From Paenalcaligenes suwonensis (lineage in GTDB: Bacteria > Pseudomonadota > Gammaproteobacteria > Burkholderiales > Burkholderiaceae_B), in assembly GCF_011290505.1 (NCBI RefSeq), contig NZ_JAANPV010000010.1:62001-126000 (forward strand): a stretch of DNA of 64,000 bases. The letters run 5' to 3'. Below the pieces are notes generated by a model. It did no database searches, was not told the origin of the DNA, and was given only the letters and a program-made list of their open reading frames with translations. The translations under genes and the position numbers were made by a program. Positions 1 to 64,000 of the stretch are shown piece by piece (positions within the stretch are counted from its first letter, which is position 1; the number at the start of each line of letters is the position of its first letter).

Positions 1-1
1 T

Positions 2-664
2 GCACACGAGGTTAACCAACCTTTAGGCGCTATTATCGCCAGCAGTAATGCCTGCCAGCGGTGGTTAAATTTTGAACCACCTAATATGGATAAAGCACGT
101 CTAGCCATCGAACGTATTATTGCCGATGCCAACCGTGCCAGCGATGTCATTACCCGCGTACGTGCTCTCACCCGAGGCGATGCACCACAAACCAGCCTGT
201 TCGATATGAATCAGGCCATTATCGAAGTGGTGCAATTCTCGCGTAACGATTTAGAACGTAACGGCATTGCCCTAAAACTAACACTGGCCGAGAGCCTGCC
301 TAAGGTACTGGCCGACCGCATACAATTGCAGCAAGTCTTGGGCAACTTATTAAACAATGCGATAGAAAGCATACGGCAGAACTCACGCCCTCACCGCGAA
401 ATCGAGTTCACCACCCAAGTGGATGAACAAGGCGCGTTGTTAGTCAGCGTAGCAGACTCAGGCAAAGGCTTTAGTAATGATGCGCTTGCCCATATGTTCG
501 ATGCTTTCTGGACCGAAAAGGAAACAGGCGTAGGGCTGGGGCTAGCCATTAGCCGCACCATTATGGAGGCCAATCAGGGACGCATTTGGGCCACCCACCG
601 CGCAGAAGGCGGTGCCTGTTTTCAATTTATTCTCCCCCTGAATCACCCGGCAGCCAGTTCATGA
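2..664 (+). CDS. Sensor histidine kinase, C-terminal part (5' end outside window)
   Basis: Reading frame open from the first bases of the window, so the N-terminal sensing part is missing. The visible part starts at the phosphoacceptor H-box (AHEVNQPLGAI), followed by a dimerisation helix, an N-box (NLLNNAIES), and G1/G2 boxes (DSGKGFS and GVGLGLAISR) of a HATPase domain. Autophosphorylation would occur on the His of HEVNQP. The stop overlaps the start of the response-regulator gene by 4 bases (ATGA), so the two are translationally coupled and almost certainly a cognate pair. The class resembles PAS-containing FixL-type kinases common in Burkholderiales. The signal sensed cannot be inferred. 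Confidence 0.93.
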   Translation, partial: AHEVNQPLGAIIASSNACQRWLNFEPPNMDKARLAIERIIADANRASDVITRVRALTRGDAPQTSLFDMNQAIIEVVQFSRNDLERNGIALKLTLAESLPKVLADRIQLQQVLGNLLNNAIESIRQNSRPHREIEFTTQVDEQGALLVSVADSGKGFSNDALAHMFDAFWTEKETGVGLGLAISRTIMEANQGRIWATHRAEGGACFQFILPLNHPAASS

Positions 665-1296
665 TGTCTCCTTCCTCTACAGAAACCTCAAACGCCTTGG
701 TCTACATCGTTGATGATGACCCATCTATGCGTGCCGCACTCGACGACTTACTCGCCTCTGTAGGCTTGCATACCCGCACCTACAGCTCGGTTCAAGAGTT
801 CTTAGACAAAGGGGTTGAGGATGCGCCTGGCTGCTTAATTCTAGACATTCGTATGCCCGGTCAAAGCGGTATGGACTTTCACCGCCACATGTCCCAATAC
901 GGTATTCAACTACCCACCATTTTCATCACTGGACACGGTGATATTGCACTGGGTGTGGAAGCCATGAAAAATGGGGCCATCGAATTTCTGACCAAGCCTT
1001 TCCGCGACCAAGACTTGCTTGATGCCATACAACTGGGGCTGCAAAAAGACACCCAACGCCGTCAAGAAGAAGGTCAAATCACCCTGCTACGAGATCGCTG
1101 GGATAAGCTCACCGCAGGTGAACAATCGGTGATGCGCTTAGTGGTACAGGGCTTGCTCAACAAGCAAATAGCCAGCCAACTGCATGTGAGTGAAATCACC
1201 GTGAAAGTGCGACGTGGGCAAGTCATGCGCACCATGGAAGCCGGTTCCTTGGCCGAGCTGGTACGCATGGCTGACCGCTTGCAATTGCAGCCTTAA
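661..1296 (+). CDS. FixJ-type response regulator (receiver plus LuxR-type HTH)
   Basis: Receiver domain of about 120 residues with an acidic triplet (VDDDPSMR), phosphoacceptor Asp in LILDIRMPGQSG, switch Thr in FITGHGD and Lys in FLTKPF, then a LuxR/FixJ helix-turn-helix (GLLNKQIASQLHVSEITVK). I take the ATG at 661, which overlaps the kinase stop; an upstream start at 586 would add residues that only read through the kinase gene out of frame. The DNA-binding partner of the preceding kinase; target genes are not evident. Confidence 0.93.
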   Translation: MMSPSSTETSNALVYIVDDDPSMRAALDDLLASVGLHTRTYSSVQEFLDKGVEDAPGCLILDIRMPGQSGMDFHRHMSQYGIQLPTIFITGHGDIALGVEAMKNGAIEFLTKPFRDQDLLDAIQLGLQKDTQRRQEEGQITLLRDRWDKLTAGEQSVMRLVVQGLLNKQIASQLHVSEITVKVRRGQVMRTMEAGSLAELVRMADRLQLQP

Positions 1297-1326
1297 GCCT
1301 ACTTGCTGCCTGCTACGCTAGGCCAT

Positions 1327-1366
1327 AAAAAAACCGGTACAACGTTTAACGTTATACCGGTTTTTT
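1327..1366. terminator. Bidirectional intrinsic terminator
   Basis: A long inverted repeat built on AAAAACCGGTA and TACCGGTTTTT, with one mismatch and a short loop, has an A run on one side and a T run on the other. It lies between the convergent response-regulator and dnaJ genes and can stop transcripts from both. Confidence 0.88.
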
Positions 1367-1380
1367 AGTACTGCACAGAA

Positions 1381-2517
1381 TTAGGAAAAGAAGTTCTTTA
1401 CCTTGTCTGTCCATGACTCGCTTTTGGGAGAGTGCTTATCACCACCCGACTGCAGTGCTTCTTCAAACTGACGCAGAATTTTCTTCTGGTCTTCACTGAG
1501 TCGCACCGGTGTTTCTACCTGAATGTGGCAGTACAAATCACCTGGGTAGCTGGAACGCACCCCCTTGATCCCTTTAGCACGCAAGCGGAAGGTTTTTCCG
1601 GTTTGTGTCCCTTCAGGAATAGTGATTTCACCACGCCCCGTTAAGGTAGGCACTTCCACTTCACCACCCAATGCCGCGGTGGTAAATGGAATGGTCAGGC
1701 TGCAATGTAGATCGTCGCCATCGCGCTGGAAAATACCATGCGGCTTCAACTGAATCTCTACATACAAGTCACCGGCAGGGCCGCCGTTGACGCCCGGCTC
1801 ACCATTACCCATAGAGCGAATGCTCATGCCGTCATCAATACCGGCAGGAATCTTCACTTGCAGTGTTTTCTCTACACGTTTACGGCCTTCACCGTGGCAG
1901 GCTGTACACGGATCTTTGATCTCTTTACCTGAGCCATGACACGTTGGACACGTTTGCTGCACGCTAAAGAAGCCTTGCTGCATACGAACCGCACCTGCCC
2001 CACCACACGTTCCACACGTGGTAGGTTTGCTACCTGGTTTCGCGCCCGAGCCATCACAGACCGAACAGTTTTCCCAACTGGGTACCCGGATTTCCGTATC
2101 AAAACCTTTGGCTGCCTGCTCTAGGCTGATTTCCAACGAGTAGCGTAAATCTGCACCACGGTAGACTTGTGGCCCACCTTGACCACGGCGTCCCGCACCA
2201 CCAAAAATCTCACCGAAGATATCGCCCAGGTCACCAAACCCGCCAAACCCTCCGGCACCACCACCCATGCCGCCCATACCGGCAGCGCTAGGATCTACCC
2301 CGGCATGGCCATAGCGGTCATAAGCTTCACGTTTCTGCTCATCGCTCAGAATTTCGTAAGCCTCTTTCGCTTCCTTGAACTTCTCTTCGGCCTCTTTGCT
2401 GTCAGGGTTACGATCCGGGTGGTACTTCATTGCCATCTTGCGATAGGCTTTGCGGATCTCATCCTGGCTAGCATTTTTGGCGAGACCTAGTATTTCGTAT
2501 AAATCGCGTTTTGCCAT
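1381..2517 (-). CDS. dnaJ: Chaperone protein DnaJ
   Basis: 378 residues, usual length for type I DnaJ (Hsp40), which stimulates DnaK ATPase activity and delivers unfolded clients. Domains in order: J domain (residues 1-70) with the HPD motif, Gly/Phe-rich linker (about 75-110), zinc domain with four CxxCxGxG repeats ([32 protein letters not shown]), then the client-binding C-terminal domains. Last gene of the minus-strand hrcA-hemH-grpE-dnaK-dnaJ series, about 100 bases after dnaK with a hairpin in the gap that may lower its expression. Confidence 0.99.
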
Positions 2518-2550
2518 TTTGACTGTCAGGCTTGTAAAGCCTTTTCATGG

Positions 2551-2594
2551 AAAAAAGGATGCCCGGAGCCCCCTTTTCAGGTTGGCTACCGGGC
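2551..2594 (-). terminator. Possible leaky terminator between dnaK and dnaJ
   Basis: Read on the minus strand, GCCCGG and CCGGGC arms (2589-2594 and 2561-2566) enclose a weaker inner pairing and are followed by CCTTTTTT. The stem is imperfect and two bases separate it from the T run, so partial termination or processing is more likely than a full stop. dnaJ has no obvious promoter of its own here. Confidence 0.5.
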
Positions 2595-2617
2595 CTGTTC
2601 AGTGCACAGTCACTGGA

Positions 2618-4540
2618 TTACTGATCGCGCTTCACTTCTTTGAAGTCAGCATCAACCACGTTTTCATCCGCAGGTTTAGCACCTTCTTCACCGGCTTGTT
2701 GTGCACCAGCTTGAGCTTGCATATCAGCGTACATTTTCTCGCCCAGTTTCTGCGAGGCTGTGCTCAAGGCTTCAACTTTGGCATCGATAGCGTCTTTGTC
2801 GCCATCTTTCAACGCACCTTCCAACTCAGCGATAGCCGCTTCAATGGCTTCTTTCTCGCTGGCTTCCAGTTTGTCACCGTACTCTTCCAACGATTTACGT
2901 GTGGAGTGCACCAGTGCCTCACCGTTGTTGCGTGTTGTTGCCAGCTCAGCCAAACGACGGTCTTCCTCAGCGTGTGCCTCGGCGTCTTGCATCATGCGCT
3001 GAACTTCTTCATCGCTCAAACCAGAGTTAGCCTTAATGGTAACTTTGTTCTCTTTACCAGTGCCTTTGTCTTTGGCGGAAACGTGCAAAATACCGTTTGC
3101 GTCAATGTCGAAAGTCACTTCGATCTGTGGCATACCACGTTGTGCTGGTGGAATACCTTCCAGATTGAACTCGCCCAACGCTTTGTTACCCGCAGCGATT
3201 TCACGCTCACCTTGGTAAACCTTAATGGTTACCGCTGGCTGGTTATCATCCGCAGTAGAAAACACTTGCGAGTGACGTGTTGGGATAGTGGTGTTCTTTT
3301 GAATCATTTTGGTCATCACACCGCCCAGGGTTTCAATACCCAAGGACAATGGTGTTACGTCCAACAGCAATACGTCAGAACGGTCGCCAGACAGTACGGA
3401 ACCTTGAATGGCCGCACCCGCTGCAACAGCTTCGTCAGGGTTCACGTCACGACGTGGATCACGACCGAAGAACTCTTTCACACGTTCTTGCACTTTAGGC
3501 ATACGTGTCATACCACCCACCAAGATCACATCGTCGATCTCGGACACTTTCACGCCAGCGTCTTTAATCGCTACACGGCAAGGTTCGATAGAACGTTCGA
3601 TCAGATCTTCAACCAACGCTTCCAATTTGGCGCGTGTGATTTTCAGGTTCAAGTGTTTAGGACCGGAAGCATCTGCTGTGATGTACGGCAGGTTGATTTC
3701 AGTCTGTTGTGTGGAAGACAGTTCGATCTTCGCTTTTTCTGCGGACTCTTTCAGACGTTGCAGAGCCAATACATCTTTAGACAGATCTACGCCGCTTTCT
3801 TTTTTGAACTCGTCGATGATGTAGTCGATGATGCGTTGGTCAAAGTCTTCACCACCCAAGAAAGTGTCACCGTTGGTGGACAGTACTTCAAACTGTTTTT
3901 CACCGTCGATGTCAGCAATCTCGATGATGGACACGTCAAACGTACCACCACCCAAGTCATACACAGCAATCTTACGATCGCCATCAGACGCTTTATCCAA
4001 GCCGAACGCCAATGCCGCAGCAGTAGGTTCGTTAATAATACGTTTTACTTCCAAGCCAGCAATACGACCCGCATCTTTAGTTGCTTGACGTTGGCTGTCG
4101 TTAAAGTAAGCAGGTACAGTAATAACTGCTTCGGTCACTTCATGACCCAAGTAGTCTTCTGCGGTTTTCTTCATTTTACGCAGGGTATCAGCAGAAACTT
4201 GCTGAGGAGCCAACGCTTTACCTTGGGCTTCTACCCATGCGTCACCATTGTCGGCCTTAACGATTTTGTAAGGCATCAATGGGATATCTTTTTGTACAGC
4301 TTGCTCGTCGAATTTACGACCGATCAAACGCTTCACAGCATACAACGTGTTCTGTGGGTTTGTTACGGCTTGACGTTTAGCAGGAGCACCTACCAGAACT
4401 TCACCATCGGGCATGTAAGCAACGATGGAAGGGGTAGTACGTGTACCTTCTGCGTTTTCAATAATTTTGACCTGGTCACCGTCCATAACGGCAACACAAC
4501 TGTTGGTAGTACCAAGGTCAATACCAATAATCTTGCTCAT
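2618..4540 (-). CDS. dnaK: Chaperone protein DnaK (Hsp70)
   Basis: 640 residues, full length. The N-terminal ATPase opens with [10 protein letters not shown] and carries [10 protein letters not shown] and the VGGMTRMP signature; the substrate-binding domain begins around [12 protein letters not shown], and the tail is the acidic-basic [11 protein letters not shown] expected of bacterial DnaK. Works with DnaJ and GrpE in ATP-driven folding. It lies 119 bases downstream of grpE and has its own sigma-32 promoter in that gap, so it can be induced separately from grpE. A long open frame on the opposite strand is a shadow of this gene. Confidence 0.99.
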
Positions 4541-4611
4541 TTTTTTGATTCACCTTGCAAAAATCAGCGTACCCATTTTTGGGATACTGCTTAGTTATTC
4601 CGATGATTGAT

Positions 4612-4639
4612 AGATGGGGACTCACTAAACATTTTCAAG
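4612..4639 (-). promoter_or_regulatory. Sigma-32 (heat-shock) promoter of dnaK
   Basis: On the minus strand: CTTGAAA (4639-4633), a 13-base spacer, CCCCATCT (4619-4612). Both boxes match the RpoH consensus (CTTGAAA / CCCCATNT) completely. The -10 element is about 70 bases upstream of the dnaK start. Confidence 0.88.
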
Positions 4640-4659
4640 CCCCCCTACAACAAAATAAT

Positions 4660-5220
4660 TTAGGCAGGTTGTCCGGCAGACACCATCACCAGTGCGGGAC
4701 GCAATACGCGATCAGCCAACACATAGCCTTTCTGCAATGCCATGGCCACAGTGCCCTCAGCTTGATCAGAAGGTACGGTGGAAATCGCTTGATGCAGATG
4801 GGGGTCAAACTTGTCGCCCGCTTGTGGCGCTACTTCTTTCAACTGGTTGCGTGTAAACGCGTTATCCAACTGACGCAGCGTGGTTTCTATACCTTCGCGG
4901 AAGGCTTCAAGCGTTTGCTCTTCTTGAGCCAGTGCAGCTTCTAAACTATCACGCACGGGCAACAGGCTTTCGGCAAAAGATTCTGTACCGAATTTACGTG
5001 CCTTAGATACTTCCTCATCCGCTCGACGGCGAATGTTTTCCATTTCGGCTTTAGCGCGCAGCAACTGATCGTAATACTGGGCTACTTTAGCCTGAGCTTC
5101 TTCCAACTGCTGATCTAGTCCAGGTTCGACAAGCGACTCTGCTGCCACATCAATGGACTCGTTTTCAGGTTGGTTGTCTTCAGGAATCTGGTTTTCGTTC
5201 TGGTCTGTTGATGCAGACAT
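4660..5220 (-). CDS. grpE: Nucleotide exchange factor GrpE
   Basis: 186 residues. Acidic N-terminus rich in Asn/Gln/Glu, then a long helical coiled-coil stretch (around residues 35-100, with RAKAEMENIRRRADEEV), then the beta domain (KFDPHLHQAIS, VAMALQKGYVLADRVLRPALV) typical of GrpE. It releases ADP from DnaK. A sigma-32 promoter sits about 40 bases upstream of the ATG. Confidence 0.98.
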   Translation of the reverse strand: MSASTDQNENQIPEDNQPENESIDVAAESLVEPGLDQQLEEAQAKVAQYYDQLLRAKAEMENIRRRADEEVSKARKFGTESFAESLLPVRDSLEAALAQEEQTLEAFREGIETTLRQLDNAFTRNQLKEVAPQAGDKFDPHLHQAISTVPSDQAEGTVAMALQKGYVLADRVLRPALVMVSAGQPA

Positions 5221-5257
5221 AATGGATCTCCACGGCTAAAAAACATCACTGCTACTC

Positions 5258-5286
5258 ATATGGGGATCAATTACCCCATATTCAAG
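5258..5286 (-). promoter_or_regulatory. Sigma-32 promoter of grpE, overlapped by an inverted repeat
   Basis: On the minus strand: CTTGAAT (5286-5280), a 14-base spacer, CCCCATAT (5265-5258); 6 of 7 bases match at -35 and the -10 matches fully. The -10 also forms one arm of a perfect inverted repeat, ATATGGGG (5258-5265) and CCCCATAT (5274-5281) with 8 bases between, which could be an operator or an mRNA/DNA hairpin. It is not the CIRCE sequence bound by HrcA. Confidence 0.85.
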
Positions 5287-5313
5287 AGAGCCAAGATGTT
5301 ATTTACATTTCGC

Positions 5314-6369
5314 TTAGGAGAGCCAGCCCGCAGCGTGTTCACGCACCAGTTGTTCTAGCCCATCTACCCATTGGGCATCGTCATTTAAACAGGGAATGTA
5401 CGCGAACTGCTGGCCCCCCTCTTCAAGGAAGGCATCACGGCACATGAGCTTAATTTCCTCTAGGGTTTCCAAACAGTCTGCCAAGAAACCGGGGCACAGC
5501 ACCTGCACGTTTTTCACACCCTCTTTCGCCCACTGACGCAATAAAGGTTCGGTATACGGCTCTAACCAACGCTCTGCACCAAAGCGGCTTTGGAAGGCTG
5601 CCTCTACCGGCACATCGCAGCCATCAAGCGCCTGCCGTAATGCGGCGGTGGTCAACATGCATTCTCGGTAGTATGGATCGCCCTTTTCCACACAACGTCG
5701 TGGCAAACCATGAAAACTCAAGAGCAAACGCTCGGGTTTGCCATGTTGTTCCCAGTAGTTTTTCACGGACTGTGCCAACGGCTGTATGTAAGCAGCATGA
5801 TCACAGTAGCTACGTATAAAGCGTAGTTCGGGTTGATTACGCATTTTTGCTGCATAACGGGTCACCGCATCCACCGCTGTAGCCGTAGTGCTTGCCGCAT
5901 ACTGTGGGTACAAAGGCACCACCAGAATACGCTCACAACCCTGTGCACGCAGTTTATCCATGGCACTTTCTACCGATGGATTGCCGTAGCGCATTGCCAG
6001 CTCTACTTTCACTGTGGTGCCAGTAGGGTCTAAGCGTTGCTGCAAACCATCGGCTTGACGCTGGCTGTATACCAACAAGGGTGCACCCTCAGGCATCCAT
6101 ACCATTTCATACTTTTCTACTAACTTGCCCGGCCTAAATGGCAAAATGGCACCGCGTAAAATCAACTGCCAAATAGGCTGAGGGATTTCAATCACGCGGG
6201 GATCAGACAAAAATTCTTTAAGGTAGCGTCGTATGGATCCTGCATCAGGCTTGTCTGGCGTACCCAGATTCATAACCACTATGCCTACCGGCGTAGCGGG
6301 ACGGACACTGATCTGCGCATCCAACAACGATGGATCCGACGGTTCAGTCAAGTAGGTAGTTAACAGCAT
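5314..6369 (-). CDS. hemH: Ferrochelatase
   Basis: 351 residues. Inserts Fe2+ into protoporphyrin IX, the last step of haem synthesis, at the inner face of the cytoplasmic membrane. Diagnostic features: VVMNLGTPDKPD near the N-terminus, the LLLSFHGLPRR motif with the metal-binding His, and the CPGFLADCLETLEEI signature with the catalytic Glu region. Lies between hrcA and grpE on the same strand, as in other Alcaligenaceae. The ribosome site is weak and the first about 25 residues may be dispensable. Confidence 0.98.
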   Translation of the reverse strand: MLLTTYLTEPSDPSLLDAQISVRPATPVGIVVMNLGTPDKPDAGSIRRYLKEFLSDPRVIEIPQPIWQLILRGAILPFRPGKLVEKYEMVWMPEGAPLLVYSQRQADGLQQRLDPTGTTVKVELAMRYGNPSVESAMDKLRAQGCERILVVPLYPQYAASTTATAVDAVTRYAAKMRNQPELRFIRSYCDHAAYIQPLAQSVKNYWEQHGKPERLLLSFHGLPRRCVEKGDPYYRECMLTTAALRQALDGCDVPVEAAFQSRFGAERWLEPYTEPLLRQWAKEGVKNVQVLCPGFLADCLETLEEIKLMCRDAFLEEGGQQFAYIPCLNDDAQWVDGLEQLVREHAAGWLS

Positions 6370-6418
6370 ATTTAGACCCTATGCGCCGCTACTACGTAGG
6401 AGTGCGACGCCATTCCTG

Positions 6419-7444
6419 TCAATTGTTCTGATTACAGCTCAAGGCATTGGACAATAACTTAGCAGTGATGTCCACGATAGGTATCACCTTGTCGTACGCC
6501 ATACGAGAAGGACCGATTACCCCTAAGGTACCCACCACCTCGCCATCTACCCCATACGGCGCCGTCACCATAGAAACGTCGTCTAAAGGCAACAGCGTAG
6601 AATCGCCACCAATATAAATTTGTACACCGTGTGCATGGCTAGAGGCATCTAACAAATGCAGCAGTTCGGTTTTCTTTTCAAACAGCTGGAACAGACGGCG
6701 CAAACGGCTTAGGTCATCCGTCATTTCGCTTACGTCCAACAGCTTGCTCTCACCGAAAATCACCACATCTTCTTCAATGTCGGACTCGGCAGTGCTGGCA
6801 GCAACAGCGGCTTGCATCAGTTGGGAAATATCGGTCTGTAAGGCTGAAAGCTCGTCGGCTAAAGATTCGCGCACCACGTTAAAGGACTTGCCTGAAAAGT
6901 GCTGATTAAAGAAATTGCTGGCTTCAGTTAGCTCTTCTTCGCGATACTCTCGAGACATGAACAAAATGCGGTTTTGTACATCACCGTCGGGCGACACCAT
7001 AATCAGCAACACCCGTTTTCCCGAGAGGCGGATGAACTCAATATGCTTGAAGGTTTGTGCGCGGCGCGGCACCATAACCACCCCAGCAAACTGGGACAAG
7101 TTGGACAACAAGGCGGCGGCAGACGACACCGCGCGGGAAGGCTCTTCCATCGGTAGGCGCAGTTGCAACGGTTCGATGCGAGGCACTTCGAACTGCGGTA
7201 CGGCTAATAGGCGGTCCACAAACATGCGGTACCCTTGCGGTGTGGGTACGCGCCCCGCCGACGTGTGGGGACTATGAATTAACCCTAGGTCTTCTAGATC
7301 AGCCATCACATTGCGTATGGTGGCTGGCGACAAGTCAAAAAGCCTAGATAAGGTACGTGACCCCACCGGCTGACCGTCTGCAATATAACGCTCTATTAAT
7401 AGCGTCAATAATGCACTTGCTCTATCGTCCAGATATTTTGCCAT
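6419..7444 (-). CDS. hrcA: Heat-inducible transcription repressor HrcA
   Basis: About 341 residues. N-terminal winged helix ([20 protein letters not shown] followed by [19 protein letters not shown]), GAF-like middle, and the HrcA dimerisation domain. It normally represses groESL and sometimes dnaK operons by binding CIRCE. I prefer the ATG at 7444; a second ATG four codons upstream at 7456 is also possible. I find no CIRCE element in this window, so its targets (probably groESL) lie elsewhere. Confidence 0.96.
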
Positions 7445-7564
7445 GCTTACATACACTCACATCAGGATCAAACTGCAGCATCAATGCCCTAAACCCTTAC
7501 ACAATTCTATAATCCAGTAATTCAGATTATCCTATTCCTATTCCATCATAAGGCAATTTACCTC

Positions 7565-8464
7565 ATGCATTTCAAAACGGTCGCCCTCGTGGGTCGCTAT
7601 CATGACTCGGGACTTGATGCCCCGCTGCGAGCCGTTGCCCACACGCTGAAGCAAGCGGGTTGCTCGGTCATTATAGAAAGCGACACAGCGCGCTACACCG
7701 GTATACAGGATATCCCCTGTATCAGTTTTGACGAAATAGGCCAACAAGCCGACCTCGCCATTATTGTGGGTGGCGATGGCACCATGTTGGGTGCAGCACG
7801 TCAACTGGCACACAGCGGCGTTCCCTTGATTGGTATTAACCATGGACGCCTAGGTTTCATTACTGATATTCCCCTACCGCATGCGCACGAAGCCATCACC
7901 AGCGTGATCAACGGTCAGTACGAAACTGAGCACCGCAGCCTACTTGAAGGCCGCGTAGTACGCGATGGTGAAACACTGGTTTCCGGCATCGCGCTCAATG
8001 ATATCGTAATTAACCGCGCGGGTCGTGGCGGCATGATAGAGCTGCGTGTAGAGCTAGATGGTGTGTTTATGCATCGCCAACGTGCTGACGGTGTAGTCGT
8101 AGCCACACCAACCGGCTCCACGGCATATGCTCTTGCCGCCAATGGCCCTATTCTGTACCCCACGCTTAATGCCTTCTTGCTGGTGCCCGTTGCACCACAA
8201 ACACTGTCTAACCGTCCCGTCGTGGTGCCCGACAGCAGCACCCTTAGCTTAACTATTACGGCGCTTGGCCGAGTAGAGTCTGGCGCGAGTGTGCACTTTG
8301 ACATGCAAGCATGGTCTGACTGCCAACCTGGCGACTGCGTGGAAATACGCCGCGCTCAGAAAACCGTTTGTTTTATCCATCCTACGGGTTACAGTTTCTT
8401 TTCTACTTTACGTCAAAAGTTAGACTGGAACCGTATCCCACAACCCAACGACGCCAACGAATAA
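7565..8464 (+). CDS. nadK: NAD kinase
   Basis: 299 residues. Phosphorylates NAD+ to NADP+. Shows the GGDGT motif (IIVGGDGTMLGAAR), the NHGRLGFITD segment and the conserved TPTGSTAYALAANGPI region of the ATP-NAD kinase fold. Divergent from hrcA with about 120 bases between starts, and followed 9 bases later by recN, with which it is probably cotranscribed. nadK-recN adjacency is common in proteobacteria. Confidence 0.98.
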   Translation: MHFKTVALVGRYHDSGLDAPLRAVAHTLKQAGCSVIIESDTARYTGIQDIPCISFDEIGQQADLAIIVGGDGTMLGAARQLAHSGVPLIGINHGRLGFITDIPLPHAHEAITSVINGQYETEHRSLLEGRVVRDGETLVSGIALNDIVINRAGRGGMIELRVELDGVFMHRQRADGVVVATPTGSTAYALAANGPILYPTLNAFLLVPVAPQTLSNRPVVVPDSSTLSLTITALGRVESGASVHFDMQAWSDCQPGDCVEIRRAQKTVCFIHPTGYSFFSTLRQKLDWNRIPQPNDANE

Positions 8465-8473
8465 TCCCTACTT

Positions 8474-10123
8474 ATGCTGCGATCCCTGCATATACGTGAT
8501 TTTGTCATTGTGGATGAAGCCCATATCGAATTCGATAAGGGCTTCACTGTATTTTCTGGCGAAACAGGCGCTGGGAAATCCATACTTATAGATGCGCTGT
8601 CGCTGCTGCTAGGGGCACGCGGCGATACCCGCGTCATACGTGAGGGATGTGAAAAAACCGATCTCAGTGCACACTTTGACCTCAGTGATGACATACGTTC
8701 ATGGCTGCAAAGTAATGACTTAGACGACGGCGAAGAACTGCTACTGCGCCGCGTCATCGACGCACAAGGCCGCAGTCGCGCCTACATCAACGGCACACCC
8801 GCCACATTAAGCCAACTGCGTGAAGTCAGCGAGCAACTGGTAGACATACACGGGCAACACGCCCACCAAAGCCTGCTAAAAAGCACGAACCAGTACGCTC
8901 TGCTAGATGCCCAAGGCGGGCATACTGAACTGGCCAAACAAGTCGCTTCGGTATGGAGCAACTGGCAGTCCTTGCAGCAACGGCTGCGTCAGGCGCAAGA
9001 ACAATCTGCTGGCCTACAAGCCGAACGCGAACGCTTGCAATGGCAACATGACGAACTACAAACACTAGACCTGCAGCCCAACGAATGGGAACAAACCGCG
9101 GTAGAACACCAACGCTTGGCGCATGCGCAGTCGTTACTCGATGGCGCCACTAGAGCATTAAACCTCTTGGATGGCGAGGAACAAGCCGCACAACGTGCCT
9201 TGTTTTCAGCTACCCAAGAAATCACACGCTTATTGCACCACGACCCGGCTGCACTGCAACCCATTCTAGACACCTTAGAATCCGCACGCATAGCCAGTAC
9301 CGAAGCCATCTCTGATCTAAACAGCTATTTAAGCTCGGTAGAGCTGGACCCAGACCGCTTGGCGAATCTGGAAGAACGTATGGCGGATATCTTCAGCATG
9401 GCACGCAAATACCGTTGCGAACCCGAAGAACTGCCAACCCTCTTGCAAACGCTTACGCAGCAGTTAGAGCAACTCAGTGAAGATGCCGACTTAGAACAGC
9501 TAGAAGGCAAAGTAGCTCAGGCTCAGGAGCACTACAACACATTAGCACAGCAACTTAGTGATGCCCGTGCTCGCACCAGCAAACAACTAAGCCAACAAGT
9601 TAGCCACGCCATGCAAGAGCTTTCTATGCAAGGCGGTCAGTTTGCGGTTGAACTTAGCCCTTGCAAACCGTCTGCTCATGGTAACGAGCAGGTAGAGTTT
9701 TTAGTCGCAGGCCATGCGGGTGTACGCCCTGCTCCGCTGGCGAAGGTGGCTTCGGGTGGTGAGCTCGCCCGTATTTCTTTAGCGTTGGCAGTGATTGCTA
9801 GCCAAGCTGCCCAAGTACCTACCTTAATCTTTGACGAAGTAGATACTGGTATTGGTGGTGCAGTTGCTGAAGTAGTGGGAAAACTATTGCGCGAATTGGG
9901 GTTACGACACCAAGTGCTGTGTGTGACTCACTTGCCTCAAGTCGCGGCCCAAGGCCAACACCACTTACAAGTCAGCAAACAAAGCCAAGGCGGACATACG
10001 TTGTCTCGCATACAAGTGCTAGATCAAGAGGCTCGCGTAGAAGAAATTTCGCGTATGTTGGGCGGCATTGCCATTACCAACACCACTCGCCAACACGCCA
10101 AAGAAATGCTGTCACAATCATAG
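8474..10123 (+). CDS. recN: DNA repair protein RecN
   Basis: 549 residues, usual length. SMC-like ATPase for double-strand-break repair: Walker A GETGAGKSILIDALSLLLG near the N-terminus, a long central coiled coil rich in Gln/Leu/Glu (about residues 150-370), ABC signature VASGGELARISLAL and Walker B TLIFDEVDTGIGG near the C-terminus, then the THLPQVAAQ H-loop region. No obvious SOS box in the 9-base gap to nadK, so expression is likely driven from the nadK promoter. Confidence 0.98.
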   Translation: MLRSLHIRDFVIVDEAHIEFDKGFTVFSGETGAGKSILIDALSLLLGARGDTRVIREGCEKTDLSAHFDLSDDIRSWLQSNDLDDGEELLLRRVIDAQGRSRAYINGTPATLSQLREVSEQLVDIHGQHAHQSLLKSTNQYALLDAQGGHTELAKQVASVWSNWQSLQQRLRQAQEQSAGLQAERERLQWQHDELQTLDLQPNEWEQTAVEHQRLAHAQSLLDGATRALNLLDGEEQAAQRALFSATQEITRLLHHDPAALQPILDTLESARIASTEAISDLNSYLSSVELDPDRLANLEERMADIFSMARKYRCEPEELPTLLQTLTQQLEQLSEDADLEQLEGKVAQAQEHYNTLAQQLSDARARTSKQLSQQVSHAMQELSMQGGQFAVELSPCKPSAHGNEQVEFLVAGHAGVRPAPLAKVASGGELARISLALAVIASQAAQVPTLIFDEVDTGIGGAVAEVVGKLLRELGLRHQVLCVTHLPQVAAQGQHHLQVSKQSQGGHTLSRIQVLDQEARVEEISRMLGGIAITNTTRQHAKEMLSQS

Positions 10124-10162
10124 AAAAAGCGGCTTGTGCAATGCTACACAAGCCGCTTTTTT
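10124..10162 (+). terminator. Intrinsic terminator after recN
   Basis: AAAAAGCGGCTTGTG and CACAAGCCGCTTTTTT form a perfect stem with an 8-base loop and a T run, starting immediately after the recN stop. Symmetric A/T flanks would also let it end the convergent fur transcript. Confidence 0.93.
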
Positions 10163-10191
10163 ATGTACTGATCTGCCATGCAGACGTCAGG

Positions 10192-10650
10192 TTACTTAGC
10201 GAACCCTCGGCCAGTAGCACGGCCTGTGCTGGTGCAATCATTGCACAAGCCATACAACACCATGGTGTGGCTTTCCAGCTCGAAACCTAATTTATCCGCA
10301 ATTTTGTGCTGACGTTTTTCAATTTCAGGATCAGAGAACTCAACCACTTTGGCACAATTTGTGCAGATAAAGTGATCGTGGTGATCCCCATCGTTCAATT
10401 CAAATACCGCTTTACCACCATCAAACTGGCTACGCGCCAAAATACCGGCCTGCTCGAATTGAGTCAGCACACGATAGACCGTGGCTAAACCAATATCCAC
10501 GTCGTCGGCAATCAGCAAACGGTACACATCTTCCGCGCTTAAATGGCGCAGTTCTTGGGTATCGTCGTTGCGGCGAAAAATATCAAGAATCTTGAGGCGT
10601 GGGAATGTCGCCTTAAGCCCCATGCTTTTCAGTTCGTTTTGATCGTTCAT
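10192..10650 (-). CDS. fur: Ferric uptake regulator Fur
   Basis: 152 residues from the ATG at 10650 ([11 protein letters not shown]), the length expected of Fur; a longer frame upstream lacks homology. Winged helix with [13 protein letters not shown], metal-binding segment with [13 protein letters not shown] (CxxC), and a His-rich C-terminal part. Fe2+-dependent repressor of iron uptake genes. Divergent from bamE. A possible target site in this window lies before the esterase at 17.1 kb. Confidence 0.97.
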
Positions 10651-10747
10651 AGCTAAAATTAATATCTGAAAGGGGGAAGGATTCGTGGCCCATCTGGCAA
10701 CTTGCACCGACGGATTCCGAGATGACTTACATCGTAGCATAATGCAC

Positions 10748-10775
10748 GGTTGTACTACCTCATATCCCTTATAAT
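10748..10775 (+). promoter_or_regulatory. Candidate promoter of bamE
   Basis: A perfect TATAAT at 10770-10775 lies 33 bases before the bamE ATG. The best -35 (GGTTGT at 10748, 16-base spacer) is weak. The stretch 10651-10808 between fur and bamE holds no gene. Confidence 0.5.
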
Positions 10776-10808
10776 AACGATTTTATTTAACAAGAGCACG
10801 GTAAGCTG

Positions 10809-11291
10809 ATGAAAGCAAAAAACTACTCTTCTGTTCTACGCACGGGTGTTGCTGTGTGCTTCTCCGCACTATTACTGAGTGCTTGCGGCGGCACCAAGTG
10901 GGGATTCCCGTACAAAGCTGATATTCAGCAAGGTAACTGGATCACCTCTGAGCAGGTAGAACAACTGCGCGTCGGCATGACCCGTGAGCAAGTACGCTAC
11001 GTACTGGGCACTCCTACACTACAAGATATCTTCCACTCGGATCGTTGGGATTACCCCTACTACAACAAACCTGGCTACGGCGACGTACAGAAACGTTTGT
11101 TTACCGTTTGGTTCGATGGCAACACGGTGGTACGTTGGGATGGCGACACACAGCCTAACCATGAACCTTTCCAAAACCCCGCCACCATGGGGCCGGATAC
11201 ACCCAATGCCATTCAACAAGCTGTAGATGAAACCCCATTGGATGCCGAAAATCCCAATGTGACGGACAACTACCGCAGCCCTGATCAATAA
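10809..11291 (+). CDS. bamE: Outer-membrane assembly lipoprotein BamE (SmpA/OmlA family)
   Basis: 160 residues. Lipoprotein signal ending in LLLSAC, with the lipidated Cys at about residue 26, then the BamE domain (residues 45-115) with the family motif LRVGMTREQVRYVLGTP and DRWDYPYY. Subunit of the BAM complex that inserts beta-barrel proteins in the outer membrane. The C-terminal about 40 residues are Pro/Asn/Asp-rich and probably disordered. The fur-bamE-dapB order is conserved in related genera. Confidence 0.96.
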   Translation: MKAKNYSSVLRTGVAVCFSALLLSACGGTKWGFPYKADIQQGNWITSEQVEQLRVGMTREQVRYVLGTPTLQDIFHSDRWDYPYYNKPGYGDVQKRLFTVWFDGNTVVRWDGDTQPNHEPFQNPATMGPDTPNAIQQAVDETPLDAENPNVTDNYRSPDQ

Positions 11292-11306
11292 TTTCTGGAA
11301 TTTGTA

Positions 11307-12098
11307 ATGCGTATCGCCATTGCTGGAGCAAGCGGCCGTATGGGCCGCATGCTGATTGAAGCTGTACTAAACAGTAACGACATGACTCTTGCCGTTGCAC
11401 TGGATCATGCTGGCTCTACCTCTTTAGGCCACGATGCAGGTGCTTTTCTGGGTAAAACCACAGGCGTAGCCATTAGCGACGACCTCAATCAGTTGGCCAA
11501 TGCCGATTGCCTGATTGACTTCACTCGCCCTGAAGGCACCTTGGCACACCTAGATGCTTGTGTACGTCACAACACACAGTGTGTGATTGGCACTACCGGT
11601 TTTTCTGATGAAGAAAAAGCACGCATTCAACACGCCGCAGAGAAAGTTGCTGTGCTGTTTGCCCCCAACATGAGCGTAGGCGTGAACGCGACGTTAAAAC
11701 TGTTGGAAATGGCCGCAAAAATGCTGCAAAGTGGCTTTGATGTGGAAGTATTTGAAGCGCACCACCGTCATAAAGTGGATGCCCCATCAGGTACTGCGCT
11801 CGCCATGGGTGAAGCCGTTGCCAAGGTCTGGGACAAACCACTGGACGAGATCGCAGATTGGGCTCGCCATGGTCACACAGGCGCACGCAAAGAAGGCAAC
11901 ATTGGGTTTTCGGTAGTACGTGGCGGTGACATCATTGGCGACCACACCGTGTTTTTCTGCGGCGAAGGTGAGCGTATTGAGATCTCCCACCGCGCCAGCA
12001 ATCGTACTATCTATGCACAAGGCAGCCTTCGCGCTGCACGCTTTTTGAAAGGCAAGCAGCACGGCCTCTTCAATATGCAAGACGTACTGGCAGGCTAA
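11307..12098 (+). CDS. dapB: 4-hydroxy-tetrahydrodipicolinate reductase
   Basis: 263 residues. Reduces HTPA with NAD(P)H in lysine and diaminopimelate synthesis. Rossmann motif GASGRMGRM at the N-terminus and the catalytic/substrate signature [16 protein letters not shown] at about residues 150-165. Begins 15 bases after bamE on the same strand, so probably cotranscribed. Convergent with murB, the two stops being 9 bases apart. Confidence 0.98.
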
Positions 12099-12107
12099 CT
12101 GCCTAGT

Positions 12108-13112
12108 TTAGGCGTACAGCACAGGTTCTTGTTCCAGCTGTACGCCAAACTTCTGCTGTACATCCACCTGTATTTGCTGCGCTAAGTTCAGCACATCCTC
12201 TAACACTGCCCCACCGCAATTGGTCATCACCAACGCTTGGCGTGGGTGCATAGACACCGCACCAGCCGCCCGCCCTTTCCAGCCCGCTTGATCAATTAGC
12301 CAGCCTGCGGCAACTTTATACTTACCATCTGCCTGCGCATACGCCACCACATTGGGGTGCTGTGATCGCAAAAGCTCGAATTGCTCGGCGAGAACCACAG
12401 GGTTCTTAAAGAAACTACCAGCGTTGCCCACTTTAGTGGGATCAGGCAATTTAGTACGACGCACTTCACACACCGCATCAAAAATAGCCTTTGCTGTAGG
12501 TGCTGCTTGCAGTGATGCGTGATCACGCAAATCGGGGTACTGCAACAAGGGCTGCCAGGCTCTAGGCAACTTAAAACGAACGGCCACAATTAACCACGTA
12601 CCCGACTTCGCTCGTTTAAACATGCTGTCTCGGTACGAGAACTCGCACTCTTCCGCGCTAAATTCATGCAATTCACCTTCCAACAAATTCCACGCCAATA
12701 CACTGTGTACACGCTGGTCTAGCTCTAGACCATACGCACCAATATTTTGTACTGGTGCAGCCCCCACTGTGCCGGGAATTAAGGCTAAGTTCTCTAAGCC
12801 ATACCAACCCTGCTCTAAGGTATACGCCACAAAATCGTGCCACACCTCGCCCGCACAGGCTTCTATCAACCAGAAGTTATCGTGCTCACGCAATAACCGT
12901 ATACCTTTATTGGCTACCTGAATGGTCAGACCAGGTAAATTAGGAGGCACGATCACATTGCTTCCCCCACCTAACACTCGGTGTTGCGCAAACTCGTTAA
13001 TAGCCGTGCTTAGCTCTGGTAACTGAGACACTTGCTCAAACTTAAACAGTGTCTGCGCCACACAGGGCAGTCCAAAGGTATTACAGCGGGATAAATCGTG
13101 GTTATTCAACAT
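12108..13112 (-). CDS. murB: UDP-N-acetylenolpyruvoylglucosamine reductase
   Basis: 334 residues, type I MurB. FAD- and NADPH-dependent reduction of enolpyruvyl-UDP-GlcNAc to UDP-MurNAc in peptidoglycan synthesis. FAD-binding LGGGSNVI near residue 50, YGLENLALIPGTVGAAPVQN, the catalytic Ser in GNAGSFFKNP, and Glu in the C-terminal QLEQEPVL. The ATG at 13112 gives the full domain. Confidence 0.98.
   Translation of the reverse strand: MLNNHDLSRCNTFGLPCVAQTLFKFEQVSQLPELSTAINEFAQHRVLGGGSNVIVPPNLPGLTIQVANKGIRLLREHDNFWLIEACAGEVWHDFVAYTLEQGWYGLENLALIPGTVGAAPVQNIGAYGLELDQRVHSVLAWNLLEGELHEFSAEECEFSYRDSMFKRAKSGTWLIVAVRFKLPRAWQPLLQYPDLRDHASLQAAPTAKAIFDAVCEVRRTKLPDPTKVGNAGSFFKNPVVLAEQFELLRSQHPNVVAYAQADGKYKVAAGWLIDQAGWKGRAAGAVSMHPRQALVMTNCGGAVLEDVLNLAQQIQVDVQQKFGVQLEQEPVLYA
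12111..12146. other. Perfect 10-bp inverted repeat in the end of murB
   Basis: GGCGTACAGC (12111-12120) and GCTGTACGCC (12137-12146) enclose a 16-base loop at the 3' end of the murB coding sequence, just past the dapB stop. There is no T run. It may stabilise the 3' ends of both convergent transcripts or help end dapB. Confidence 0.45.
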
Positions 13113-13239
13113 AGTTAGGTGCGTTTGCCTGTCACGTCAGCAGATGAAGTACAACCCTGAGTATAAAACAGGTACTGCCCCACCTTCGCCGCACAACGGT
13201 GGTATCACACATTTATTTCAAATCATTTCTCAAAATTGC

Positions 13240-13269
13240 TTGACACATCAGTGTAAAAACAGCTATATT
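13240..13269 (+). promoter_or_regulatory. Strong sigma-70 promoter before the tRNA-Gly genes
   Basis: TTGACA at 13240-13245, an 18-base spacer, TATATT at 13264-13269. It lies about 150 bases before the first tRNA, implying a long 5' leader. The rest of 13113-13430 holds no gene I can recognise; the leader contains CTTGAT / GATCAAG arms near 13280-13300 that could fold. Confidence 0.65.
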
Positions 13270-13430
13270 CACTTTCTCGCTTGATTGAACACCAAACGAT
13301 CAAGCAGCCAAACAAACAGCAATGTATGTGCGGCATCGGTTAGATGAAGTAGTTTCGAAGTTCCAGCAAGACACTTGCAAAACAAAAGAAACCAACTTAT
13401 AATTCTAATCTTTCCTGAGAAGGAAAATAT

Positions 13431-13506
13431 GCGGGAATAGCTCAGTTGGTAGAGCGCAACCTTGCCAAGGTTGAGGTCGCGAGTTCGAGCCTCGTTTCCC
13501 GCTCCA
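13431..13506 (+). tRNA. tRNA-Gly (anticodon GCC), copy 1
   Basis: 76 bases with encoded CCA. Acceptor arm GCGGGAA/TTCCCGC, D arm AGCTCAGTTGGTAGAGC, anticodon stem AACCTT/AAGGTT with GCC at 13464-13466, and T arm GTTCGAGCC. Followed within 15 bases by an intrinsic terminator. Confidence 0.98.
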
Positions 13507-13518
13507 AATTCTTTAAAG

Positions 13519-13545
13519 AGCCCAAGCCATTGTTTGGGCTTTTTA
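13519..13545 (+). terminator. Intrinsic terminator after tRNA-Gly copy 1
   Basis: AGCCCAA and TTGGGCT arms with a short loop, followed by TTTTT. It separates the two tRNA genes, so copy 2 probably needs read-through or its own promoter in 13546-13618, where I see no clear one. Confidence 0.82.
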
Positions 13546-13618
13546 TATCAGCTAAGTTAGCACTAGTTAAAAACCTGAAAACAGGCAGCAGTGTTAATAA
13601 AGCAGGCAACGCTTAAAT

Positions 13619-13694
13619 GCGGGAATAGCTCAGTTGGTAGAGCGCAACCTTGCCAAGGTTGAGGTCGCGAGTTCGAGCCTCGTTTCCCGCTCCA
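13619..13694 (+). tRNA. tRNA-Gly (anticodon GCC), copy 2
   Basis: Identical over all 76 bases to the copy starting 188 bases upstream, including CCA. Same anticodon GCC. A duplication kept identical by gene conversion or of recent origin. Confidence 0.98.
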
Positions 13695-13698
13695 AATT

Positions 13699-13730
13699 AA
13701 AAAAGCCCAAACTTCGGTTTGGGCTTTTTT
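13699..13730 (+). terminator. Intrinsic terminator after tRNA-Gly copy 2
   Basis: AAAAAAGCCCAAAC and GTTTGGGCTTTTTT form a perfect stem closed by a TTCG tetraloop, with a T run. A very stable terminator. It shares the AGCCCAA core with the terminator after copy 1. The remaining 13731-13980, before the carrier gene, holds no gene. Confidence 0.93.
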
Positions 13731-13980
13731 GCGTTCAGAGTTACTTTGCTTACCCCTTTCTTTTATACCCTTCACTCACAACAATTCTTTAAAAAATAAA
13801 GAGATACAAGGGTTTCTACTATTGTTCAGCATATTGTCAGTATGAGCTAATAAAAAAGTCACAACCCAAAGCAATGGCTGTAATTCCCCTCTAGTAGTAC
13901 ACACTTTTCTTTGTGTCGTTCTCAAAAGACCACGTCATCGCAGCATAGTGACGTCATTCATCACTCTAGGAGGAGGCTGT

Positions 13981-15657
13981 ATGAGTGCAATCGTACTAGT
14001 AGTTATAGGCTTAGGCGCTATGTGTCTAGGCTATGTGTTTTACTCACGTTTTATTGCTGAAAAAATCTACAAATTAGACGATAACCGCCCCACTCCGGCC
14101 CATGAGTTTGAGGATGGTATAGACTTTGTGCCCACCAATAAATTTGTGTTATGGGGACACCACTTTACGTCTGTTGCTGGTGCAGCCCCCATTGTAGGCC
14201 CGGCCATCGCTGTGATTTGGGGATGGCTTCCCGCATTTCTTTGGGTCACCTTTGGGACAATCTTTTTTGCTGGCATACACGACTTCGGAGCCATTTGGGC
14301 CAGCATTCGCAACAAAGCCAAATCGGTAGGAGCACTTACTGGTGACGTAGTAGGAAAACGAGCACGCTCCATTTTCATGATCGTCATCTTCCTGGTGCTG
14401 CTCATGGTTAATGCAGTGTTCGGCGTAGTTATTGCCGGATTGCTGATTAATAACCCCGGTTCTGTTGTACCTGTTTGGGGAGCCATCGCGGTTGCCTTTG
14501 TCATTGGACAAGCCATTTATCGCTTTAAGCTGAATTTAGCTATCGTGTCGTTTATAGGCGTATGTGCTTTGTATTGGCTAATCTATATAGGCCCAAGCGT
14601 CCCCGTCACCTTACCCGAACAAGTCATGGGCTTAGGTCCTAGTGCAATATGGATATTACTGCTATTTGCCTATGCTGCCATTGCCTCCTTATTGCCTGTG
14701 TGGATGCTATTACAACCCAGAGACTACATAAACGGCCTACAGCTCTTTGTTGGCCTCGCCCTGCTCTATGTAGCCGTATTATTTAGCAATCCCACCATGG
14801 TTGCTCCGATGATCAACTCTGATGTACCTGCTGGTACGCCATCCTTAATCCCCCTCTTATTTGTCACTATCGCATGTGGCGCTATTTCAGGCTTCCACGG
14901 ACTAGTCTCATCCGGCACTACCTCCAAACAGCTAAACCGTGAACGTGATGGCCGTTTTGTGGGCTATTTCGGAGCTATAGGTGAAGGCGCTCTAGCTCTA
15001 GCGGCAATCGTCGCGGCATCTGCTGGTTTTGCTTCGCTAGCTGAGTGGAAAAGCATTTACCACTCTTTTGGTCAAGGCGGCGTCAATGCATTTGTTCAAG
15101 GTGGAGCAAACATTCTTCATGCAGGCATAGGCATTAGTCCTGAAATTTCAGCCACCATGCTCACGGTGATGGCTGCCTTATTTGCCGGCACGACGATGGA
15201 CACAGGCCTACGCCTACAACGCTATATTTTCCAAGAGTGGGGTGAGATCTATAACATCAAATGGATGGGTAAAGCCCTTCCTGCCACCTTCCTATCCGTT
15301 TTTACATGCTTGATTTTGGCTTTTGGTGCTGGCGGCGCCAGCGGTTCTGGTGGCTTAATTATCTGGCCCCTGTTTGGCACCACAAACCAATTACTGGCTG
15401 GGCTAACTCTACTGGTCATCGCCGTGATGCTAGTGCGACAAAAGTCTCCGTCCATCTACGTAACTGCCCCATTATCGTTTGTTCTTGTAATGACCTTAGC
15501 TGCACTATTAATCCAATTACGTGACTTCTACCTGAAAGAAAACTGGTTCTTATTTTCGCTGGATCTCATTGTGTTAATAGCGGCTATTCTCGTTACCCTA
15601 GAGTGTGTATCGGTGCTCCGCAAAGAGAAACGAGTAGCTGCCGCGACCCCTTCCTAA
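13981..15657 (+). CDS. cstA: CstA-family carrier (carbon starvation / pyruvate-peptide transporter)
   Basis: 558 residues from the ATG at 13981, which has a very strong AGGAGGAGG site 7 bases upstream; the frame 11 codons further up is unlikely. Many hydrophobic segments along the whole length (about 13-16), with the CstA signatures FGTIFFAGIHDFGA, GFHGLVSSGTTSKQ and GTTMDTGLRLQRY. E. coli CstA and BtsT are about 700 residues, so this is the shorter form. Family members import pyruvate or peptides at the inner membrane. Followed by a small Cys-Cys protein and an ArsA-like ATPase on the same strand, a linkage that suggests one functional unit. Confidence 0.92.
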   Translation: MSAIVLVVIGLGAMCLGYVFYSRFIAEKIYKLDDNRPTPAHEFEDGIDFVPTNKFVLWGHHFTSVAGAAPIVGPAIAVIWGWLPAFLWVTFGTIFFAGIHDFGAIWASIRNKAKSVGALTGDVVGKRARSIFMIVIFLVLLMVNAVFGVVIAGLLINNPGSVVPVWGAIAVAFVIGQAIYRFKLNLAIVSFIGVCALYWLIYIGPSVPVTLPEQVMGLGPSAIWILLLFAYAAIASLLPVWMLLQPRDYINGLQLFVGLALLYVAVLFSNPTMVAPMINSDVPAGTPSLIPLLFVTIACGAISGFHGLVSSGTTSKQLNRERDGRFVGYFGAIGEGALALAAIVAASAGFASLAEWKSIYHSFGQGGVNAFVQGGANILHAGIGISPEISATMLTVMAALFAGTTMDTGLRLQRYIFQEWGEIYNIKWMGKALPATFLSVFTCLILAFGAGGASGSGGLIIWPLFGTTNQLLAGLTLLVIAVMLVRQKSPSIYVTAPLSFVLVMTLAALLIQLRDFYLKENWFLFSLDLIVLIAAILVTLECVSVLRKEKRVAAATPS

Positions 15658-15672
15658 GTTCTACCTTCAACT

Positions 15673-15701
15673 TACAGCCCTGCTTTTACAGTGGGGCTGT
15701 A
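15673..15701 (+). other. Intercistronic hairpin after cstA
   Basis: TACAGCCC (15673-15680) and GGGCTGTA (15694-15701) can pair around a 13-base loop. No T run follows; the ribosome site of the next gene (AAAGGA) starts just after. It could protect the cstA mRNA end or set the ratio between carrier and small protein. Confidence 0.45.
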
Positions 15702-15713
15702 TAAAGGACAGCG

Positions 15714-15992
15714 ATGAAAGAATCCTTTACCCGCTTGACCCACTGGTGCAAACAAGCCAGCGCCTTGGGAGAAAGCTATTACAACGCCCCCTATCGTGCC
15801 GCCATTGCTCGCGCCAAACGCGAGGAGGAGGACCTATTTATGTTATTAGTATTTTCTGAAATGATGGGAGTACCCAACCCAGCATCATGGTACACGCTAG
15901 AGCTGCAGCCTTTACTATTACAGCGTTTTCACAGTTGGCATACCCGCATGGGGATGGAACGTTCCCCTCTTGATCATTTCCGCTGCTGCTGA
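15714..15992 (+). CDS. Small CstA-associated protein ending in Cys-Cys (cory-CC-star type)
   Basis: 92 residues, good ribosome site (AAAGGACAGCG). Soluble and partly charged; key stretches are ESYYNAPYRAAIARAKREEE, DLFMLLVFSEMMGVPNP, WYTLELQP and a C-terminus that ends FRCC directly before the stop. From memory this matches a small family named cory-CC-star for its terminal Cys-Cys-stop and seen beside CstA and ArsA/Get3-like ATPases; I cannot check that here. No signal peptide or membrane helix is evident. The terminal cysteines suggest metal binding, disulfide formation or a handle for the neighbouring ATPase. Function unknown. Confidence 0.82.
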   Translation: MKESFTRLTHWCKQASALGESYYNAPYRAAIARAKREEEDLFMLLVFSEMMGVPNPASWYTLELQPLLLQRFHSWHTRMGMERSPLDHFRCC

Positions 15993-16000
15993 GCCTACCT

Positions 16001-17026
16001 ATGCTAAATATTGACGAATTACTCACCACTCGCCGGCTGATTCTCTTGGGTGGTAAAGGCGGTGTAGGTAAAACGACCATGTCATCCGCATTAGCGGTGC
16101 TAGCCGCCACGGCTGAGCGTAACGTGCTGCTAGTATCTACTGACCCAGCCCACAGCTTAAGTGATGCCTTTGGTCGTCACATTGGTGATCACACCACCAT
16201 GCTAGCTCCTCAGCTATGGGCACTAGAAATAGATCCCGACAAAGAAGCCGATGCCTACTTAGAAAGGGTGTTGGCACAAATGCGGCGCTATGCCGGTCCC
16301 GATCAAATTCACGAATTACAGCGCCAACTGCAACTAAGCAGACAATCCCCAGGGGCACAAGAAGCCGCACTATTAGAAAGGCTAGCTAAAGTAATAGAAG
16401 AAGGCCTACAAAACTATGATACTGTCATCTTAGACACAGCCCCTACTGGCCACACACTGCGTTTACTCAGCCTGCCTGAAGTAATGGCTGCTTGGACTGA
16501 CGGGCTACTACGACACAACAAACGCTCACAACACTTAGCCTCTGTACTCCAGCATTTAACCCCATCACGTAGTATAGAGAGCTTAACCAGTGACCCCAGC
16601 CAACACCACAGCGCCGAATTCGACAGCAAAGATGCAGAGTTACTCAGCACATTGCTTCGTAGACAGCAGCTATTTAATCGTACGCGCAGGCGATTACATG
16701 ACAGCGAAACCACAGCATTCGTTTTTGTGTTAACCCCAGAACGATTACCTATTCTAGAAACAGAACGAGCCGTACAAGCTCTCACGTCACAAAACATTCC
16801 GGTGGCTGGATTGATAGTGAACCGTCTCCTACCAGCAATGGATGACAGTAACTTCTGGGCTCATAGACGCCAACAGCAAGAAAAGCATATGGTGGACTTA
16901 CATCAACGCCTACCTACGTTACCGCGCTGCCTCGTATCGCTACAAGAGGACGATATTGTTGGTGTAGACGCACTACAAGTGCTGGGTAAACACTTGACTA
17001 CTAACCCTGTAAATACGGCTGACTAA
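16001..17026 (+). CDS. ArsA/Get3-family ATPase linked to CstA
   Basis: 341 residues, a single ATPase unit. Deviant Walker A GGKGGVGKTT (residues 17-26, with the signature Lys 19), switch I DPAHSLSDAF (48-57), a PGAQE segment (117-121) like the adenosine-loop region of Get3, and switch II DTAPTGHTLRLL (145-156). This places it with ArsA, Get3/TRC40 and related dimeric ATPases. No arsenic genes are near. It starts 8 bases after the Cys-Cys protein, so the three genes are very probably one operon. It may energise or assemble the carrier, or handle the small protein's C-terminus; that is inference. Confidence 0.9.
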   Translation: MLNIDELLTTRRLILLGGKGGVGKTTMSSALAVLAATAERNVLLVSTDPAHSLSDAFGRHIGDHTTMLAPQLWALEIDPDKEADAYLERVLAQMRRYAGPDQIHELQRQLQLSRQSPGAQEAALLERLAKVIEEGLQNYDTVILDTAPTGHTLRLLSLPEVMAAWTDGLLRHNKRSQHLASVLQHLTPSRSIESLTSDPSQHHSAEFDSKDAELLSTLLRRQQLFNRTRRRLHDSETTAFVFVLTPERLPILETERAVQALTSQNIPVAGLIVNRLLPAMDDSNFWAHRRQQQEKHMVDLHQRLPTLPRCLVSLQEDDIVGVDALQVLGKHLTTNPVNTAD

Positions 17027-17077
17027 AAACTCGCATTCACACATTGATTCACTCTATTGCCATCGTTTGCGCTCATT

Positions 17078-17096
17078 AATGTAATAATAATCACTT
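17078..17096 (+). promoter_or_regulatory. Possible Fur box before the esterase
   Basis: The A/T-rich AATGTAATAATAATCACTT, 28 bases before the esterase start, resembles betaproteobacterial Fur boxes but departs from a clean 7-1-7 pattern. The iron-esterase relation of the downstream protein makes it plausible. Confidence 0.35.
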
Positions 17097-17123
17097 CCAT
17101 TCTCAAATTAAGAATAGCTGCTA

Positions 17124-18011
17124 ATGATTGTATTACGCCGTCTTCTCGTTAGTGTGACCACCCTATTTTTAGCTTATGCCACAGCTACCACAGCACAAAC
17201 CAACACTACTTCTATCGCGGACCAAGAACTAGACACCTATAGATTTGAAACCTTCACGTTATCGTCTGACGATGGCGAGCGTCATTACAAGGTGCAAGTA
17301 GGCATCCCGAAACGCCCCGCTCCTGCTACAGGTTTTCCGGTGATCTACATGCTGGATGGTAATGCGGCACTGACCAATATCGATACAACTGACTTGGCTG
17401 CGATGGATGCGTTGTCACCCACTGTTTTGGTGGCTATTGGTTACGACGTTGAGGGTAGCCATGATACCAATGCACGTGCTTACGACTACACTCCCCCTGT
17501 TTTTAAAGACGGGGTTGAACAGCGCGACGTAGAGGTTCGTGGTCGGCGTGGAGGCGGCGCAGAGGTGTTTGTGAACTTTATCGAAACACGCATTAAACCA
17601 GAGGTGGACTTGCGTGCACCTACCGACCATTCTCGCCAAACTTTGTGGGGGCATTCTTATGGTGGGCTGTTTACGATGTACACCTTATTTACTCATCCCA
17701 ACTTATACCAACGCTATGTCGCAGGTGATCCATCGCTGTGGTGGTATGACGGCCTGTTGGTCAACACCATCGCTACAGCCTTTAACCCCAATGATGCTCT
17801 AGATAAAGAAATTCTGGTTATGGAAGGCGGCAATCGTTCTGCCAGTAGATCAGCGAACGACTCCCGCACCAGTTGGTCGGCTAAAGACATCGCTCATGAC
17901 TTGCAAAAAGCGGGGGTGAATATCGTGTATGAGAATTTCGTGGATTTACATCACGGCCAAATGTTAGGCGCATCCTTAAAACCTGCTCTGCGCCTTGCCG
18001 CTAAACGCTAA
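17124..18011 (+). CDS. Secreted alpha/beta-hydrolase of the esterase D / IroE type
   Basis: 295 residues. N-terminal signal peptide (hydrophobic segment up to about residue 24, AxA-like cut at TTAQ). Putative-esterase fold with VIYMLDGNAAL, the nucleophile elbow GHSYGG (Ser about residue 178), GDPSLWW, and a likely catalytic His in DLHHGQM near the C-terminus. Closest in look to periplasmic siderophore esterases such as IroE and BesA, which hydrolyse trilactone siderophores; substrate not proven. A possible Fur box lies upstream and a terminator downstream, so it is a single-gene unit. Confidence 0.82.
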   Translation: MIVLRRLLVSVTTLFLAYATATTAQTNTTSIADQELDTYRFETFTLSSDDGERHYKVQVGIPKRPAPATGFPVIYMLDGNAALTNIDTTDLAAMDALSPTVLVAIGYDVEGSHDTNARAYDYTPPVFKDGVEQRDVEVRGRRGGGAEVFVNFIETRIKPEVDLRAPTDHSRQTLWGHSYGGLFTMYTLFTHPNLYQRYVAGDPSLWWYDGLLVNTIATAFNPNDALDKEILVMEGGNRSASRSANDSRTSWSAKDIAHDLQKAGVNIVYENFVDLHHGQMLGASLKPALRLAAKR

Positions 18012-18025
18012 ACGGCATAACTCCT

Positions 18026-18058
18026 AAAAATCCAGCACTCACCCTGCTGGATTTTTTT
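18026..18058 (+). terminator. Intrinsic terminator after the esterase
   Basis: AAAAATCCAGCA and TGCTGGATTTTTTT form a perfect stem with a 7-base loop and a T run. Confidence 0.93.
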
Positions 18059-18070
18059 ATGGCCTCTAGC

Positions 18071-18087
18071 GGTGCACAGAGTGCACC
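18071..18087 (+). promoter_or_regulatory. MhpR-type operator upstream of mhpB
   Basis: GGTGCACAGAGTGCACC is a perfect 7-3-7 palindrome. The E. coli MhpR operator is, from memory, GGTGCACCTGGTGCACA, sharing the GGTGCAC half-site and the 17-bp length. Its centre (18079) is about 59 bases before the start point predicted by the promoter at 18103-18131, close to the -58 I recall for E. coli. An mhpR-like gene lies downstream of mhpC. Confidence 0.75.
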
Positions 18088-18102
18088 TGCAAACAACTAT
18101 TT

Positions 18103-18131
18103 TTGTGTGCTATCACGGCCATCCATAAAAT
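18103..18131 (+). promoter_or_regulatory. Candidate mhpBDC promoter
   Basis: TTGTGT at 18103-18108, a 17-base spacer, TAAAAT at 18126-18131. The weak -35 fits an activator-dependent promoter. Leader to mhpB is about 195 bases; I see no gene in 18132-18332. Confidence 0.55.
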
Positions 18132-18332
18132 CAGTTCATACAAAGACGAGTGTGCCTACGCACATTCCACAACCAAGATACCGAGACAGAAATGACGCCC
18201 TCTTGCCTGCAAGTGGCGATACACCTTGCGGCATAAAGCGCGTTTACTTTCCTACCTCATTACCTAACAAGCCATTCTGAATCGGCGCCCATGATGGAGA
18301 CCGCCGAGTCAGCCCCGAAATCTGGAGATTCT

Positions 18333-19280
18333 ATGAGTACCAGCGTTGTTAAGCTTAAGTGCCTGTCGCACACCCCTTTGCGCGGTCTCAATGACCCTGC
18401 CCCTGGCGTAGTCGCCGAAGTCGATGCCGTCATCGCTGCAGCGCGTGCTGAAGTTGAAGCCTTTGATCCAGAACTTATTGTGGTCTTTGCACCCGACCAC
18501 TACAACGGGTTGTTTTACGACTTGATGCCCCCTTTTGTGGTTGCCACCGCAGCAGAATCTGTAGCTGACTACAAAACCCTGCCCGGCCCTCTGGCCATTC
18601 CTGACAAACTGGCGCTAGACCTAGTACGCCATCTACTAGACAGCGATCTGGATGTTGCTCTGTCTCACCGTTTGCAAGTGGATCACGGCTGCACCCAAAT
18701 TCTGGAAGAAATGACAGGCAGCCTGACGCGCTACCCGGTGATTCCTATCATTATCAACTCTGTAGCACCACCCTTTGCACCATACCGCCGCATTCGCCTG
18801 CTGGGTGAAGCCGTAGGTAAGTTCATTGCGGGGCTAAACAAACGCGTGCTGATTTTAGGATCGGGCGGTTTGTCGCACGAACCACCCGTGCCTGTGTTTT
18901 CAGGTGCAAAACCCGAAATCTCCGAGTTTTTAATCTCGGGGCGCAACCCTACCCCTGAAGCGCGTGCCGCACGCCAAGCTCGTACCTTAGCCACGGGCAA
19001 GATCTTCGGCACCCCTGACTGCGACCTCACTCCGCTTAATCAAGAATGGGATCACGCGTTCATGGACTTGCTGATCAACCAAGACTTACACAAGGTCGAT
19101 GACTTCGAAATTGACGTCATCTCTAAAACAGCGGGCCGCTCTACCCATGAAGTACGTACTTGGATTGCTGCCTTTGCCGCGTTATCAGCCATGGGCCAGT
19201 ACAACGGCCAAAAAGACTACTACCGCCCCGTGAATGAATGGATTGCTGGCTACGGTGTGATGAGTGCCGACCCGGCCTAA
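18333..19280 (+). CDS. mhpB: 2,3-dihydroxyphenylpropionate / 2,3-dihydroxycinnamate 1,2-dioxygenase
   Basis: 315 residues from the ATG at 18333 (site TCTGGAG); E. coli MhpB is 314. Class III extradiol ring-cleavage enzyme with Fe2+. Shared segments: CLSHTPLRGLNDP, FAPDHYNGLFYDLMPPF, LQVDHGCTQ, LILGSGGLSHEPPVP, GRSTHEVRTW and PVNEWIAGYG. It opens the ring of the catechol produced by an upstream hydroxylase (MhpA), which is not in this window. First gene of mhpB-D-C. Confidence 0.95.
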   Translation: MSTSVVKLKCLSHTPLRGLNDPAPGVVAEVDAVIAAARAEVEAFDPELIVVFAPDHYNGLFYDLMPPFVVATAAESVADYKTLPGPLAIPDKLALDLVRHLLDSDLDVALSHRLQVDHGCTQILEEMTGSLTRYPVIPIIINSVAPPFAPYRRIRLLGEAVGKFIAGLNKRVLILGSGGLSHEPPVPVFSGAKPEISEFLISGRNPTPEARAARQARTLATGKIFGTPDCDLTPLNQEWDHAFMDLLINQDLHKVDDFEIDVISKTAGRSTHEVRTWIAAFAALSAMGQYNGQKDYYRPVNEWIAGYGVMSADPA

Positions 19281-19335
19281 CACAGACCTGCCACGCCACC
19301 TCCTAACCGTCTCTAGTTATTAGGACTTTTGCGCT

Positions 19336-20136
19336 ATGACACAAGATACTCACACCTCACCGCTTAGTATTGCCGATGCCGCGCTGGCCCTACGTCGCGC
19401 CGCCGAGCAAGGTGAAGCCATTGCCGCCCTACGCGATCGCCTGCAACACGCCAATGCCGAAACGGCTTACGCCGTACAAGAAGCGAACACTCGCTTTGCT
19501 CTGGAACAAGGCCGTCGTTTAGTAGGCCGAAAAATTGGTCTTACTTCCTTAGCCGTACAAGCACAACTAGGCGTAGACCAGCCCGACTTCGGTATGCTCT
19601 TTGACGACATGCACATTGGTGACAACGCCTCTATTGCTGCAGGTCGCCTGATTCAACCCAAAGCAGAAGCCGAAATCGCATTAGTGATTGGGCGTGATCT
19701 GAACCACGAATTCCATAACTACGCTGATCTCATCAACGCCACTGAATACTGCTTACCCGCTATTGAAGTCGTAGACAGTCGCATTGCGAACTGGGACATA
19801 CGTTTTATAGACACCGTTGCTGACAACGCGTCCAGCGGTTTATTTGTACTGGGCAGCCAACCCGTGTTGCTGCGTGACCTAGACCTAACGGACTGCGCCA
19901 TGGAAATGGAATGCAATGGTGAAGTGGTTTCACGCGGTAATGGTAAAGCCTGCTTGGGTAATCCGCTCAACGCAGCGGTATGGCTCGCCAACACCATGGT
20001 GAAGTGCGGTCGCCCCTTACAAGCTGGCGATATCGTGCTGACTGGTGCCCTAGGCCCTATGGCTGTTGCTAAAAGCGGCCAACATTTCAACGTCAAGATT
20101 GCTGGCATGGGCCCTGTGTCCGTGCATTTCGACTAA
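19336..20136 (+). CDS. mhpD: 2-keto-4-pentenoate hydratase
   Basis: 266 residues (E. coli MhpD 269). Hydrates 2-hydroxypenta-2,4-dienoate to 4-hydroxy-2-oxovalerate. Contains [36 protein letters not shown] with metal-binding Glu residues, and the C-terminal [14 protein letters not shown] stretch. 55 bases after mhpB. The next two enzymes, MhpE and MhpF, are encoded about 40 kb away at 59.3-61.2 kb. Confidence 0.95.
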
Positions 20137-20217
20137 CTCTGTTGTGCAGGTGGCTAGCTGCCTGCTCCTCTCGCATTTCCCGGCGCTTACCGCACCGATC
20201 AATGACAAGGAATCATC

Positions 20218-21090
20218 ATGACCACAACCGTGCTACACACTGAAGCCAGCACCAGCCGCTTCGCCCATATCAAAGAGCAAGACCTAGACCTACAAATTCA
20301 CTACAACGACACAGGCGGCAACGGCCCTGTTGTGGTGATGATCCACGGCTCAGGCCCTGGTGCTAGTGGTTGGGCCAACTTCAACCGTAACGTGCAGCCT
20401 TTGTACGATGCAGGCTTCAGAGTTATTTTGATGGACTGCCCCGGTTGGAGCAAAAGTGATCCTATCGTTTGTACAGGTTCACGCTCTGACTTGAACGGCC
20501 GTGCTCTGAAAGGCTTGTTGGATGTACTGAACATCGAGCGTGCGCACATCATTGGTAACTCCATGGGCGGCCACAGCACCGTTGCTTTCTCGCTGGCCAA
20601 CCCAGAGCGCATCGGCAAAATCGTTTTAATGGGCGGCGGCACCGGTGGCCCTAGCCAGTTTGTGCCTATGCCTGCTGAAGGCATCAAACTGCTGCAAGCA
20701 CTGTACCGCGAGCCTACGATTGAGAACCTGCGTCGCATGATGCAAGTGTTTGTGTTCGACACCAAAAACCTTACTGAAGAGCTATTCCAAGCCCGTTTGG
20801 ACAACATGCTGTCCCGCCGTGAGCACTTGGACAACTTCGTGAAAAGTCTGGAAGCTAACCCACGTCAGTTCCCTGACTTCGGGCCACGCTTGGGTGAGAT
20901 CAAAGCACCTGCACTGATTATCTGGGGCCGTGACGACCGCTTTGTACCCATGGATATTGGTCTGCGTCTGCTGTGGGGCATGGCCGATGCTGAGTTCCAT
21001 ATTTTCAGTCGTTGTGGTCACTGGGCACAATGGGAGCATGCCGATAAGTTCAACAACATGGTGATTGAATTTTTCAGTAGAAGAGACTAA
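20218..21090 (+). CDS. mhpC: 2-hydroxy-6-oxonona-2,4-diene-1,9-dioate hydrolase
   Basis: 290 residues (E. coli MhpC 288). Alpha/beta-hydrolase cleaving the C-C bond of the ring-fission product. Oxyanion region [10 protein letters not shown], nucleophile elbow GNSMGGHS, Asp in WGRDDRFVP and His in [10 protein letters not shown] complete a Ser-Asp-His triad. 81 bases after mhpD, preceded by AAGGAAT. Last gene of the unit, followed by a strong terminator. Confidence 0.95.
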
Positions 21091-21092
21091 AC

Positions 21093-21120
21093 AAAAGGGC
21101 GGCCTAGGCCGCCCTTTTTT
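21093..21120. terminator. Intrinsic terminator between mhpC and mhpR
   Basis: AAAAGGGCGGCC and GGCCGCCCTTTT form an almost loop-free G/C-rich palindrome with an A run and a T run, so it can serve both convergent genes. Confidence 0.9.
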
Positions 21121-21139
21121 ATACCCTAATCCTGCAACG

Positions 21140-22012
21140 TTACCACCCACCTGCACTGTGTAAGTGTGCTTCTATCTCATCTACAGTTGCACGCAAAGCA
21201 GGCAATAACCGCTGTTCTGCTTCGCGGGTGCTCATCGCGTTTTTAGTGAAAATAATATTCAAACACCCCAACACGCGCTGCCCATAGCAAATAGGCAAAG
21301 CAATGGCCCCCATACGTGTTTGCTCATGCCAGTCGCCATCATTGGAACCAAAGCCCTGTTCCCAGGTTTTTTGTAATAGCGCTGACACCAGTTGTGGATT
21401 GCGCGCCAAACGGGCTTGTTCGTCAGACCCCGACCGCAGTAAATGCAGAATTTCATCACGCTCTGAATCTGGGCACGCACTCAAGTACGCACGCCCTACT
21501 GCCGTAAACAAAATAGGCATGCGTCTACGTATCATGGCTTTATGAAACGACAAGGGGCTAAACCTATGCGTGGTTTCACGCACCACCATGCTGGCCCCAT
21601 CTAACACGCATAAATCAGAAGGCCACACGGCTTTCTGCTGCAAGCGTTTTAACGCCTCACTGGCAATCTGAGACACCCAGTCTTCGTCGGTAAAACCATC
21701 ACTTAGCTGACGTACTTTCTGATTCAGGCTATAGCATTCATCAGCGGCATTGCGACGTACATAGCCTTCGTTTTGCAGCGTTTCTAACATGCGTCGCACG
21801 GTGGTTCTATGTATGCCAGTGGCCGCGCTGATTTCCTTAATCGAGGCGTAACCACCTGCCGCCTGATTCAGACTACGCAGTATTTCTAAACCGCGACGCA
21901 GGCTTTCAATGGGCCTATAGCTAGACGCGTCATCCGACTCGTCCCACTCATTGACCACCAGATGTTCAGCCACCCACGACGGGGAAGCTCTTAAGGCTTG
22001 TACCTGGGCCAT
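21140..22012 (-). CDS. mhpR: IclR-family activator MhpR
   Basis: 290 residues from the ATG at 22012, which has GGGAGAG upstream; the longer frame runs into the previous gene. Winged helix GIHRTTVRRMLETLQNEGYVRR, then the IclR effector domain with VVRETTHRFSPLSFHKAM and ERVIGCLN-like YGQRVLGCLNII. These stretches are very close to E. coli MhpR. It probably binds the palindrome at 18071 and switches on mhpBDC in response to phenylpropionoids. It overlaps the upstream IclR gene by 22 bases, so the two are cotranscribed. Confidence 0.92.
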   Translation of the reverse strand: MAQVQALRASPSWVAEHLVVNEWDESDDASSYRPIESLRRGLEILRSLNQAAGGYASIKEISAATGIHRTTVRRMLETLQNEGYVRRNAADECYSLNQKVRQLSDGFTDEDWVSQIASEALKRLQQKAVWPSDLCVLDGASMVVRETTHRFSPLSFHKAMIRRRMPILFTAVGRAYLSACPDSERDEILHLLRSGSDEQARLARNPQLVSALLQKTWEQGFGSNDGDWHEQTRMGAIALPICYGQRVLGCLNIIFTKNAMSTREAEQRLLPALRATVDEIEAHLHSAGGW

Positions 22013-22803
22013 CCGTACTCTCCCAAAGGTAGGGAATCCAATTCGCTTTCGATGTCGCGCACGCATTTATGCAGCGCATCCAAATAACGTTCAGCCGCTT
22101 TGGCCGGCGTCATCGCGCTTCTAAAAAAGATAATGTTGATCGCACCCAAAACGCGATTACGCCAACACACAGGGTAGGCAATCGCACTAATGTTGGGTTC
22201 TGTACCACCCGAGGACTCGGCATAACCCAAACGACGCGCTTCAATACAGCGTTGAAGCAACTCGTGGCGCATCTCATCTTTAGACACGCCATCCGGTTGT
22301 ACTAGGCTCGCTAAGTCCAACATTTGCTCTAAGCTTTCATCCGCCACTTCGCTCAAGATGGCAATACCCATTGCGGAACGCAACAGCGGGCGTGTTTTAC
22401 CCACCATGGCACGGTTTACCGACATGGGACTAAAGCGGTGCGTGGATTCACGAATTTCCAAATGCCCCGAGGTAAAGGTGGCAAAGTCGCTAGGCCATTG
22501 CACCTGCGCAAGCAAACGCCCCATATAAGGGCCAATGACCTGCACTACCCAATCCTCGTCTTTCACACTATCGGCAAAACGGCGGAAATGCTTGGTTAAG
22601 AAATACCGCCCATCACCTGAGCGCAAATACACGTAGCCCGCCTGCTCTAAGGTAAACAGCAGGCGGTAGACGGTGGCTCGGTGTATGCCGGTGTACTTTG
22701 CCAATTCTCCTGGCGTTGCCCAACCCAGATCACTTAACGCGCCTATAAGCTCTAAACCACGCTCTAAGGCTCTGACTCTGGGGTAGATATCCGTTTCTGG
22801 CAT
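21991..22803 (-). CDS. Second IclR-family regulator, MhpR paralogue
   Basis: 270 residues. Winged helix GIHRATVYRLLFTLEQAGYVYLR and effector domain with IRESTHRFSPMSVNRAM and NRVLGAINIIF. It aligns with the adjacent mhpR product along its length (shared THRFSP, WPSD, DEDWV), so the pair looks like a tandem duplication that diverged. Directly downstream of the racemase-like, SDR and TRAP genes on the same strand, it more likely serves that unit, possibly through the palindromes at 27.5 kb. That assignment is inference. Confidence 0.88.
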   Translation of the reverse strand: MPETDIYPRVRALERGLELIGALSDLGWATPGELAKYTGIHRATVYRLLFTLEQAGYVYLRSGDGRYFLTKHFRRFADSVKDEDWVVQVIGPYMGRLLAQVQWPSDFATFTSGHLEIRESTHRFSPMSVNRAMVGKTRPLLRSAMGIAILSEVADESLEQMLDLASLVQPDGVSKDEMRHELLQRCIEARRLGYAESSGGTEPNISAIAYPVCWRNRVLGAINIIFFRSAMTPAKAAERYLDALHKCVRDIESELDSLPLGEYGWPRYKP

Positions 22804-22813
22804 AGATTGTGTC

Positions 22814-23599
22814 TCAAATAGGTGGATACAGCTTTAGCATGTCATCGCTAGGCTTAACGTAGTGCCAACGTCTGCCAGCATGCAAACCTGTTAGCTTATG
22901 CAGCCTTGCCAACATCTCTGCGTACAGTAGCGGCGCACCCACGCCATCCAGCACACTCACACCATCGATTTCATAAATGTCATTAGCGGCTAATACTTCT
23001 GCTACCAGCCCTTCAGCGGGCACAATAATATCAGCCCCCTCGGCTATAGCGCGGCGTGCTGTTTCTGTGAACGCCGCAATGTATTCGCTAGGGTCTAAAA
23101 ACACCTGCTCAATACTGCGTTCAGGCAACTGCGGCTCAATCACATAAATGCCACTGATGCGCGACTCAAAGCGATGACGGTGCATAGCGTTTTTGAGGAA
23201 CCACAGGTTTTCCTCGTTTAAGGTCACCAAGCCTATTTGCTGCGCCATTGAACACGACATTAGCACTGTGCTTTCTGGCATGGAGATCACGGGTATATCC
23301 ACCAATGATCGACATTCGCGCAGAAGGGGCTCGGTATAAGTGCCAATCACAAATGCGTCATAGCCTTCTTTTTCGGCTTGGTGCACATTGTGCAAAAGCT
23401 GTCGGCTCATGGCTTTGTGATAGGCATACGGCACCTTCATCACTTCGCTAGGTGATTTTCCGTGCCACATGGATTCAGGTACGCCATGCAACACGATTTC
23501 GGTACCGGGGTTAGCAATACGTGCATAGTGCTGTGCCAACGATGCCTTATACACAGGGTAGTTATCCAGATCTACGCTGGACTGATGCCAGATTTTCAT
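22814..23599 (-). CDS. Asp/Glu/hydantoin racemase-fold protein lacking the catalytic cysteines
   Basis: 261 residues from the ATG at 23599, set by AGGAGG five bases upstream (the GTG one codon earlier is too close). The fold is that of the hydantoin/aspartate racemase superfamily (KIWHQSS start, YDAFVIGTYTEPLL, GADIIVPAEGLVAEVL). The positions that carry the two catalytic Cys in racemases hold Thr (about residue 87, GTYTEP for ACFSDP) and Glu (about 196, PAEG for GCAG). So it cannot use the two-cysteine racemase chemistry. It may be an isomerase, decarboxylase or lyase of the same fold. Lies 10 bases after the SDR gene, in one operon with the TRAP genes. Confidence 0.8.
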   Translation of the reverse strand: MKIWHQSSVDLDNYPVYKASLAQHYARIANPGTEIVLHGVPESMWHGKSPSEVMKVPYAYHKAMSRQLLHNVHQAEKEGYDAFVIGTYTEPLLRECRSLVDIPVISMPESTVLMSCSMAQQIGLVTLNEENLWFLKNAMHRHRFESRISGIYVIEPQLPERSIEQVFLDPSEYIAAFTETARRAIAEGADIIVPAEGLVAEVLAANDIYEIDGVSVLDGVGAPLLYAEMLARLHKLTGLHAGRRWHYVKPSDDMLKLYPPI

Positions 23600-23609
23600 C
23601 ACAGCCTCC

Positions 23610-24371
23610 TTACACCATGTAGTAGCCGCCGTTAACGTCCAGCGTACTGCCAGTCACGTAAGCGGCTTTAGGTTCTACTAAATAGCTCACTGCGGCGGCC
23701 ACTTCTTCGGGCAACCCTACGCGCGACAACGGTACCAACCCTACTGACTTATGATCGTCCTCGGGGGCTAAACGTGTACGCAACATGGGCGTATCGATCA
23801 ACCCAGGTGAAACCACGTTAGCCGTAATGTTCAAGGGCGCCATTTCACGGGCTAAGGCTTTAGTAAAGGCGATCACTGCCGCTTTACTCGCCACGTAAGC
23901 GGTACACGAACGGTAACCGCCCAACTGCGCACCCGTAGAGGCAAAGTTAATGATGCGACCATGTTGGGTGTTGTCACCCACTTGCATGACAAAAGCGCGG
24001 CACACAGCATAGGTACCAAACGCATTCACCGCAAATACCTTTTCCCACAGTTCGGGTGTAGTACCTTTGACATCAATCACAGCACCACCCTCACCCACTG
24101 GCGAAATTGCTGCGGTATTGACCAACACTGACACCTGCACACCGTCGTCAAGCAAACTTGCGAACAACTGCTCTACCGATGCCACGTTGCTAATGTCTAC
24201 GCTAGCAGCGCGGTGCCCGTGACCGGGCAAGCTTTCCATCACCGCTTGCACAGGTGCTAGCTCTAAATCAGCCAACACCACTTGCAAACCTTGTTCTGCT
24301 AAGGCTCTGCATACGGCTTGGCCAATACCGCCAGCCGCCCCAGTCACCAATGCAATACGATTTTCAGTCAT
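23610..24371 (-). CDS. Short-chain dehydrogenase/reductase
   Basis: 253 residues, classical SDR. NAD(P)-binding TGAAGGIGQAV (residues 10-20), VLVNTAAIS, and the catalytic YVASK preceded by Ser in FASTGAQ. VVLADLE after the second strand, with an acidic residue, suggests NAD(H) preference. 11 bases after the TRAP permease gene on the same strand. With the next gene it may process the compound taken up; the substrate is unknown. Confidence 0.9.
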   Translation of the reverse strand: MTENRIALVTGAAGGIGQAVCRALAEQGLQVVLADLELAPVQAVMESLPGHGHRAASVDISNVASVEQLFASLLDDGVQVSVLVNTAAISPVGEGGAVIDVKGTTPELWEKVFAVNAFGTYAVCRAFVMQVGDNTQHGRIINFASTGAQLGGYRSCTAYVASKAAVIAFTKALAREMAPLNITANVVSPGLIDTPMLRTRLAPEDDHKSVGLVPLSRVGLPEEVAAAVSYLVEPKAAYVTGSTLDVNGGYYMV

Positions 24372-24382
24372 GTCTATACTCC

Positions 24383-26299
24383 TTAATTACCGCTCAGCAC
24401 ACTAGGCAACCACATCGTAATAATTGGGAACGATGTAAGCAGAATGACGCGGATTAAATCGGCGACCAAGAAAGGGGTAACGCCTCGGAAAATCGTAGAG
24501 AGTGGCAATCTATCGCCCACCACACTACGCATAACAAATACATTCATACCTAACGGCGGTGTAATCATGCCTATCTCTACTAGCGACAAGGTCACCACAC
24601 CCCACCAAATCAGATCGTAATCCATACCTATAATCAGGGGCACGACCAACGGCGTGGTTACCAACACGGCAGCCAACGTATCGAATACCGTCCCCAGCAA
24701 CAGGTAAAACACCACTAAGCCGAAAAGAATCAACCATTTAGGCATGGTTTCTAGATCGATAATGCTCAACACCAGTTGTGCAATATCAGTGAAGCTCATG
24801 AAGCTTGCGAAGATATTCGCGCCGATGAAAATCACATAAATAGCACCCGCATTAATCGCTGTATCAATCAATGAGGCTTTGAATTTTTCCAGCGTGAAAC
24901 CTTTGGTGCTGACAGCAAACACAAAGGCTAGCAATGCCCCTACAGAAGCGGCTTCTTGCGTGGTGAACATCCCGCCATACAAGCCGCCCAAGACCAGCGC
25001 AAACAACAACACGGGTCGCCACGCTTTCACCAAAGCAGCTCGCGCCACAGGCCAGTTGAACTCTTCCACATCAGGGGCCAAGCTAGGCTTGAGTCGCACC
25101 GACACGAAAATGGCCAACACATACATAGTCAGCGCCAACACCCCTGGAATCAGTGCCGCTTGGAAAGCAATCTGAATGGACTCTTCAACCACCACACAGT
25201 ACACAATGAGCACAACAGAGGGTGGAATCAGCGCCCCCAACGTACCGCCTGCAGCAATACAACCTGCCGCCAAACTGTGCGCGTAGTTGCGACGCTCCAT
25301 TTCTACAAAAGCTACTTTGCCAAAGGTGGCTGTAGTGGCAATAGAAGAGCCACAAATCGCCCCAAAACCACCACAGCCCAGCACAGAGGCCATGGCCAAA
25401 CCGCCGCGACGTGACCCCAACAAAGCTGTACCTGAGTTGAAAATATCACCAGACAACCCAGCCCATGTCGCGAAATTCCCCATGAGCAAGAACAGCGGAA
25501 TAGCAGCCATGTCCATGCTCGTTAAGGCACGGCCCACTTCGTTTTGGGATACCACTAGCGCCTGCTCACCCCCCATGGTCAACGCTAAGCTGGCTACCCC
25601 CACAATCAAGAGTGATACGCCAATGGGTATCTGTGCAGCGATCAGTAAATACAGCACTAAAAATGCCATACCCGCTTGCATGCCTGGGCTGTTATCGTCA
25701 TTGATAAATAACGCGGTTAATGCCACACATACAGCAATAGTACCCAGCGTCACCAATGCACCACGCCAGAAACCCGGCTCGGCGTAACCGCGATCTTTAA
25801 ATAGTGCGTACCAATGCTTCAGGGTTTGAATCAATACCGTCAGCACGGCTAATGACATCAGTAAGCCAGCTGCCGCCCACCATCCTGCGGTATGCCAGCC
25901 CACCACCATCGTTTTCTCACCGTACTCTTGCGCATCTAGCGCGCGAAACAGTAGTGCCGTAGCCAGCCAACCAAACACCAGCACTTCGGCCACTTCGCAC
26001 ACCAAACGCACCGCATGCTGATTGCTGCCTGCTACAGCCTTCATCACATCCATACGGATATTCAAATGGCGCACAAACACCAGCCCCGATAGGCCTGCCA
26101 CAATAATGGCCATAAACAGGCCATTCAACTCGAACAGCCCGCGTACGGTATACGGTGTAAAGGCACGCAGCAAAATATCCACTAACGTACCCGCTGACAC
26201 CACCAACAGTAGTGTCAGCACTGCCCACGCCATAACCTTACAGAACTGGTCTTCCCAATCAGCCTTGGCAGAAATGCCCGCGATAGTGGCTGAGCTCAT
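24383..26299 (-). CDS. TRAP transporter fused permease (DctQ-DctM)
   Basis: 638 residues from the ATG at 26299, two bases after the binding-protein stop. The first about 190 residues carry four helices like DctQ (small permease); the rest, from about residue 200, is the large DctM part with about 12 helices and motifs such as AIPLFLLMGNFATWAGLSG, AICGSSIATTATFGKVA and TPPLGMNVFVMRSVVGD. Imports an organic acid with a Na+ or H+ gradient. The other TRAP system in this window (57.4-59.2 kb) has separate Q and M genes. Confidence 0.93.
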   Translation of the reverse strand: MSSATIAGISAKADWEDQFCKVMAWAVLTLLLVVSAGTLVDILLRAFTPYTVRGLFELNGLFMAIIVAGLSGLVFVRHLNIRMDVMKAVAGSNQHAVRLVCEVAEVLVFGWLATALLFRALDAQEYGEKTMVVGWHTAGWWAAAGLLMSLAVLTVLIQTLKHWYALFKDRGYAEPGFWRGALVTLGTIAVCVALTALFINDDNSPGMQAGMAFLVLYLLIAAQIPIGVSLLIVGVASLALTMGGEQALVVSQNEVGRALTSMDMAAIPLFLLMGNFATWAGLSGDIFNSGTALLGSRRGGLAMASVLGCGGFGAICGSSIATTATFGKVAFVEMERRNYAHSLAAGCIAAGGTLGALIPPSVVLIVYCVVVEESIQIAFQAALIPGVLALTMYVLAIFVSVRLKPSLAPDVEEFNWPVARAALVKAWRPVLLFALVLGGLYGGMFTTQEAASVGALLAFVFAVSTKGFTLEKFKASLIDTAINAGAIYVIFIGANIFASFMSFTDIAQLVLSIIDLETMPKWLILFGLVVFYLLLGTVFDTLAAVLVTTPLVVPLIIGMDYDLIWWGVVTLSLVEIGMITPPLGMNVFVMRSVVGDRLPLSTIFRGVTPFLVADLIRVILLTSFPIITMWLPSVLSGN

Positions 26300-26301
26300 G
26301 G

Positions 26302-27306
26302 TTATTGCGCTCCGCGTTGGGATTCGATGGCCTGGGTATACACTTCCCAGATACGTTCGCCCTCTGGTGTGTTGGCGATCCACGCATCAATCACCGGTTG
26401 TACTGCCGCCGACCAACGCGCCACGTCCTCTTCCTTAGGCACCACAATGGTGTGTGCGGGGTTTTCAGCCAACTGAGCACGCAGTCGTTCGTTTTCCCCG
26501 CCCAAGCCCTCAGACCAACGTGGTAAAAAATTAGCACCGCCATGTTTTTCTAATGCCGCTTTTGCTTCTGGCGCCAAGCGATCGTAAGCACGTTTATTAA
26601 TCACCAAAAATACGGTGCTTGAGCCCATAGGCACATCAATGTGGTAAGGCACGAAATCCAACACCTGCCAGGTGTACACCGCGTTCCAATCGTTCAAGCT
26701 GCCGCTTAGTGTCTTCTTAGACAGGTTTTCCGCTGTTTGCGATACCGGTAAGCCAACGGGAATAATGTCCAGTGCTTCTACGGATGCACTCGCCAACGGG
26801 CCTGCAGCACGAATACGCTGGCCTTTAAAATCGTCCAACGAATCGATTTCACTCACGCTGTGCCCAGTCAAAATACCGGAAGACACCAGCGCAAATACTT
26901 TGACGTCGTCAAAGCCGTCCATCAAGCCCTCTTCGTACAAACGCCAAACGCCTGTAGAGGCCTCGCCTACGGTACGTGCTTGAAATGGGATCTCAGGAAT
27001 ATCACCCACTTTGAAGCGACCTGGTGTGTAACCCGTCACGCCCCAGCCCATGTCTACCAAACCACGACGCACTGCGTCAAAAGTATCCTCGGCCTTCACC
27101 AACGAGCCACCCGAGTACAACTGAATTTTCAGCGTACCTTGTGAGTCTTCTTCTATGTCTTTGATCAACGGCTCAAACATGCCTTTGGTCAAATACGCGG
27201 TGGGCCCCGCAAAGTTGGCGAACTTTAATGTTGTAGGCTTAGCTGTCGCTGTCATCCCGCACGTTAAAGAGAAAGTGCAGAGTGCTGCCATGAGGATTCG
27301 TTTCAT
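26302..27306 (-). CDS. TRAP transporter substrate-binding protein (DctP family)
   Basis: 334 residues. Sec signal peptide (about residues 1-22, ending ATA). DctP features include LKFANFAGPTAYLTKGMFEPL at the start of the mature part, and the FKGQRIRAAGPLASASVEALDIIPVGLP stretch holding the usual ligand-carboxylate Arg. First gene of dctP-dctQM-SDR-racemase-like-iclR-mhpR, all minus strand with tiny gaps. Ligand unknown; location beside mhp genes suggests an aromatic or related organic acid. Confidence 0.92.
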   Translation of the reverse strand: MKRILMAALCTFSLTCGMTATAKPTTLKFANFAGPTAYLTKGMFEPLIKDIEEDSQGTLKIQLYSGGSLVKAEDTFDAVRRGLVDMGWGVTGYTPGRFKVGDIPEIPFQARTVGEASTGVWRLYEEGLMDGFDDVKVFALVSSGILTGHSVSEIDSLDDFKGQRIRAAGPLASASVEALDIIPVGLPVSQTAENLSKKTLSGSLNDWNAVYTWQVLDFVPYHIDVPMGSSTVFLVINKRAYDRLAPEAKAALEKHGGANFLPRWSEGLGGENERLRAQLAENPAHTIVVPKEEDVARWSAAVQPVIDAWIANTPEGERIWEVYTQAIESQRGAQ

Positions 27307-27481
27307 CGTTATCTCCGTATTTTGATTGGCTTACTGTGCTGAGCTACCTCGCACTGCGCGCTCCTGTGGCGGGTTACGCGGCCGTGCCATTCACTGGTTT
27401 TGATCCCTTGTCTACAGGTCCGTACGGCAAGGTTTCGCTATTACACACACTCACAGATAGCTGGGCAATCGAAATCCTTAA

Positions 27482-27502
27482 AGTGTTCATCTAGTAAACA
27501 CT
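27482..27502. promoter_or_regulatory. Palindromic operator, copy 1
   Basis: Core GTTCATCTAGTAAAC at 27485-27499 lies inside outer arms AGTGTT and AACACT, giving a 21-bp imperfect palindrome about 180 bases before dctP. It recurs in reverse orientation at 27560. Confidence 0.6.
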
Positions 27503-27559
27503 ATTTCAGGGATAACCCCATAAGCCTTTATTTGCTTTGTTTTCGCCCCTTTCTTTACT

Positions 27560-27574
27560 GTTTACCAGATGAAC
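27560..27574. promoter_or_regulatory. Palindromic operator, copy 2
   Basis: GTTTACCAGATGAAC is the reverse complement of copy 1's core with one mismatch. Its centre is 75 bases from that of copy 1, about seven helical turns, so both could be bound on the same DNA face. Confidence 0.6.
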
Positions 27575-27610
27575 TTTTCATATACTTCAAGTGTATAAAA
27601 GGGATGTAAC

Positions 27611-27629
27611 AGTGTTTACAAAAACCACT
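27611..27629. promoter_or_regulatory. Degenerate third copy of the palindromic motif
   Basis: AGTGTTTACAAAAACCACT keeps the left half (AGTGTTTAC) of the motif fully, but only part of the right half. Confidence 0.35.
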
Positions 27630-27892
27630 ACGCCACCGATCACAGCACGATCTACCTACCAAAAAAGTCTGAATACCTTTTGTTCTATTGAGTGGAAAAT
27701 GCCACACCCCACATCCTGCAAAACACCGTAAAGCGCCCCTCAAAACGGCTGTGTCGTTTCTGTCTCGTGCAGGTGAGAGATAGTTGTTTTAGCGTAAGAA
27801 CAGCCGTATTCTGTAATGCTTAAAAACATCTTGAGAAATGCGTGCTAACGCACCACGCTTACCGAGCCTAGGGATGGCAAGAAGGAGCCTCC

Positions 27893-30763
27893 ATGACATT
27901 GCTTTACAGCCGGATCATCTGTTTGTTTCTGATGCTTGTTGCGGTGCTACTCCCTCTGCCCGTAACCGCTGAGCCAGCCCCTTTCACGCTCTCCCCTCGC
28001 ATCACTCCTGCGCACAATGTCTGGATGCAAAGCCCCTTATATAAAGCGCTTGCTACGCGCGGGCAGCTCACTATCGGCGTCACACTTCCCGACTACCCTC
28101 CTTTTTCTATTCTGGATGGCGAGCGACTACAGGGCATCACCGCTGATTACCTAGGGTTGCTCTTTGAGCAACACGTGCGCGTGGTTTATTTTCCCTCCAG
28201 AGCAACCGCACTAGAGGCCGTACGTCGTGGTGATATTGATATGATCGGGGGAGGCAGCACCATAGAAGCCAAGAACAATGACCTACAGCTTTCTGTACCC
28301 TACCAGCTTGATCAAGCTGTACTGGTTGTCAATAAAGATGCCCCGTTTGATTCACTAGCGCCTGCGACACGCATCGCCTTGACACCGGGCTATGTGGCCG
28401 AGGAATGGGTAACGTCCGCCTACCCTAACAGCCAACTGTTGATGTATGCCTCACCGAGACGCGCGCTGGATGCCTTAAGTTTGGGCGAGGTCAATGCGGT
28501 GCTAACCGATGCGGTTTCGGCCCACTACCTGATTAGTGTTAACTACCTCATTAATCTCAGCATACAAAGCTTTGCCCCCGTGGACAGTGGTGGGTTTGGG
28601 TTCATGCTCAAGAAAAGTGACCATGCTCTGCTGAACTACATTAATTACGCTACTCCTAAAGTGTCAGACGAATACGGCGAGATGATTCTTCGCAGTTGGA
28701 GTGGCGGTAGACAACTACGCTTAGGCAACGACCGCATTGCCTTAAGTCCAATAGAAAACCGCTGGTTAGCCGCTCACCCTGTCATCCCTGTAGTGCTGAA
28801 TAACTCGCTGGGTGCACTGGGCTCGTTCGATGCCAAGGGCAACCCACAAGGCATAGGGCCAGACTACCTGGCCCTGATTAGCCAACGCAGCGGGCTAGAG
28901 TTTGAGTACATCAACGCCCAAAACTATGCTGAGCTGGATGCTGCATTAAAAAAACAAACCGCTTTGCTAACGCCGGTGTATGCCCCTTCTCACAGTACGC
29001 CCGATAACGTAGATGTGATGCTGCCTTATTTACGCACATCGGTCATTGTGATGGCCCCCGCCACACCAGAATCGCCCCCTACTGCCAAAGATAGGGGCAG
29101 AGTGCATCACCTCGCTGAGTTGGAAGGACAACGTGTCTCCATTGTCGAGGGTTACTTTATTGATGCATTGATACGCCAATCACACCCAAATATCACCTTA
29201 CAAACCTACCCTACACTGCTGCAAGCCTTGCACAGTGTCGCCGAGGGAAAAAGTGATGTGTTTGTGGGGAGCGACTATGCAGCCCGATTTGCCAATGCGT
29301 TGCAGCTCAACAACCGACTGGAGCTCATTGGCATCTTAGATGACTACGCCAGACCCGTTAGCATTGCGCTACAAAGTAGCGAACCCGAGCTCTTCAGTAT
29401 TTTAGACAAAGCACAGCTTTCGATTTCACCCGAGGAAATAGCCGAAATTGTTCGGCACTGGGAGCCTAGTCACGCCTCTACTGAGTGGAGTTTCTGGCGC
29501 AAATACCGGCAATGGCTGCTACGTCTGGCAGGCTTGCTCGCCTTGATCAGTGCCGTTTCCCTGATCTGGGGGTTTTACCTCGTTAGACAAATAAAACGTA
29601 CACGTCGTGCTGAACGACGTGCCGATGCGGCCAATGAGGCAAAAAGCATTTTTCTAGCCACCATGAGTCACGAAATACGCACGCCAGTAAGCGCCGTTAT
29701 CGGTTTGTTAGACCTTGCCCAAACAGACAACAAAATACCTGACAAGGCTCGCTCATACTTATCTGCCGCACACGATACAGCACAAGGCATGTTGATGCTG
29801 TTGGGCGATGTGCTGGATCTACATCGTATCGAATCAGGGCTGATAGACTCTGTACCCAAAACGGTGGCACTCAAACCCCTAATAGAAAATATGGCTAGCC
29901 TTATGCAGGGCTTAGCCTATAGAAAACAACTTGAGCTACACACGCACATTGATGACAACGTAGACACATGGGTCACCGTAGACCCCCTGCATCTCAAACA
30001 GATACTCTTCAATCTGCTTGGCAACGCCATCAAATTCACTCACACGGGAACAGTCTGCTTGAAAGCGACGGCCCACAACGACGCCACGCACTTGCACGTT
30101 GTCATCGATATTACTGACAGCGGTCCTGGTATTTCCGCCGACGACCAAAAGCGTCTATTTAGACCGTACTCACAAGTGGCTGCTACACAGCACGAACACA
30201 GTGTGGGAAGTGGTTTAGGACTGCATATTACGCAGCGCCTCGTGCAACATATGGGCGGGACCATCCGCTTACGTAGCCAAGTCGGTAAAGGGTCTACATT
30301 CACGGTTACACTGACCTTAGCGCTCGCCACACCACTGCCTTCCACTCCCCGGCCTATACAGCCCCCCGTCGCTAAAGCCCCCGTGCCTGCAGAAGCACTG
30401 CATATTTTGGTCGCCGAAGACCACGCTCTTAATCTTTTAGTGCTGACACAAAAACTGGAAGACTTAGGATACACCGTTACTGGCGCAGAAGATGGCGAAC
30501 GGGCCTGGGAGTTATGGCAGCAACATCCTTACCACGTTCTGATTACAGACGGCCAAATGCCTCGCTTAAATGGGATTGATCTGGTGAAACGGGTACGTGA
30601 ACACGAACAATCTGGTACACGCACACCCTGCTGGATAGTGGCGTTAACAGCCAGCACCGACGCCATAGAAAAGCAGCGTTATCTTGATGCAGGCGTTAAT
30701 GAAGTACTGCTCAAACCTATTTCAGATGATGCGTTAGCGAACATTCTGAATCACATCGCTTAA
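27893..30763 (+). CDS. EvgS/BvgS-like hybrid sensor kinase without Hpt
   Basis: 956 residues; ribosome site AAGGAG. Signal peptide, then two periplasmic solute-binding (SBP_bac_3, Venus-flytrap) domains (about 50-275 and 285-525), one membrane helix (about 543-565), HisKA with MSHEIRTPVSAVIG (His 593), HATPase (FNLLGNAIKFT, GSGLGLHIT) and a receiver with DGQMP (Asp 886). BvgS and EvgS carry a C-terminal Hpt; this protein stops after the receiver, so phosphoryl transfer needs an Hpt elsewhere, and one is encoded at 33928. Divergent from the TRAP operon. Signal may be a small molecule bound by the flytrap domains. Confidence 0.93.
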   Translation: MTLLYSRIICLFLMLVAVLLPLPVTAEPAPFTLSPRITPAHNVWMQSPLYKALATRGQLTIGVTLPDYPPFSILDGERLQGITADYLGLLFEQHVRVVYFPSRATALEAVRRGDIDMIGGGSTIEAKNNDLQLSVPYQLDQAVLVVNKDAPFDSLAPATRIALTPGYVAEEWVTSAYPNSQLLMYASPRRALDALSLGEVNAVLTDAVSAHYLISVNYLINLSIQSFAPVDSGGFGFMLKKSDHALLNYINYATPKVSDEYGEMILRSWSGGRQLRLGNDRIALSPIENRWLAAHPVIPVVLNNSLGALGSFDAKGNPQGIGPDYLALISQRSGLEFEYINAQNYAELDAALKKQTALLTPVYAPSHSTPDNVDVMLPYLRTSVIVMAPATPESPPTAKDRGRVHHLAELEGQRVSIVEGYFIDALIRQSHPNITLQTYPTLLQALHSVAEGKSDVFVGSDYAARFANALQLNNRLELIGILDDYARPVSIALQSSEPELFSILDKAQLSISPEEIAEIVRHWEPSHASTEWSFWRKYRQWLLRLAGLLALISAVSLIWGFYLVRQIKRTRRAERRADAANEAKSIFLATMSHEIRTPVSAVIGLLDLAQTDNKIPDKARSYLSAAHDTAQGMLMLLGDVLDLHRIESGLIDSVPKTVALKPLIENMASLMQGLAYRKQLELHTHIDDNVDTWVTVDPLHLKQILFNLLGNAIKFTHTGTVCLKATAHNDATHLHVVIDITDSGPGISADDQKRLFRPYSQVAATQHEHSVGSGLGLHITQRLVQHMGGTIRLRSQVGKGSTFTVTLTLALATPLPSTPRPIQPPVAKAPVPAEALHILVAEDHALNLLVLTQKLEDLGYTVTGAEDGERAWELWQQHPYHVLITDGQMPRLNGIDLVKRVREHEQSGTRTPCWIVALTASTDAIEKQRYLDAGVNEVLLKPISDDALANILNHIA

Positions 30764-30809
30764 ATCGTCTTGCTGAAGGCCGATCACGGGTCGTGGTGGC
30801 TGTGCTTTT

Positions 30810-30823
30810 TAGGAATAGTCCCA
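30810..30823 (+). promoter_or_regulatory. RcsAB-box-like palindrome before the RcsC-like gene
   Basis: TAGGAATAGTCCCA agrees at 11 of 14 positions with the enterobacterial RcsAB box as I remember it (TaAGaatatTCctA). It lies about 110 bases before the kinase start, in a gap of 165 bases without genes. Confidence 0.35.
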
Positions 30824-30928
30824 AACTCTTTTCCTGCACTATGACCTAAGCTTGGGAAGTACGTACTACTGACACTCTGGTGCAAGTAGGTATCGCACGC
30901 TCCCACTACGCTTGATCAATAAGTCACC

Positions 30929-33697
30929 ATGCAAGCGCAACCACTACGCTCTAGCAACACCCAAACTATCCCTCCAGTGCCGCGCTTTCCCAGCGTACTG
31001 CTGGGTGCGCTCGCCGTCATTCTTATTCTCTGTGCGTGTCTAGGAACAAGCGCCTACTTATATACCACCGCCACCCATTTAGTTTCTGAATACCGACGTC
31101 ACCTGAACAGTACGGCAGATAGAGCACAGCTGTTTTTTGATCAGCGTGAAACACTGTTACGCGCTATCGCGGCAACGGCGGTACCGGCTATAGAAGTCGC
31201 CACACTAGTACCCGCTACACAAACATTGCTTCCTCTGGCTATCCCCTCTTCTGATGCCAAAAATCGCTATCAACTACTACTCACACGTAGGCACTGGAAG
31301 GCCATTCGACGAAACGGCACCTTGGTATTCAGCTCTGTAGATTCAACCCTCACCTATAAACTCGCCACCACAGGGGGACGACTGCGTTGGCAACCACAAA
31401 CACCGCCCCTCTCGTTGCGCTTAAAGCCCTTTAATGCCGATTTACCGGATCGTCAAACCACCATCGTCTGGCTACCGCAAACCGATAGTCTTAGCCTCAA
31501 TTTGGTGGCTTACACTCCACTTAATCGCGACAACCCAGAAAGCGGCTGGCTAGGGATGGAGTTCAACAATATAGGCAATGCGTTAACCATTACGCCACCA
31601 CCACCCAATACAACGTACTCCCTGTTCGACACCCACAGGCAAAGCCTGCTATACAGTAGCAACACAGCCATTTCCGCTAACCTAGATTGTCCACCCAAAG
31701 ACTACTTTGGCTTTAGTGGCGACTGGATACCGCAATACATTGTATTAAGTAAATCCATAGGCACAGGAGGGCTGCGTGTGTGCTATGTGGTGCCTACCAG
31801 TAATTTACTGCGCGATGGTCAAACCGCCTTACTCACTGCGGTGATCACCTTAGCGATGGTCATTATTGTCGTGTTACTAGGCACGCAAACCATACGCCGC
31901 CGTCTGCTACTGCCCGCGCGACAACAACAGCAAACACTGGTGGATAGCGTATCGCTCAATCAAAAACTGATTGCGATGGCCCCTATTGGACTGGCGTTAG
32001 TCAGCTGTGATGGCCGTGTCATCTTTCAAAAAAACAGCCATGCTACAGAGTGGATGGAAAACGATGCTCAGTGGTATTTGCGCTTACCAAACCAACACGA
32101 GCGTAACCTTCGCACTGATGTTGAACTTGCCGATGGCCGCACCTTACGTATACAGGCTGTGGCGCTGACCTATAGAGATCAACGCGCCGCCTTGTGTTCC
32201 ATTATTGATGTCACCGCAGAAAAAGCCGAAGAAGCCTCACTACGACATGCCCAGCACATGGCGGAAAGCGCCAACATCGCCAAGACTCAGTTCTTAACCA
32301 CGATGAGTCATGAAATACGCACCCCTTTGTACGGCATTTTGGGCACCCTTGAATTAATGGCACTCTCGGACCCCTCTACGCAGCACAGTGCCTATATGGA
32401 TACGCTACGCCGCTCAGCCGAAACGCTATTTCGCGTCGTGGGTGAATCACTGGACCTATCACGTATAGAGGCCGGTCATATGTCGTTGGAGCTACGTGAG
32501 TTTATTCCTCAAGAGTTGGTAGACAGCTCTATTTCAGCCTTTTCAGCCCTTGCGCAACAAAAAGGCTTACTGTTCTACGCCATCATGCCCCCTACAGCGC
32601 TGGCTTCAGTACTAGGCGATGCGATAAAAATCAGTCAAATTCTGAATAATTTAATTAGCAACGCCATCAAATTTACACTTTCTGGGCACGTGGTGATACG
32701 TCTGTACCTACAATCGCATGACAACCACACTGTGACATTACGTTTTCAAGTGGTGGACTCTGGGCAAGGTATAAGCGCTGACGCTATTCCAAAATTGTTC
32801 TTGCCCTATTTCAGTAATAACGATTCCCGCTCAGACCAACCTAGCACAGGGTTAGGGCTATCTATTTGCCAACATCTCGCCAAGCTTATGGAAGGTTCGC
32901 TCGCTGTAGTAAGCGAACCTGGGTTGGGCACCAGCATTACCTTTGAGATCACCCTACCAGAGGCCACATCGAGCACACTAGCCCTTAACCGCCCGGCGCT
33001 AAGTCTGGCAACCCTACCGGTGTATGTGGCCGGTGATGTACCAGAGATCATCACCAATCTTTGCCAATGGCTACGTCACTGGGGCGCTTACGCTACCCCC
33101 TATGACGACCAACCTGCTACCACTGGGGCCATTTTGTTACGCGCTTGGCCCTGCTCTAGCGCACGCGTCAAGCAATGGACGGGACGCCAAGTCATCACCT
33201 TGCCAGCCGGTAGCACGCCTACCCTATCGCCCAGCCCCACACTCTTTCATACTCTTTCTACGTCTATACAAGATATAGGTATAGCGATACAACAAGCTCA
33301 AACCCTCGCCTATAGCGCTGAGCCGCTTCCCTCCGCTACGGCTATGCATGAGAAAAAGCGTCACATACTGGTGATTGATGACAACCCTATCAACCGACAA
33401 ATACTCAAAGAGCAATTAACCATCATAGGGTGGGCGGTGCATCTTGAAACGAGCGCTGAAGCGGCTCTAGATATCCCCAAGCTAGATTGTTTTGAAGTCA
33501 TACTCACCGACTTATTTCTACCGGCCATGAATGGCTATGAACTGGCTCGTACGTTACGCCATCGGGGTTATCATGGACGTATTATTGGTATCACTGCCCA
33601 CCCCATACAAGACCAAGAATGGGTAGCTGCACAGATGGATGCCATGTTAACCAAGCCACTTACAATGGCTACCTTACGCGCTCATCTTCCCGCCTAG
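30929..33697 (+). CDS. RcsC-like hybrid sensor kinase
   Basis: 922 residues. Membrane helix (about 22-46), periplasmic domain (47-295), second helix (about 296-320), a PAS-like stretch (APIGLALVSCDGRVIF), HisKA with MSHEIRTPLYGILG (His 461), HATPase (NNLISNAIKFT, STGLGLSIC), a poorly conserved alpha/beta region of about 110 residues (WTGRQVITLPAG) like the ABL domain unique to RcsC, and a receiver (VIDDNPINRQ, phosphoacceptor Asp 861 in LTDLFLP, TKPL). No Hpt. Domain order and the ABL-like part point to RcsC rather than BvgS. Downstream lie its likely partners, an Hpt protein and an RcsB-like regulator. Confidence 0.9.
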   Translation: MQAQPLRSSNTQTIPPVPRFPSVLLGALAVILILCACLGTSAYLYTTATHLVSEYRRHLNSTADRAQLFFDQRETLLRAIAATAVPAIEVATLVPATQTLLPLAIPSSDAKNRYQLLLTRRHWKAIRRNGTLVFSSVDSTLTYKLATTGGRLRWQPQTPPLSLRLKPFNADLPDRQTTIVWLPQTDSLSLNLVAYTPLNRDNPESGWLGMEFNNIGNALTITPPPPNTTYSLFDTHRQSLLYSSNTAISANLDCPPKDYFGFSGDWIPQYIVLSKSIGTGGLRVCYVVPTSNLLRDGQTALLTAVITLAMVIIVVLLGTQTIRRRLLLPARQQQQTLVDSVSLNQKLIAMAPIGLALVSCDGRVIFQKNSHATEWMENDAQWYLRLPNQHERNLRTDVELADGRTLRIQAVALTYRDQRAALCSIIDVTAEKAEEASLRHAQHMAESANIAKTQFLTTMSHEIRTPLYGILGTLELMALSDPSTQHSAYMDTLRRSAETLFRVVGESLDLSRIEAGHMSLELREFIPQELVDSSISAFSALAQQKGLLFYAIMPPTALASVLGDAIKISQILNNLISNAIKFTLSGHVVIRLYLQSHDNHTVTLRFQVVDSGQGISADAIPKLFLPYFSNNDSRSDQPSTGLGLSICQHLAKLMEGSLAVVSEPGLGTSITFEITLPEATSSTLALNRPALSLATLPVYVAGDVPEIITNLCQWLRHWGAYATPYDDQPATTGAILLRAWPCSSARVKQWTGRQVITLPAGSTPTLSPSPTLFHTLSTSIQDIGIAIQQAQTLAYSAEPLPSATAMHEKKRHILVIDDNPINRQILKEQLTIIGWAVHLETSAEAALDIPKLDCFEVILTDLFLPAMNGYELARTLRHRGYHGRIIGITAHPIQDQEWVAAQMDAMLTKPLTMATLRAHLPA

Positions 33698-33754
33698 TGG
33701 CGTGTTGATTCCCTACGCGTGTTGCCTTCCTCCTACACGACACCTACTATTGTC

Positions 33755-33772
33755 TAAGCATTACAATGCTTA
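33755..33772. other. Palindrome downstream of the RcsC-like gene
   Basis: TAAGCATTACAATGCTTA is symmetric except for its two central bases. It lies 60 bases after the kinase stop, in a 230-base gap without genes. No T run follows, so it is more likely an operator than a terminator. Confidence 0.4.
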
Positions 33773-33893
33773 ACAAAAAGAGTAAATCTACGTAGGTCAG
33801 CCCACACCCGCTAGTTTGCACCCTTTACAGCGATAAACGCATTGTCATAGCAGCAGTACCCTCTAGCTGAAGCCAGACACCCTAATAGCCAGC

Positions 33894-33912
33894 TTGTACA
33901 ATCTACGTACAA
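33894..33912. other. Inverted repeat just before the Hpt-protein gene
   Basis: TTGTAC and GTACAA arms flank seven bases, ending directly before the ribosome site CTGGAGAG of the next gene. It could be an operator or a hairpin affecting translation. Confidence 0.35.
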
Positions 33913-33927
33913 CTGGAGAGTCTCGCC

Positions 33928-34608
33928 ATGACTGACCTACAACATGAAGCTGCTACCCATGTGGAGACCACCACAACACCAGGCCCACATGTTCTGGTAG
34001 TAGAGCATCAGCGCTTGCATCAACGCCTGTTACAAGAACAATTAGAGAGCATAGGCTGTATCACCACACTGGCCCATAATGCCAACGACACCTTACAAAA
34101 ATGGAACGAAAGCAGTCATGATCTGCTGATTACCGCCGTGGATCTGCCGGATCAAACAGGCTACCAGCTTGCCCAAGCCTTACGCCATCAAGGCAGTCAA
34201 ACCCCTATTATTGGTATTATCAATCAGTTGGAAGAACGGCCCCTTTGCTTACAAGCGGGCATGAATGCTGTGCTCATTCATCCACTACATACTGCAGCTA
34301 TACAAAACCTGCTACATAGTGTGGTCAACAGCCCTATACCTAAGCGCTACCGTGCTGTTTTTCAACAAACCATGGGCACAGATGTAGCCTTGTTAGAGCA
34401 AGCACTGCACGAAAAGAACAACGACGCCGCACAAATAGTGTTGCATCGTATGGCTGGGGCCCTCGTCGTAATGGGGATACACGATATGGCTAAAGCTATG
34501 CATCAACTCAACATCCAGCTTAGCCAAGATGCCAATGGGCACGATGCTGCCCACGCCCACGCTATTGCTCTCTGCACTGCTCTACGCGACTTAATAGATA
34601 AAACGTAG
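33928..34608 (+). CDS. Degenerate receiver plus Hpt phosphotransfer protein (RcsD-like role)
   Basis: 226 residues, ribosome site CTGGAGAG. Residues 20-130 align with the receiver of the preceding RcsC-like kinase (HVLVVE, QLESIG, GYQLAQALRHQG), but the residues needed for phosphorylation are changed: the acidic pair is Glu26-His27, the phosphoacceptor Asp is Ala70 (LITAVDLP for LTDLFLP), and the Lys is His118. Residues 140-226 form an Hpt domain with the active His173 in LHRMAGAL. It probably relays phosphate from the hybrid kinases to the RcsB-like regulator, the dead receiver serving as docking module. No membrane part, unlike RcsD. Confidence 0.85.
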   Translation: MTDLQHEAATHVETTTTPGPHVLVVEHQRLHQRLLQEQLESIGCITTLAHNANDTLQKWNESSHDLLITAVDLPDQTGYQLAQALRHQGSQTPIIGIINQLEERPLCLQAGMNAVLIHPLHTAAIQNLLHSVVNSPIPKRYRAVFQQTMGTDVALLEQALHEKNNDAAQIVLHRMAGALVVMGIHDMAKAMHQLNIQLSQDANGHDAAHAHAIALCTALRDLIDKT

Positions 34609-34632
34609 CTAACAATACGCAAGGAATACTGC

Positions 34633-35292
34633 ATGCTAACTTTCAATAAACTGCGCGTTGTCATCGCTGACGACCACCCGCTAATTCTGATGGGCATACG
34701 TGAGCTTCTAGGACGAGACATCAACATTGAGGTTGAGGCCGTTGTCGCCACGCCATCAGAGCTTGTGAAGCAGTTGGAAGCATCAACACCGGATGTTGTC
34801 ATTACCGATTACTCCATGCCTGGCGACGAGCAATATGGTGATGGGATTCGCTTTATTTCTTATTTGCAGCGTAGGTTTGAGAACGTTCAGTTGATCATAC
34901 TAACCATGGTCTCTAACCCTATGATTATTTCGTCGCTCTATGATGCTGGAGTACAGGGTGTGGTGCTCAAACAAGATGAGCTCTCTGAGATTATGGTGGC
35001 GCTACACCTACTGCGTCAGGGGGTGAAATACTATCCAGCCTCCTTTAAGCAGTATGCATCCAGAGCCACTTTACACAGCTCCGTACAAGATAGGCTCAGC
35101 ACACTTAGCCCTAGAGAATTCGAAGTACTACGACTGTTTGTACAGGGAAGCTCCATTAGCGACATAGCCGAACAACTAAGCCGTAGTATTAAAACCATCA
35201 GCGCGCAAAAAATAGCCGCCATGCGTAAGCTGAATGTGCAAAACAACCAAGACCTGATTGCGTTCTGCGCTCAGCATAATTTATTTACCTAG
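34633..35292 (+). CDS. RcsB-like response regulator
   Basis: 219 residues. Receiver with IADDHPLILMGIRELL (Asp13/14), phosphoacceptor Asp59 in VITDYSMPGD, Thr91 and Lys113 (GVVLKQ), then a LuxR-type HTH (about 155-212) with LSPREFEVLRLFVQGSSI and LSRSIKTISAQK. The SMPGDxxYGDGI and RSIKTIS(A/S)QK stretches are close to E. coli RcsB and unlike BvgA or EvgA. 24 bases after the Hpt gene, so likely cotranscribed. Its stop is 3 bases from that of the convergent EAL gene. Confidence 0.9.
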   Translation: MLTFNKLRVVIADDHPLILMGIRELLGRDINIEVEAVVATPSELVKQLEASTPDVVITDYSMPGDEQYGDGIRFISYLQRRFENVQLIILTMVSNPMIISSLYDAGVQGVVLKQDELSEIMVALHLLRQGVKYYPASFKQYASRATLHSSVQDRLSTLSPREFEVLRLFVQGSSISDIAEQLSRSIKTISAQKIAAMRKLNVQNNQDLIAFCAQHNLFT

Positions 35293-35295
35293 CCT

Positions 35296-36168
35296 TCACA
35301 CCATCTTATGCCTATGCATCCACTGGGCTAACTCTATAGCTGGTAATGGCGTAGAGTACAAATAGCCCTGTGCATAATCACACCCTGCTTGGCGCAACAA
35401 GCGCGCATCGGCAAACTGCTCTACTCCCTCGGCGGTAACAATCAGATCACGCTGTTTACCGGCTTCAATGACCGCCCGTACATAGTCGGCTTGATGGGGG
35501 GCGGCAGAGATACCCTGCACCAGACTGCGATCGAGTTTCAGTTCTGAAAAAGGCACTAGCATCAACCGCTGTATAGAGCTGTAATTCACCCCGAAATCAT
35601 CCATTGCCAACCCAAAGCCACACGCCACCAAACGATTAGCCCCTGCATATAAAGCCTGTGGTGTAGCGGTATCCGATGTTTCCAACAGTTCAAACGTAAT
35701 ATCTGCCGCGGCCCCTTGGTGCGCCAGTACAGTCTGCTGCAATGTATAGGCCAAGTCAGGATCATCGAGCAAATAGGTAGGTAAGTTAATCGCGACGGGC
35801 AACGTTACGCCCTGACGACGCCAACGCGTTTGGAACACCAAGGCCTCGTGCAGCATATGCAACAATAACGCCTTATCTAGCCCATATGCCCTGCACCATG
35901 GCAAAAATACACTAGGCGTTACTACCCCTTGCTCTGGATGACACCAACGGGCCAAAACCTCTACAGCCACTAAACGCTGGGTATGAAGACAAACCTTAGG
36001 TTGAAACCAGGCCTGCATCTGCTTTTGCTCTAGGGCATTCACTAACGCGTATCGGCTGATGGCTGGTGTGCTATGACGTTTTCCCCATGCTTTACCCGGC
36101 GACGTGCGCGGCTCTGAATGCCCTCTATCGTTAGAGAGGGGCGGTAAAGTCAATAAAGAAGAAAACAT
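35296..36168 (-). CDS. EAL-domain protein (cyclic-di-GMP phosphodiesterase type)
   Basis: 290 residues from the ATG at 36168; the frame 20 codons further up is possible but less likely. Single EAL domain from about residue 55: EVLARW in place of EALxR, Asn in INLPTYLL, ELLETS, MDDFGVNYSS, Lys in ELKLDRS and AEGVE. The metal and catalytic residues are present, so activity on cyclic-di-GMP is plausible. No sensor or membrane part. Convergent with the RcsB-like gene. Bordetella BvgR is also a lone EAL protein of about this length next to bvgAS, which is a suggestive parallel. Confidence 0.87.
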   Translation of the reverse strand: MFSSLLTLPPLSNDRGHSEPRTSPGKAWGKRHSTPAISRYALVNALEQKQMQAWFQPKVCLHTQRLVAVEVLARWCHPEQGVVTPSVFLPWCRAYGLDKALLLHMLHEALVFQTRWRRQGVTLPVAINLPTYLLDDPDLAYTLQQTVLAHQGAAADITFELLETSDTATPQALYAGANRLVACGFGLAMDDFGVNYSSIQRLMLVPFSELKLDRSLVQGISAAPHQADYVRAVIEAGKQRDLIVTAEGVEQFADARLLRQAGCDYAQGYLYSTPLPAIELAQWMHRHKMV

Positions 36169-36272
36169 GAAGGATCCCCGAACAGCAGATGGGCATCCAT
36201 ACACCACAGAAAGTGCTATACAGGCCATCGTTAGCCCGTAGCATAAAATGCGCTGCTTCTACTCAATACGAG

Positions 36273-36338
36273 AGCAGTCTGCAAGCTAGATAAGACCTGT
36301 CTGAAAACAAGATAAGAGCAATCTGAAGGCTGGCAGGG
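36273..36338. repeat. Three 22-bp direct repeats upstream of the EAL gene
   Basis: Units at 36273-36294, 36295-36316 and 36317-36338 abut exactly. Units 1 and 2 agree at 17 of 22 positions, units 1 and 3 at 14. The shared core is TCTGNAARC and, in the first two, AGATAAG. The 22-bp period is two helical turns. They lie about 105-170 bases upstream of the EAL start, so they could be an array of regulator sites. Confidence 0.7.
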
Positions 36339-36361
36339 TGCTGAGTAACTTAGCACCCTGC
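36333..36361. other. Perfect 10-bp hairpin between EAL and dehydrogenase genes
   Basis: GCAGGGTGCT (36333-36342) and AGCACCCTGC (36352-36361) with a 9-base loop. It lies 15 bases after the minus-strand dehydrogenase stop but has no T run, so a Rho-independent terminator is unlikely; mRNA 3' protection is possible. Confidence 0.45.
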
Positions 36362-36376
36362 TACCTATATGTAGCG

Positions 36377-37648
36377 CTACACGCGTGCTGCACGTCTTCC
36401 TACTAAATACCCAAAGGTTAATGCAGGCCCTAGCGTAATACCCGCCCCTGGGTACGAACCCGACATAAGCGAATTGGCATCATTACCCACTGCGTACAAG
36501 CCTGGGATCACTTGCCCAGCGCAATCTCGTACTTCGCCCTGCGCCGTAATATCTAGCCCCATGGTGGTACCTATATCGCCCGAAAACACCTCAACGGCAT
36601 ACAACCTGCCTTCTAGGGGTTTAACGCATTGGTTAGGGCTATGGTCAGGGTCTCCCAGTGCGGTTTGATAGGGGGTAGAGCCTTTACCAAAAGCGGGATC
36701 TTCCCCTGTCACTGCATGCTGATTGAAGTTTTGGATAGTCTGCGCTAAGCCTACCGGATCAATACCGGTGGCCTTGGCAAGCTCGACTGCCGTGGCACCT
36801 GTTTTTAAATACCCAGAGCGTATATAGCGCCCTATGCGCCCCGGCGCGCAAGGTACAGCCCCCAAGCCATAACGGCGCAACGCGGCATGATCACACACCA
36901 ACCATGCTGACTGCCGTTTTTCTTCCCGTAGCTTGACCACCATATTTTGAACAAAATCGTGGTAGCTCACCGCTTCATTCGTAAACCGCTGCCCATCATG
37001 CCCAACCGCAATCACACCCGGTTTTGCGCGATCCATAAACAGATGCGGAAAGGGTCGTGTAGAGCCATCGGGCTGGGGAATCAACGATACGGGTGCCCAA
37101 CTTGCGGCATCAGAATTACTGTTTACAAACTTCGCGCCTGCCTGCTCAGCAATACGTATACCACCACCAGTAGAACTTTCTGGTGCCATAGAGTAATGCG
37201 GCAACCCGGCTTGCACATGCGGCACCGTGGCAGCACGACGCTCAGCATCTTGTGGATAACCTCCCGCCGATAGCACCACCCCTGCACTAGTGCTGATGCG
37301 CTGTTCACCCTCGGGCGTCTGTACTACGGCAGCCACAACGTGCCCTATCTCGTCACGTTCTATAGAGATCAACTCACACTGAGTGAAGACGGGAATCCCC
37401 AGTTCAAAAGCCGTTTCAGCCAACGGTGCAACCAGTGCAGCGCCAAGCTTAATTTTGGTGTCTCTGCCGTGCGTCAGACGATCTTTGTAATACGCTGCGA
37501 CGGCTTTGGCTGCCCAGACAAACGATGCGAACTGTCTGGTCATACGGGGAAAGTGGAACAGCCCCATACGCCCTAACTGCAAACCACCCAAAATGGTGAA
37601 TTCACGTATAGGCGGGCGTAACCGGGCAAGCTCTTGGCCAGTGAAACG
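36377..37648 (-). pseudogene. FAD-dependent dehydrogenase (fumarate reductase/ketosteroid dehydrogenase type), 5' truncated
   Basis: Open from a stop at 37651 to 36377, about 420 codons, against 550-580 usual for the family. The C-terminal FAD-binding part is intact (GLYAVGNDANSLMSGSYPGAGITLGPA), as are LSAGGYPQD and the PPIREFTILGG region, but the N-terminal Rossmann GxGxxG segment, needed to bind FAD, is absent. Only a TTG at 37591 could serve as start. The break coincides with the broken start of the divergent GntR-type gene. I call it a remnant; a short expressed protein without FAD site cannot be excluded. Confidence 0.8.
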
Positions 37649-37996
37649 CTACTGCCTGAACACCACGCAGCATACCGTCAAATGAACGTCTCGTTTCACG
37701 GCAACATCATGGCATATTCAGCCAACCCGTGGGTGAAAGAAATGATCGACCAGATTTACAACGTGCCGCTGATTTCAGACCGCGTCATCATCTGGAAAAG
37801 CCGCGAGATATTCATCCGTACCCACGATGATCACCACCGTATTGCACGCGCCTTAGCCAACCGCGACGGAGCACGTGCCAGCGCCATCATGCGCGAACAC
37901 GTTAGCTTCTCCATCGAATACATGCTAAGTCAGCTTAAAGAGAATTCAGACGCCACAGGCTCCGGCCACGGCAAACTTCATCATATAGGCCTATAA
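37622..37996 (+). pseudogene. GntR-family regulator (FCD domain), 5' truncated
   Basis: Open from a stop at 37619-37621. The about 120 residues correspond to the last half of an FCD ligand-binding domain: NVSFHGNIMAYSANPWV, THDDHHRIARALANRDGARA, IMREHVSFSIEYML. The winged-helix domain and first half of FCD are missing, and the only early start is a TTG at 37634. The intact gene probably controlled the divergent dehydrogenase gene before both lost their 5' ends. Confidence 0.8.
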
Positions 37997-38045
37997 GGCT
38001 CACCCATTTTGTAGCAGTGCTACAGCAACAATAAGGATAATCAAC

Positions 38046-38660
38046 ATGAGACTATTTCACTCCCCCGCTTCCCCCTATGTACGCAAAGTCATGATGGCGG
38101 CTTGGGAACGTAACGTACAAGACTCTATCGAGATTCTGGGCTCTGCAGCAGGCCCTGTAGTACGTGACCCCAACATTGTTGCTGTGAACTCCTCCGGCAA
38201 AGTGCCTTGCGCTATTTTGCCTAGTGGTGCGCCACTGTTTGATAGCCGCGTTATCTCGCAGTACGTAGACAGCCTAGCTAGCCCCGAAGGCAGCCTCTAC
38301 CCTGCTGATAGACGCTTTGAAATCCTAACGCTAGAAGCCTTGGGCGACGCCATGCTGGACGCCTGCCTACTGTGCCGCTACGAAACCGTGATGCGCCCCA
38401 AAGAGCTGTACTGGGAAGACTGGTTTAACGGCCAAATGGCAAAAGTAGACTCTGGCTTAGATGACCTAGAAAACAAATGGTTTGATGCCTTAACTACGGG
38501 TGGTTTCCACGCGGGTGCTATTGCTGGCGCGTGTACCCTAGGCTATTTGGACTTCCGTTTCCCCGATAAAGACTGGCGCACTACACACCCTAAACTGGCG
38601 CAGTGGTTTGCGGATGTATCCAAACGCCCCTCTATGCATGAGACCTTTCCTAAGGGCTAG
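38046..38660 (+). CDS. Glutathione S-transferase family protein
   Basis: 204 residues, ribosome site AAGGATAATC. Thioredoxin-like N-terminal domain (MRLFHSPASPYVRKVMMAAWE, with Ser/Tyr as possible catalytic residues, and the cis-Pro and glutathione-binding GKVPCAILPSG, LFDSRVISQYVD), then an all-helical C-terminal domain (about 85-200, TLGYLDFRFP). Cytosolic GST, often used in detoxification or ring-fission isomerisation. 49 bases after the regulator remnant; may once have belonged to that cluster. Substrate unknown. Confidence 0.9.
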   Translation: MRLFHSPASPYVRKVMMAAWERNVQDSIEILGSAAGPVVRDPNIVAVNSSGKVPCAILPSGAPLFDSRVISQYVDSLASPEGSLYPADRRFEILTLEALGDAMLDACLLCRYETVMRPKELYWEDWFNGQMAKVDSGLDDLENKWFDALTTGGFHAGAIAGACTLGYLDFRFPDKDWRTTHPKLAQWFADVSKRPSMHETFPKG

Positions 38661-38687
38661 GTCGCTTTAAACTCCTATCCTCTTTAC

Positions 38688-38718
38688 AAAAAAGCCCAAT
38701 TTTTCATTGGGCTTTTTT
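38688..38718. terminator. Intrinsic terminator after the GST gene
   Basis: AAAAAAGCCCAAT and ATTGGGCTTTTTT form a perfect stem with a 5-base loop; A and T runs on both sides make it work for the convergent hydantoin operon as well. Confidence 0.92.
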
Positions 38719-38735
38719 GGTGCTTAATTTATACA

Positions 38736-39518
38736 TTACAAAGAATAAAAAAGCTCTGCATCATCAAACCAATCCAAAACCTCTAGCACTAACGCATCTA
38801 TAGAGTCCGTTAATACCACATCAAACTCCCTGCGCCGCTCATGGGGAATCGCGAGCGGTAGCTCAGTGCAGCCCAATACCACACCTACCACACCTTGCTG
38901 CTGTAATGCTTGTACCCCTTTTGCTGCCGGTAAAAAAGCATCCACAGTACGGTTTGCTTTGACCGCTGATATTGCTGCCACACAGCACTCGTCAATAACG
39001 CTTTGATTAGGCACTACTGGCTCAAAACCAGCTTGTTCTAGGTATTTTTGGTATAGGCCAGAGGCCAACGTAGCAGGTGTCCCCATAATGCCGATACGTC
39101 CCTCACGTAATCCCTGTCGATGCAGATCATGCACTACTGACTCCACAATATGCAGTACAGGAACGCTAACTGACTGTGCAAGCTCCTCGTACCATAGATG
39201 CGCCGTATTGCAGGGGATTGCAATACAGCTCACGCCCATTTTCTCTAAAGCCTCAACCCCTGTTTTCATCGCAGGAAAAGGGTCTCCCCCATTTTGCATT
39301 TTGGCATTAGACCTATCAGGAATTCGTGGGTCATTACGCAAAATTACAGGCAAGTGCTCTTGATCCCTACTGGCGGGAGTCAATTGCACTAAACGATTCA
39401 CAAATGCGGCCCCAGCTAAAGGGCCCATCCCTCCTAGCACCCCTAAACACAGACTAGCAGGGTAAGGCTGCCCTTCGTGCATTTTGAAGACCATACTTGG
39501 TTCAATATCTTCATGCAT
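38736..39518 (-). CDS. Aspartate/glutamate racemase family protein (RacD type)
   Basis: 260 residues from the ATG at 39518, set by AGCAGGGGGT upstream; it overlaps the previous gene by 8 bases. Both catalytic Cys are present in IPCNTAH and LGCTELPLAI, with LGVLGGMGPLAG near the N-terminus. It interconverts D- and L-forms of an acidic amino acid or a relative. Last gene of the hydantoin operon, so it may racemise the amino acid product, complementing the hydantoin racemase encoded just before it. Confidence 0.9.
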   Translation of the reverse strand: MHEDIEPSMVFKMHEGQPYPASLCLGVLGGMGPLAGAAFVNRLVQLTPASRDQEHLPVILRNDPRIPDRSNAKMQNGGDPFPAMKTGVEALEKMGVSCIAIPCNTAHLWYEELAQSVSVPVLHIVESVVHDLHRQGLREGRIGIMGTPATLASGLYQKYLEQAGFEPVVPNQSVIDECCVAAISAVKANRTVDAFLPAAKGVQALQQQGVVGVVLGCTELPLAIPHERRREFDVVLTDSIDALVLEVLDWFDDAELFYSL

Positions 39519-40191
39519 CACTACCCCCTGCTAAGCCCCCTAAGCTTAACTGCCACAAGGCAAGATATGCCGCAGCTTGACAAGGCTCTACCACAAACAA
39601 GCCAGTCTGCTCTTGAAGCGGCTGCCGTAAACCCGCCATTCCTGCACAGCCTAACAGCAATACATCCGCCCCCTTCGCCTTTAGCTCTCCTGCTGCCATC
39701 ACCATACGATCTAGCGCCAGCTCTGGATTTCCGGACTGCTCTACCGTGAGATTAAGCGGCACCTCATCCGCTACTGCATGGTCTACACCTAATGTTTTCC
39801 AATAACGCCAGTGCCTAGGAATAGCCGCTTCGGCAACCGCAATCACCCCAACACGCGAACCTCGCGTTAACGCCATTTGTATCCCAGCCATTCCTGAACC
39901 AATAACGGGATAAGGTACCCGCTCCTTTGCTGCCAGCACTCCTGGATCACTAAAGCACGCCACAATCACTGCATCAGTATTTACCTCTGCAAGATGCTCT
40001 ACCATTTTTACCGCGGCAAGGTCTGCATCGTGTTGAGTCACTATCCCTACGGGAGCCCCCTTTACACACTCATACGTAAAAGCAGCATACTGAGCTACCT
40101 CACTTGTCTCTATAGACTGCTGTATAGATGCCGTGACCTTACATGAGGAATTAGGGTTCAACACCAAGATATTAGATTTGTTTTTATTCAT
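39511..40191 (-). CDS. hyuA: Hydantoin racemase-like protein
   Basis: 226 residues. LVLNPNSS near the N-terminus, first catalytic Cys in VIVACFSDPG, second in LLLGCAGMAG, the pattern of hydantoin racemases (HyuA/HyuE). In hydantoin use it would racemise the 5-substituted hydantoin so that a D-specific hydantoinase can consume both forms. Sits after the ABC permeases in the operon. The gene symbol follows one naming style for this family. Confidence 0.85.
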   Translation of the reverse strand: MNKNKSNILVLNPNSSCKVTASIQQSIETSEVAQYAAFTYECVKGAPVGIVTQHDADLAAVKMVEHLAEVNTDAVIVACFSDPGVLAAKERVPYPVIGSGMAGIQMALTRGSRVGVIAVAEAAIPRHWRYWKTLGVDHAVADEVPLNLTVEQSGNPELALDRMVMAAGELKAKGADVLLLGCAGMAGLRQPLQEQTGLFVVEPCQAAAYLALWQLSLGGLAGGSDA

Positions 40192-40212
40192 GATTTTTCC
40201 ACCATATAAGCA

Positions 40213-40896
40213 TCACACTTTTACCTGCTGTACTCGTTGCCGTTTTTCCAACTTACCTAAAGCAATCACCATAGGTAGTAGCAACACTAGATAAATCGCT
40301 GCGGCCAAAACGATTGGTGTCGGGTTGTACAACATGGATTGCGCCGTACGCGCTGCGTACAACATTTCCGGCACAGCAACTACGCTGGCAATCGTCGTCA
40401 GCTTCACCACTTCGATCCCATTGCTAACTAGATCGGGAAACACGTTTCGTACCGCTTGGGGAATTTCCACATACCACAGCACCTGCCATCGTTTCATACC
40501 GGTAGAAAGCGCGGCCTCTCTCTGCCCCTTGTGCACACTACGCAAACCGGCTCTAAAAATTTCTCCAAAATAGCTGGAGTTATTCAACATGAACCCTAAC
40601 GCCACACACTGCAGTGCAGACAGCTCGACATTCAAGTACGGAAGCCCTGTATAGAGAAATATCAACAAAACCAAGGGCGGGAAGGCTCTAAAAAAATCGA
40701 TATACGCTATCAAAGACCACTTAACCAACCTGTTCTTAACAACAAACCCCAATACAGCCACCAACAACCCTGAAGCAATACCCAATGGTATAACCCAAGC
40801 CGAAAGCAATATTGTTACCAGCAGGCCATCTATAACGTATGGAAAAACTTCTTTAATAACACTGATATTAAAGAAATAGTAAACAATCTCTTCCAT
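40213..40896 (-). CDS. Amino-acid ABC transporter permease 2
   Basis: 227 residues with about five membrane helices. Has the HisM/GlnP-type permease loop: GLRSVHKGQREAALSTGMKRWQVLWYVEIPQAVR, the EAA motif that contacts the ATPase. Pairs with the permease encoded upstream. Inner membrane. Confidence 0.92.
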   Translation of the reverse strand: MEEIVYYFFNISVIKEVFPYVIDGLLVTILLSAWVIPLGIASGLLVAVLGFVVKNRLVKWSLIAYIDFFRAFPPLVLLIFLYTGLPYLNVELSALQCVALGFMLNNSSYFGEIFRAGLRSVHKGQREAALSTGMKRWQVLWYVEIPQAVRNVFPDLVSNGIEVVKLTTIASVVAVPEMLYAARTAQSMLYNPTPIVLAAAIYLVLLLPMVIALGKLEKRQRVQQVKV

Positions 40897-40913
40897 GCTT
40901 AATTTCCTTAAAA

Positions 40914-41588
40914 TCAGTTAACGCCGTATTTAAATTCCACCCAACGACCAAAGATCACTATAGGTAGAAAAATAAGAATGTAACCAAGAGCACCCAGCAT
41001 CAGGGGAGTAGGATTACCAGCAAAACTGGTAGCAGAAGTAGCCTCATTAAGTATCTCGTTGAGCGCAGCCACTGAGCCATACGCCGTCCCTTTGGTAATA
41101 GCGATAACCCTGTTGGTTAATGGCGCAACCATGACTCTTGTAGCCTGTGGCATCACGACAAACAACATGGTTTGTGAGTGGTTCAAACCTGTAGAACGAG
41201 CAGCCTCAACTACACCTTTGGGTTGTGACTCCATACCAGCCCAAAAAACCTCTTCTGAGTACACCGCCAACACTAACGTTAACGATAGCCATGTAGCAGT
41301 AAAAGCACTGAATGAAATTCCTAGGAAAGGAAAAGCATAGTAAAAAAGTATTATCAACACCAATGGAGGTAACGATCTAAAAACGTTAACAAATGAGATA
41401 ATAAAAATTCTTAATGATGAGTTTTGAAAGCTACGTATATAAGCAAGAAAAAAACCAGATATTAATCCTGCAACAACAATAGAAATACCCAGCTCAATTG
41501 TGACTATCGCCCCATCAGCAACCTGACGCCAATAACGCTCTGCTACTTCCACATTAAAAAATGTGAAAATCAAACGGTCTAAATCCAT
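40914..41588 (-). CDS. Amino-acid ABC transporter permease 1
   Basis: 224 residues, about five helices, EAA loop GMESQPKGVVEAARSTGLNHSQ. Homologous to the neighbouring permease, as usual for polar amino-acid ABC systems where two related subunits form the channel. The start is 4 bases from the ATPase stop. Confidence 0.92.
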   Translation of the reverse strand: MDLDRLIFTFFNVEVAERYWRQVADGAIVTIELGISIVVAGLISGFFLAYIRSFQNSSLRIFIISFVNVFRSLPPLVLIILFYYAFPFLGISFSAFTATWLSLTLVLAVYSEEVFWAGMESQPKGVVEAARSTGLNHSQTMLFVVMPQATRVMVAPLTNRVIAITKGTAYGSVAALNEILNEATSATSFAGNPTPLMLGALGYILIFLPIVIFGRWVEFKYGVN

Positions 41589-41592
41589 AACC

Positions 41593-42354
41593 TTAGACCC
41601 CCTCTACACTGGCAGACTGGTTCACATATCGAGAAATAAAACTTGCTGTGCGCGGGTGTTGAGGCGCTCCAAAAACCTGCTCAGGCAGCCCCTGCTCTAC
41701 AATGCTTCCCTGGTCCATAAAGACCACTCTGTCAGAAACCTCACGCGCAAACCCCATTTCATGGGTTACCACTACCATCGTCATACCCGACTCTCGTAGT
41801 TCTTGCATCACATTCAGCACCCCTCCTACCATCTCAGGGTCTAAAGCGCTGGTTGGCTCATCAAACAAAATGATCCCGGGCGATAGTGCTATAGAACGCG
41901 CGATCCCTACTCGCTGCTGTTGCCCCCCTGATAGCTCAGAAGTTCGTGCACTCGCTTTATGATCCATCCCGACCCTAGCCAAAGCCTCCATGGCTATGCG
42001 TTTTGCTTGCTCAGCAGAAAGCTTTTTTACTTTGCGAAGTGCTAATGTCACATTACCTAGCACATCAATATGGGGGTACAAGTTAAACGATTGAAATACC
42101 ATACCGATGCGCTCTCGCATCTTATTTAAGTCTACTTTTGCCGCGTAAATATCTTTACTCTCTACTAGGACTTCACCACTACATGCCTGCTCCATCCTGT
42201 TGCAACACCGTAGTAAAGTGCTTTTCCCCGAGCCTGAAGGTCCAATGATAGAAACCAACTCGCCTTGATGAACATTTAAATCAATGCCTTTAAGCACCAA
42301 TGTGTCACCGTAGTTCTTACATAGATTTTTTATTTGTAATACTGGTTTTTTCAC
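41593..42354 (-). CDS. Amino-acid ABC transporter ATP-binding protein (GlnQ type)
   Basis: 253 residues. Walker [11 protein letters not shown]-loop [11 protein letters not shown], signature LSGGQQQRV, Walker [14 protein letters not shown] and H-loop VVTHEMGF. Energises the two permeases encoded directly downstream. Confidence 0.96.
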
Positions 42355-42414
42355 GATGTCTCCTCCTTCAAAGCCTCCTGAAAAGCAGTTGCAACTTTTC
42401 AGGAGGATCCGCTA

Positions 42415-43260
42415 TCAATTACATACAGGCTCAACAGGGGTTTCGCTGTAACCATACAAACCCGGTATGCCATGCCCTTCTACGATGACAACGGTTGCAG
42501 AGTCGGGCTCTGCACTCATTCCAAACCACTTCTCATGCAATGCCTGCAATGTCCCATCTTGCTTCATACATTTCAGGGCATTACTGACCTTATCTCTATT
42601 CTCAAAGTCATCAATTCTGAATGGAATAGACCACACTGACCCCGTCCGTATCAGCGATGTGGTTTTGATACTGGGATTACTTTTCACAGCCCACGCTGAT
42701 GGTGTCACCCCAGCCAGATTCGCATCAGCACGTCCTGAAATAACGGCCTGTACCGCATCAGCATTCGTGCCGTAGACCCCAATTTCATACCCATACTCTT
42801 GTTGATTTTTTCGCGCCCACTCCTCTGGGCCCGATCCTTTATTCACCGTGATGGTTTTCCCTTTTAAATCCTCTAAACCAGCAATGTCTTCCCTGTCTTT
42901 TTTAACGACTAAAGTAAAATTATTTTCCAAATAACCCTCTGTAAACAATACAGATTTAGCTCTTTCCTCTGAAACAGTAGTTGGCGCCAACAAGAAGTCA
43001 TATTTGCCTGCATTTAAGGCAGGAATCAGTACTGAGTACTGTGCACCATCTATCACTATTTCCCTTCCTAAACGCTTTGCAATTTCCTCACCAAGATCCA
43101 CGTTAAAACCTTGGTAACCGCCATTTAGATTAGGAAATGCATGCGGTGGAAAATTGGGATCAATGGCACTGCGTATAGGGTCTGCAGACACAGGTACTGT
43201 GCAGGCCATAGAAAAAACCACTATCGAAGTTTTTATAATTTTGGAAAATTTAAAAACCAT
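42415..43260 (-). CDS. ABC transporter substrate-binding protein (SBP_bac_3)
   Basis: 281 residues. Signal peptide (about 1-26, ending VSA), then an amino-acid-type flytrap domain: FNVDLGEEIAKRLGREI, KYDFLLAPTTVSEERAK, KTITVNKGSG, and a Cys pair likely to form a disulfide near the end. Within a hydantoinase operon the ligand is probably a hydantoin or N-carbamoyl amino acid rather than a free amino acid; inference from context. Confidence 0.9.
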   Translation of the reverse strand: MVFKFSKIIKTSIVVFSMACTVPVSADPIRSAIDPNFPPHAFPNLNGGYQGFNVDLGEEIAKRLGREIVIDGAQYSVLIPALNAGKYDFLLAPTTVSEERAKSVLFTEGYLENNFTLVVKKDREDIAGLEDLKGKTITVNKGSGPEEWARKNQQEYGYEIGVYGTNADAVQAVISGRADANLAGVTPSAWAVKSNPSIKTTSLIRTGSVWSIPFRIDDFENRDKVSNALKCMKQDGTLQALHEKWFGMSAEPDSATVVIVEGHGIPGLYGYSETPVEPVCN

Positions 43261-43323
43261 GACAATTCCTCCTTTAGGAATTCATTGAGTTAGATATTTA
43301 TTATTACTAGGTAGTTTTAGGTG

Positions 43324-44283
43324 TTAATCATTCACACCGATATCCAAAGGCTCTCCAGCACCTTTTCTTTCTACGATCAACTTGTAGTGCTCGGGTCTTC
43401 TATGCTTCTCAAAGTTAAATACATGCTCTCTGAATCCCTGCCCTAACGTTAGATCTATGTTGGTAAAAATGACCTCATCATCTTCGCCAGTAGCTCGTGC
43501 GACAATCTCGCCGGATGGGGCAACAATCATCGAACTCCCTATCATGTGATAACCATCTTCGTAGCCACACTTGCCTGCCGCAGCAACCCAGATACCGTTT
43601 TGATAAGCACTAGCCTGTAAAACAATTTCATGTGTTGTGGTTCGCAGATGTACCGGCTCATTCCAATGGATATTTTCTGAAGGCGTGTTATAGCCAAGCA
43701 CGACCAACTCTGCACTTTGCAGTGACATCACTCGGTAGGTTTCCGGCCAACGGCGATCATTACACAAGCACATCCCAGTACGCACGCCGTCTAAGTCCCA
43801 CACGCCAAAGCCTTGGTCACCCACTTCAAAGTACTTCTTCTCTAAGTGCTGAAATGGAGCCTCAATTTTGTGATCGCTGTGGCCTGGCAAATGTACTTTT
43901 CTATACTTTCCTATTATTTTCCCGGACTTATTCACCAGAATAGAAGTATTAAATCTCCTACCGTCTTCAGTGATTTCCGCATAGCCCAGATAGAAGCCAA
44001 TTTGATGTTTTCTAGCTGCCTCGAACAAAGGTTCTACATCTTTATTTGGCATCGTTTTTTCAAAGAAACGTTCGATAGCTTCTTCTTCTGACATCCAATA
44101 GCGCGGAAAAAATGTTGTCAGCGCTAACTCAGGAAAAACTACCAGCTCTGCCTGCCTTGATGCTGCCTCTTTCAACATCTCTACTAATCTGGCCACAACT
44201 ACTGCTCGAGAATCTGCCAGATTGACCGCTCCCATTTGAGCCACTGCTAAGCCCATCTTCTTTTTAGACACAACCGTACCCAT
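43324..44283 (-). CDS. N-carbamoyl-D-amino acid amidohydrolase
   Basis: 319 residues, nitrilase superfamily. Catalytic triad visible: Glu52 (FPELALTTFFPR), Lys129 (GKYRKVHLPGH), Cys174 (CNDRRWPE). The stretches FQHLEK, GYNTP, SYQNG and REHVFNFEKHR match the well-studied Agrobacterium D-carbamoylase closely. It hydrolyses N-carbamoyl-D-amino acids to D-amino acid, CO2 and NH3. A later ATG at codon 10 is an alternative start. Directly after the hydantoinase gene. Confidence 0.93.
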   Translation of the reverse strand: MGTVVSKKKMGLAVAQMGAVNLADSRAVVVARLVEMLKEAASRQAELVVFPELALTTFFPRYWMSEEEAIERFFEKTMPNKDVEPLFEAARKHQIGFYLGYAEITEDGRRFNTSILVNKSGKIIGKYRKVHLPGHSDHKIEAPFQHLEKKYFEVGDQGFGVWDLDGVRTGMCLCNDRRWPETYRVMSLQSAELVVLGYNTPSENIHWNEPVHLRTTTHEIVLQASAYQNGIWVAAAGKCGYEDGYHMIGSSMIVAPSGEIVARATGEDDEVIFTNIDLTLGQGFREHVFNFEKHRRPEHYKLIVERKGAGEPLDIGVND

Positions 44284-44322
44284 GAGTGAACACTCCGAAT
44301 GAAAACTGCAATTGAATGAAAA

Positions 44323-45789
44323 TTAATCTGCTTGAGAAAAAAGCTGTCTCAAGAAGGCTGCTCTTGGAGCAATGGAACGCTGGCGCATCAAAGGCGCAGG
44401 TACACCTCTGGCGATGAACTGGCCTCGACCAGCCTCTGCTATCAGGGTTTCATTCTCGACTATGCATACCCCTCGGCTAATCACTGTGACGGGCCAACCC
44501 GTAACGGTTTTACCTTCATAGGGGGTATAGCCCACGGCATCGTGCAATGACTCTGCTTTTATTGTTACTTCTTTCTCTGGATCCCAAATGGCGATATCGG
44601 CGTCCGCGCCTACTTGCAAACAACCTTTCTGGGGATACAAACCATACATACGGGCATGATTAGTAGAAGTCAGCGCAACAAATTGCTGTAAGTTGATCCT
44701 TCCCTTACGTACCCCCTCAGAAAACAGCAAAGGCATTCTCACCTCCAAGCCTGGTAAGCCATTGGCTACCATCTTGAACGTAGTCGCATCACCTGCAGGT
44801 AGCTTTCCACTCTCATCAAAACGATATGGAGCATGATCTGAAGACAATAAAGACAAACTACCTGATGCTAAGCTTTGCCATAACGCCTCTTGAGAGGCTG
44901 GGTCACGAGGTGGTGGACTACAACAAAATTTAGCTCCCTCCACACCAGGCAAATCTAAGTCTTCTGCTGTTAATAACAAATAATGTGGGCAGGTTTCCCC
45001 ATGCACTGACGCTCCCAACACTTGAGCATCATGAATCACTTGTGCGCCACCTTGCGTGGACACGTGCACGATCAAAACAGGAACATCCAATACTGACGCC
45101 AATTTAATGGCTCTATTGGTGGCTTCATCCTCGGCATTGGGATCATGGCTTACGGCATGATATTTTGGCGCGGTATAACCTGCTGCTAGCAAATGACGAG
45201 TAATCCAATTAATCACATCGTTATTTTCAGCATGAATCATGGGAAGAGCCCCTTCCCGTGCTGCCACTGCGAACACGTCTAACAACTCAGAGTCATTCAA
45301 CTTTAATTTGTCATACGTCATGAACACCTTGAATGACGTAATACCACTGCGAATCAACTCCGGCAGATGCTGATGTAACGCCTCAGGCGTCGCGTCAGAA
45401 ATAATCAGGTGATAGCTGTAATCAATAACTGCCTGTTTAGCGGCCGAGGCCGCATAATCGGCCGCCACTTTTTTCAAAGACTGGCCCCGATGCTGTGCAG
45501 CAAAAGGAATAATTGTAGTGTTGCCTCCAAAAGCAGCAGACACACTGGCACTGTACCAATTGTCTGCACACAACACCCCCATACTGGATAGCTGTTCCAC
45601 ATGACAATGGCTATCTATACCACCAGGCAATACCAAATAGCCTTCTGCATCTATTGCTTTCTTCCCTGCCGCTAAAGGCTGTTCCCCGATTGCTATAATC
45701 TTGCCATCTTGTATGCCGATATCACCGATATAATCTTGGTCCTCGGTCACAATCCTAGCTCGGTGAATACTGAGATCAAACTGCGTCAT
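44323..45789 (-). CDS. Dihydropyrimidinase / D-hydantoinase
   Basis: 488 residues from the ATG at 45789 (AAGGAG at a good distance; the GTG three codons earlier is too close). Cyclic amidohydrolase with a two-zinc site: HCHVEQ, the Lys to be carbamylated in SFKVFMTYD, HAENND, HVST and the Asp in SSDHAPY. Opens 5-substituted hydantoins to N-carbamoyl-D-amino acids. The first gene of the operon, divergent from a LysR gene. Preceded by an A/T-rich stretch (45940-45990) likely to hold the promoter. Confidence 0.93.
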   Translation of the reverse strand: MTQFDLSIHRARIVTEDQDYIGDIGIQDGKIIAIGEQPLAAGKKAIDAEGYLVLPGGIDSHCHVEQLSSMGVLCADNWYSASVSAAFGGNTTIIPFAAQHRGQSLKKVAADYAASAAKQAVIDYSYHLIISDATPEALHQHLPELIRSGITSFKVFMTYDKLKLNDSELLDVFAVAAREGALPMIHAENNDVINWITRHLLAAGYTAPKYHAVSHDPNAEDEATNRAIKLASVLDVPVLIVHVSTQGGAQVIHDAQVLGASVHGETCPHYLLLTAEDLDLPGVEGAKFCCSPPPRDPASQEALWQSLASGSLSLLSSDHAPYRFDESGKLPAGDATTFKMVANGLPGLEVRMPLLFSEGVRKGRINLQQFVALTSTNHARMYGLYPQKGCLQVGADADIAIWDPEKEVTIKAESLHDAVGYTPYEGKTVTGWPVTVISRGVCIVENETLIAEAGRGQFIARGVPAPLMRQRSIAPRAAFLRQLFSQAD

Positions 45790-45996
45790 CCTCTGCACTC
45801 CTTTCTTACCATGTAGAGCTTTTACTGCCTTGCTCTTTCTTTGTTGTCATGGTTATAGAATGCATGAAGAACACGGATAGGAAAACTTGAGAATACTGCC
45901 CACCCAAGTCCTCTTACCACAACACAAAATCCACTAAGCTATTGATAAACATATTTTTTTTATAACAGAAACAACAAAAACCAACCTTCACCCATA

Positions 45997-46012
45997 ACCT
46001 ATAATCATAGGT
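45997..46012. promoter_or_regulatory. Candidate LysR-type operator
   Basis: ACCTAT and ATAGGT arms separated by AATC form a perfect palindrome in the 350-base gap between the hydantoinase gene and the divergent LysR gene. Dyads of this kind in such gaps are usual LysR sites. Nothing else gene-like is seen in 45790-46139. Confidence 0.45.
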
Positions 46013-46139
46013 GTCGCACAAAGTTTTATAAGCTAGTCTCTTTTTTTATACTGCCACCCAGCAGTCATGACCTGAAACCTATACATAGAAGATCGCCCTA
46101 CTTCTGATTTCTCAGTCACCATAGAAGGAAGCCCGCATC

Positions 46140-47099
46140 ATGGAGTCTCCCCCCTCAGCATCCCTACACCGCATAGGACCTCTAAGCCTGAGGCAAATTG
46201 AAGTCTTTCATGCCATTATTCTGACAGGCACATTAAGTGATGCAGGACGACTGCTACATGTGAGTCAACCCGCTATCAGTAGAGTGCTGTCTCATATGGA
46301 ACAACGATTAGGTTATGCGCTGTTTCACAGACACAAAGGCAGACTTCAGGCCACCCCCGAAGCCCAACGACTAACAGTAGAGCTGCAATCCATACACGAA
46401 GGCGTAGTACGTCTCAATGATCTTGCGCTTGCTATGGGACGCCGTGATGAGGGGCTAATTAGCATTGTGTCTTCCCCCAGTTTCAGTGAATGGTTAGTAC
46501 CCGAAGCAGCCGCTCGCTTCAAGCAACGCTATCCTAAAGTGGCTATAAAATATAGAACAATGGGCATGGACAATTTAATTCCACACCTATTAGCGGGCCA
46601 TGCCGATATTGCTATCTCCTTAGCCAAACCAGAACATCCCAATATCATTTCGCGTGCGTTGCGACACGGCAATATCTTCTGCGCTATTCCCGAGTCTCAC
46701 CCCTTAGTTCAGCAACAGCGCATCGAGCCGCAACACCTGCAAGAAGAAAACTTAATTGGCTATAGCAGGGATACCCCTTTGGGCGAAACCATTAACCATT
46801 ACTGGAACTCGCACAATATTCGACTTGATGTAGCGATTGAAGTGCGCTCACCACAATCAGCGTTCTCCTTTGTGAGGCGCAATCTTGGCATTGCACTAGT
46901 GGACTCTTACGGACTAACAGTCTCTAACCTGCAAGGAGTGTGTATTCGTCCCATACACCCCGCCATACCATTGTCAGTTTACGTAAATCACACTAAGCTA
47001 ACTCCCCCGTCCTCATTAGCTCAAGATTTCATACAAGAGTTTTCTACCGTATTAAAAACAAACTTAAAAACAAACACTCAAACTCTGCTAGAACAATAA
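46140..47099 (+). CDS. LysR-family regulator of the hydantoin operon
   Basis: 319 residues. N-terminal winged helix LRQIEVFHAIILTGTLSDAGRLLHVSQPAISRVLSHME, then an effector domain (about 95-300) with LLAGHADIAIS. Ribosome site GAAGGAAG. Divergent from the hydantoinase operon, so it probably senses a hydantoin or product and activates that operon; inference from position. Confidence 0.9.
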   Translation: MESPPSASLHRIGPLSLRQIEVFHAIILTGTLSDAGRLLHVSQPAISRVLSHMEQRLGYALFHRHKGRLQATPEAQRLTVELQSIHEGVVRLNDLALAMGRRDEGLISIVSSPSFSEWLVPEAAARFKQRYPKVAIKYRTMGMDNLIPHLLAGHADIAISLAKPEHPNIISRALRHGNIFCAIPESHPLVQQQRIEPQHLQEENLIGYSRDTPLGETINHYWNSHNIRLDVAIEVRSPQSAFSFVRRNLGIALVDSYGLTVSNLQGVCIRPIHPAIPLSVYVNHTKLTPPSSLAQDFIQEFSTVLKTNLKTNTQTLLEQ

Positions 47100-47224
47100 A
47101 ATCAGTCTAACCGCTGATGTTTTAGCACGCTGCTCCCCACTCACCAAACGCCGGAGTCTGTTATCTACACTCTGGCTTGCTATTTTTGTCCAAGATTTCA
47201 TTGGACGATGAAGGAACTCAAGCA

Positions 47225-47833
47225 ATGGATATTGCATTAACACTGTTGGCTGTTTTTGTGGTGTGGCATGTGCTGCGCGCTAAATATCAGCGCACACATA
47301 TTGCGCTACTGGGTCGCCATCTATCCAATCTACAGCTTGAGCGCCACATGGAAACGTTGACGCAAGGCTATACCCGCGCCATCAAAGAAACTGACGAGAT
47401 GCGTCAGTTGCAGGTGCTAGAAACCTACGCCCAGACAGAGCGCGCCGTGGCCGCACAAATCCAAACCTTGGCAACCTCCATACAAAAAGAAAGCCTAGAG
47501 GCCGCCAGCATGGTGTCACTGCCTATGTGTGTTCCTTATGCGGAGCGTTTTTTGCCAGCGATTACTCGTGATTTTCGCGAGTTACTCGCCATTCACGCGG
47601 TAGGTTTACGCTATGTGGTGGATAACGAAGACGGTTTGGATGCTAAGGGGCGTGCTTTCCATCTGTCCGCCGAACTGTACTTGTTCCAGCACAGTTGCCA
47701 TTGGTTCTGCAAATCCAAAGCCGTAGCGGATGCCCGTTTGGCAGTACGCCATCAAGTGACCCACCAAAAGGTGTTGGAATCGGTATCCAACGTGACCCGT
47801 ACTGCGTATCAAGATTGGTTAAAAAAACACTAA
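47225..47833 (+). CDS. Membrane-anchored protein of unknown function
   Basis: 202 residues from the ATG at 47225 (GAAGGAACTC upstream). One N-terminal membrane helix (ALTLLAVFVVWHVL) followed by a mainly helical soluble part with many Gln/Glu, probably cytoplasmic or periplasmic depending on topology. Contains two Cys-His stretches (HSCHWFCKSKA). I recognise no domain. Flanked by the LysR gene and a terminator; stands alone. Confidence 0.7.
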   Translation: MDIALTLLAVFVVWHVLRAKYQRTHIALLGRHLSNLQLERHMETLTQGYTRAIKETDEMRQLQVLETYAQTERAVAAQIQTLATSIQKESLEAASMVSLPMCVPYAERFLPAITRDFRELLAIHAVGLRYVVDNEDGLDAKGRAFHLSAELYLFQHSCHWFCKSKAVADARLAVRHQVTHQKVLESVSNVTRTAYQDWLKKH

Positions 47834-47861
47834 TCCTCTACGCTTTGCTGAAAGCAGCCAC

Positions 47862-47893
47862 AAAAAATGCCGCATTAAATGCGGCATTTTTTA
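47862..47893. terminator. Bidirectional intrinsic terminator
   Basis: AAAAAATGCCGCATT and AATGCGGCATTTTTT arms meet with almost no loop, between the convergent membrane-protein and cyclase genes. Confidence 0.92.
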
Positions 47894-47912
47894 TACGTGA
47901 GAAAGCACTGCG

Positions 47913-48887
47913 CTACTTAATCACTACCGGATTCACCGGTGAGCCTGATGCTTGATGAATTTTCAGCGGGGCAGCCACATATAAAAAGGTGTATTGCCCA
48001 TCGGTTGCACAACTGTGCGCCAAGGACTCCAAGTCGCAGATTTCCGTTAAGGTCACCCCAAGATTGCGCATTAACGCGCAATGTAAGGGTAACGCCACCC
48101 CCGTTTTAGGATCGTAGGTGGTTTCATTCGCGATGGTATCAGTCACTAAGTTGGGAATTTCTTTCTCGTAAAACCACTCTACTAACTCGCGAGAATAACA
48201 TAAGCCAGGCTCGCAAAAATCCTGATAAAACTGTTCTTGGTCCTCAAAAAACTGCGAGAGAAAGTTCGTGCGAATAATCACAATATCGTGCTTATCAATG
48301 GTATGGCCTTGAGCCCTGGCACATGCCTCTAGATCTTTGTGAGTGAAAGTCTCTTTTTTATCTAAGGACGACTTACCTCTAAACCTAGCCATATCCAGCA
48401 ACACGCCACGCCCCACAATACCTCGTTGCGCCAAGGGCTCTACACTGGCTTTATGCATACCCCCTACCGTAGTGCGAGCATCATAGCCATTCCAGATTTG
48501 GCCGTCGTACCACACGTGGCCCAGCGCATCATACTGCGTAGAGCCTTGTAAAAAAGCCTCTATTTTGTCATCGGAATAATGCATCCCACCCGGGAATTGC
48601 GGCGCCCCTTTAGCGTCTCCATCCCAACTGGACTCATCCATGACCATCGTCCGCACTGCCGGTGTACGTCCCGGCCATACTGGGTCCCCCCTAGGATCAC
48701 CAATCAGCCGTTGCAGGGTAATCACCTTACCTTGCTGTATGTGCTTAACCCCTCGCAGCACCTCAGACGAGGTTAAAAAGTTAAGTGCCCCTACCTCATC
48801 GTCAGGCCCCCAACGCCCCCAGTTACTGGGTGCATCTTTTAACAACTCTCCCATGGCGGGTACATCGTATGTATGGTCATGTCCCAT
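47913..48887 (-). CDS. Cyclase-family metal-dependent hydrolase
   Basis: 324 residues, ribosome site GGAGACGGT. Belongs to the cyclase/kynurenine formamidase fold: the usual HxGTHxDxPxH motif appears as STQYDALGHV, a variant I associate with a longer subfamily, followed by GRGVLLDMARFRG and ALPLHCALMRNLGVTLTEICDLESLA. Hydrolyses an amide or lactone; substrate unknown. Divergent from an IclR regulator, which likely controls it. Confidence 0.85.
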   Translation of the reverse strand: MGHDHTYDVPAMGELLKDAPSNWGRWGPDDEVGALNFLTSSEVLRGVKHIQQGKVITLQRLIGDPRGDPVWPGRTPAVRTMVMDESSWDGDAKGAPQFPGGMHYSDDKIEAFLQGSTQYDALGHVWYDGQIWNGYDARTTVGGMHKASVEPLAQRGIVGRGVLLDMARFRGKSSLDKKETFTHKDLEACARAQGHTIDKHDIVIIRTNFLSQFFEDQEQFYQDFCEPGLCYSRELVEWFYEKEIPNLVTDTIANETTYDPKTGVALPLHCALMRNLGVTLTEICDLESLAHSCATDGQYTFLYVAAPLKIHQASGSPVNPVVIK

Positions 48888-49131
48888 TACCGTCTCCTTG
48901 TATGAACCGTTAATGACGCAACACCCTACACACCCAATCTAGCATAGACCGTTGGGCATACCTATTCAGGCTCTCCCGTAGTAAAGATCGCTGTAGATGT
49001 ACCCAAGCACTCTATGCTTCCCCGCTATGTATGTTATATAGTCCTGCTTGCGAATGGTAACTGATCAATCAAGTAGCCATTTGCGCTATGCTAAAACGAT
49101 GCTCATCCAAACATAGCGGGAGACATTTGCT

Positions 49132-49941
49132 GTGATAGATCAAGGTAATCGGTCAGGGGAAGCTCATTGGCCCGCACCTGAAGAGAAAAAAAACAAGACT
49201 CAAGCTAGCCAAACGCTGCTTCGTGGGTTGGATATTATTGACGCTGTTGCCAGCGGTATTGATGACTTATCTGAAATTGCTAAAGTCACCGGCATGACAT
49301 ACAGCACGGCCCACCGTATTCTTAGCGCCTTGCAACAGCGCCACTACATACGTCGTGAGCCCGATCAAGGCTATCGCTTGGGGCATGCTCTATTAGGCTT
49401 GGGTTACCAAGCACAAGCACAGATTGATTTGGTTAAGCTTGCCAAACCTCTGTTAATAGAACTGGCACGCCAAACCTCTGACACCGTGCACTTAGGTATG
49501 CCTTCCCAAGACTCTATTGTGTACTTGGAAAAAATTTCTAGCCGCCGCCCTGTGGAAATCAGTTCCCGCGTCGGCGGTAATAAACCCTTGTTCTCTACCG
49601 GTATAGGTAAAGCCCTGTTGCTGGATCAAAGCGAACAGCAATGGTTAGATTTATACGATCGCAGCCCTGCCCACCTACAAGCTATTTGCGAACGCGATAA
49701 GTGGCTACAAATGATGCGCCATTATGCACAGGGCGGGTACGCCTTTGACTTGGGCGAAGATGAATCCACCATCCGCTGTGTGGCCGCCCCCATTCGGGAC
49801 GGGCGCAACCAAATTGTGGCGGCTGCCAGTGTGTCCAGCACTGTGGAATATATGCCACCCGGCCGTATGCAGCAGTTAGTCGCTACGGTACAAAGCACAG
49901 CCATGCAAATTAGCACCGCCCTTGGGTACCGCGCCGCCTAA
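49132..49941 (+). CDS. IclR-family regulator
   Basis: 269 residues from a GTG start with GCGGGAG about 11 bases upstream. Winged helix (DLSEIAKVTGMTYSTAHRILSALQQ) then an IclR effector domain (VHLGMPSQDSIVYLEKISS, FSTGIGKALLL, DLGEDESTIRCVAAPIRD). Divergent from the cyclase gene with a 244-base gap (48888-49131) that holds no gene. Less like MhpR than the two IclR proteins at 21-23 kb. Confidence 0.9.
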   Translation: MIDQGNRSGEAHWPAPEEKKNKTQASQTLLRGLDIIDAVASGIDDLSEIAKVTGMTYSTAHRILSALQQRHYIRREPDQGYRLGHALLGLGYQAQAQIDLVKLAKPLLIELARQTSDTVHLGMPSQDSIVYLEKISSRRPVEISSRVGGNKPLFSTGIGKALLLDQSEQQWLDLYDRSPAHLQAICERDKWLQMMRHYAQGGYAFDLGEDESTIRCVAAPIRDGRNQIVAAASVSSTVEYMPPGRMQQLVATVQSTAMQISTALGYRAA

Positions 49942-49964
49942 TCAAGCGGCGGGTACAACTACTG

Positions 49965-50435
49965 TTAGCCTTTTGTAGCCATCGCATCAGCAACTGCTTG
50001 GGGTGTTTTTCTAAAGCTCACCCCCAAGCGGTTGTAAGCATTCATCACGCTGATGGCAATGGTCAGATCGGCCACTTCTTTCTCGTTAAAAACTAGGCTC
50101 ACCGCCACAAAGTCGGCGTTAGGCACACCAGTAGCAGCAACATTAGTTACGCTTTCTGCCCACGCTAATGCAGCACGCTCACGCTCATCAAATAACGTAC
50201 CAGCCTCTGCCCACGCCTGCACTAAGGTGATTTTTTCTATTGCTACCCCACGCTTCAATAAGTCGCGAGTGTGCAAGTCTAAGCAGTACGCACAATTGTT
50301 GATTTGCGAAACACGCAAGTACACCAAATCTACCAAAACAGGTGACAGGCCAGACTGCGTTACATAGCCGTACACACCATTTAAGGCTTTAGCGCCTGCG
50401 GGGGAAACGTGGTTATAGTCTAGTCGTGTAGTCAT
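49965..50435 (-). CDS. Carboxymuconolactone decarboxylase / AhpD-like protein
   Basis: 156 residues. AhpD-like fold with the redox pair in NNCAYCLDLHTRDLLKRG (CxxC plus downstream His), typical of alkylhydroperoxidase-type members. Likely removes peroxides or acts as a thiol reductant partner. Last of a three-gene minus-strand unit with an azoreductase and an acetyltransferase. Confidence 0.9.
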   Translation of the reverse strand: MTTRLDYNHVSPAGAKALNGVYGYVTQSGLSPVLVDLVYLRVSQINNCAYCLDLHTRDLLKRGVAIEKITLVQAWAEAGTLFDERERAALAWAESVTNVAATGVPNADFVAVSLVFNEKEVADLTIAISVMNAYNRLGVSFRKTPQAVADAMATKG

Positions 50436-50465
50436 TTGAGTACTCCTATAAAAATACGGGTCGCC

Positions 50466-51074
50466 CTAGCAGCGATTAGCAAAATGTTGGGCTATCTCGG
50501 CCGTCGCCTGCTGACGTGCTAGTGCTCGCGCCTGTTCACCAAATGCGCTGCCTTGTACGGAAAAAAAGTGCACATCGTGAATACCTATGGTGGCAAAAAC
50601 CGTGCGCAAATAAGGGGTTAAAAAGTCTGGCTGACGCGCACGGTCTCCGCTAATCATGGCCCCTGACGATACCGCCACATACACTGGCCTATCGCTAAGT
50701 GTCCCTACTTTGCCCTCAGAAGTAGCATGAAAACTATGACGAACGCGCACCACATGATCTATCCACGCTTTTAAGCCTGATGGCACGGTGTAGTTGTGCA
50801 TGGGCGTCGCAATAACCACACTGCTGGCATCTACCAAACTACGCATCAAACTGGCAGACAACGCTAACGAGCCGCTATCTTGTTTATCAGGATCTGCAGG
50901 GGCTCCCAGTGTGGCGGCATATTCGGCATCCACATGCGGTAGTGCTGACGTATTCAGCTCTATCAATTCGGCTTCGGGTGTCACACCTAACAAATGCTGC
51001 ACTATATGCTGCGACAACTGATAGCTTTCAGACTGTGTGCCTTGCGGACTGCAGGTTAAACGCAAAATACTCAT
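50466..51074 (-). CDS. azoR: FMN-dependent NADH-azoreductase / quinone reductase
   Basis: 202 residues, flavodoxin-like fold. LRLTCSPQGTQSESYQLS binds the FMN phosphate; TPMHNYTVPSGLKAWIDHVVR is the AzoR hallmark. Reduces quinones or azo compounds with NADH. Its ATG overlaps the acetyltransferase stop by 4 bases, so translation is coupled. Confidence 0.93.
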   Translation of the reverse strand: MSILRLTCSPQGTQSESYQLSQHIVQHLLGVTPEAELIELNTSALPHVDAEYAATLGAPADPDKQDSGSLALSASLMRSLVDASSVVIATPMHNYTVPSGLKAWIDHVVRVRHSFHATSEGKVGTLSDRPVYVAVSSGAMISGDRARQPDFLTPYLRTVFATIGIHDVHFFSVQGSAFGEQARALARQQATAEIAQHFANRC

Positions 51075-51517
51075 GCTGCGTGTGCTCCCAACCGTTTGCT
51101 AAAACGTATGGCTCCAGTTAACAAGCCTTGTCTGAAATAAAACCGCTGTGCTAACGCATTATCTATACCGGTATCCAACACCAATTTGGCGCAGTGCTGT
51201 TCCACCGCAATACGTTCTAGTGTTTGCAGTAATAATGCGCCATGCCCACTACTGCGGCTATGCGCTGTCACCACTAAATCATCCACATACATAAAGCGGC
51301 CACACACCAAGTTTTCTTGATACCTATAGCCAGCTAAAGCAACTGGCTGCTGGTTTTCCCACACGGCAAGCAGTGTGTAATGCTGGCTATGCATGCGAGC
51401 CACTCGACTAGCAAAGTCAGCCGCATCGCTAAGGTGCGGTCGTAATTCTTGCATGACTGAAAAACAAGCATACAGTGCTTCGGTGCTTTCTACAGTACGG
51501 ATTTCTGGATGACTCAT
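51071..51517 (-). CDS. GNAT-family N-acetyltransferase
   Basis: 148 residues from the ATG at 51517, supported by GGGAATC upstream; the frame continues 29 codons further up without homology. GNAT fold with acetyl-CoA loop RSSGHGALLLQTLE and C-terminal AQRFYFRQG. First gene of the acetyltransferase-azoR-AhpD unit, divergent from a MocR-type regulator. Acceptor unknown. Confidence 0.88.
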   Translation of the reverse strand: MSHPEIRTVESTEALYACFSVMQELRPHLSDAADFASRVARMHSQHYTLLAVWENQQPVALAGYRYQENLVCGRFMYVDDLVVTAHSRSSGHGALLLQTLERIAVEQHCAKLVLDTGIDNALAQRFYFRQGLLTGAIRFSKRLGAHAA

Positions 51518-51570
51518 GATGATTCCCAACGCTAGGGGGCACGCTACTGTGCACCGGTTTGAGTCTGTAT

Positions 51571-51590
51571 TGTAGGAGCCACATGCTACA
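51571..51590. promoter_or_regulatory. Inverted repeat between the MocR and acetyltransferase genes
   Basis: TGTAG and CTACA arms with 10 bases between, in the 109-base divergent gap. A plausible site for the MocR regulator, though short. Confidence 0.35.
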
Positions 51591-51626
51591 CTCCAAAGAG
51601 CCATAAATTGATATTTGGACTAGGCC

Positions 51627-53045
51627 ATGATTTCATTACCTCTAGCCAGTACGCTACCTGCCTCACCCGAGTCTGAGCCACTTTATCGGCAAATTTATGA
51701 ACGTTTTCTCTCGGCTATTGCGCAAGGCTCACTACAGCCGGGTGATCGCATTCCCTCTGCCCGCGCACTCGCTAAAGAGCTAGGTGTAGCACGCGGTACG
51801 GTAGAACTGGCCTATGCGCTGCTGCATGCTGAAGGCTATGTACAGCCTCGCGGCCAAGCTGGCACCGTCATCACGCCAGGTTTACTGGCTAGTGCTGTCA
51901 ACACGCCACTACCGCCCCATCGCGCCCCCTCTACCGCCTCAGACACCGCTTCGACTTCGGCGTTATTACCCTTTCAAATGGGCATACCTGCCTTAGATGC
52001 TTTCCCTAGAAAAATCTGGGCTCGACTGGGTGCTCGCCAACTGCGCGCCACACACGCTGTTGATTTAGGCTACCCGCCTGAAAATGGCCTACCCGCGTTA
52101 CGCTCAGCCATTGCCACACACCTGCACGTAGCACGCGGTATTCATTGCAACCCAGCACAAGTTTTTATCACCTCTGGCTACCGCGAGAGTGTGAACCTTG
52201 TAATTCAGGCTCTATTAACAAAAGGCGATCAGGTATGGATAGAAGACCCCTGCTATCCCCCTACCCGCGAACTCACCAACCATGCTGGCTTAGTCGCAGC
52301 AGCCATCCCCGTGGATGCCGAGGGCATGGATATAGCCTATGGCCTTGAGCATGCCCCACAAGCAACCGCTGCCATTGTTACTCCAGCCCATCAAAGCCCG
52401 TTGAGCGTCACGCTATCACTCACTAGACGCCAAGCCTTACTGGAGTGGGCTGCACAACAACAAAGCTGGATTATTGAAGATGATTACGATGGTGAGTACC
52501 GCTATGTCAGCCGTCCACTGCCCGCCCTAAAAAGCTTGGATAAGCATGGTCGCGTGCTGTATGCAGGCACGTTTAGCAAAGTGCTGTTTCCAGGTATACG
52601 CCTAGCGTATCTGGTGGTGCCTGATGCGTTAATCCCCACCTTTGAGCACATCAATAAAATAGTGGGTAATGGCATTCCTGCCCTGACTCAGCAACTGGTC
52701 AGCGCCTTCATGGCAGAAGGGCTCTTTGTCCGCCACATTCAGCGCATGCGTAAGCTGTACGCTGAACGCCGCACAGCGACTGCCACAGGTTTAGCGAAGG
52801 CATTGGGGCCTGATATTTCTATAGACCCGCAACCTGGCGGTATGCATTTAGTGCTGCGCCTAGGCGATCACACTAGCGATACGCTGATCGCGCAGCGCAT
52901 GCGAGAACATGGCATGTACGCTCATGCTTTATCACACTGGTCTACACACGATACGGCGCACTCGGGCCTGCTGCTAGGCTTCACCAACATAGCTTCGCAA
53001 GAGGAAGCTGAACGCTTAGGCCATGTCATACGCACACTGCTATAA
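51627..53045 (+). CDS. MocR/PdxR-family regulator (GntR HTH plus aminotransferase domain)
   Basis: 472 residues. N-terminal GntR winged helix (LYRQIYERFLSAIAQG, SARALAKELGVARGTVELAY), a linker, then a fold-type I aminotransferase-like domain (about 110-472) with TSGYRESVNLV, EDDYDGEY and the PLP-binding Lys in GTFSKVLFPGIRL. PLP binding is therefore likely. Divergent from the acetyltransferase-azoR-AhpD genes, its most likely targets. Confidence 0.93.
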   Translation: MISLPLASTLPASPESEPLYRQIYERFLSAIAQGSLQPGDRIPSARALAKELGVARGTVELAYALLHAEGYVQPRGQAGTVITPGLLASAVNTPLPPHRAPSTASDTASTSALLPFQMGIPALDAFPRKIWARLGARQLRATHAVDLGYPPENGLPALRSAIATHLHVARGIHCNPAQVFITSGYRESVNLVIQALLTKGDQVWIEDPCYPPTRELTNHAGLVAAAIPVDAEGMDIAYGLEHAPQATAAIVTPAHQSPLSVTLSLTRRQALLEWAAQQQSWIIEDDYDGEYRYVSRPLPALKSLDKHGRVLYAGTFSKVLFPGIRLAYLVVPDALIPTFEHINKIVGNGIPALTQQLVSAFMAEGLFVRHIQRMRKLYAERRTATATGLAKALGPDISIDPQPGGMHLVLRLGDHTSDTLIAQRMREHGMYAHALSHWSTHDTAHSGLLLGFTNIASQEEAERLGHVIRTLL

Positions 53046-53060
53046 CAGGCTATACAGCGT

Positions 53061-53534
53061 TTACGTAGCAGTACGCGGGTTAAACATTCTGTCGTCGTAC
53101 ATAAAATCGTACTGCTCTACCACGTGCACCTGCTGTATAGCGGGATGCAATGGGTTAATCACAATATTCTGCTCTAAGGGCAACACGGCCGACGGCACAA
53201 TCAGCCCTAAAAATTTGGCTTCGCGTAACCACGCTGTGCCGTATGCCATACTCGCACGATCAGGCGGGATGCTATTCCACCCTTTGGGTAAGGCGCTAGC
53301 TTCAGGGGTGAAATACAAGGCCGCGTCATCGGGCAGTTGAAACTGGGTAATTTTCAACGGCAACAGTGGATAACTATTGGTGTGCACAAAGGTTTCTAGG
53401 CTACAAATAGCGGGCGATAACCCCATGTACACCGCACGCACATCGGCATCGTTCCACCGTCCACCCTCTAGCGCCGCCCCTACCCCAGATAAATCGTTGG
53501 CGCGTTTAGCTTTAGCGATTCTCCACGCAATCAT
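53061..53534 (-). CDS. RES-domain toxin
   Basis: 157 residues from the ATG at 53534. RES fold with the Arg in WRIAKAKRAN, GGRWND, VYMGLSPAICSLETFVH carrying the Ser and Glu, matching the Arg-Glu-Ser pattern that names the family. Known members (MbcT, ParT, Res) degrade or transfer from NAD+, stopping growth. The ATG overlaps the antitoxin stop (TAATG). Confidence 0.88.
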   Translation of the reverse strand: MIAWRIAKAKRANDLSGVGAALEGGRWNDADVRAVYMGLSPAICSLETFVHTNSYPLLPLKITQFQLPDDAALYFTPEASALPKGWNSIPPDRASMAYGTAWLREAKFLGLIVPSAVLPLEQNIVINPLHPAIQQVHVVEQYDFMYDDRMFNPRTAT

Positions 53535-54040
53535 TAGGCTACACCGCCCCACTCCAAGGCATGCAAGATGCGCATAACCTGTTTAGCGCCAATGGCGGTT
53601 TCGCAATTCATCACCGGGCTATTACCATTTAAGGCTTGATGCGGCGTAGACATCCACTTGGCAGCGGCAGCGCTATCCTCAAATACACTTTCTGCCTGCA
53701 ATGCCACCGTCGCGACACGGTCTAAGCGTTCCGAGGCCGTAATATCCAGCGGTTTATCGGCAGTACGACGACGTTCGTATGTAGCTGTGGACACATTCAG
53801 CAGTTCTACCAGCGAGCGCATATCCATATTGAAGGTCTCGCGCACCGCATCTGCCATCGCTACGGAGTGGCCTGCCTTGATCGTACTAATACGATCAGAC
53901 TCGCTCATCTTACCTACAGAGTGCGCCATCGCCCAAAAACCAGTATCCGCCGCGCGACGTCGCGTGCGACGCTTTGTCGCATCTGCCGATACCGCCGCAC
54001 TTCGCGTACTGCGGCTGCTACGTACAGGATTGGTTAGCAT
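53534..54040 (-). CDS. Xre/MbcA/ParS-type antitoxin
   Basis: 168 residues from the ATG at 54040 with GAGGAGCG upstream. Basic Ser/Arg-rich N-terminus, an Xre-like helical domain (MRSLVELLNVSTATYERRRTA) and the C-terminal toxin-binding domain (AAKWMSTPHQALNGNSPV, GAKQVMRILHALEWG). It neutralises the RES toxin and likely represses its own promoter. The N-terminal about 50 residues are longer than in short family members. Confidence 0.87.
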   Translation of the reverse strand: MLTNPVRSSRSTRSAAVSADATKRRTRRRAADTGFWAMAHSVGKMSESDRISTIKAGHSVAMADAVRETFNMDMRSLVELLNVSTATYERRRTADKPLDITASERLDRVATVALQAESVFEDSAAAAKWMSTPHQALNGNSPVMNCETAIGAKQVMRILHALEWGGVA

Positions 54041-54085
54041 TATGCGCTCCTCAGTGACCACCACAAAAACCATCAATTGATTAAA

Positions 54086-54114
54086 ACTATACCATCAAAA
54101 GATGAATATATGAA
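54086..54114 (-). promoter_or_regulatory. Candidate promoter of the toxin-antitoxin pair
   Basis: On the minus strand: TTCATA (54114-54109), 17-base spacer, TATAGT (54091-54086). The motif TTGATGG occurs twice 23 bases apart (once inside the spacer), which could be the antitoxin's operator. Confidence 0.5.
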
Positions 54115-54127
54115 TTCGTGCTTCAAT

Positions 54128-54709
54128 TTACTGGCCGTCTGGCTCACTCAACACACAAAATGGTCCGTTGGCTTTTAAATATAAGGACTCGGCTTTTACC
54201 TTTTCCAGCATCGCTTTCCCTATCCTAAAACCCGACACGGCATAGCCGGCCGTGCTCTGCACCTTAGCCGGCACAGTACACCGCTGAAATACCTTCCAAA
54301 TCAGTTTGAGTTGCGCCGCCAAAGTGGCCTGCGAAGCGTCGTCGCCATCTAAGGTATTCCATCGTATGGCCATGCGACCACACTCTGCCATGATGAAGCG
54401 GTGTGGATACCTATAAGCCGGCGCATAGTTATCTATCACTGCACTCACAGTCTTAGGCTGATAAAGCAAAAACTGCAGCGCCGAATGATCAAAATCAGCA
54501 AAAGCTTGGCTCACATACGGCGAGGCGCCACAGCGCAGCGCGTCGCTTAACGTATCAAACTGATGCACCACCAAATGATCAGGGCTGGGGTGTGAGCATC
54601 GCCATGACAACGTGGGCAATGCCTCGTGTAGTGCACGACTAAACTCTGCTACATCGTCGTCGGCCAACCAAAAATACGTGGATTTGGTTTTCTGCCCTTT
54701 CTCTCGCAT
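54128..54709 (-). CDS. Protein of unknown function
   Basis: 193 residues from the ATG at 54709. I prefer this start because the longer frame to 54778 would read through the terminator of the upstream oxidase gene. Soluble; stretches such as STYFWLADDDVAEFSRALHEALP and YRYPHRFIMAECGRMAIRWN are notable, with no domain I recognise. It lies between that terminator and the toxin-antitoxin promoter, so may be an accessory gene. Confidence 0.65.
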   Translation of the reverse strand: MREKGQKTKSTYFWLADDDVAEFSRALHEALPTLSWRCSHPSPDHLVVHQFDTLSDALRCGASPYVSQAFADFDHSALQFLLYQPKTVSAVIDNYAPAYRYPHRFIMAECGRMAIRWNTLDGDDASQATLAAQLKLIWKVFQRCTVPAKVQSTAGYAVSGFRIGKAMLEKVKAESLYLKANGPFCVLSEPDGQ

Positions 54710-54722
54710 AGACGTCTCACAT

Positions 54723-54767
54723 AAAAAAACACCCCACAGGCTGGAGTCATCCAACCCGTAGGGTGTA
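54723..54767 (-). terminator. Intrinsic terminator after the GlcD-like oxidase gene
   Basis: Read on the minus strand, ACACCCTACGGG pairs with CCTGTGGGGTGT (with G-U pairs), then TTTTTTT. It starts about 25 bases after the oxidase stop. Confidence 0.82.
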
Positions 54768-54791
54768 GTGTAAAACACGATGCTGCAGCGC

Positions 54792-56180
54792 TTAATCCTG
54801 AATTTTTCCTGGGTTCAGAATGTTACGTGGGTCTAAAGCTTGCTTCATCAGTTTCAAGGTGTGCAGTTCTGCGGCACTACGGCTGTAAGGCAGCCATGGT
54901 TTTTTGTGCAAACCAATACCGTGCTCCGCCGATACTGAACCTTCATTGTTGCGCACCACTTCGTAGAAAGCCGTTTCAATCGCCAAACCAGTGGCTTCAT
55001 CTGGGAAAGGACCTACCACTACGTGTATATTGCCATCGCCCACATGCCCAAAGAACATCGCGCGAATCCCATCAAACTGGGATGACATCACCTCTTTTAA
55101 GGTTTCTACACAGCGACCAATGCTAGAAATAGGGAACGAGATATCGAAGTTAATAGTAGGCGCATAAGCTTGCAACAACTCAGCAATCGCATCACGCAAT
55201 TCCCAGAAGGCTTCGGCATCCGCATGCGACTGCGCAACCGCGGCGTCCACTACCCAACCCTCTTCCAAAGCATGCTCTAACACCGCTTCAAATTGTGCGG
55301 CTTGCTGCTGGGGGTTGGCGCTTTGCTGATCCATCAACACATAAATAGGGTAATCGGCTGGCAGCGGAGCACGAATACCACCGTCTGTAGTGGCTTCTTT
55401 GTAGTAGTCGTTCCACATCACTTCAAACGCACTCACCTGGCCCGACAACTGCTGCTGTGCATACACCAGCAGTTTCTCTACACCTTCAAAGCTTTCCAAC
55501 GCCATCAGGGCGGTATTCGCACCGTTGACTTGTGGGTGCAATTTCACTACTGCTTTGGTGATCACACCCAGCGTGCCTTCTGCACCAATAAAGGCTTGCT
55601 TGATATCGGGGCCAGAGTTGTTTTTGACCATTTTATTGAGCATGGACAACACCGTACCGTCTGCCAAGACAACTTCCAAACCCAACACCAAATCACGCGC
55701 CATGCCGTAACGGATCACACGGTTACCGCCCGCGTTGGTAGAAATGTTGCCACCAATCTGACACGAACCACGTGCACCTAGATCCAGCGCAAAGAAGAAA
55801 CCGGCTTTCTCGGCGGCTTCTTGCATCACTTGTAAGGGCGTGCCGGCCCAGACCGTCATGGTGCCAGAAATACCATCCAGTTCCAGAATGCCATTCATGC
55901 GTTCCATGGAAATGGCCACACAACCATCAATAGGCGTAGCGCCCCCGGCCAACCCAGTCAGGCCACCTTGTGGCACAACGGGGCAACCGTGCTCATTACA
56001 AATGCGCAAAATTTGCGATACCGCCTCGGTACTACGCGGCAGCACCACGGCACTCAGGTCGCCACTCTTCTCACCGCTCCAGTCTTGGCGGTATTTGTCA
56101 CTGATGGCATCGCCCACTAATAACTCGTCTGCGGCTAATACGCTGCGTAGCGCATTGATGGCCTCTACATTACTGCTCAT
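54792..56180 (-). CDS. FAD-binding oxidase, GlcD / D-2-hydroxyacid dehydrogenase type
   Basis: 462 residues from the ATG at 56180 (CAGGGAGACG upstream). VAO-type FAD domain: VVPQGGLTGLAGGATP, ALDLGARGSCQIGGNISTNAGG and FIGAEGTLGVIT; the C-terminal cap has FGHVGDGNIHV and SVSAEHGIGLHKK, with the His residues that bind metal and substrate in D-lactate and D-2-hydroxyglutarate dehydrogenases. Oxidises a D-2-hydroxyacid. Divergent from a TRAP transporter operon, suggesting a shared substrate. Confidence 0.92.
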   Translation of the reverse strand: MSSNVEAINALRSVLAADELLVGDAISDKYRQDWSGEKSGDLSAVVLPRSTEAVSQILRICNEHGCPVVPQGGLTGLAGGATPIDGCVAISMERMNGILELDGISGTMTVWAGTPLQVMQEAAEKAGFFFALDLGARGSCQIGGNISTNAGGNRVIRYGMARDLVLGLEVVLADGTVLSMLNKMVKNNSGPDIKQAFIGAEGTLGVITKAVVKLHPQVNGANTALMALESFEGVEKLLVYAQQQLSGQVSAFEVMWNDYYKEATTDGGIRAPLPADYPIYVLMDQQSANPQQQAAQFEAVLEHALEEGWVVDAAVAQSHADAEAFWELRDAIAELLQAYAPTINFDISFPISSIGRCVETLKEVMSSQFDGIRAMFFGHVGDGNIHVVVGPFPDEATGLAIETAFYEVVRNNEGSVSAEHGIGLHKKPWLPYSRSAAELHTLKLMKQALDPRNILNPGKIQD

Positions 56181-56208
56181 CTTTACGTCTCCCTGCTTCA
56201 CACATAAA

Positions 56209-56225
56209 TTCTCATTTATTGAGAA
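56209..56225. promoter_or_regulatory. Palindromic operator candidate between oxidase and TRAP genes
   Basis: TTCTCATTTATTGAGAA is a perfect 6-5-6 palindrome 29 bases from the oxidase start. Its size fits a GntR- or IclR-type dimer. No regulator gene lies beside it. Confidence 0.5.
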
Positions 56226-56284
56226 CACATATCAATAGTTGAAAAATTTTACCACTGATACTAGAATTTCCTCATTAATAACGA

Positions 56285-56309
56285 TGACAGGTCTATATAC
56301 TCGCTGTCA
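56285..56309. promoter_or_regulatory. Second inverted repeat before the TRAP operon
   Basis: TGACAG and CTGTCA arms 13 bases apart, with TATATAC in the loop that might act as a -10 element. 41 bases before the dctP start. Confidence 0.4.
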
Positions 56310-56349
56310 CATCTTGTCCCACCACCTTTGTCACACTCGGAGACTCCTC

Positions 56350-57345
56350 ATGCTGATGAATACTTTGCGCAATCGCACCCTGACCTTGGGCTTAGGCCTC
56401 TGTGTATCCCTTTTCGCTGGCTTGGCTCACGCTAACGTTGTACTAAAAGCGGGTCACGCTTCCTCTAACACCAGTACTGGGCAAGCAGCATTTGAGTTTC
56501 TAGGCAAAGAACTTGCCGAAAAATCCAATGGCCGCATTACGGTAGAGATTTTCCCTAACTCTCAATTGGGTAGTGAGCGTGAACTAATCGAAAGTATCCA
56601 GTTAGGTAACGTAGACATGGCTTTTGCCTCATCGGCCGTGCTGGGTAACTTCAACAAAGAATTCTTTGCACTGGATATTCCGTTCTTGTTCAAAGACCGT
56701 GAAAGTGTATACCGTGTTTTGGATGGTGAGATCGGTCAGCAACTGCTACAAAGCCTAGAACCTGTAGGGATTAAAGCGGTTGCTTACTGGGAAAACGGCT
56801 TTCGCCAATTAACCAACAATAAAAAAGCCATCACATCGCCTGACGATTTGAAAGGCATGAAAATGCGCACCATGGAAAACGAAGTGCACATTGCTGCGTG
56901 GAAAGAAGAAGGCGCTAACCCTGCTCCTTTAGCTTTTGGTGAGCTGTTCACCGCGCTGCAGCAAGGTACTTTCGATGCACAGGAAGGCCCTATCAACCTG
57001 TTCTACGACATGAAGTTCTACGAAGTTCAGAACCACATCACCAAAACTAACCACGTGTACTCACCGTGGCCTTTGATGATCAACCCTGACGTCTACAACA
57101 GCTTCAGCGACGAAGACCGTGCCATTTTTGACGAAGCCGTTAAAAAGACTACCGACTACCAACGCGCTCAAGCACAAGAGGCTGACGAGAAAGCGGTTGC
57201 TAACATGCCTAACGTCACCATCACTGAGCTGACACCAGAACAACACGCTGCTTTTGCTGACCGCATGGGCCCTGTGCACGAACTGGTTAAGAAAAAAATC
57301 GGTGCTGACATTGTTGACCGCATCGTGGCTGAAGCCAACCGTTAA
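56350..57345 (+). CDS. TRAP transporter substrate-binding protein (DctP family)
   Basis: 331 residues from the ATG at 56350 (CGGAG upstream). Signal peptide up to about residue 28 (GLAHA). DctP fold: LKAGHASSNTSTGQAAFEFLGKEL, LIESIQLGNVDMAFASSAVLG, LKGMKMRTMENEVHI with the ligand-binding Arg, and QQGTFDAQEGPINLF. First gene of dctPQM-mhpF-mhpE. Ligand unknown. Confidence 0.93.
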   Translation: MLMNTLRNRTLTLGLGLCVSLFAGLAHANVVLKAGHASSNTSTGQAAFEFLGKELAEKSNGRITVEIFPNSQLGSERELIESIQLGNVDMAFASSAVLGNFNKEFFALDIPFLFKDRESVYRVLDGEIGQQLLQSLEPVGIKAVAYWENGFRQLTNNKKAITSPDDLKGMKMRTMENEVHIAAWKEEGANPAPLAFGELFTALQQGTFDAQEGPINLFYDMKFYEVQNHITKTNHVYSPWPLMINPDVYNSFSDEDRAIFDEAVKKTTDYQRAQAQEADEKAVANMPNVTITELTPEQHAAFADRMGPVHELVKKKIGADIVDRIVAEANR

Positions 57346-57445
57346 GTAACCCTGACGGGCCACATCCTCGGCCCACACCTTTTCTCGAGTGGGCAAGCAA
57401 CAGCTTGCCCACTTGCCGACGACCTTGCCGGCATAGGAGATCCCC

Positions 57446-57928
57446 ATGCTTAAATTTTTAGACAAGCACTTTGAAGAAAGTATCTTGGTGCTACTGCTCG
57501 CGCTGATGTCGCTGTTAATTGGCGTGCAAGTGTTCATGCGTTATGTGCTGAACGACTCCCTAACGTGGTCAGAAGAGCTTGCCCGTTACTGCTTTATTTG
57601 GGCCACTTATATTGGTGTGTCCTACGGTGTGCGTGAAAACGCGCATATCTGTGTAGAAGCGGTCACTAACCGTTTGCCACAGCTATATCAGCGTTACGCC
57701 ACCATTTTGGCGCACATACTGTTCATCGTGTTTGCCGTATTAGTGATGAAAGAAGGCTATGCCCTGAGTATGAAAGTATTCAAATTTGGCCAAACCTCAT
57801 CCTCACTTAGCATTCCCATGGGCTACATCTACTTGGCTCCAACCGTAGGGTTTGGGCTGGTTATCCTGCGCCTACTGCAAAAAATCGTGCAAGAAGTTCG
57901 CATCATTCGTATTGAGAGGCAGTCATGA
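57446..57928 (+). CDS. TRAP transporter small permease (DctQ)
   Basis: 160 residues with four membrane helices and the DctQ signature SLTWSEELARYCFIWATYIGVSYG. Ribosome site TAGGAGATC. Overlaps the next gene by 4 bases (ATGA). Confidence 0.93.
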   Translation: MLKFLDKHFEESILVLLLALMSLLIGVQVFMRYVLNDSLTWSEELARYCFIWATYIGVSYGVRENAHICVEAVTNRLPQLYQRYATILAHILFIVFAVLVMKEGYALSMKVFKFGQTSSSLSIPMGYIYLAPTVGFGLVILRLLQKIVQEVRIIRIERQS

Positions 57929-59205
57929 TTTCATTATTGTTATTTGGCTGCTTTGCCCTGCTATTGATTATTCGCGTACCCGTCGCTATTTCGCTGGGTT
58001 TGTCGTCGGCCTTAGCACTGATTTACAGCGGTAAAGTCAGCAGCACCTATATTGCACAAGGTCTGGTGACCTCTATTGACTCCTTCCCCTTGATGGCCGT
58101 GCCGTTTTTTATTCTGGCTGGCGATTTGATGGGACAAGGTGGTTTATCTCGCCGTCTGCTGAATGTTGCCAACGTATTTTTTGGCCGTTACACCGGTGGC
58201 TTAGCCATTATTGCGGTTGTCACCTGCATGTTCTTTGCGGCGATTTCTGGCTCTGGCCCGGCAACCGTTGCGGCCATTGGTGGCCTGCTGTTGCCTGCTA
58301 TGACTAAAGCCGGTTACGACAAAGGCTATTCCGTGGGTTTGATTGCCTCTGCCGGCAGTATTGGGATCATTATTCCCCCCAGCATTCCCATGATCATTTA
58401 TGCGGTATCGGCCAACGTGTCCATTACCCAAATGTTCTTGGCGGGCATTATCCCTGGCTTGCTGATTGGTGTGGGCTTAATCATTACCGCCTACATGAAA
58501 GCCCGTAAGGAAGGCTACAAAGGCTCTGAAAAGCGTTACTCCGCTACAGAAATCTGGCAAACCATTTGGGATGCTAAATGGGCCTTGTTAGTACCCGTGA
58601 TCATTTTGGGTGGTATTTACGGTGGTGTGTTTACCCCTACCGAAGCCGCTGCTGTAGGTGTGATCTACGGTTTCGTTGTGGGCGTCTTCGTACACAAAGA
58701 ACTGAAATGGTCTGACCTGTACCGTCTGATTGCAGGCTCTGCCCTGACTTCTGCCACGGTGATTGTGATTGTAGGTACTGCCACTATTTTCGGTCGCATG
58801 CTGGCCATTGAGCGTATCCCGTTCATGATCGCTGACTACATCGTGCAGCTTACCGACAGCCCTATCTTGATCTTGTTGCTGATCAACGTACTGCTGCTGT
58901 TTGTGGGCATGTTCATGGAAACCTTGGCGGCCATCATTATCTTGGTACCTATCTTGCTACCTGTAGTCACTGCCGTAGGCATTGATCCGGTGCACTTCGG
59001 TATCGTGATCATCGTCAACTTGGCGATTGGCATGGTGACACCACCTGTGGGCGTGAACCTGTTTGTAGGCTCACGAGTGGGTGAAACCAGTTTAGAAAAA
59101 TCCATTGTCGGTGCTATCCCCTTCATCATCGCTATGCTGCTGGTGTTGCTACTGATTACTTATGTTCCGTGGTTGTCGCTGTTTCCCTTAAGCCTCGTAG
59201 GCTAA
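57925..59205 (+). CDS. TRAP transporter large permease (DctM)
   Basis: 426 residues, about 12 membrane helices, DctM length. Motifs [53 protein letters not shown] and [16 protein letters not shown]. Carries the solute across the inner membrane using an ion gradient. Confidence 0.95.
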
Positions 59206-59260
59206 CGGCAGCCCCAACTCCTTATACGCATTTACCTTTTGTTTTACCCTGGAGACATAC

Positions 59261-60151
59261 ATGGCTGAGAAAATTCGTACTGCCATTATTGGGCCCGGCA
59301 ACATCGGCACTGACTTGCTGGCCAAGCTGATGCGCAGCCCTGTACTCGAACCCGTCTGGATGGTGGGCGTAGACCCACAATCCGACGGCCTGAAACGCGC
59401 TGCTGAGTTGGGTTTAAAAACCACCTCTGAAGGTGTGGATGGTTTGCTGCCACACGTGGAAGCTGACAACATTCAAATCGCTTTTGATGCGACCAGCGCC
59501 TACGTACACAAAGACAACTCTGACAAGCTGACTTCCCGTGGCGTCATGATGATTGACTTAACGCCTGCGGCGATTGGCCCATTTTGTGTACCCCCCGTCA
59601 ACCTGCAAGAACTGCTGGGTGAAGGCGCACAAAACGTCAACATGGTGACCTGCGGCGGCCAAGCCACTATCCCCATGGTGAACGCCGTATCACGCGTGCA
59701 ATCGGTAGAGTACGCAGAAATTGTAGCCACTGTATCGTCACGCTCTGCTGGCCCTGGTACGCGTAAAAATATCGACGAGTTCACACGTACTACCGCTGGT
59801 GCGGTTGAACGTGTAGGTGGTGCGCGCCGTGGTAAAGCCATCATCATCTTGAACCCTGCCGAGCCACCACTGATCATGCGTGACACCGTTCACTGCTTGA
59901 CTGACGACACGCCAGACCAAGAACGCATCACCGAATCCGTGCATGCCATGATCGCTGAAGTACAAAAATACGTACCCGGCTACCGCTTGGTAAACGGCCC
60001 AGTGTTCGACGGCAACCGCGTCTCCATCTACTTGGAAGTAGAAGGCTTGGGTGATTACTTGCCTAAGTACTCGGGCAACTTGGACATCATGACAGCCGCA
60101 GCGGCACGTACAGCAGAAATGTTTGCTGAGCGCCTGCTGGCTAAAGCCTAA
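59261..60151 (+). CDS. mhpF: Acetaldehyde dehydrogenase (acylating)
   Basis: 296 residues. Converts acetaldehyde and CoA to acetyl-CoA with NAD+. Rossmann start [15 protein letters not shown], active Cys in [11 protein letters not shown] and [17 protein letters not shown]. Directly upstream of mhpE, with which it forms the channelled aldolase-dehydrogenase complex. The upper pathway genes mhpBDC are 38 kb away in this window. Confidence 0.96.
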
Positions 60152-60176
60152 CACCTGCTTTTGCAAGGATTGTGTA

Positions 60177-61196
60177 ATGAGCAACAACATTATTTTGCAT
60201 GACATGTCGCTGCGCGACGGTATGCACCCCAAACGCCACCAGATCACGTTAGAGCAAATGCGTACTATTGCTCGCGGTCTGGATGACGCTGGTATCCCCC
60301 TGATTGAAGTTACCCACGGCGATGGCTTGGGTGGCGCATCGGTAAACTACGGTTTCCCCGCACACAGTGACGAAGAATACCTGAGCACAGTCATTCCTGA
60401 GCTAAAACAAGCTAAGGTTTCTGCGCTGTTGATTCCTGGTATTGGGACGGTAGACCACCTGCGTATGGCCCATGGCTTGGGCGTGAGCACCATCCGTGTC
60501 GCCACACACTGTACAGAGGCTGATACCTCTGAGCAGCACATCTCCTTAGGCCGCGAATTGGGCATGGATACCGTGGGCTTCTTGATGATGAGCCACATGA
60601 ACAGCCCCGAAGGTTTGGTACAACAAGCCAAACTGATGGAAAGCTACGGTGCTAACTGTATTTACATCACTGACTCTGCTGGTCACTTGCTGCCCAACAC
60701 CGTTAAAGAGCGCCTGCTTGCCGTACGTGATGCACTGAAACCAGAAACCGAATTGGGTTTCCACGGCCACCACAACTTGGCCATGGGCGTCGCAAACAGC
60801 GTAGCCGCTATCGAAGCCGGTGCAAACCGTATCGATGCCGCCGCCGCTGGTTTGGGTGCTGGTGCTGGTAACACACCGATGGAAGTGCTGGTTGCCGTAT
60901 TGGATCTGATGGGTATTCCCACTGGTGTGGATGTATTCCGTATTCAGGACGTTGCGGAAGATTTGGTTGTTCCTATCATGGACTTCCCAATCCGCCTTGA
61001 CCGTGATGCCCTGACACTAGGTTATGCCGGTGTTTACGGTTCATTCTTGTTGTTTGCTAAACGTGCCGAACAAAAATTCGGTATTCCTGCTCGCGAAATT
61101 CTGGTCGAAATGGGCCGTCGCGGCATGGTTGGTGGACAAGAAGACATGATCGAAGACACCGCCTTGTCTTTGCTACGTCAGCGCCAAGCTGGCTAA
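60177..61196 (+). CDS. mhpE: 4-hydroxy-2-oxovalerate aldolase
   Basis: 339 residues from the ATG at 60177 (AAGGATTGTGTA upstream); an earlier in-frame start would overlap mhpF. DRE-TIM-type aldolase: [16 protein letters not shown] with metal-binding Asp, [15 protein letters not shown] with metal-binding His pair, and [19 protein letters not shown]. Splits 4-hydroxy-2-oxovalerate to pyruvate and acetaldehyde, passing the latter to MhpF. Confidence 0.96.
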
Positions 61197-61224
61197 GCAA
61201 AAAAAGCGCAAATCACCCTACCCC

Positions 61225-61260
61225 AAAAAAGCCTCAAGGTTCACGCCTTGGGGCTTTTTT
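61225..61260 (+). terminator. Intrinsic terminator after mhpE
   Basis: AAAAAAGCCTCAAGG and CCTTGGGGCTTTTTT pair with one mismatch around a 6-base loop, followed by a T run. Confidence 0.9.
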
Positions 61261-61310
61261 AGTTTTACACTATAGGCACTTTGCACCGCACACCTTTAGG
61301 CAGTTGGATT

Positions 61311-61940
61311 ATGGATTGGATGACTCTCATGCTGTATAGCGTAACCGTTGCGGTTGTTACGGTAACGCCCGGCCCCACCATGTTGCTGGCATTAAATAAT
61401 GGTGCACGCGGCGGCATGCGCACAGCCGCTTGCGGCATTGCTGGTGCAGCCTTGTCTGATCTGATACTCATTTCTGCCGTAGGCTTTGGCCTTGGTGCTG
61501 TGCTGCAAGCTTCTGAGCTGCTCTTTAGTATTGTGAAATATGTGGGTGCAGCCTACTTGCTGTATTTGGCATGGATGTTTTGGCGCGCCCCCGTACAACT
61601 GGTCAATGCCTCTACAGCAGAACTACAGCTTCCACCCAGCGGTCGTACCGCCTTTATACGTTCACTGCTGGTGGCCTTATCAAACCCAAAAGGGCTGCTA
61701 TTTTTCTCGGCCTTCTTGCCGCAGTTTATTCAACCCACAGGCGGCGTATTTCAACAGTACGCCACTCTGGCCATAGTCACCGCACTGATTGATATTGCGC
61801 TGATGACGCTATACGCCTTTAGCGGTAAACAAGCGATGCGCGCCTTATCAGGCAATGCGTTGCGCTGGCTAAACAGAGGGTGTGCAGGGCTATTAGCTGG
61901 CTTAGGCGTTGCCCTAGGCTTTTACCGTAGGCACGATTAA
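61311..61940 (+). CDS. LysE/RhtB-family exporter
   Basis: 209 residues from the ATG at 61311. About six membrane helices; family marks are VTPGPTMLLALNNGARGGMRTA near the N-terminus and SNPKGLLFFSAFLPQF. Exports amino acids or related metabolites. Ends one base before the convergent Lnb-like gene, with no terminator visible between them. Confidence 0.92.
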   Translation: MDWMTLMLYSVTVAVVTVTPGPTMLLALNNGARGGMRTAACGIAGAALSDLILISAVGFGLGAVLQASELLFSIVKYVGAAYLLYLAWMFWRAPVQLVNASTAELQLPPSGRTAFIRSLLVALSNPKGLLFFSAFLPQFIQPTGGVFQQYATLAIVTALIDIALMTLYAFSGKQAMRALSGNALRWLNRGCAGLLAGLGVALGFYRRHD

Positions 61941-61941
61941 A

Positions 61942-62781
61942 TCACTGCTGAATACCCGGAACACCTTTACGTATAGCGCTAGAAAAGTCTTCGCCGGTTA
62001 TATCCGCCTGCAAGGCTCGTTCATTGATATACCCTGCCTGCTGCAAGGTTTCATACGGCACATTAGGGGTTAGCCCGTTTTGTTCTTGCACGTACTTCGC
62101 CACATGGCCCGATGCCAACAAACGGTAATCCATAGGCAAGGGAACAATTACCTTCGCCAGCTCGTAAATCACCGTCGTGCAATTACTGGTTAAGGTGTTA
62201 TAGAACTCGGGGGTTTGCTGCAGTTCTTGAGCCTTCTCTACATAGGCCAAAAACAAGCGCTGTAAAGCTGGCTGGTCTAACTGCACACGGTATATATACA
62301 CATCTTCGCCACGAGCATTGCTGCGTGTGCGAATAATATCGCTTTCCTCTGCGGCCACCAGCACCTGTTCATACTGCCTAAAAAAGCCTTTCCAAGCCGA
62401 AAACTGCTCGTGGCTTTCTTTACGTATTTCTAGTGAAAAAGTCAGGTAGCGCCCATCGGTAAAACCAAACGACACCAAGGTGTGCGCAATGTGCGGCCCC
62501 ATCCAGTACGATAAGATTAAGTCGGCACTTTGCAATTGGTCTAACGGATAATCACGCGACTCCCAACTAACGGTGTAGTCATCTTCTGAGCGCCACGTAA
62601 AGTTACGTACATTATTCAAATGCACGGTATTACCGTCTACACGCGCTTCTAATAGCTGGGCCACATCATCGGCCCACACTCTATTGTGCGATGGCGTTTG
62701 GCTAAACCACCACCCTGCCGCTACCGCGAGCAGCAGCGCTATCCATGGCAAGCATCCAAAGCGTAGGCGTTTACGAGGCAT
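61942..62781 (-). CDS. DUF4105 / Lnb N-terminal-domain-like membrane protein
   Basis: 279 residues from the ATG at 62781 (overlaps the upstream gene by 11 bases). One membrane helix near the N-terminus (LPWIALLLAVAAGWWF), then a periplasmic domain with HTLVSFGFTDGRYLTFSLE and NTLTSNCTTVIYELAK, where the His and Cys are the likely catalytic pair. From memory this domain is shared with Lnb, which makes lyso-form lipoproteins in some Gram-positives. Role in this Gram-negative is open. Cotranscribed with a metallophosphoesterase gene. Confidence 0.8.
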   Translation of the reverse strand: MPRKRLRFGCLPWIALLLAVAAGWWFSQTPSHNRVWADDVAQLLEARVDGNTVHLNNVRNFTWRSEDDYTVSWESRDYPLDQLQSADLILSYWMGPHIAHTLVSFGFTDGRYLTFSLEIRKESHEQFSAWKGFFRQYEQVLVAAEESDIIRTRSNARGEDVYIYRVQLDQPALQRLFLAYVEKAQELQQTPEFYNTLTSNCTTVIYELAKVIVPLPMDYRLLASGHVAKYVQEQNGLTPNVPYETLQQAGYINERALQADITGEDFSSAIRKGVPGIQQ

Positions 62782-63910
62782 CACTGCGCAAGGTTATTTC
62801 AGCAATTTCAGACGGACGGCCTAAGCGCAATGGGAAGCCAGACCATAGCCCCGCCCCATTGCCCACATACAACTGTCCTCCCTTAGTACCTACCTCATAG
62901 AGACCAGACACAAAGCCTTCGTTTGCCATACGCACGATCTGATCTATACCCAAGATATGCCCACCATGTGTATGGCCAGATAATTGCAGACTTACCCCTT
63001 TGGGCTCATTACGCAAAATATTGCCGGGGCGATGGTCTAACAAAATAATGGGAACCCCTGCAGGAGCATTCGCCAATGCCGCATCAATATCCGGAGCTAC
63101 CTGACCAAAGTTCGCACCGATTTTGTCGGGTACACCCGCCAACACTAACTGTGCACCATCTTTGTGTAGCACTACGTGTTCGTTTTCCAGCATGTGTATG
63201 CCCAGCTCATCAAACACACGCATCCAGCGTTTGAAGTAGGCGTAGTACTCGTGGTTGCCCGCTACGGCGTACACGCCATCTTTGGCCTGTAAATCACCTA
63301 ATGGGGGGTAATCGTTTTTGCGGGCATCTGGCGTACCATCAATAAGATCGCCCGAAATCACAATCAAGTCAGGAGACAACGCATTCGCACGAGTCACCAC
63401 CTGCTCTGCCCACGGCCCTTGCAGCAATTTGCTCAGGTGTAAGTCGGTGAGGTGCACGACCTTGTAGCCATCAAACTCTTTGGCTAAGCCTGGAATGACC
63501 ACCTCAAAACGTTTTACTTCTGGCACCGTAACGGCTTGCCATACACCTATACTGGCCAGCACTACCGACACCGCACACAATCCGTGAGCCACCGGCATGT
63601 TGCGCCATATTGCCCGCCCTTTAGCACGCGATACGGCAAACACGGCCAAGCCAATCACATCGCGTATCAGCAAGAAGCTGGCAAATAAGATCACCGCGCC
63701 TAAACTCGCCCCCAGCACCCACAGCGCTACAGGCGAAATTTCGGGAGATGCAATGCTGCCACCAAACAGATACTTCACAACTCTGTGCTGCAAAACGATC
63801 AGTATAGGCACCACACTTAACAGCACCCGCCATGGCCATGCTAGATTAAGCTTCCAAATGTAGCGCCAAAGTAGGTACAGCCCAATCAGCCCTGCAGCAT
63901 TCAAAATCAC
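62771..63910 (-). CDS. Membrane-anchored metallophosphoesterase
   Basis: 379 residues from a GTG with AGGAAG upstream. Three to four N-terminal membrane helices (about residues 1-135), then a calcineurin-like domain: VVHLTDLHLS, VISGDLIDG, AGNHEYY, LLDHRP and LSGHTHGGH hold the two-metal site. Related to YkuE-type enzymes acting on membrane or envelope phosphoesters. Starts 14 bases after the alanine racemase stop, so the three genes may be one unit. Confidence 0.93.
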   Translation of the reverse strand: MILNAAGLIGLYLLWRYIWKLNLAWPWRVLLSVVPILIVLQHRVVKYLFGGSIASPEISPVALWVLGASLGAVILFASFLLIRDVIGLAVFAVSRAKGRAIWRNMPVAHGLCAVSVVLASIGVWQAVTVPEVKRFEVVIPGLAKEFDGYKVVHLTDLHLSKLLQGPWAEQVVTRANALSPDLIVISGDLIDGTPDARKNDYPPLGDLQAKDGVYAVAGNHEYYAYFKRWMRVFDELGIHMLENEHVVLHKDGAQLVLAGVPDKIGANFGQVAPDIDAALANAPAGVPIILLDHRPGNILRNEPKGVSLQLSGHTHGGHILGIDQIVRMANEGFVSGLYEVGTKGGQLYVGNGAGLWSGFPLRLGRPSEIAEITLRSDAS

Positions 63911-63923
63911 AGTACAAAACTTC

Positions 63924-64000
63924 CTATTCGGATTGATACACCAACGGCACGCGTTTTACATTGCACATCAGTTCGTAAGAGATAGTACCCGCCGCATTTG
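63924..64000 (-). CDS. alr: Alanine racemase, C-terminal end (5' part outside window)
   Basis: The last 24 codons read AGTISYELMCNVKRVPLVYQ and then end. GT(I/V)xYELMCxxxxRVP is the conserved tail of alanine racemase (Alr/DadX), which makes D-alanine for the cell wall. Only this tail is visible. Confidence 0.82.
   Translation of the reverse strand, partial: NAAGTISYELMCNVKRVPLVYQSE

Follow-up and report, generated by a model that had tools for sequence, protein, structure and literature searches.

Soluble ATPases of the ArsA/Get3 class turn over slowly and commonly act as nucleotide-dependent switches; Get3 has a CxxC zinc site at its dimer interface, and ArsB with ArsA is a precedent for true ATP energising of a carrier that tolerates loss of the ATPase. 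That such an ATPase can also accompany a CstA-family carrier was described by Castillo & Saier in 2010, who found an arsA homologue together with cstA in 26 cases, 24 of them also with a small gene that they named cstX, and arsenic genes in none. The trees largely agreed, and they proposed CstX as the coupling element between CstA and the ATPase, through which transport would be energised (PMC2963123). Both the trio and its shared function had thus been predicted there and are not new; among the literature searched, theirs is the only paper in which 'CstX' is found together with 'CstA', and a term search of its main text returns neither YbdD nor DUF466. YbdD (DUF466) is the small protein known from beside E. 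coli CstA: pyruvate uptake by E. coli K-12 is given as falling to 13% on loss of cstA and to 20% on loss of ybdD, the cstA ybdD double mutant showed no significant difference from the singles and no additive effect, and its authors concluded that CstA and YbdD form a single complex, while allowing for indirect effects and leaving binding untested there (PMC5847655). A 2020 paper that treats CstA as a pyruvate transporter of E. coli leaves YbdD unmentioned (term search). DUF466 proteins of some Campylobacterales end in selenocysteine after a Cys and have been argued to be redox-active (PMC4607533), and the selenocysteine form goes by the name KCU-star (PMC13188914, PMC9312934).

Here we followed up a locus in a 64,000-nucleotide stretch of Paenalcaligenes suwonensis DNA (the window), where cstA (13981..15657), a cory-CC-star gene (15714..15992) and an ATPase gene (16001..17026) form a tight unit, all on the + strand, with 56 bases between the first two and 8 bases between the cory-CC-star stop codon and the ATPase ATG. 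The carrier is a short-type CstA of 558 aa (PF02554, 460 bits against a gathering score of 27), the small protein of 92 aa belongs to NCBIfam NF041419 (133.4 bits, cut-off 80) and ends FRCC-stop, and the single-domain, ArsA/Get3-type ATPase of 341 aa falls into the GET3/arsA/TRC40 superfamily (TIGR00345, 258 bits, cut-off 135; PF02374 matched too) with the motifs GKGGVGKT, STDPAH and DTAPTGHTLR. Coordinates and sequences thus agree with what the initial annotation had seen, namely three same-strand genes, the last two 8 bases apart, a Cys-Cys-stop and full ATPase motifs; likewise, no arsenic genes were recognised when the ORFs between 9000 and 22000 were inspected by eye and four downstream ORFs compared with Pfam, as it had stated. 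With cstA, a gene for ~90 aa and a single-domain arsA together and no ars genes in sight, the locus is of the CstA-CstX-ArsA operon type, with which it shares the three-gene content, the ~90-aa small protein, the single-domain ~330-aa ATPase and the absence of arsenic genes (PMC2963123). Judging by size and place rather than by that paper's sequences, cory-CC-star is probably CstX, and the statement in the initial annotation that the small family had been noticed beside the other two was right (PMC2963123; NF041419). The two descriptions differ in that CstX was presented as a single-TMS protein, whereas cory-CC-star has no TM-like stretch on the crude scale used here (see below); the name 'cory-CC-star' itself was not found in the literature searched.

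Association of the three genes is far above chance. Among at least 591 pattern-matched stretches, at least 541 encode relatives, and the best 80 of these (identity at least 64%, hence leaning to close kin) have cstA in the same contig in 78 cases, the ATPase in all 80 and the Cys-Cys end in 79. L012 is truncated by its contig, and an 84% cstA sits at the edge of another contig of that genome; L057 lacks cstA in 2.86 kb upstream, its genome carrying one (69%) on a separate contig. L018 has both small gene and ATPase broken between frames, and split genes also occur in L031 (ATPase), L036 (cstA) and L056 (both). Adding three plasmid records, five and six loci from two genome surveys, one 'phage' record and the window gives 96 loci, 95 of which keep the Cys-Cys end and one of which (L175) lacks the ATPase. 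For a quantitative view we surveyed the window's phylum (Pseudomonadota) in one draw of 299 genomes, the window's own included: cory-CC-star occurs in 6, CstA in 156 (16 of these with a best E weaker than 1e-40) and YbdD/PF04328 in 51. At E 1e-10 or better the window's ATPase finds 18 of the 299 genomes, and the full-length relatives among them (6, E 4.2e-64 or better) all adjoin the small gene; the other 12 are partial matches (E 8.2e-30 or worse), ten in frames of 579-918 aa, as in two-domain ArsA, with two short pieces in G184 and a 337-aa frame (E 3.5e-15) off the CstA contig in G114. This is the kind of survey by which the initial annotation wished its idea to be judged, and it does not refute the idea and favours a functional unit, as all six small genes adjoin cstA and all six full-length ATPases are found with it. 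A second draw of 369 genomes of the class contained 11 with a closely related CstA (E at most 1e-120), with the small gene in 8 and the ATPase in 7 of these 8; G015, G412 and G522, whose CstA is 60, 42 and 43% identical, have neither partner nearby. Viral copies were not found in two scans, and the sole match among phage records (MT836486, flagged UNVERIFIED) is a bacterial-looking contig with the full cstA-cory-ATPase set.

Our analysis adds to the described trio a parallel between cory-CC-star and YbdD, including the selenocysteine forms of the latter: cory-CC-star fills the slot that YbdD/DUF466 holds beside another CstA branch, a link for which we found no precedent in the literature searched. 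YbdD (PF04328; KCU-star, NF033934) was located in 54 places in the draw of 299 genomes, 51 of which begin less than 0.5 kb from the end of the CstA profile match (a distance that includes part of CstA's own tail); of the exceptions, two lie on a different contig from the genome's CstA and one genome (G125) shows no CstA. Both systems have a small gene 3' of cstA, a terminal Cys pair, conserved His and a GxP[D/N] motif. Among 30 YbdD proteins, 28 end CC and two CPC, 19 carry GxP[D/N]Y, and 11 aligned sequences share one invariant His and a second His at 90% or more. They differ in that CstA of the YbdD type is longer (652-670 aa once cut back to where the window's CstA begins) and that the small proteins show no significant sequence similarity. 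Nor do we know of an ATPase partner for CstA-YbdD. As for homology, profile-profile comparison returned 0.7% and 2.3% probability (P 0.02), 5 of 100 column shuffles scored as well, no cross-matches were seen, and three cory proteins (the window's included) gave no YbdD/PF04328 match in Pfam at E up to 10. What makes cory-CC-star look as if it works like YbdD is thus its gene just 3' of cstA and its terminal Cys pair, not family membership. YbdD is absent from all 75 genomes of cory loci considered (75 of the best 80; L012, L022, L057, L077 and L078 left out), which are related (many Halomonas, Billgrantia, Idiomarina) and so do not count as 75 independent cases. Of the six survey genomes with cory-CC-star, one has both small genes, namely the window's own, where the cstA next to ybdD is split between two frames and the YbdD matches KCU-star (under the model cut-off) and Sel_put.

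Taken together, we tentatively prefer a reading in which CstA works with a thiol-tailed accessory subunit, which the ATPase switches in a nucleotide-dependent way. Cory-CC-star would dock on the cytoplasmic face of CstA, whose activity would need it, by analogy with what is reported of YbdD for E. coli CstA; the terminal Cys pair, perhaps with H73 and H76, would be its reactive or metal-binding tip, and the ATPase would bind cory-CC-star and, depending on the nucleotide, load it onto CstA or free it. Uptake might thereby follow the ATP level, with no energy payment per substrate molecule. We favour this because the trio is adjacent and co-occurring, because separate CstA branches each have their own small gene with a Cys-pair end, because YbdD occurs in none of the 75 cory genomes, and because E. 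coli ybdD loss cuts pyruvate uptake (PMC5847655) and selenocysteine forms of DUF466 are argued to be redox-active (PMC4607533). Further support comes from the invariant His/Cys set of cory-CC-star, from CstA relatives that lack both partners or the ATPase (see below), and from ATPase distances, which track small-protein distances at fixed CstA distance: across 75 loci, where median pairwise identity is 0.74 for CstA, 0.70 for the small protein and 0.55 for the ATPase, the partial distance correlations (shared ancestry uncorrected) are 0.58 for ATPase and small protein, 0.50 for CstA and ATPase and 0.28 for CstA and small protein. That the last value is the lowest of the three weakens our preference, as it is not what is predicted for a subunit held mainly by CstA. 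The same holds for the equivalence of cory-CC-star and YbdD, which rests on slot and tail, not homology, for the 101 of 156 CstA genomes that have neither small protein, for the 2020 E. coli study that omits YbdD and the indirect effects allowed for by the 2018 authors, and for the fact that we found no interaction, structure or phenotype for this CstA clade in the literature searched. The view in the initial annotation that CstA carriers are self-sufficient is itself weakened, since E. coli CstA is reported to need YbdD (PMC5847655), yet neither small protein is seen in those 101 genomes.

By family, CstA here is likeliest an organic-acid importer with pyruvate as its likeliest substrate; we assume uptake of pyruvate or peptides from E. 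coli (PMC5847655), Desulfovibrio (PMC10102598) and Salmonella (PMC9504724), and PDB held no sequence match for it at E up to 1. Whether its transport is energised by ATP hydrolysis coupled via the small protein, as ArsA is held to do for ArsB, was the question raised by Castillo & Saier, and to our minds this is unlikely, even though the proposal was published from 26 operons and matching trees (PMC2963123) and is in line with the trio's adjacency and the complete ATPase motifs here. A CstA relative, BtsT, is described as pyruvate/H+ symporter (PMC7730263), and CstA of the same clade occurs without the ATPase. When 130 CstA sequences were thinned to 65 by applying an 85% rule inside each partner class and a midpoint-rooted tree was built, the 19 labelled as YbdD-associated form one clade with support 100 (18 in effect, as L119 has no YbdD match alongside), and 34 from cory-CC-star loci, the window's included, fall into a clade of 35, also with support 100, whose remaining member (L130, genome G015) is partner-less. 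L130 and two further partner-less sequences (L131 of G276, L178 of G288) are 59-60% identical to the window's CstA; their genomes give no cory match and, with the ATPase as query, short ParA/MinD-like matches only. The simplest reading is that this lineage may have lost both partners, which depends on where a single Bacillota sequence (L003) is placed. L175 (genome G458) has CstA and the small protein without an ATPase (tblastn; 2.0 kb downstream to the contig end), with short ParA-like matches and one 62-position PF02374 fragment (E 9e-5, another contig) elsewhere in that genome. A CstA ~60% identical to the window's with neither partner in three genomes, and CstA with the small protein but no ATPase in one, argue against the ATPase being indispensable for energising or assembly; of the idea in the initial annotation that the partners assemble, gate or energise CstA, it is the CstA-centred unit that holds. 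Slow turnover of this ATPase class also sits badly with energising, and energising as in ArsB/ArsA tolerates ATPase loss, which takes some force from the partner-less CstA in support of our preferred switch. ArsA and the ATPase here belong to one superfamily, and both are soluble ATPases encoded alongside a carrier; ArsA differs in having two ATPase domains and a Cys triad, as opposed to one domain, no conserved Cys and an unrelated carrier. An identity as arsenical pump ATPase was rejected on these features (one domain of 341 aa, no conserved Cys) and on its score (154 bits, ArsA cut-off 650). Partner-less loci yielded no credible third small partner (CC-ended ORFs in 12 loci, L121-L132; other ORFs in 8), and interface residues could not be read from the partner-less lineage, in which all three members depart from 16 of the 220 columns conserved in CstA, mostly by mild changes.

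A role in thiol or metal maturation, with the small protein carrying a metal or a redox disulfide at His/His/Cys-Cys that the ATPase loads or resets, we also consider doubtful. It is attractive in that H73, H76, C91 and C92 belong to the residues invariant in 92 distinct cory proteins (the broken L018 excluded), together with G52, P56, E63, L64, P66, F72, W75, R78, G80 and P85, with P54 and N55 of the GxP[D/N] motif each kept in 90 of the 92; YbdD has its own conserved His (11 aligned) and CC/CPC ends (30 proteins), and DUF466 its selenocysteine forms (PMC4607533). The proposal of C-terminal Cys as a metal site therefore gains some support from two invariant His and two invariant Cys. That these four residues converge, on the other hand, is seen in no structure, and the small family has no sequence match in PDB at E up to 10. 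Furthermore, the ATPase lacks a conserved Cys or CxxC, unlike metal-handling relatives: in 91 ATPases (the first alignment, in which a length filter removed 4 of 88 loci, plus 6 added later), GKGGxGK[T/S], STDPAH and DTAP are each kept throughout, CxxC occurs in none and 46 have no Cys at all, and no column exceeds 20% Cys across 85 aligned sequences. This rules out Cys as metal ligands of the ATPase, so that thiol or metal chemistry, if any, would sit in the small protein.

A Get3-like chaperone role, in which the ATPase carries CstA or its small partner to the membrane, is very unlikely: although the solved structures that match the ATPase best by sequence are those of algal ArsA1 and a pair of archaeal ArsA/Get3-type ATPases, followed by two-domain ArsA and Get3, none of the 92 small proteins has a 19-residue segment above 1.6 (Kyte-Doolittle; maximum 1.48) that could serve as tail anchor, the CxxC of Get3 is absent and related CstA genes persist without the ATPase. 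A membrane tail of Get3 type thereby gains no support, and the lack of the CxxC zinc site (0 of 91) speaks against an identity as Get3 tail-anchor targeting ATPase. Get3/TRC40 and mycobacterial BagA/BagB resemble the ATPase in fold family and motifs and differ in that we see no CxxC and no tail-anchored partner and find the gene linked to CstA. On the whole, what the initial annotation observed is confirmed and its interpretation partly supported.

Returning to the preferred switch on a thiol-tailed subunit, an extended version, which we think improbable as a whole, would have CstA come under the control of small subunits twice in evolution, the two kinds being unrelated but each ending in a pair of thiols (with a selenol in some YbdD), and a Get3-type ATPase govern the subunit here, which would make a proton-driven importer ATP-gated. 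If true, such a carrier would be a type of its own, distinct from both plain symporters and ABC pumps, and gating by the ATPase would give its family a job beyond arsenic export, gas vesicles and tail-anchor delivery. Two small families in which we detected no similarity, but which occupy one slot, end in a Cys pair and rarely share a genome, suggest that these carriers have a need in common.

The 56 bases that separate cstA from the small gene contain a 12-bp RNA stem-loop (15673..15701, + strand); folding of 15650-15720 gives -22 kcal/mol (z -2.66), a stability matched by 1 of 200 shuffles, and no T run follows 3' of the stem-loop, which could shield the cstA mRNA end or tune expression ratios. 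Conservation around the unit is low, the commonest family besides the trio occurring in 18 of 80 loci (representative: a PAS/exonuclease protein). In the window, two tRNA-Gly genes lie upstream, and the downstream genes encode LigB, FAA-hydrolase and alpha/beta-hydrolase domains of the kind found in aromatic meta-cleavage.

At three loci (L130, L131 and L178), which come from three genomes of a single genus, CstA is about 60% identical to that of the window, and both partners, the gene for the small Cys-Cys-ending cory protein and the ATPase gene, are missing. Their absence is probably due to natural loss, which could help in finding what the partners touch. In a further genome (G458; L175, 1994-4513), CstA and cory-CC-star are there and the ATPase is missing, while a genome of the same genus (G562) has all three. 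A CstA relative lies on a haloarchaeal plasmid (L152, 2863-4710), and comparing a 7.4-kb stretch of the plasmid with the window's proteins gave neither a cory nor an ATPase match.

The full cstA-cory-ATPase set is carried by a record that GenBank titles Bacteriophage sp. (UNVERIFIED) (L157, MT836486.1); further genes in it are also bacterial in look, and we regard the record as probably host DNA. In Cytobacillus (L003), cstA and the cory gene are separated by an additional 95-aa gene (4687-4974) without any Pfam match, and a Natronospirillum MAG (L039, 4852-9667) has an extra cstA directly 3' of the trio, giving the order cstA-cory-ATPase-cstA.

The window's own genome holds a second, long-type cstA with ybdD immediately 3' (contig C5; L133, 2391-4611). 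This copy is broken across two reading frames, reflecting either gene decay or a draft-sequence error. YbdD proteins of two other loci (L113, L115) end in Cys-Pro-Cys rather than Cys-Cys, so the spacing of the terminal Cys pair can vary. Within the window, consecutive genes for a LigB-type dioxygenase, an FAA-hydrolase-family protein and an alpha/beta hydrolase (18291-21090) look like an aromatic meta-cleavage (mhp-like) cluster.
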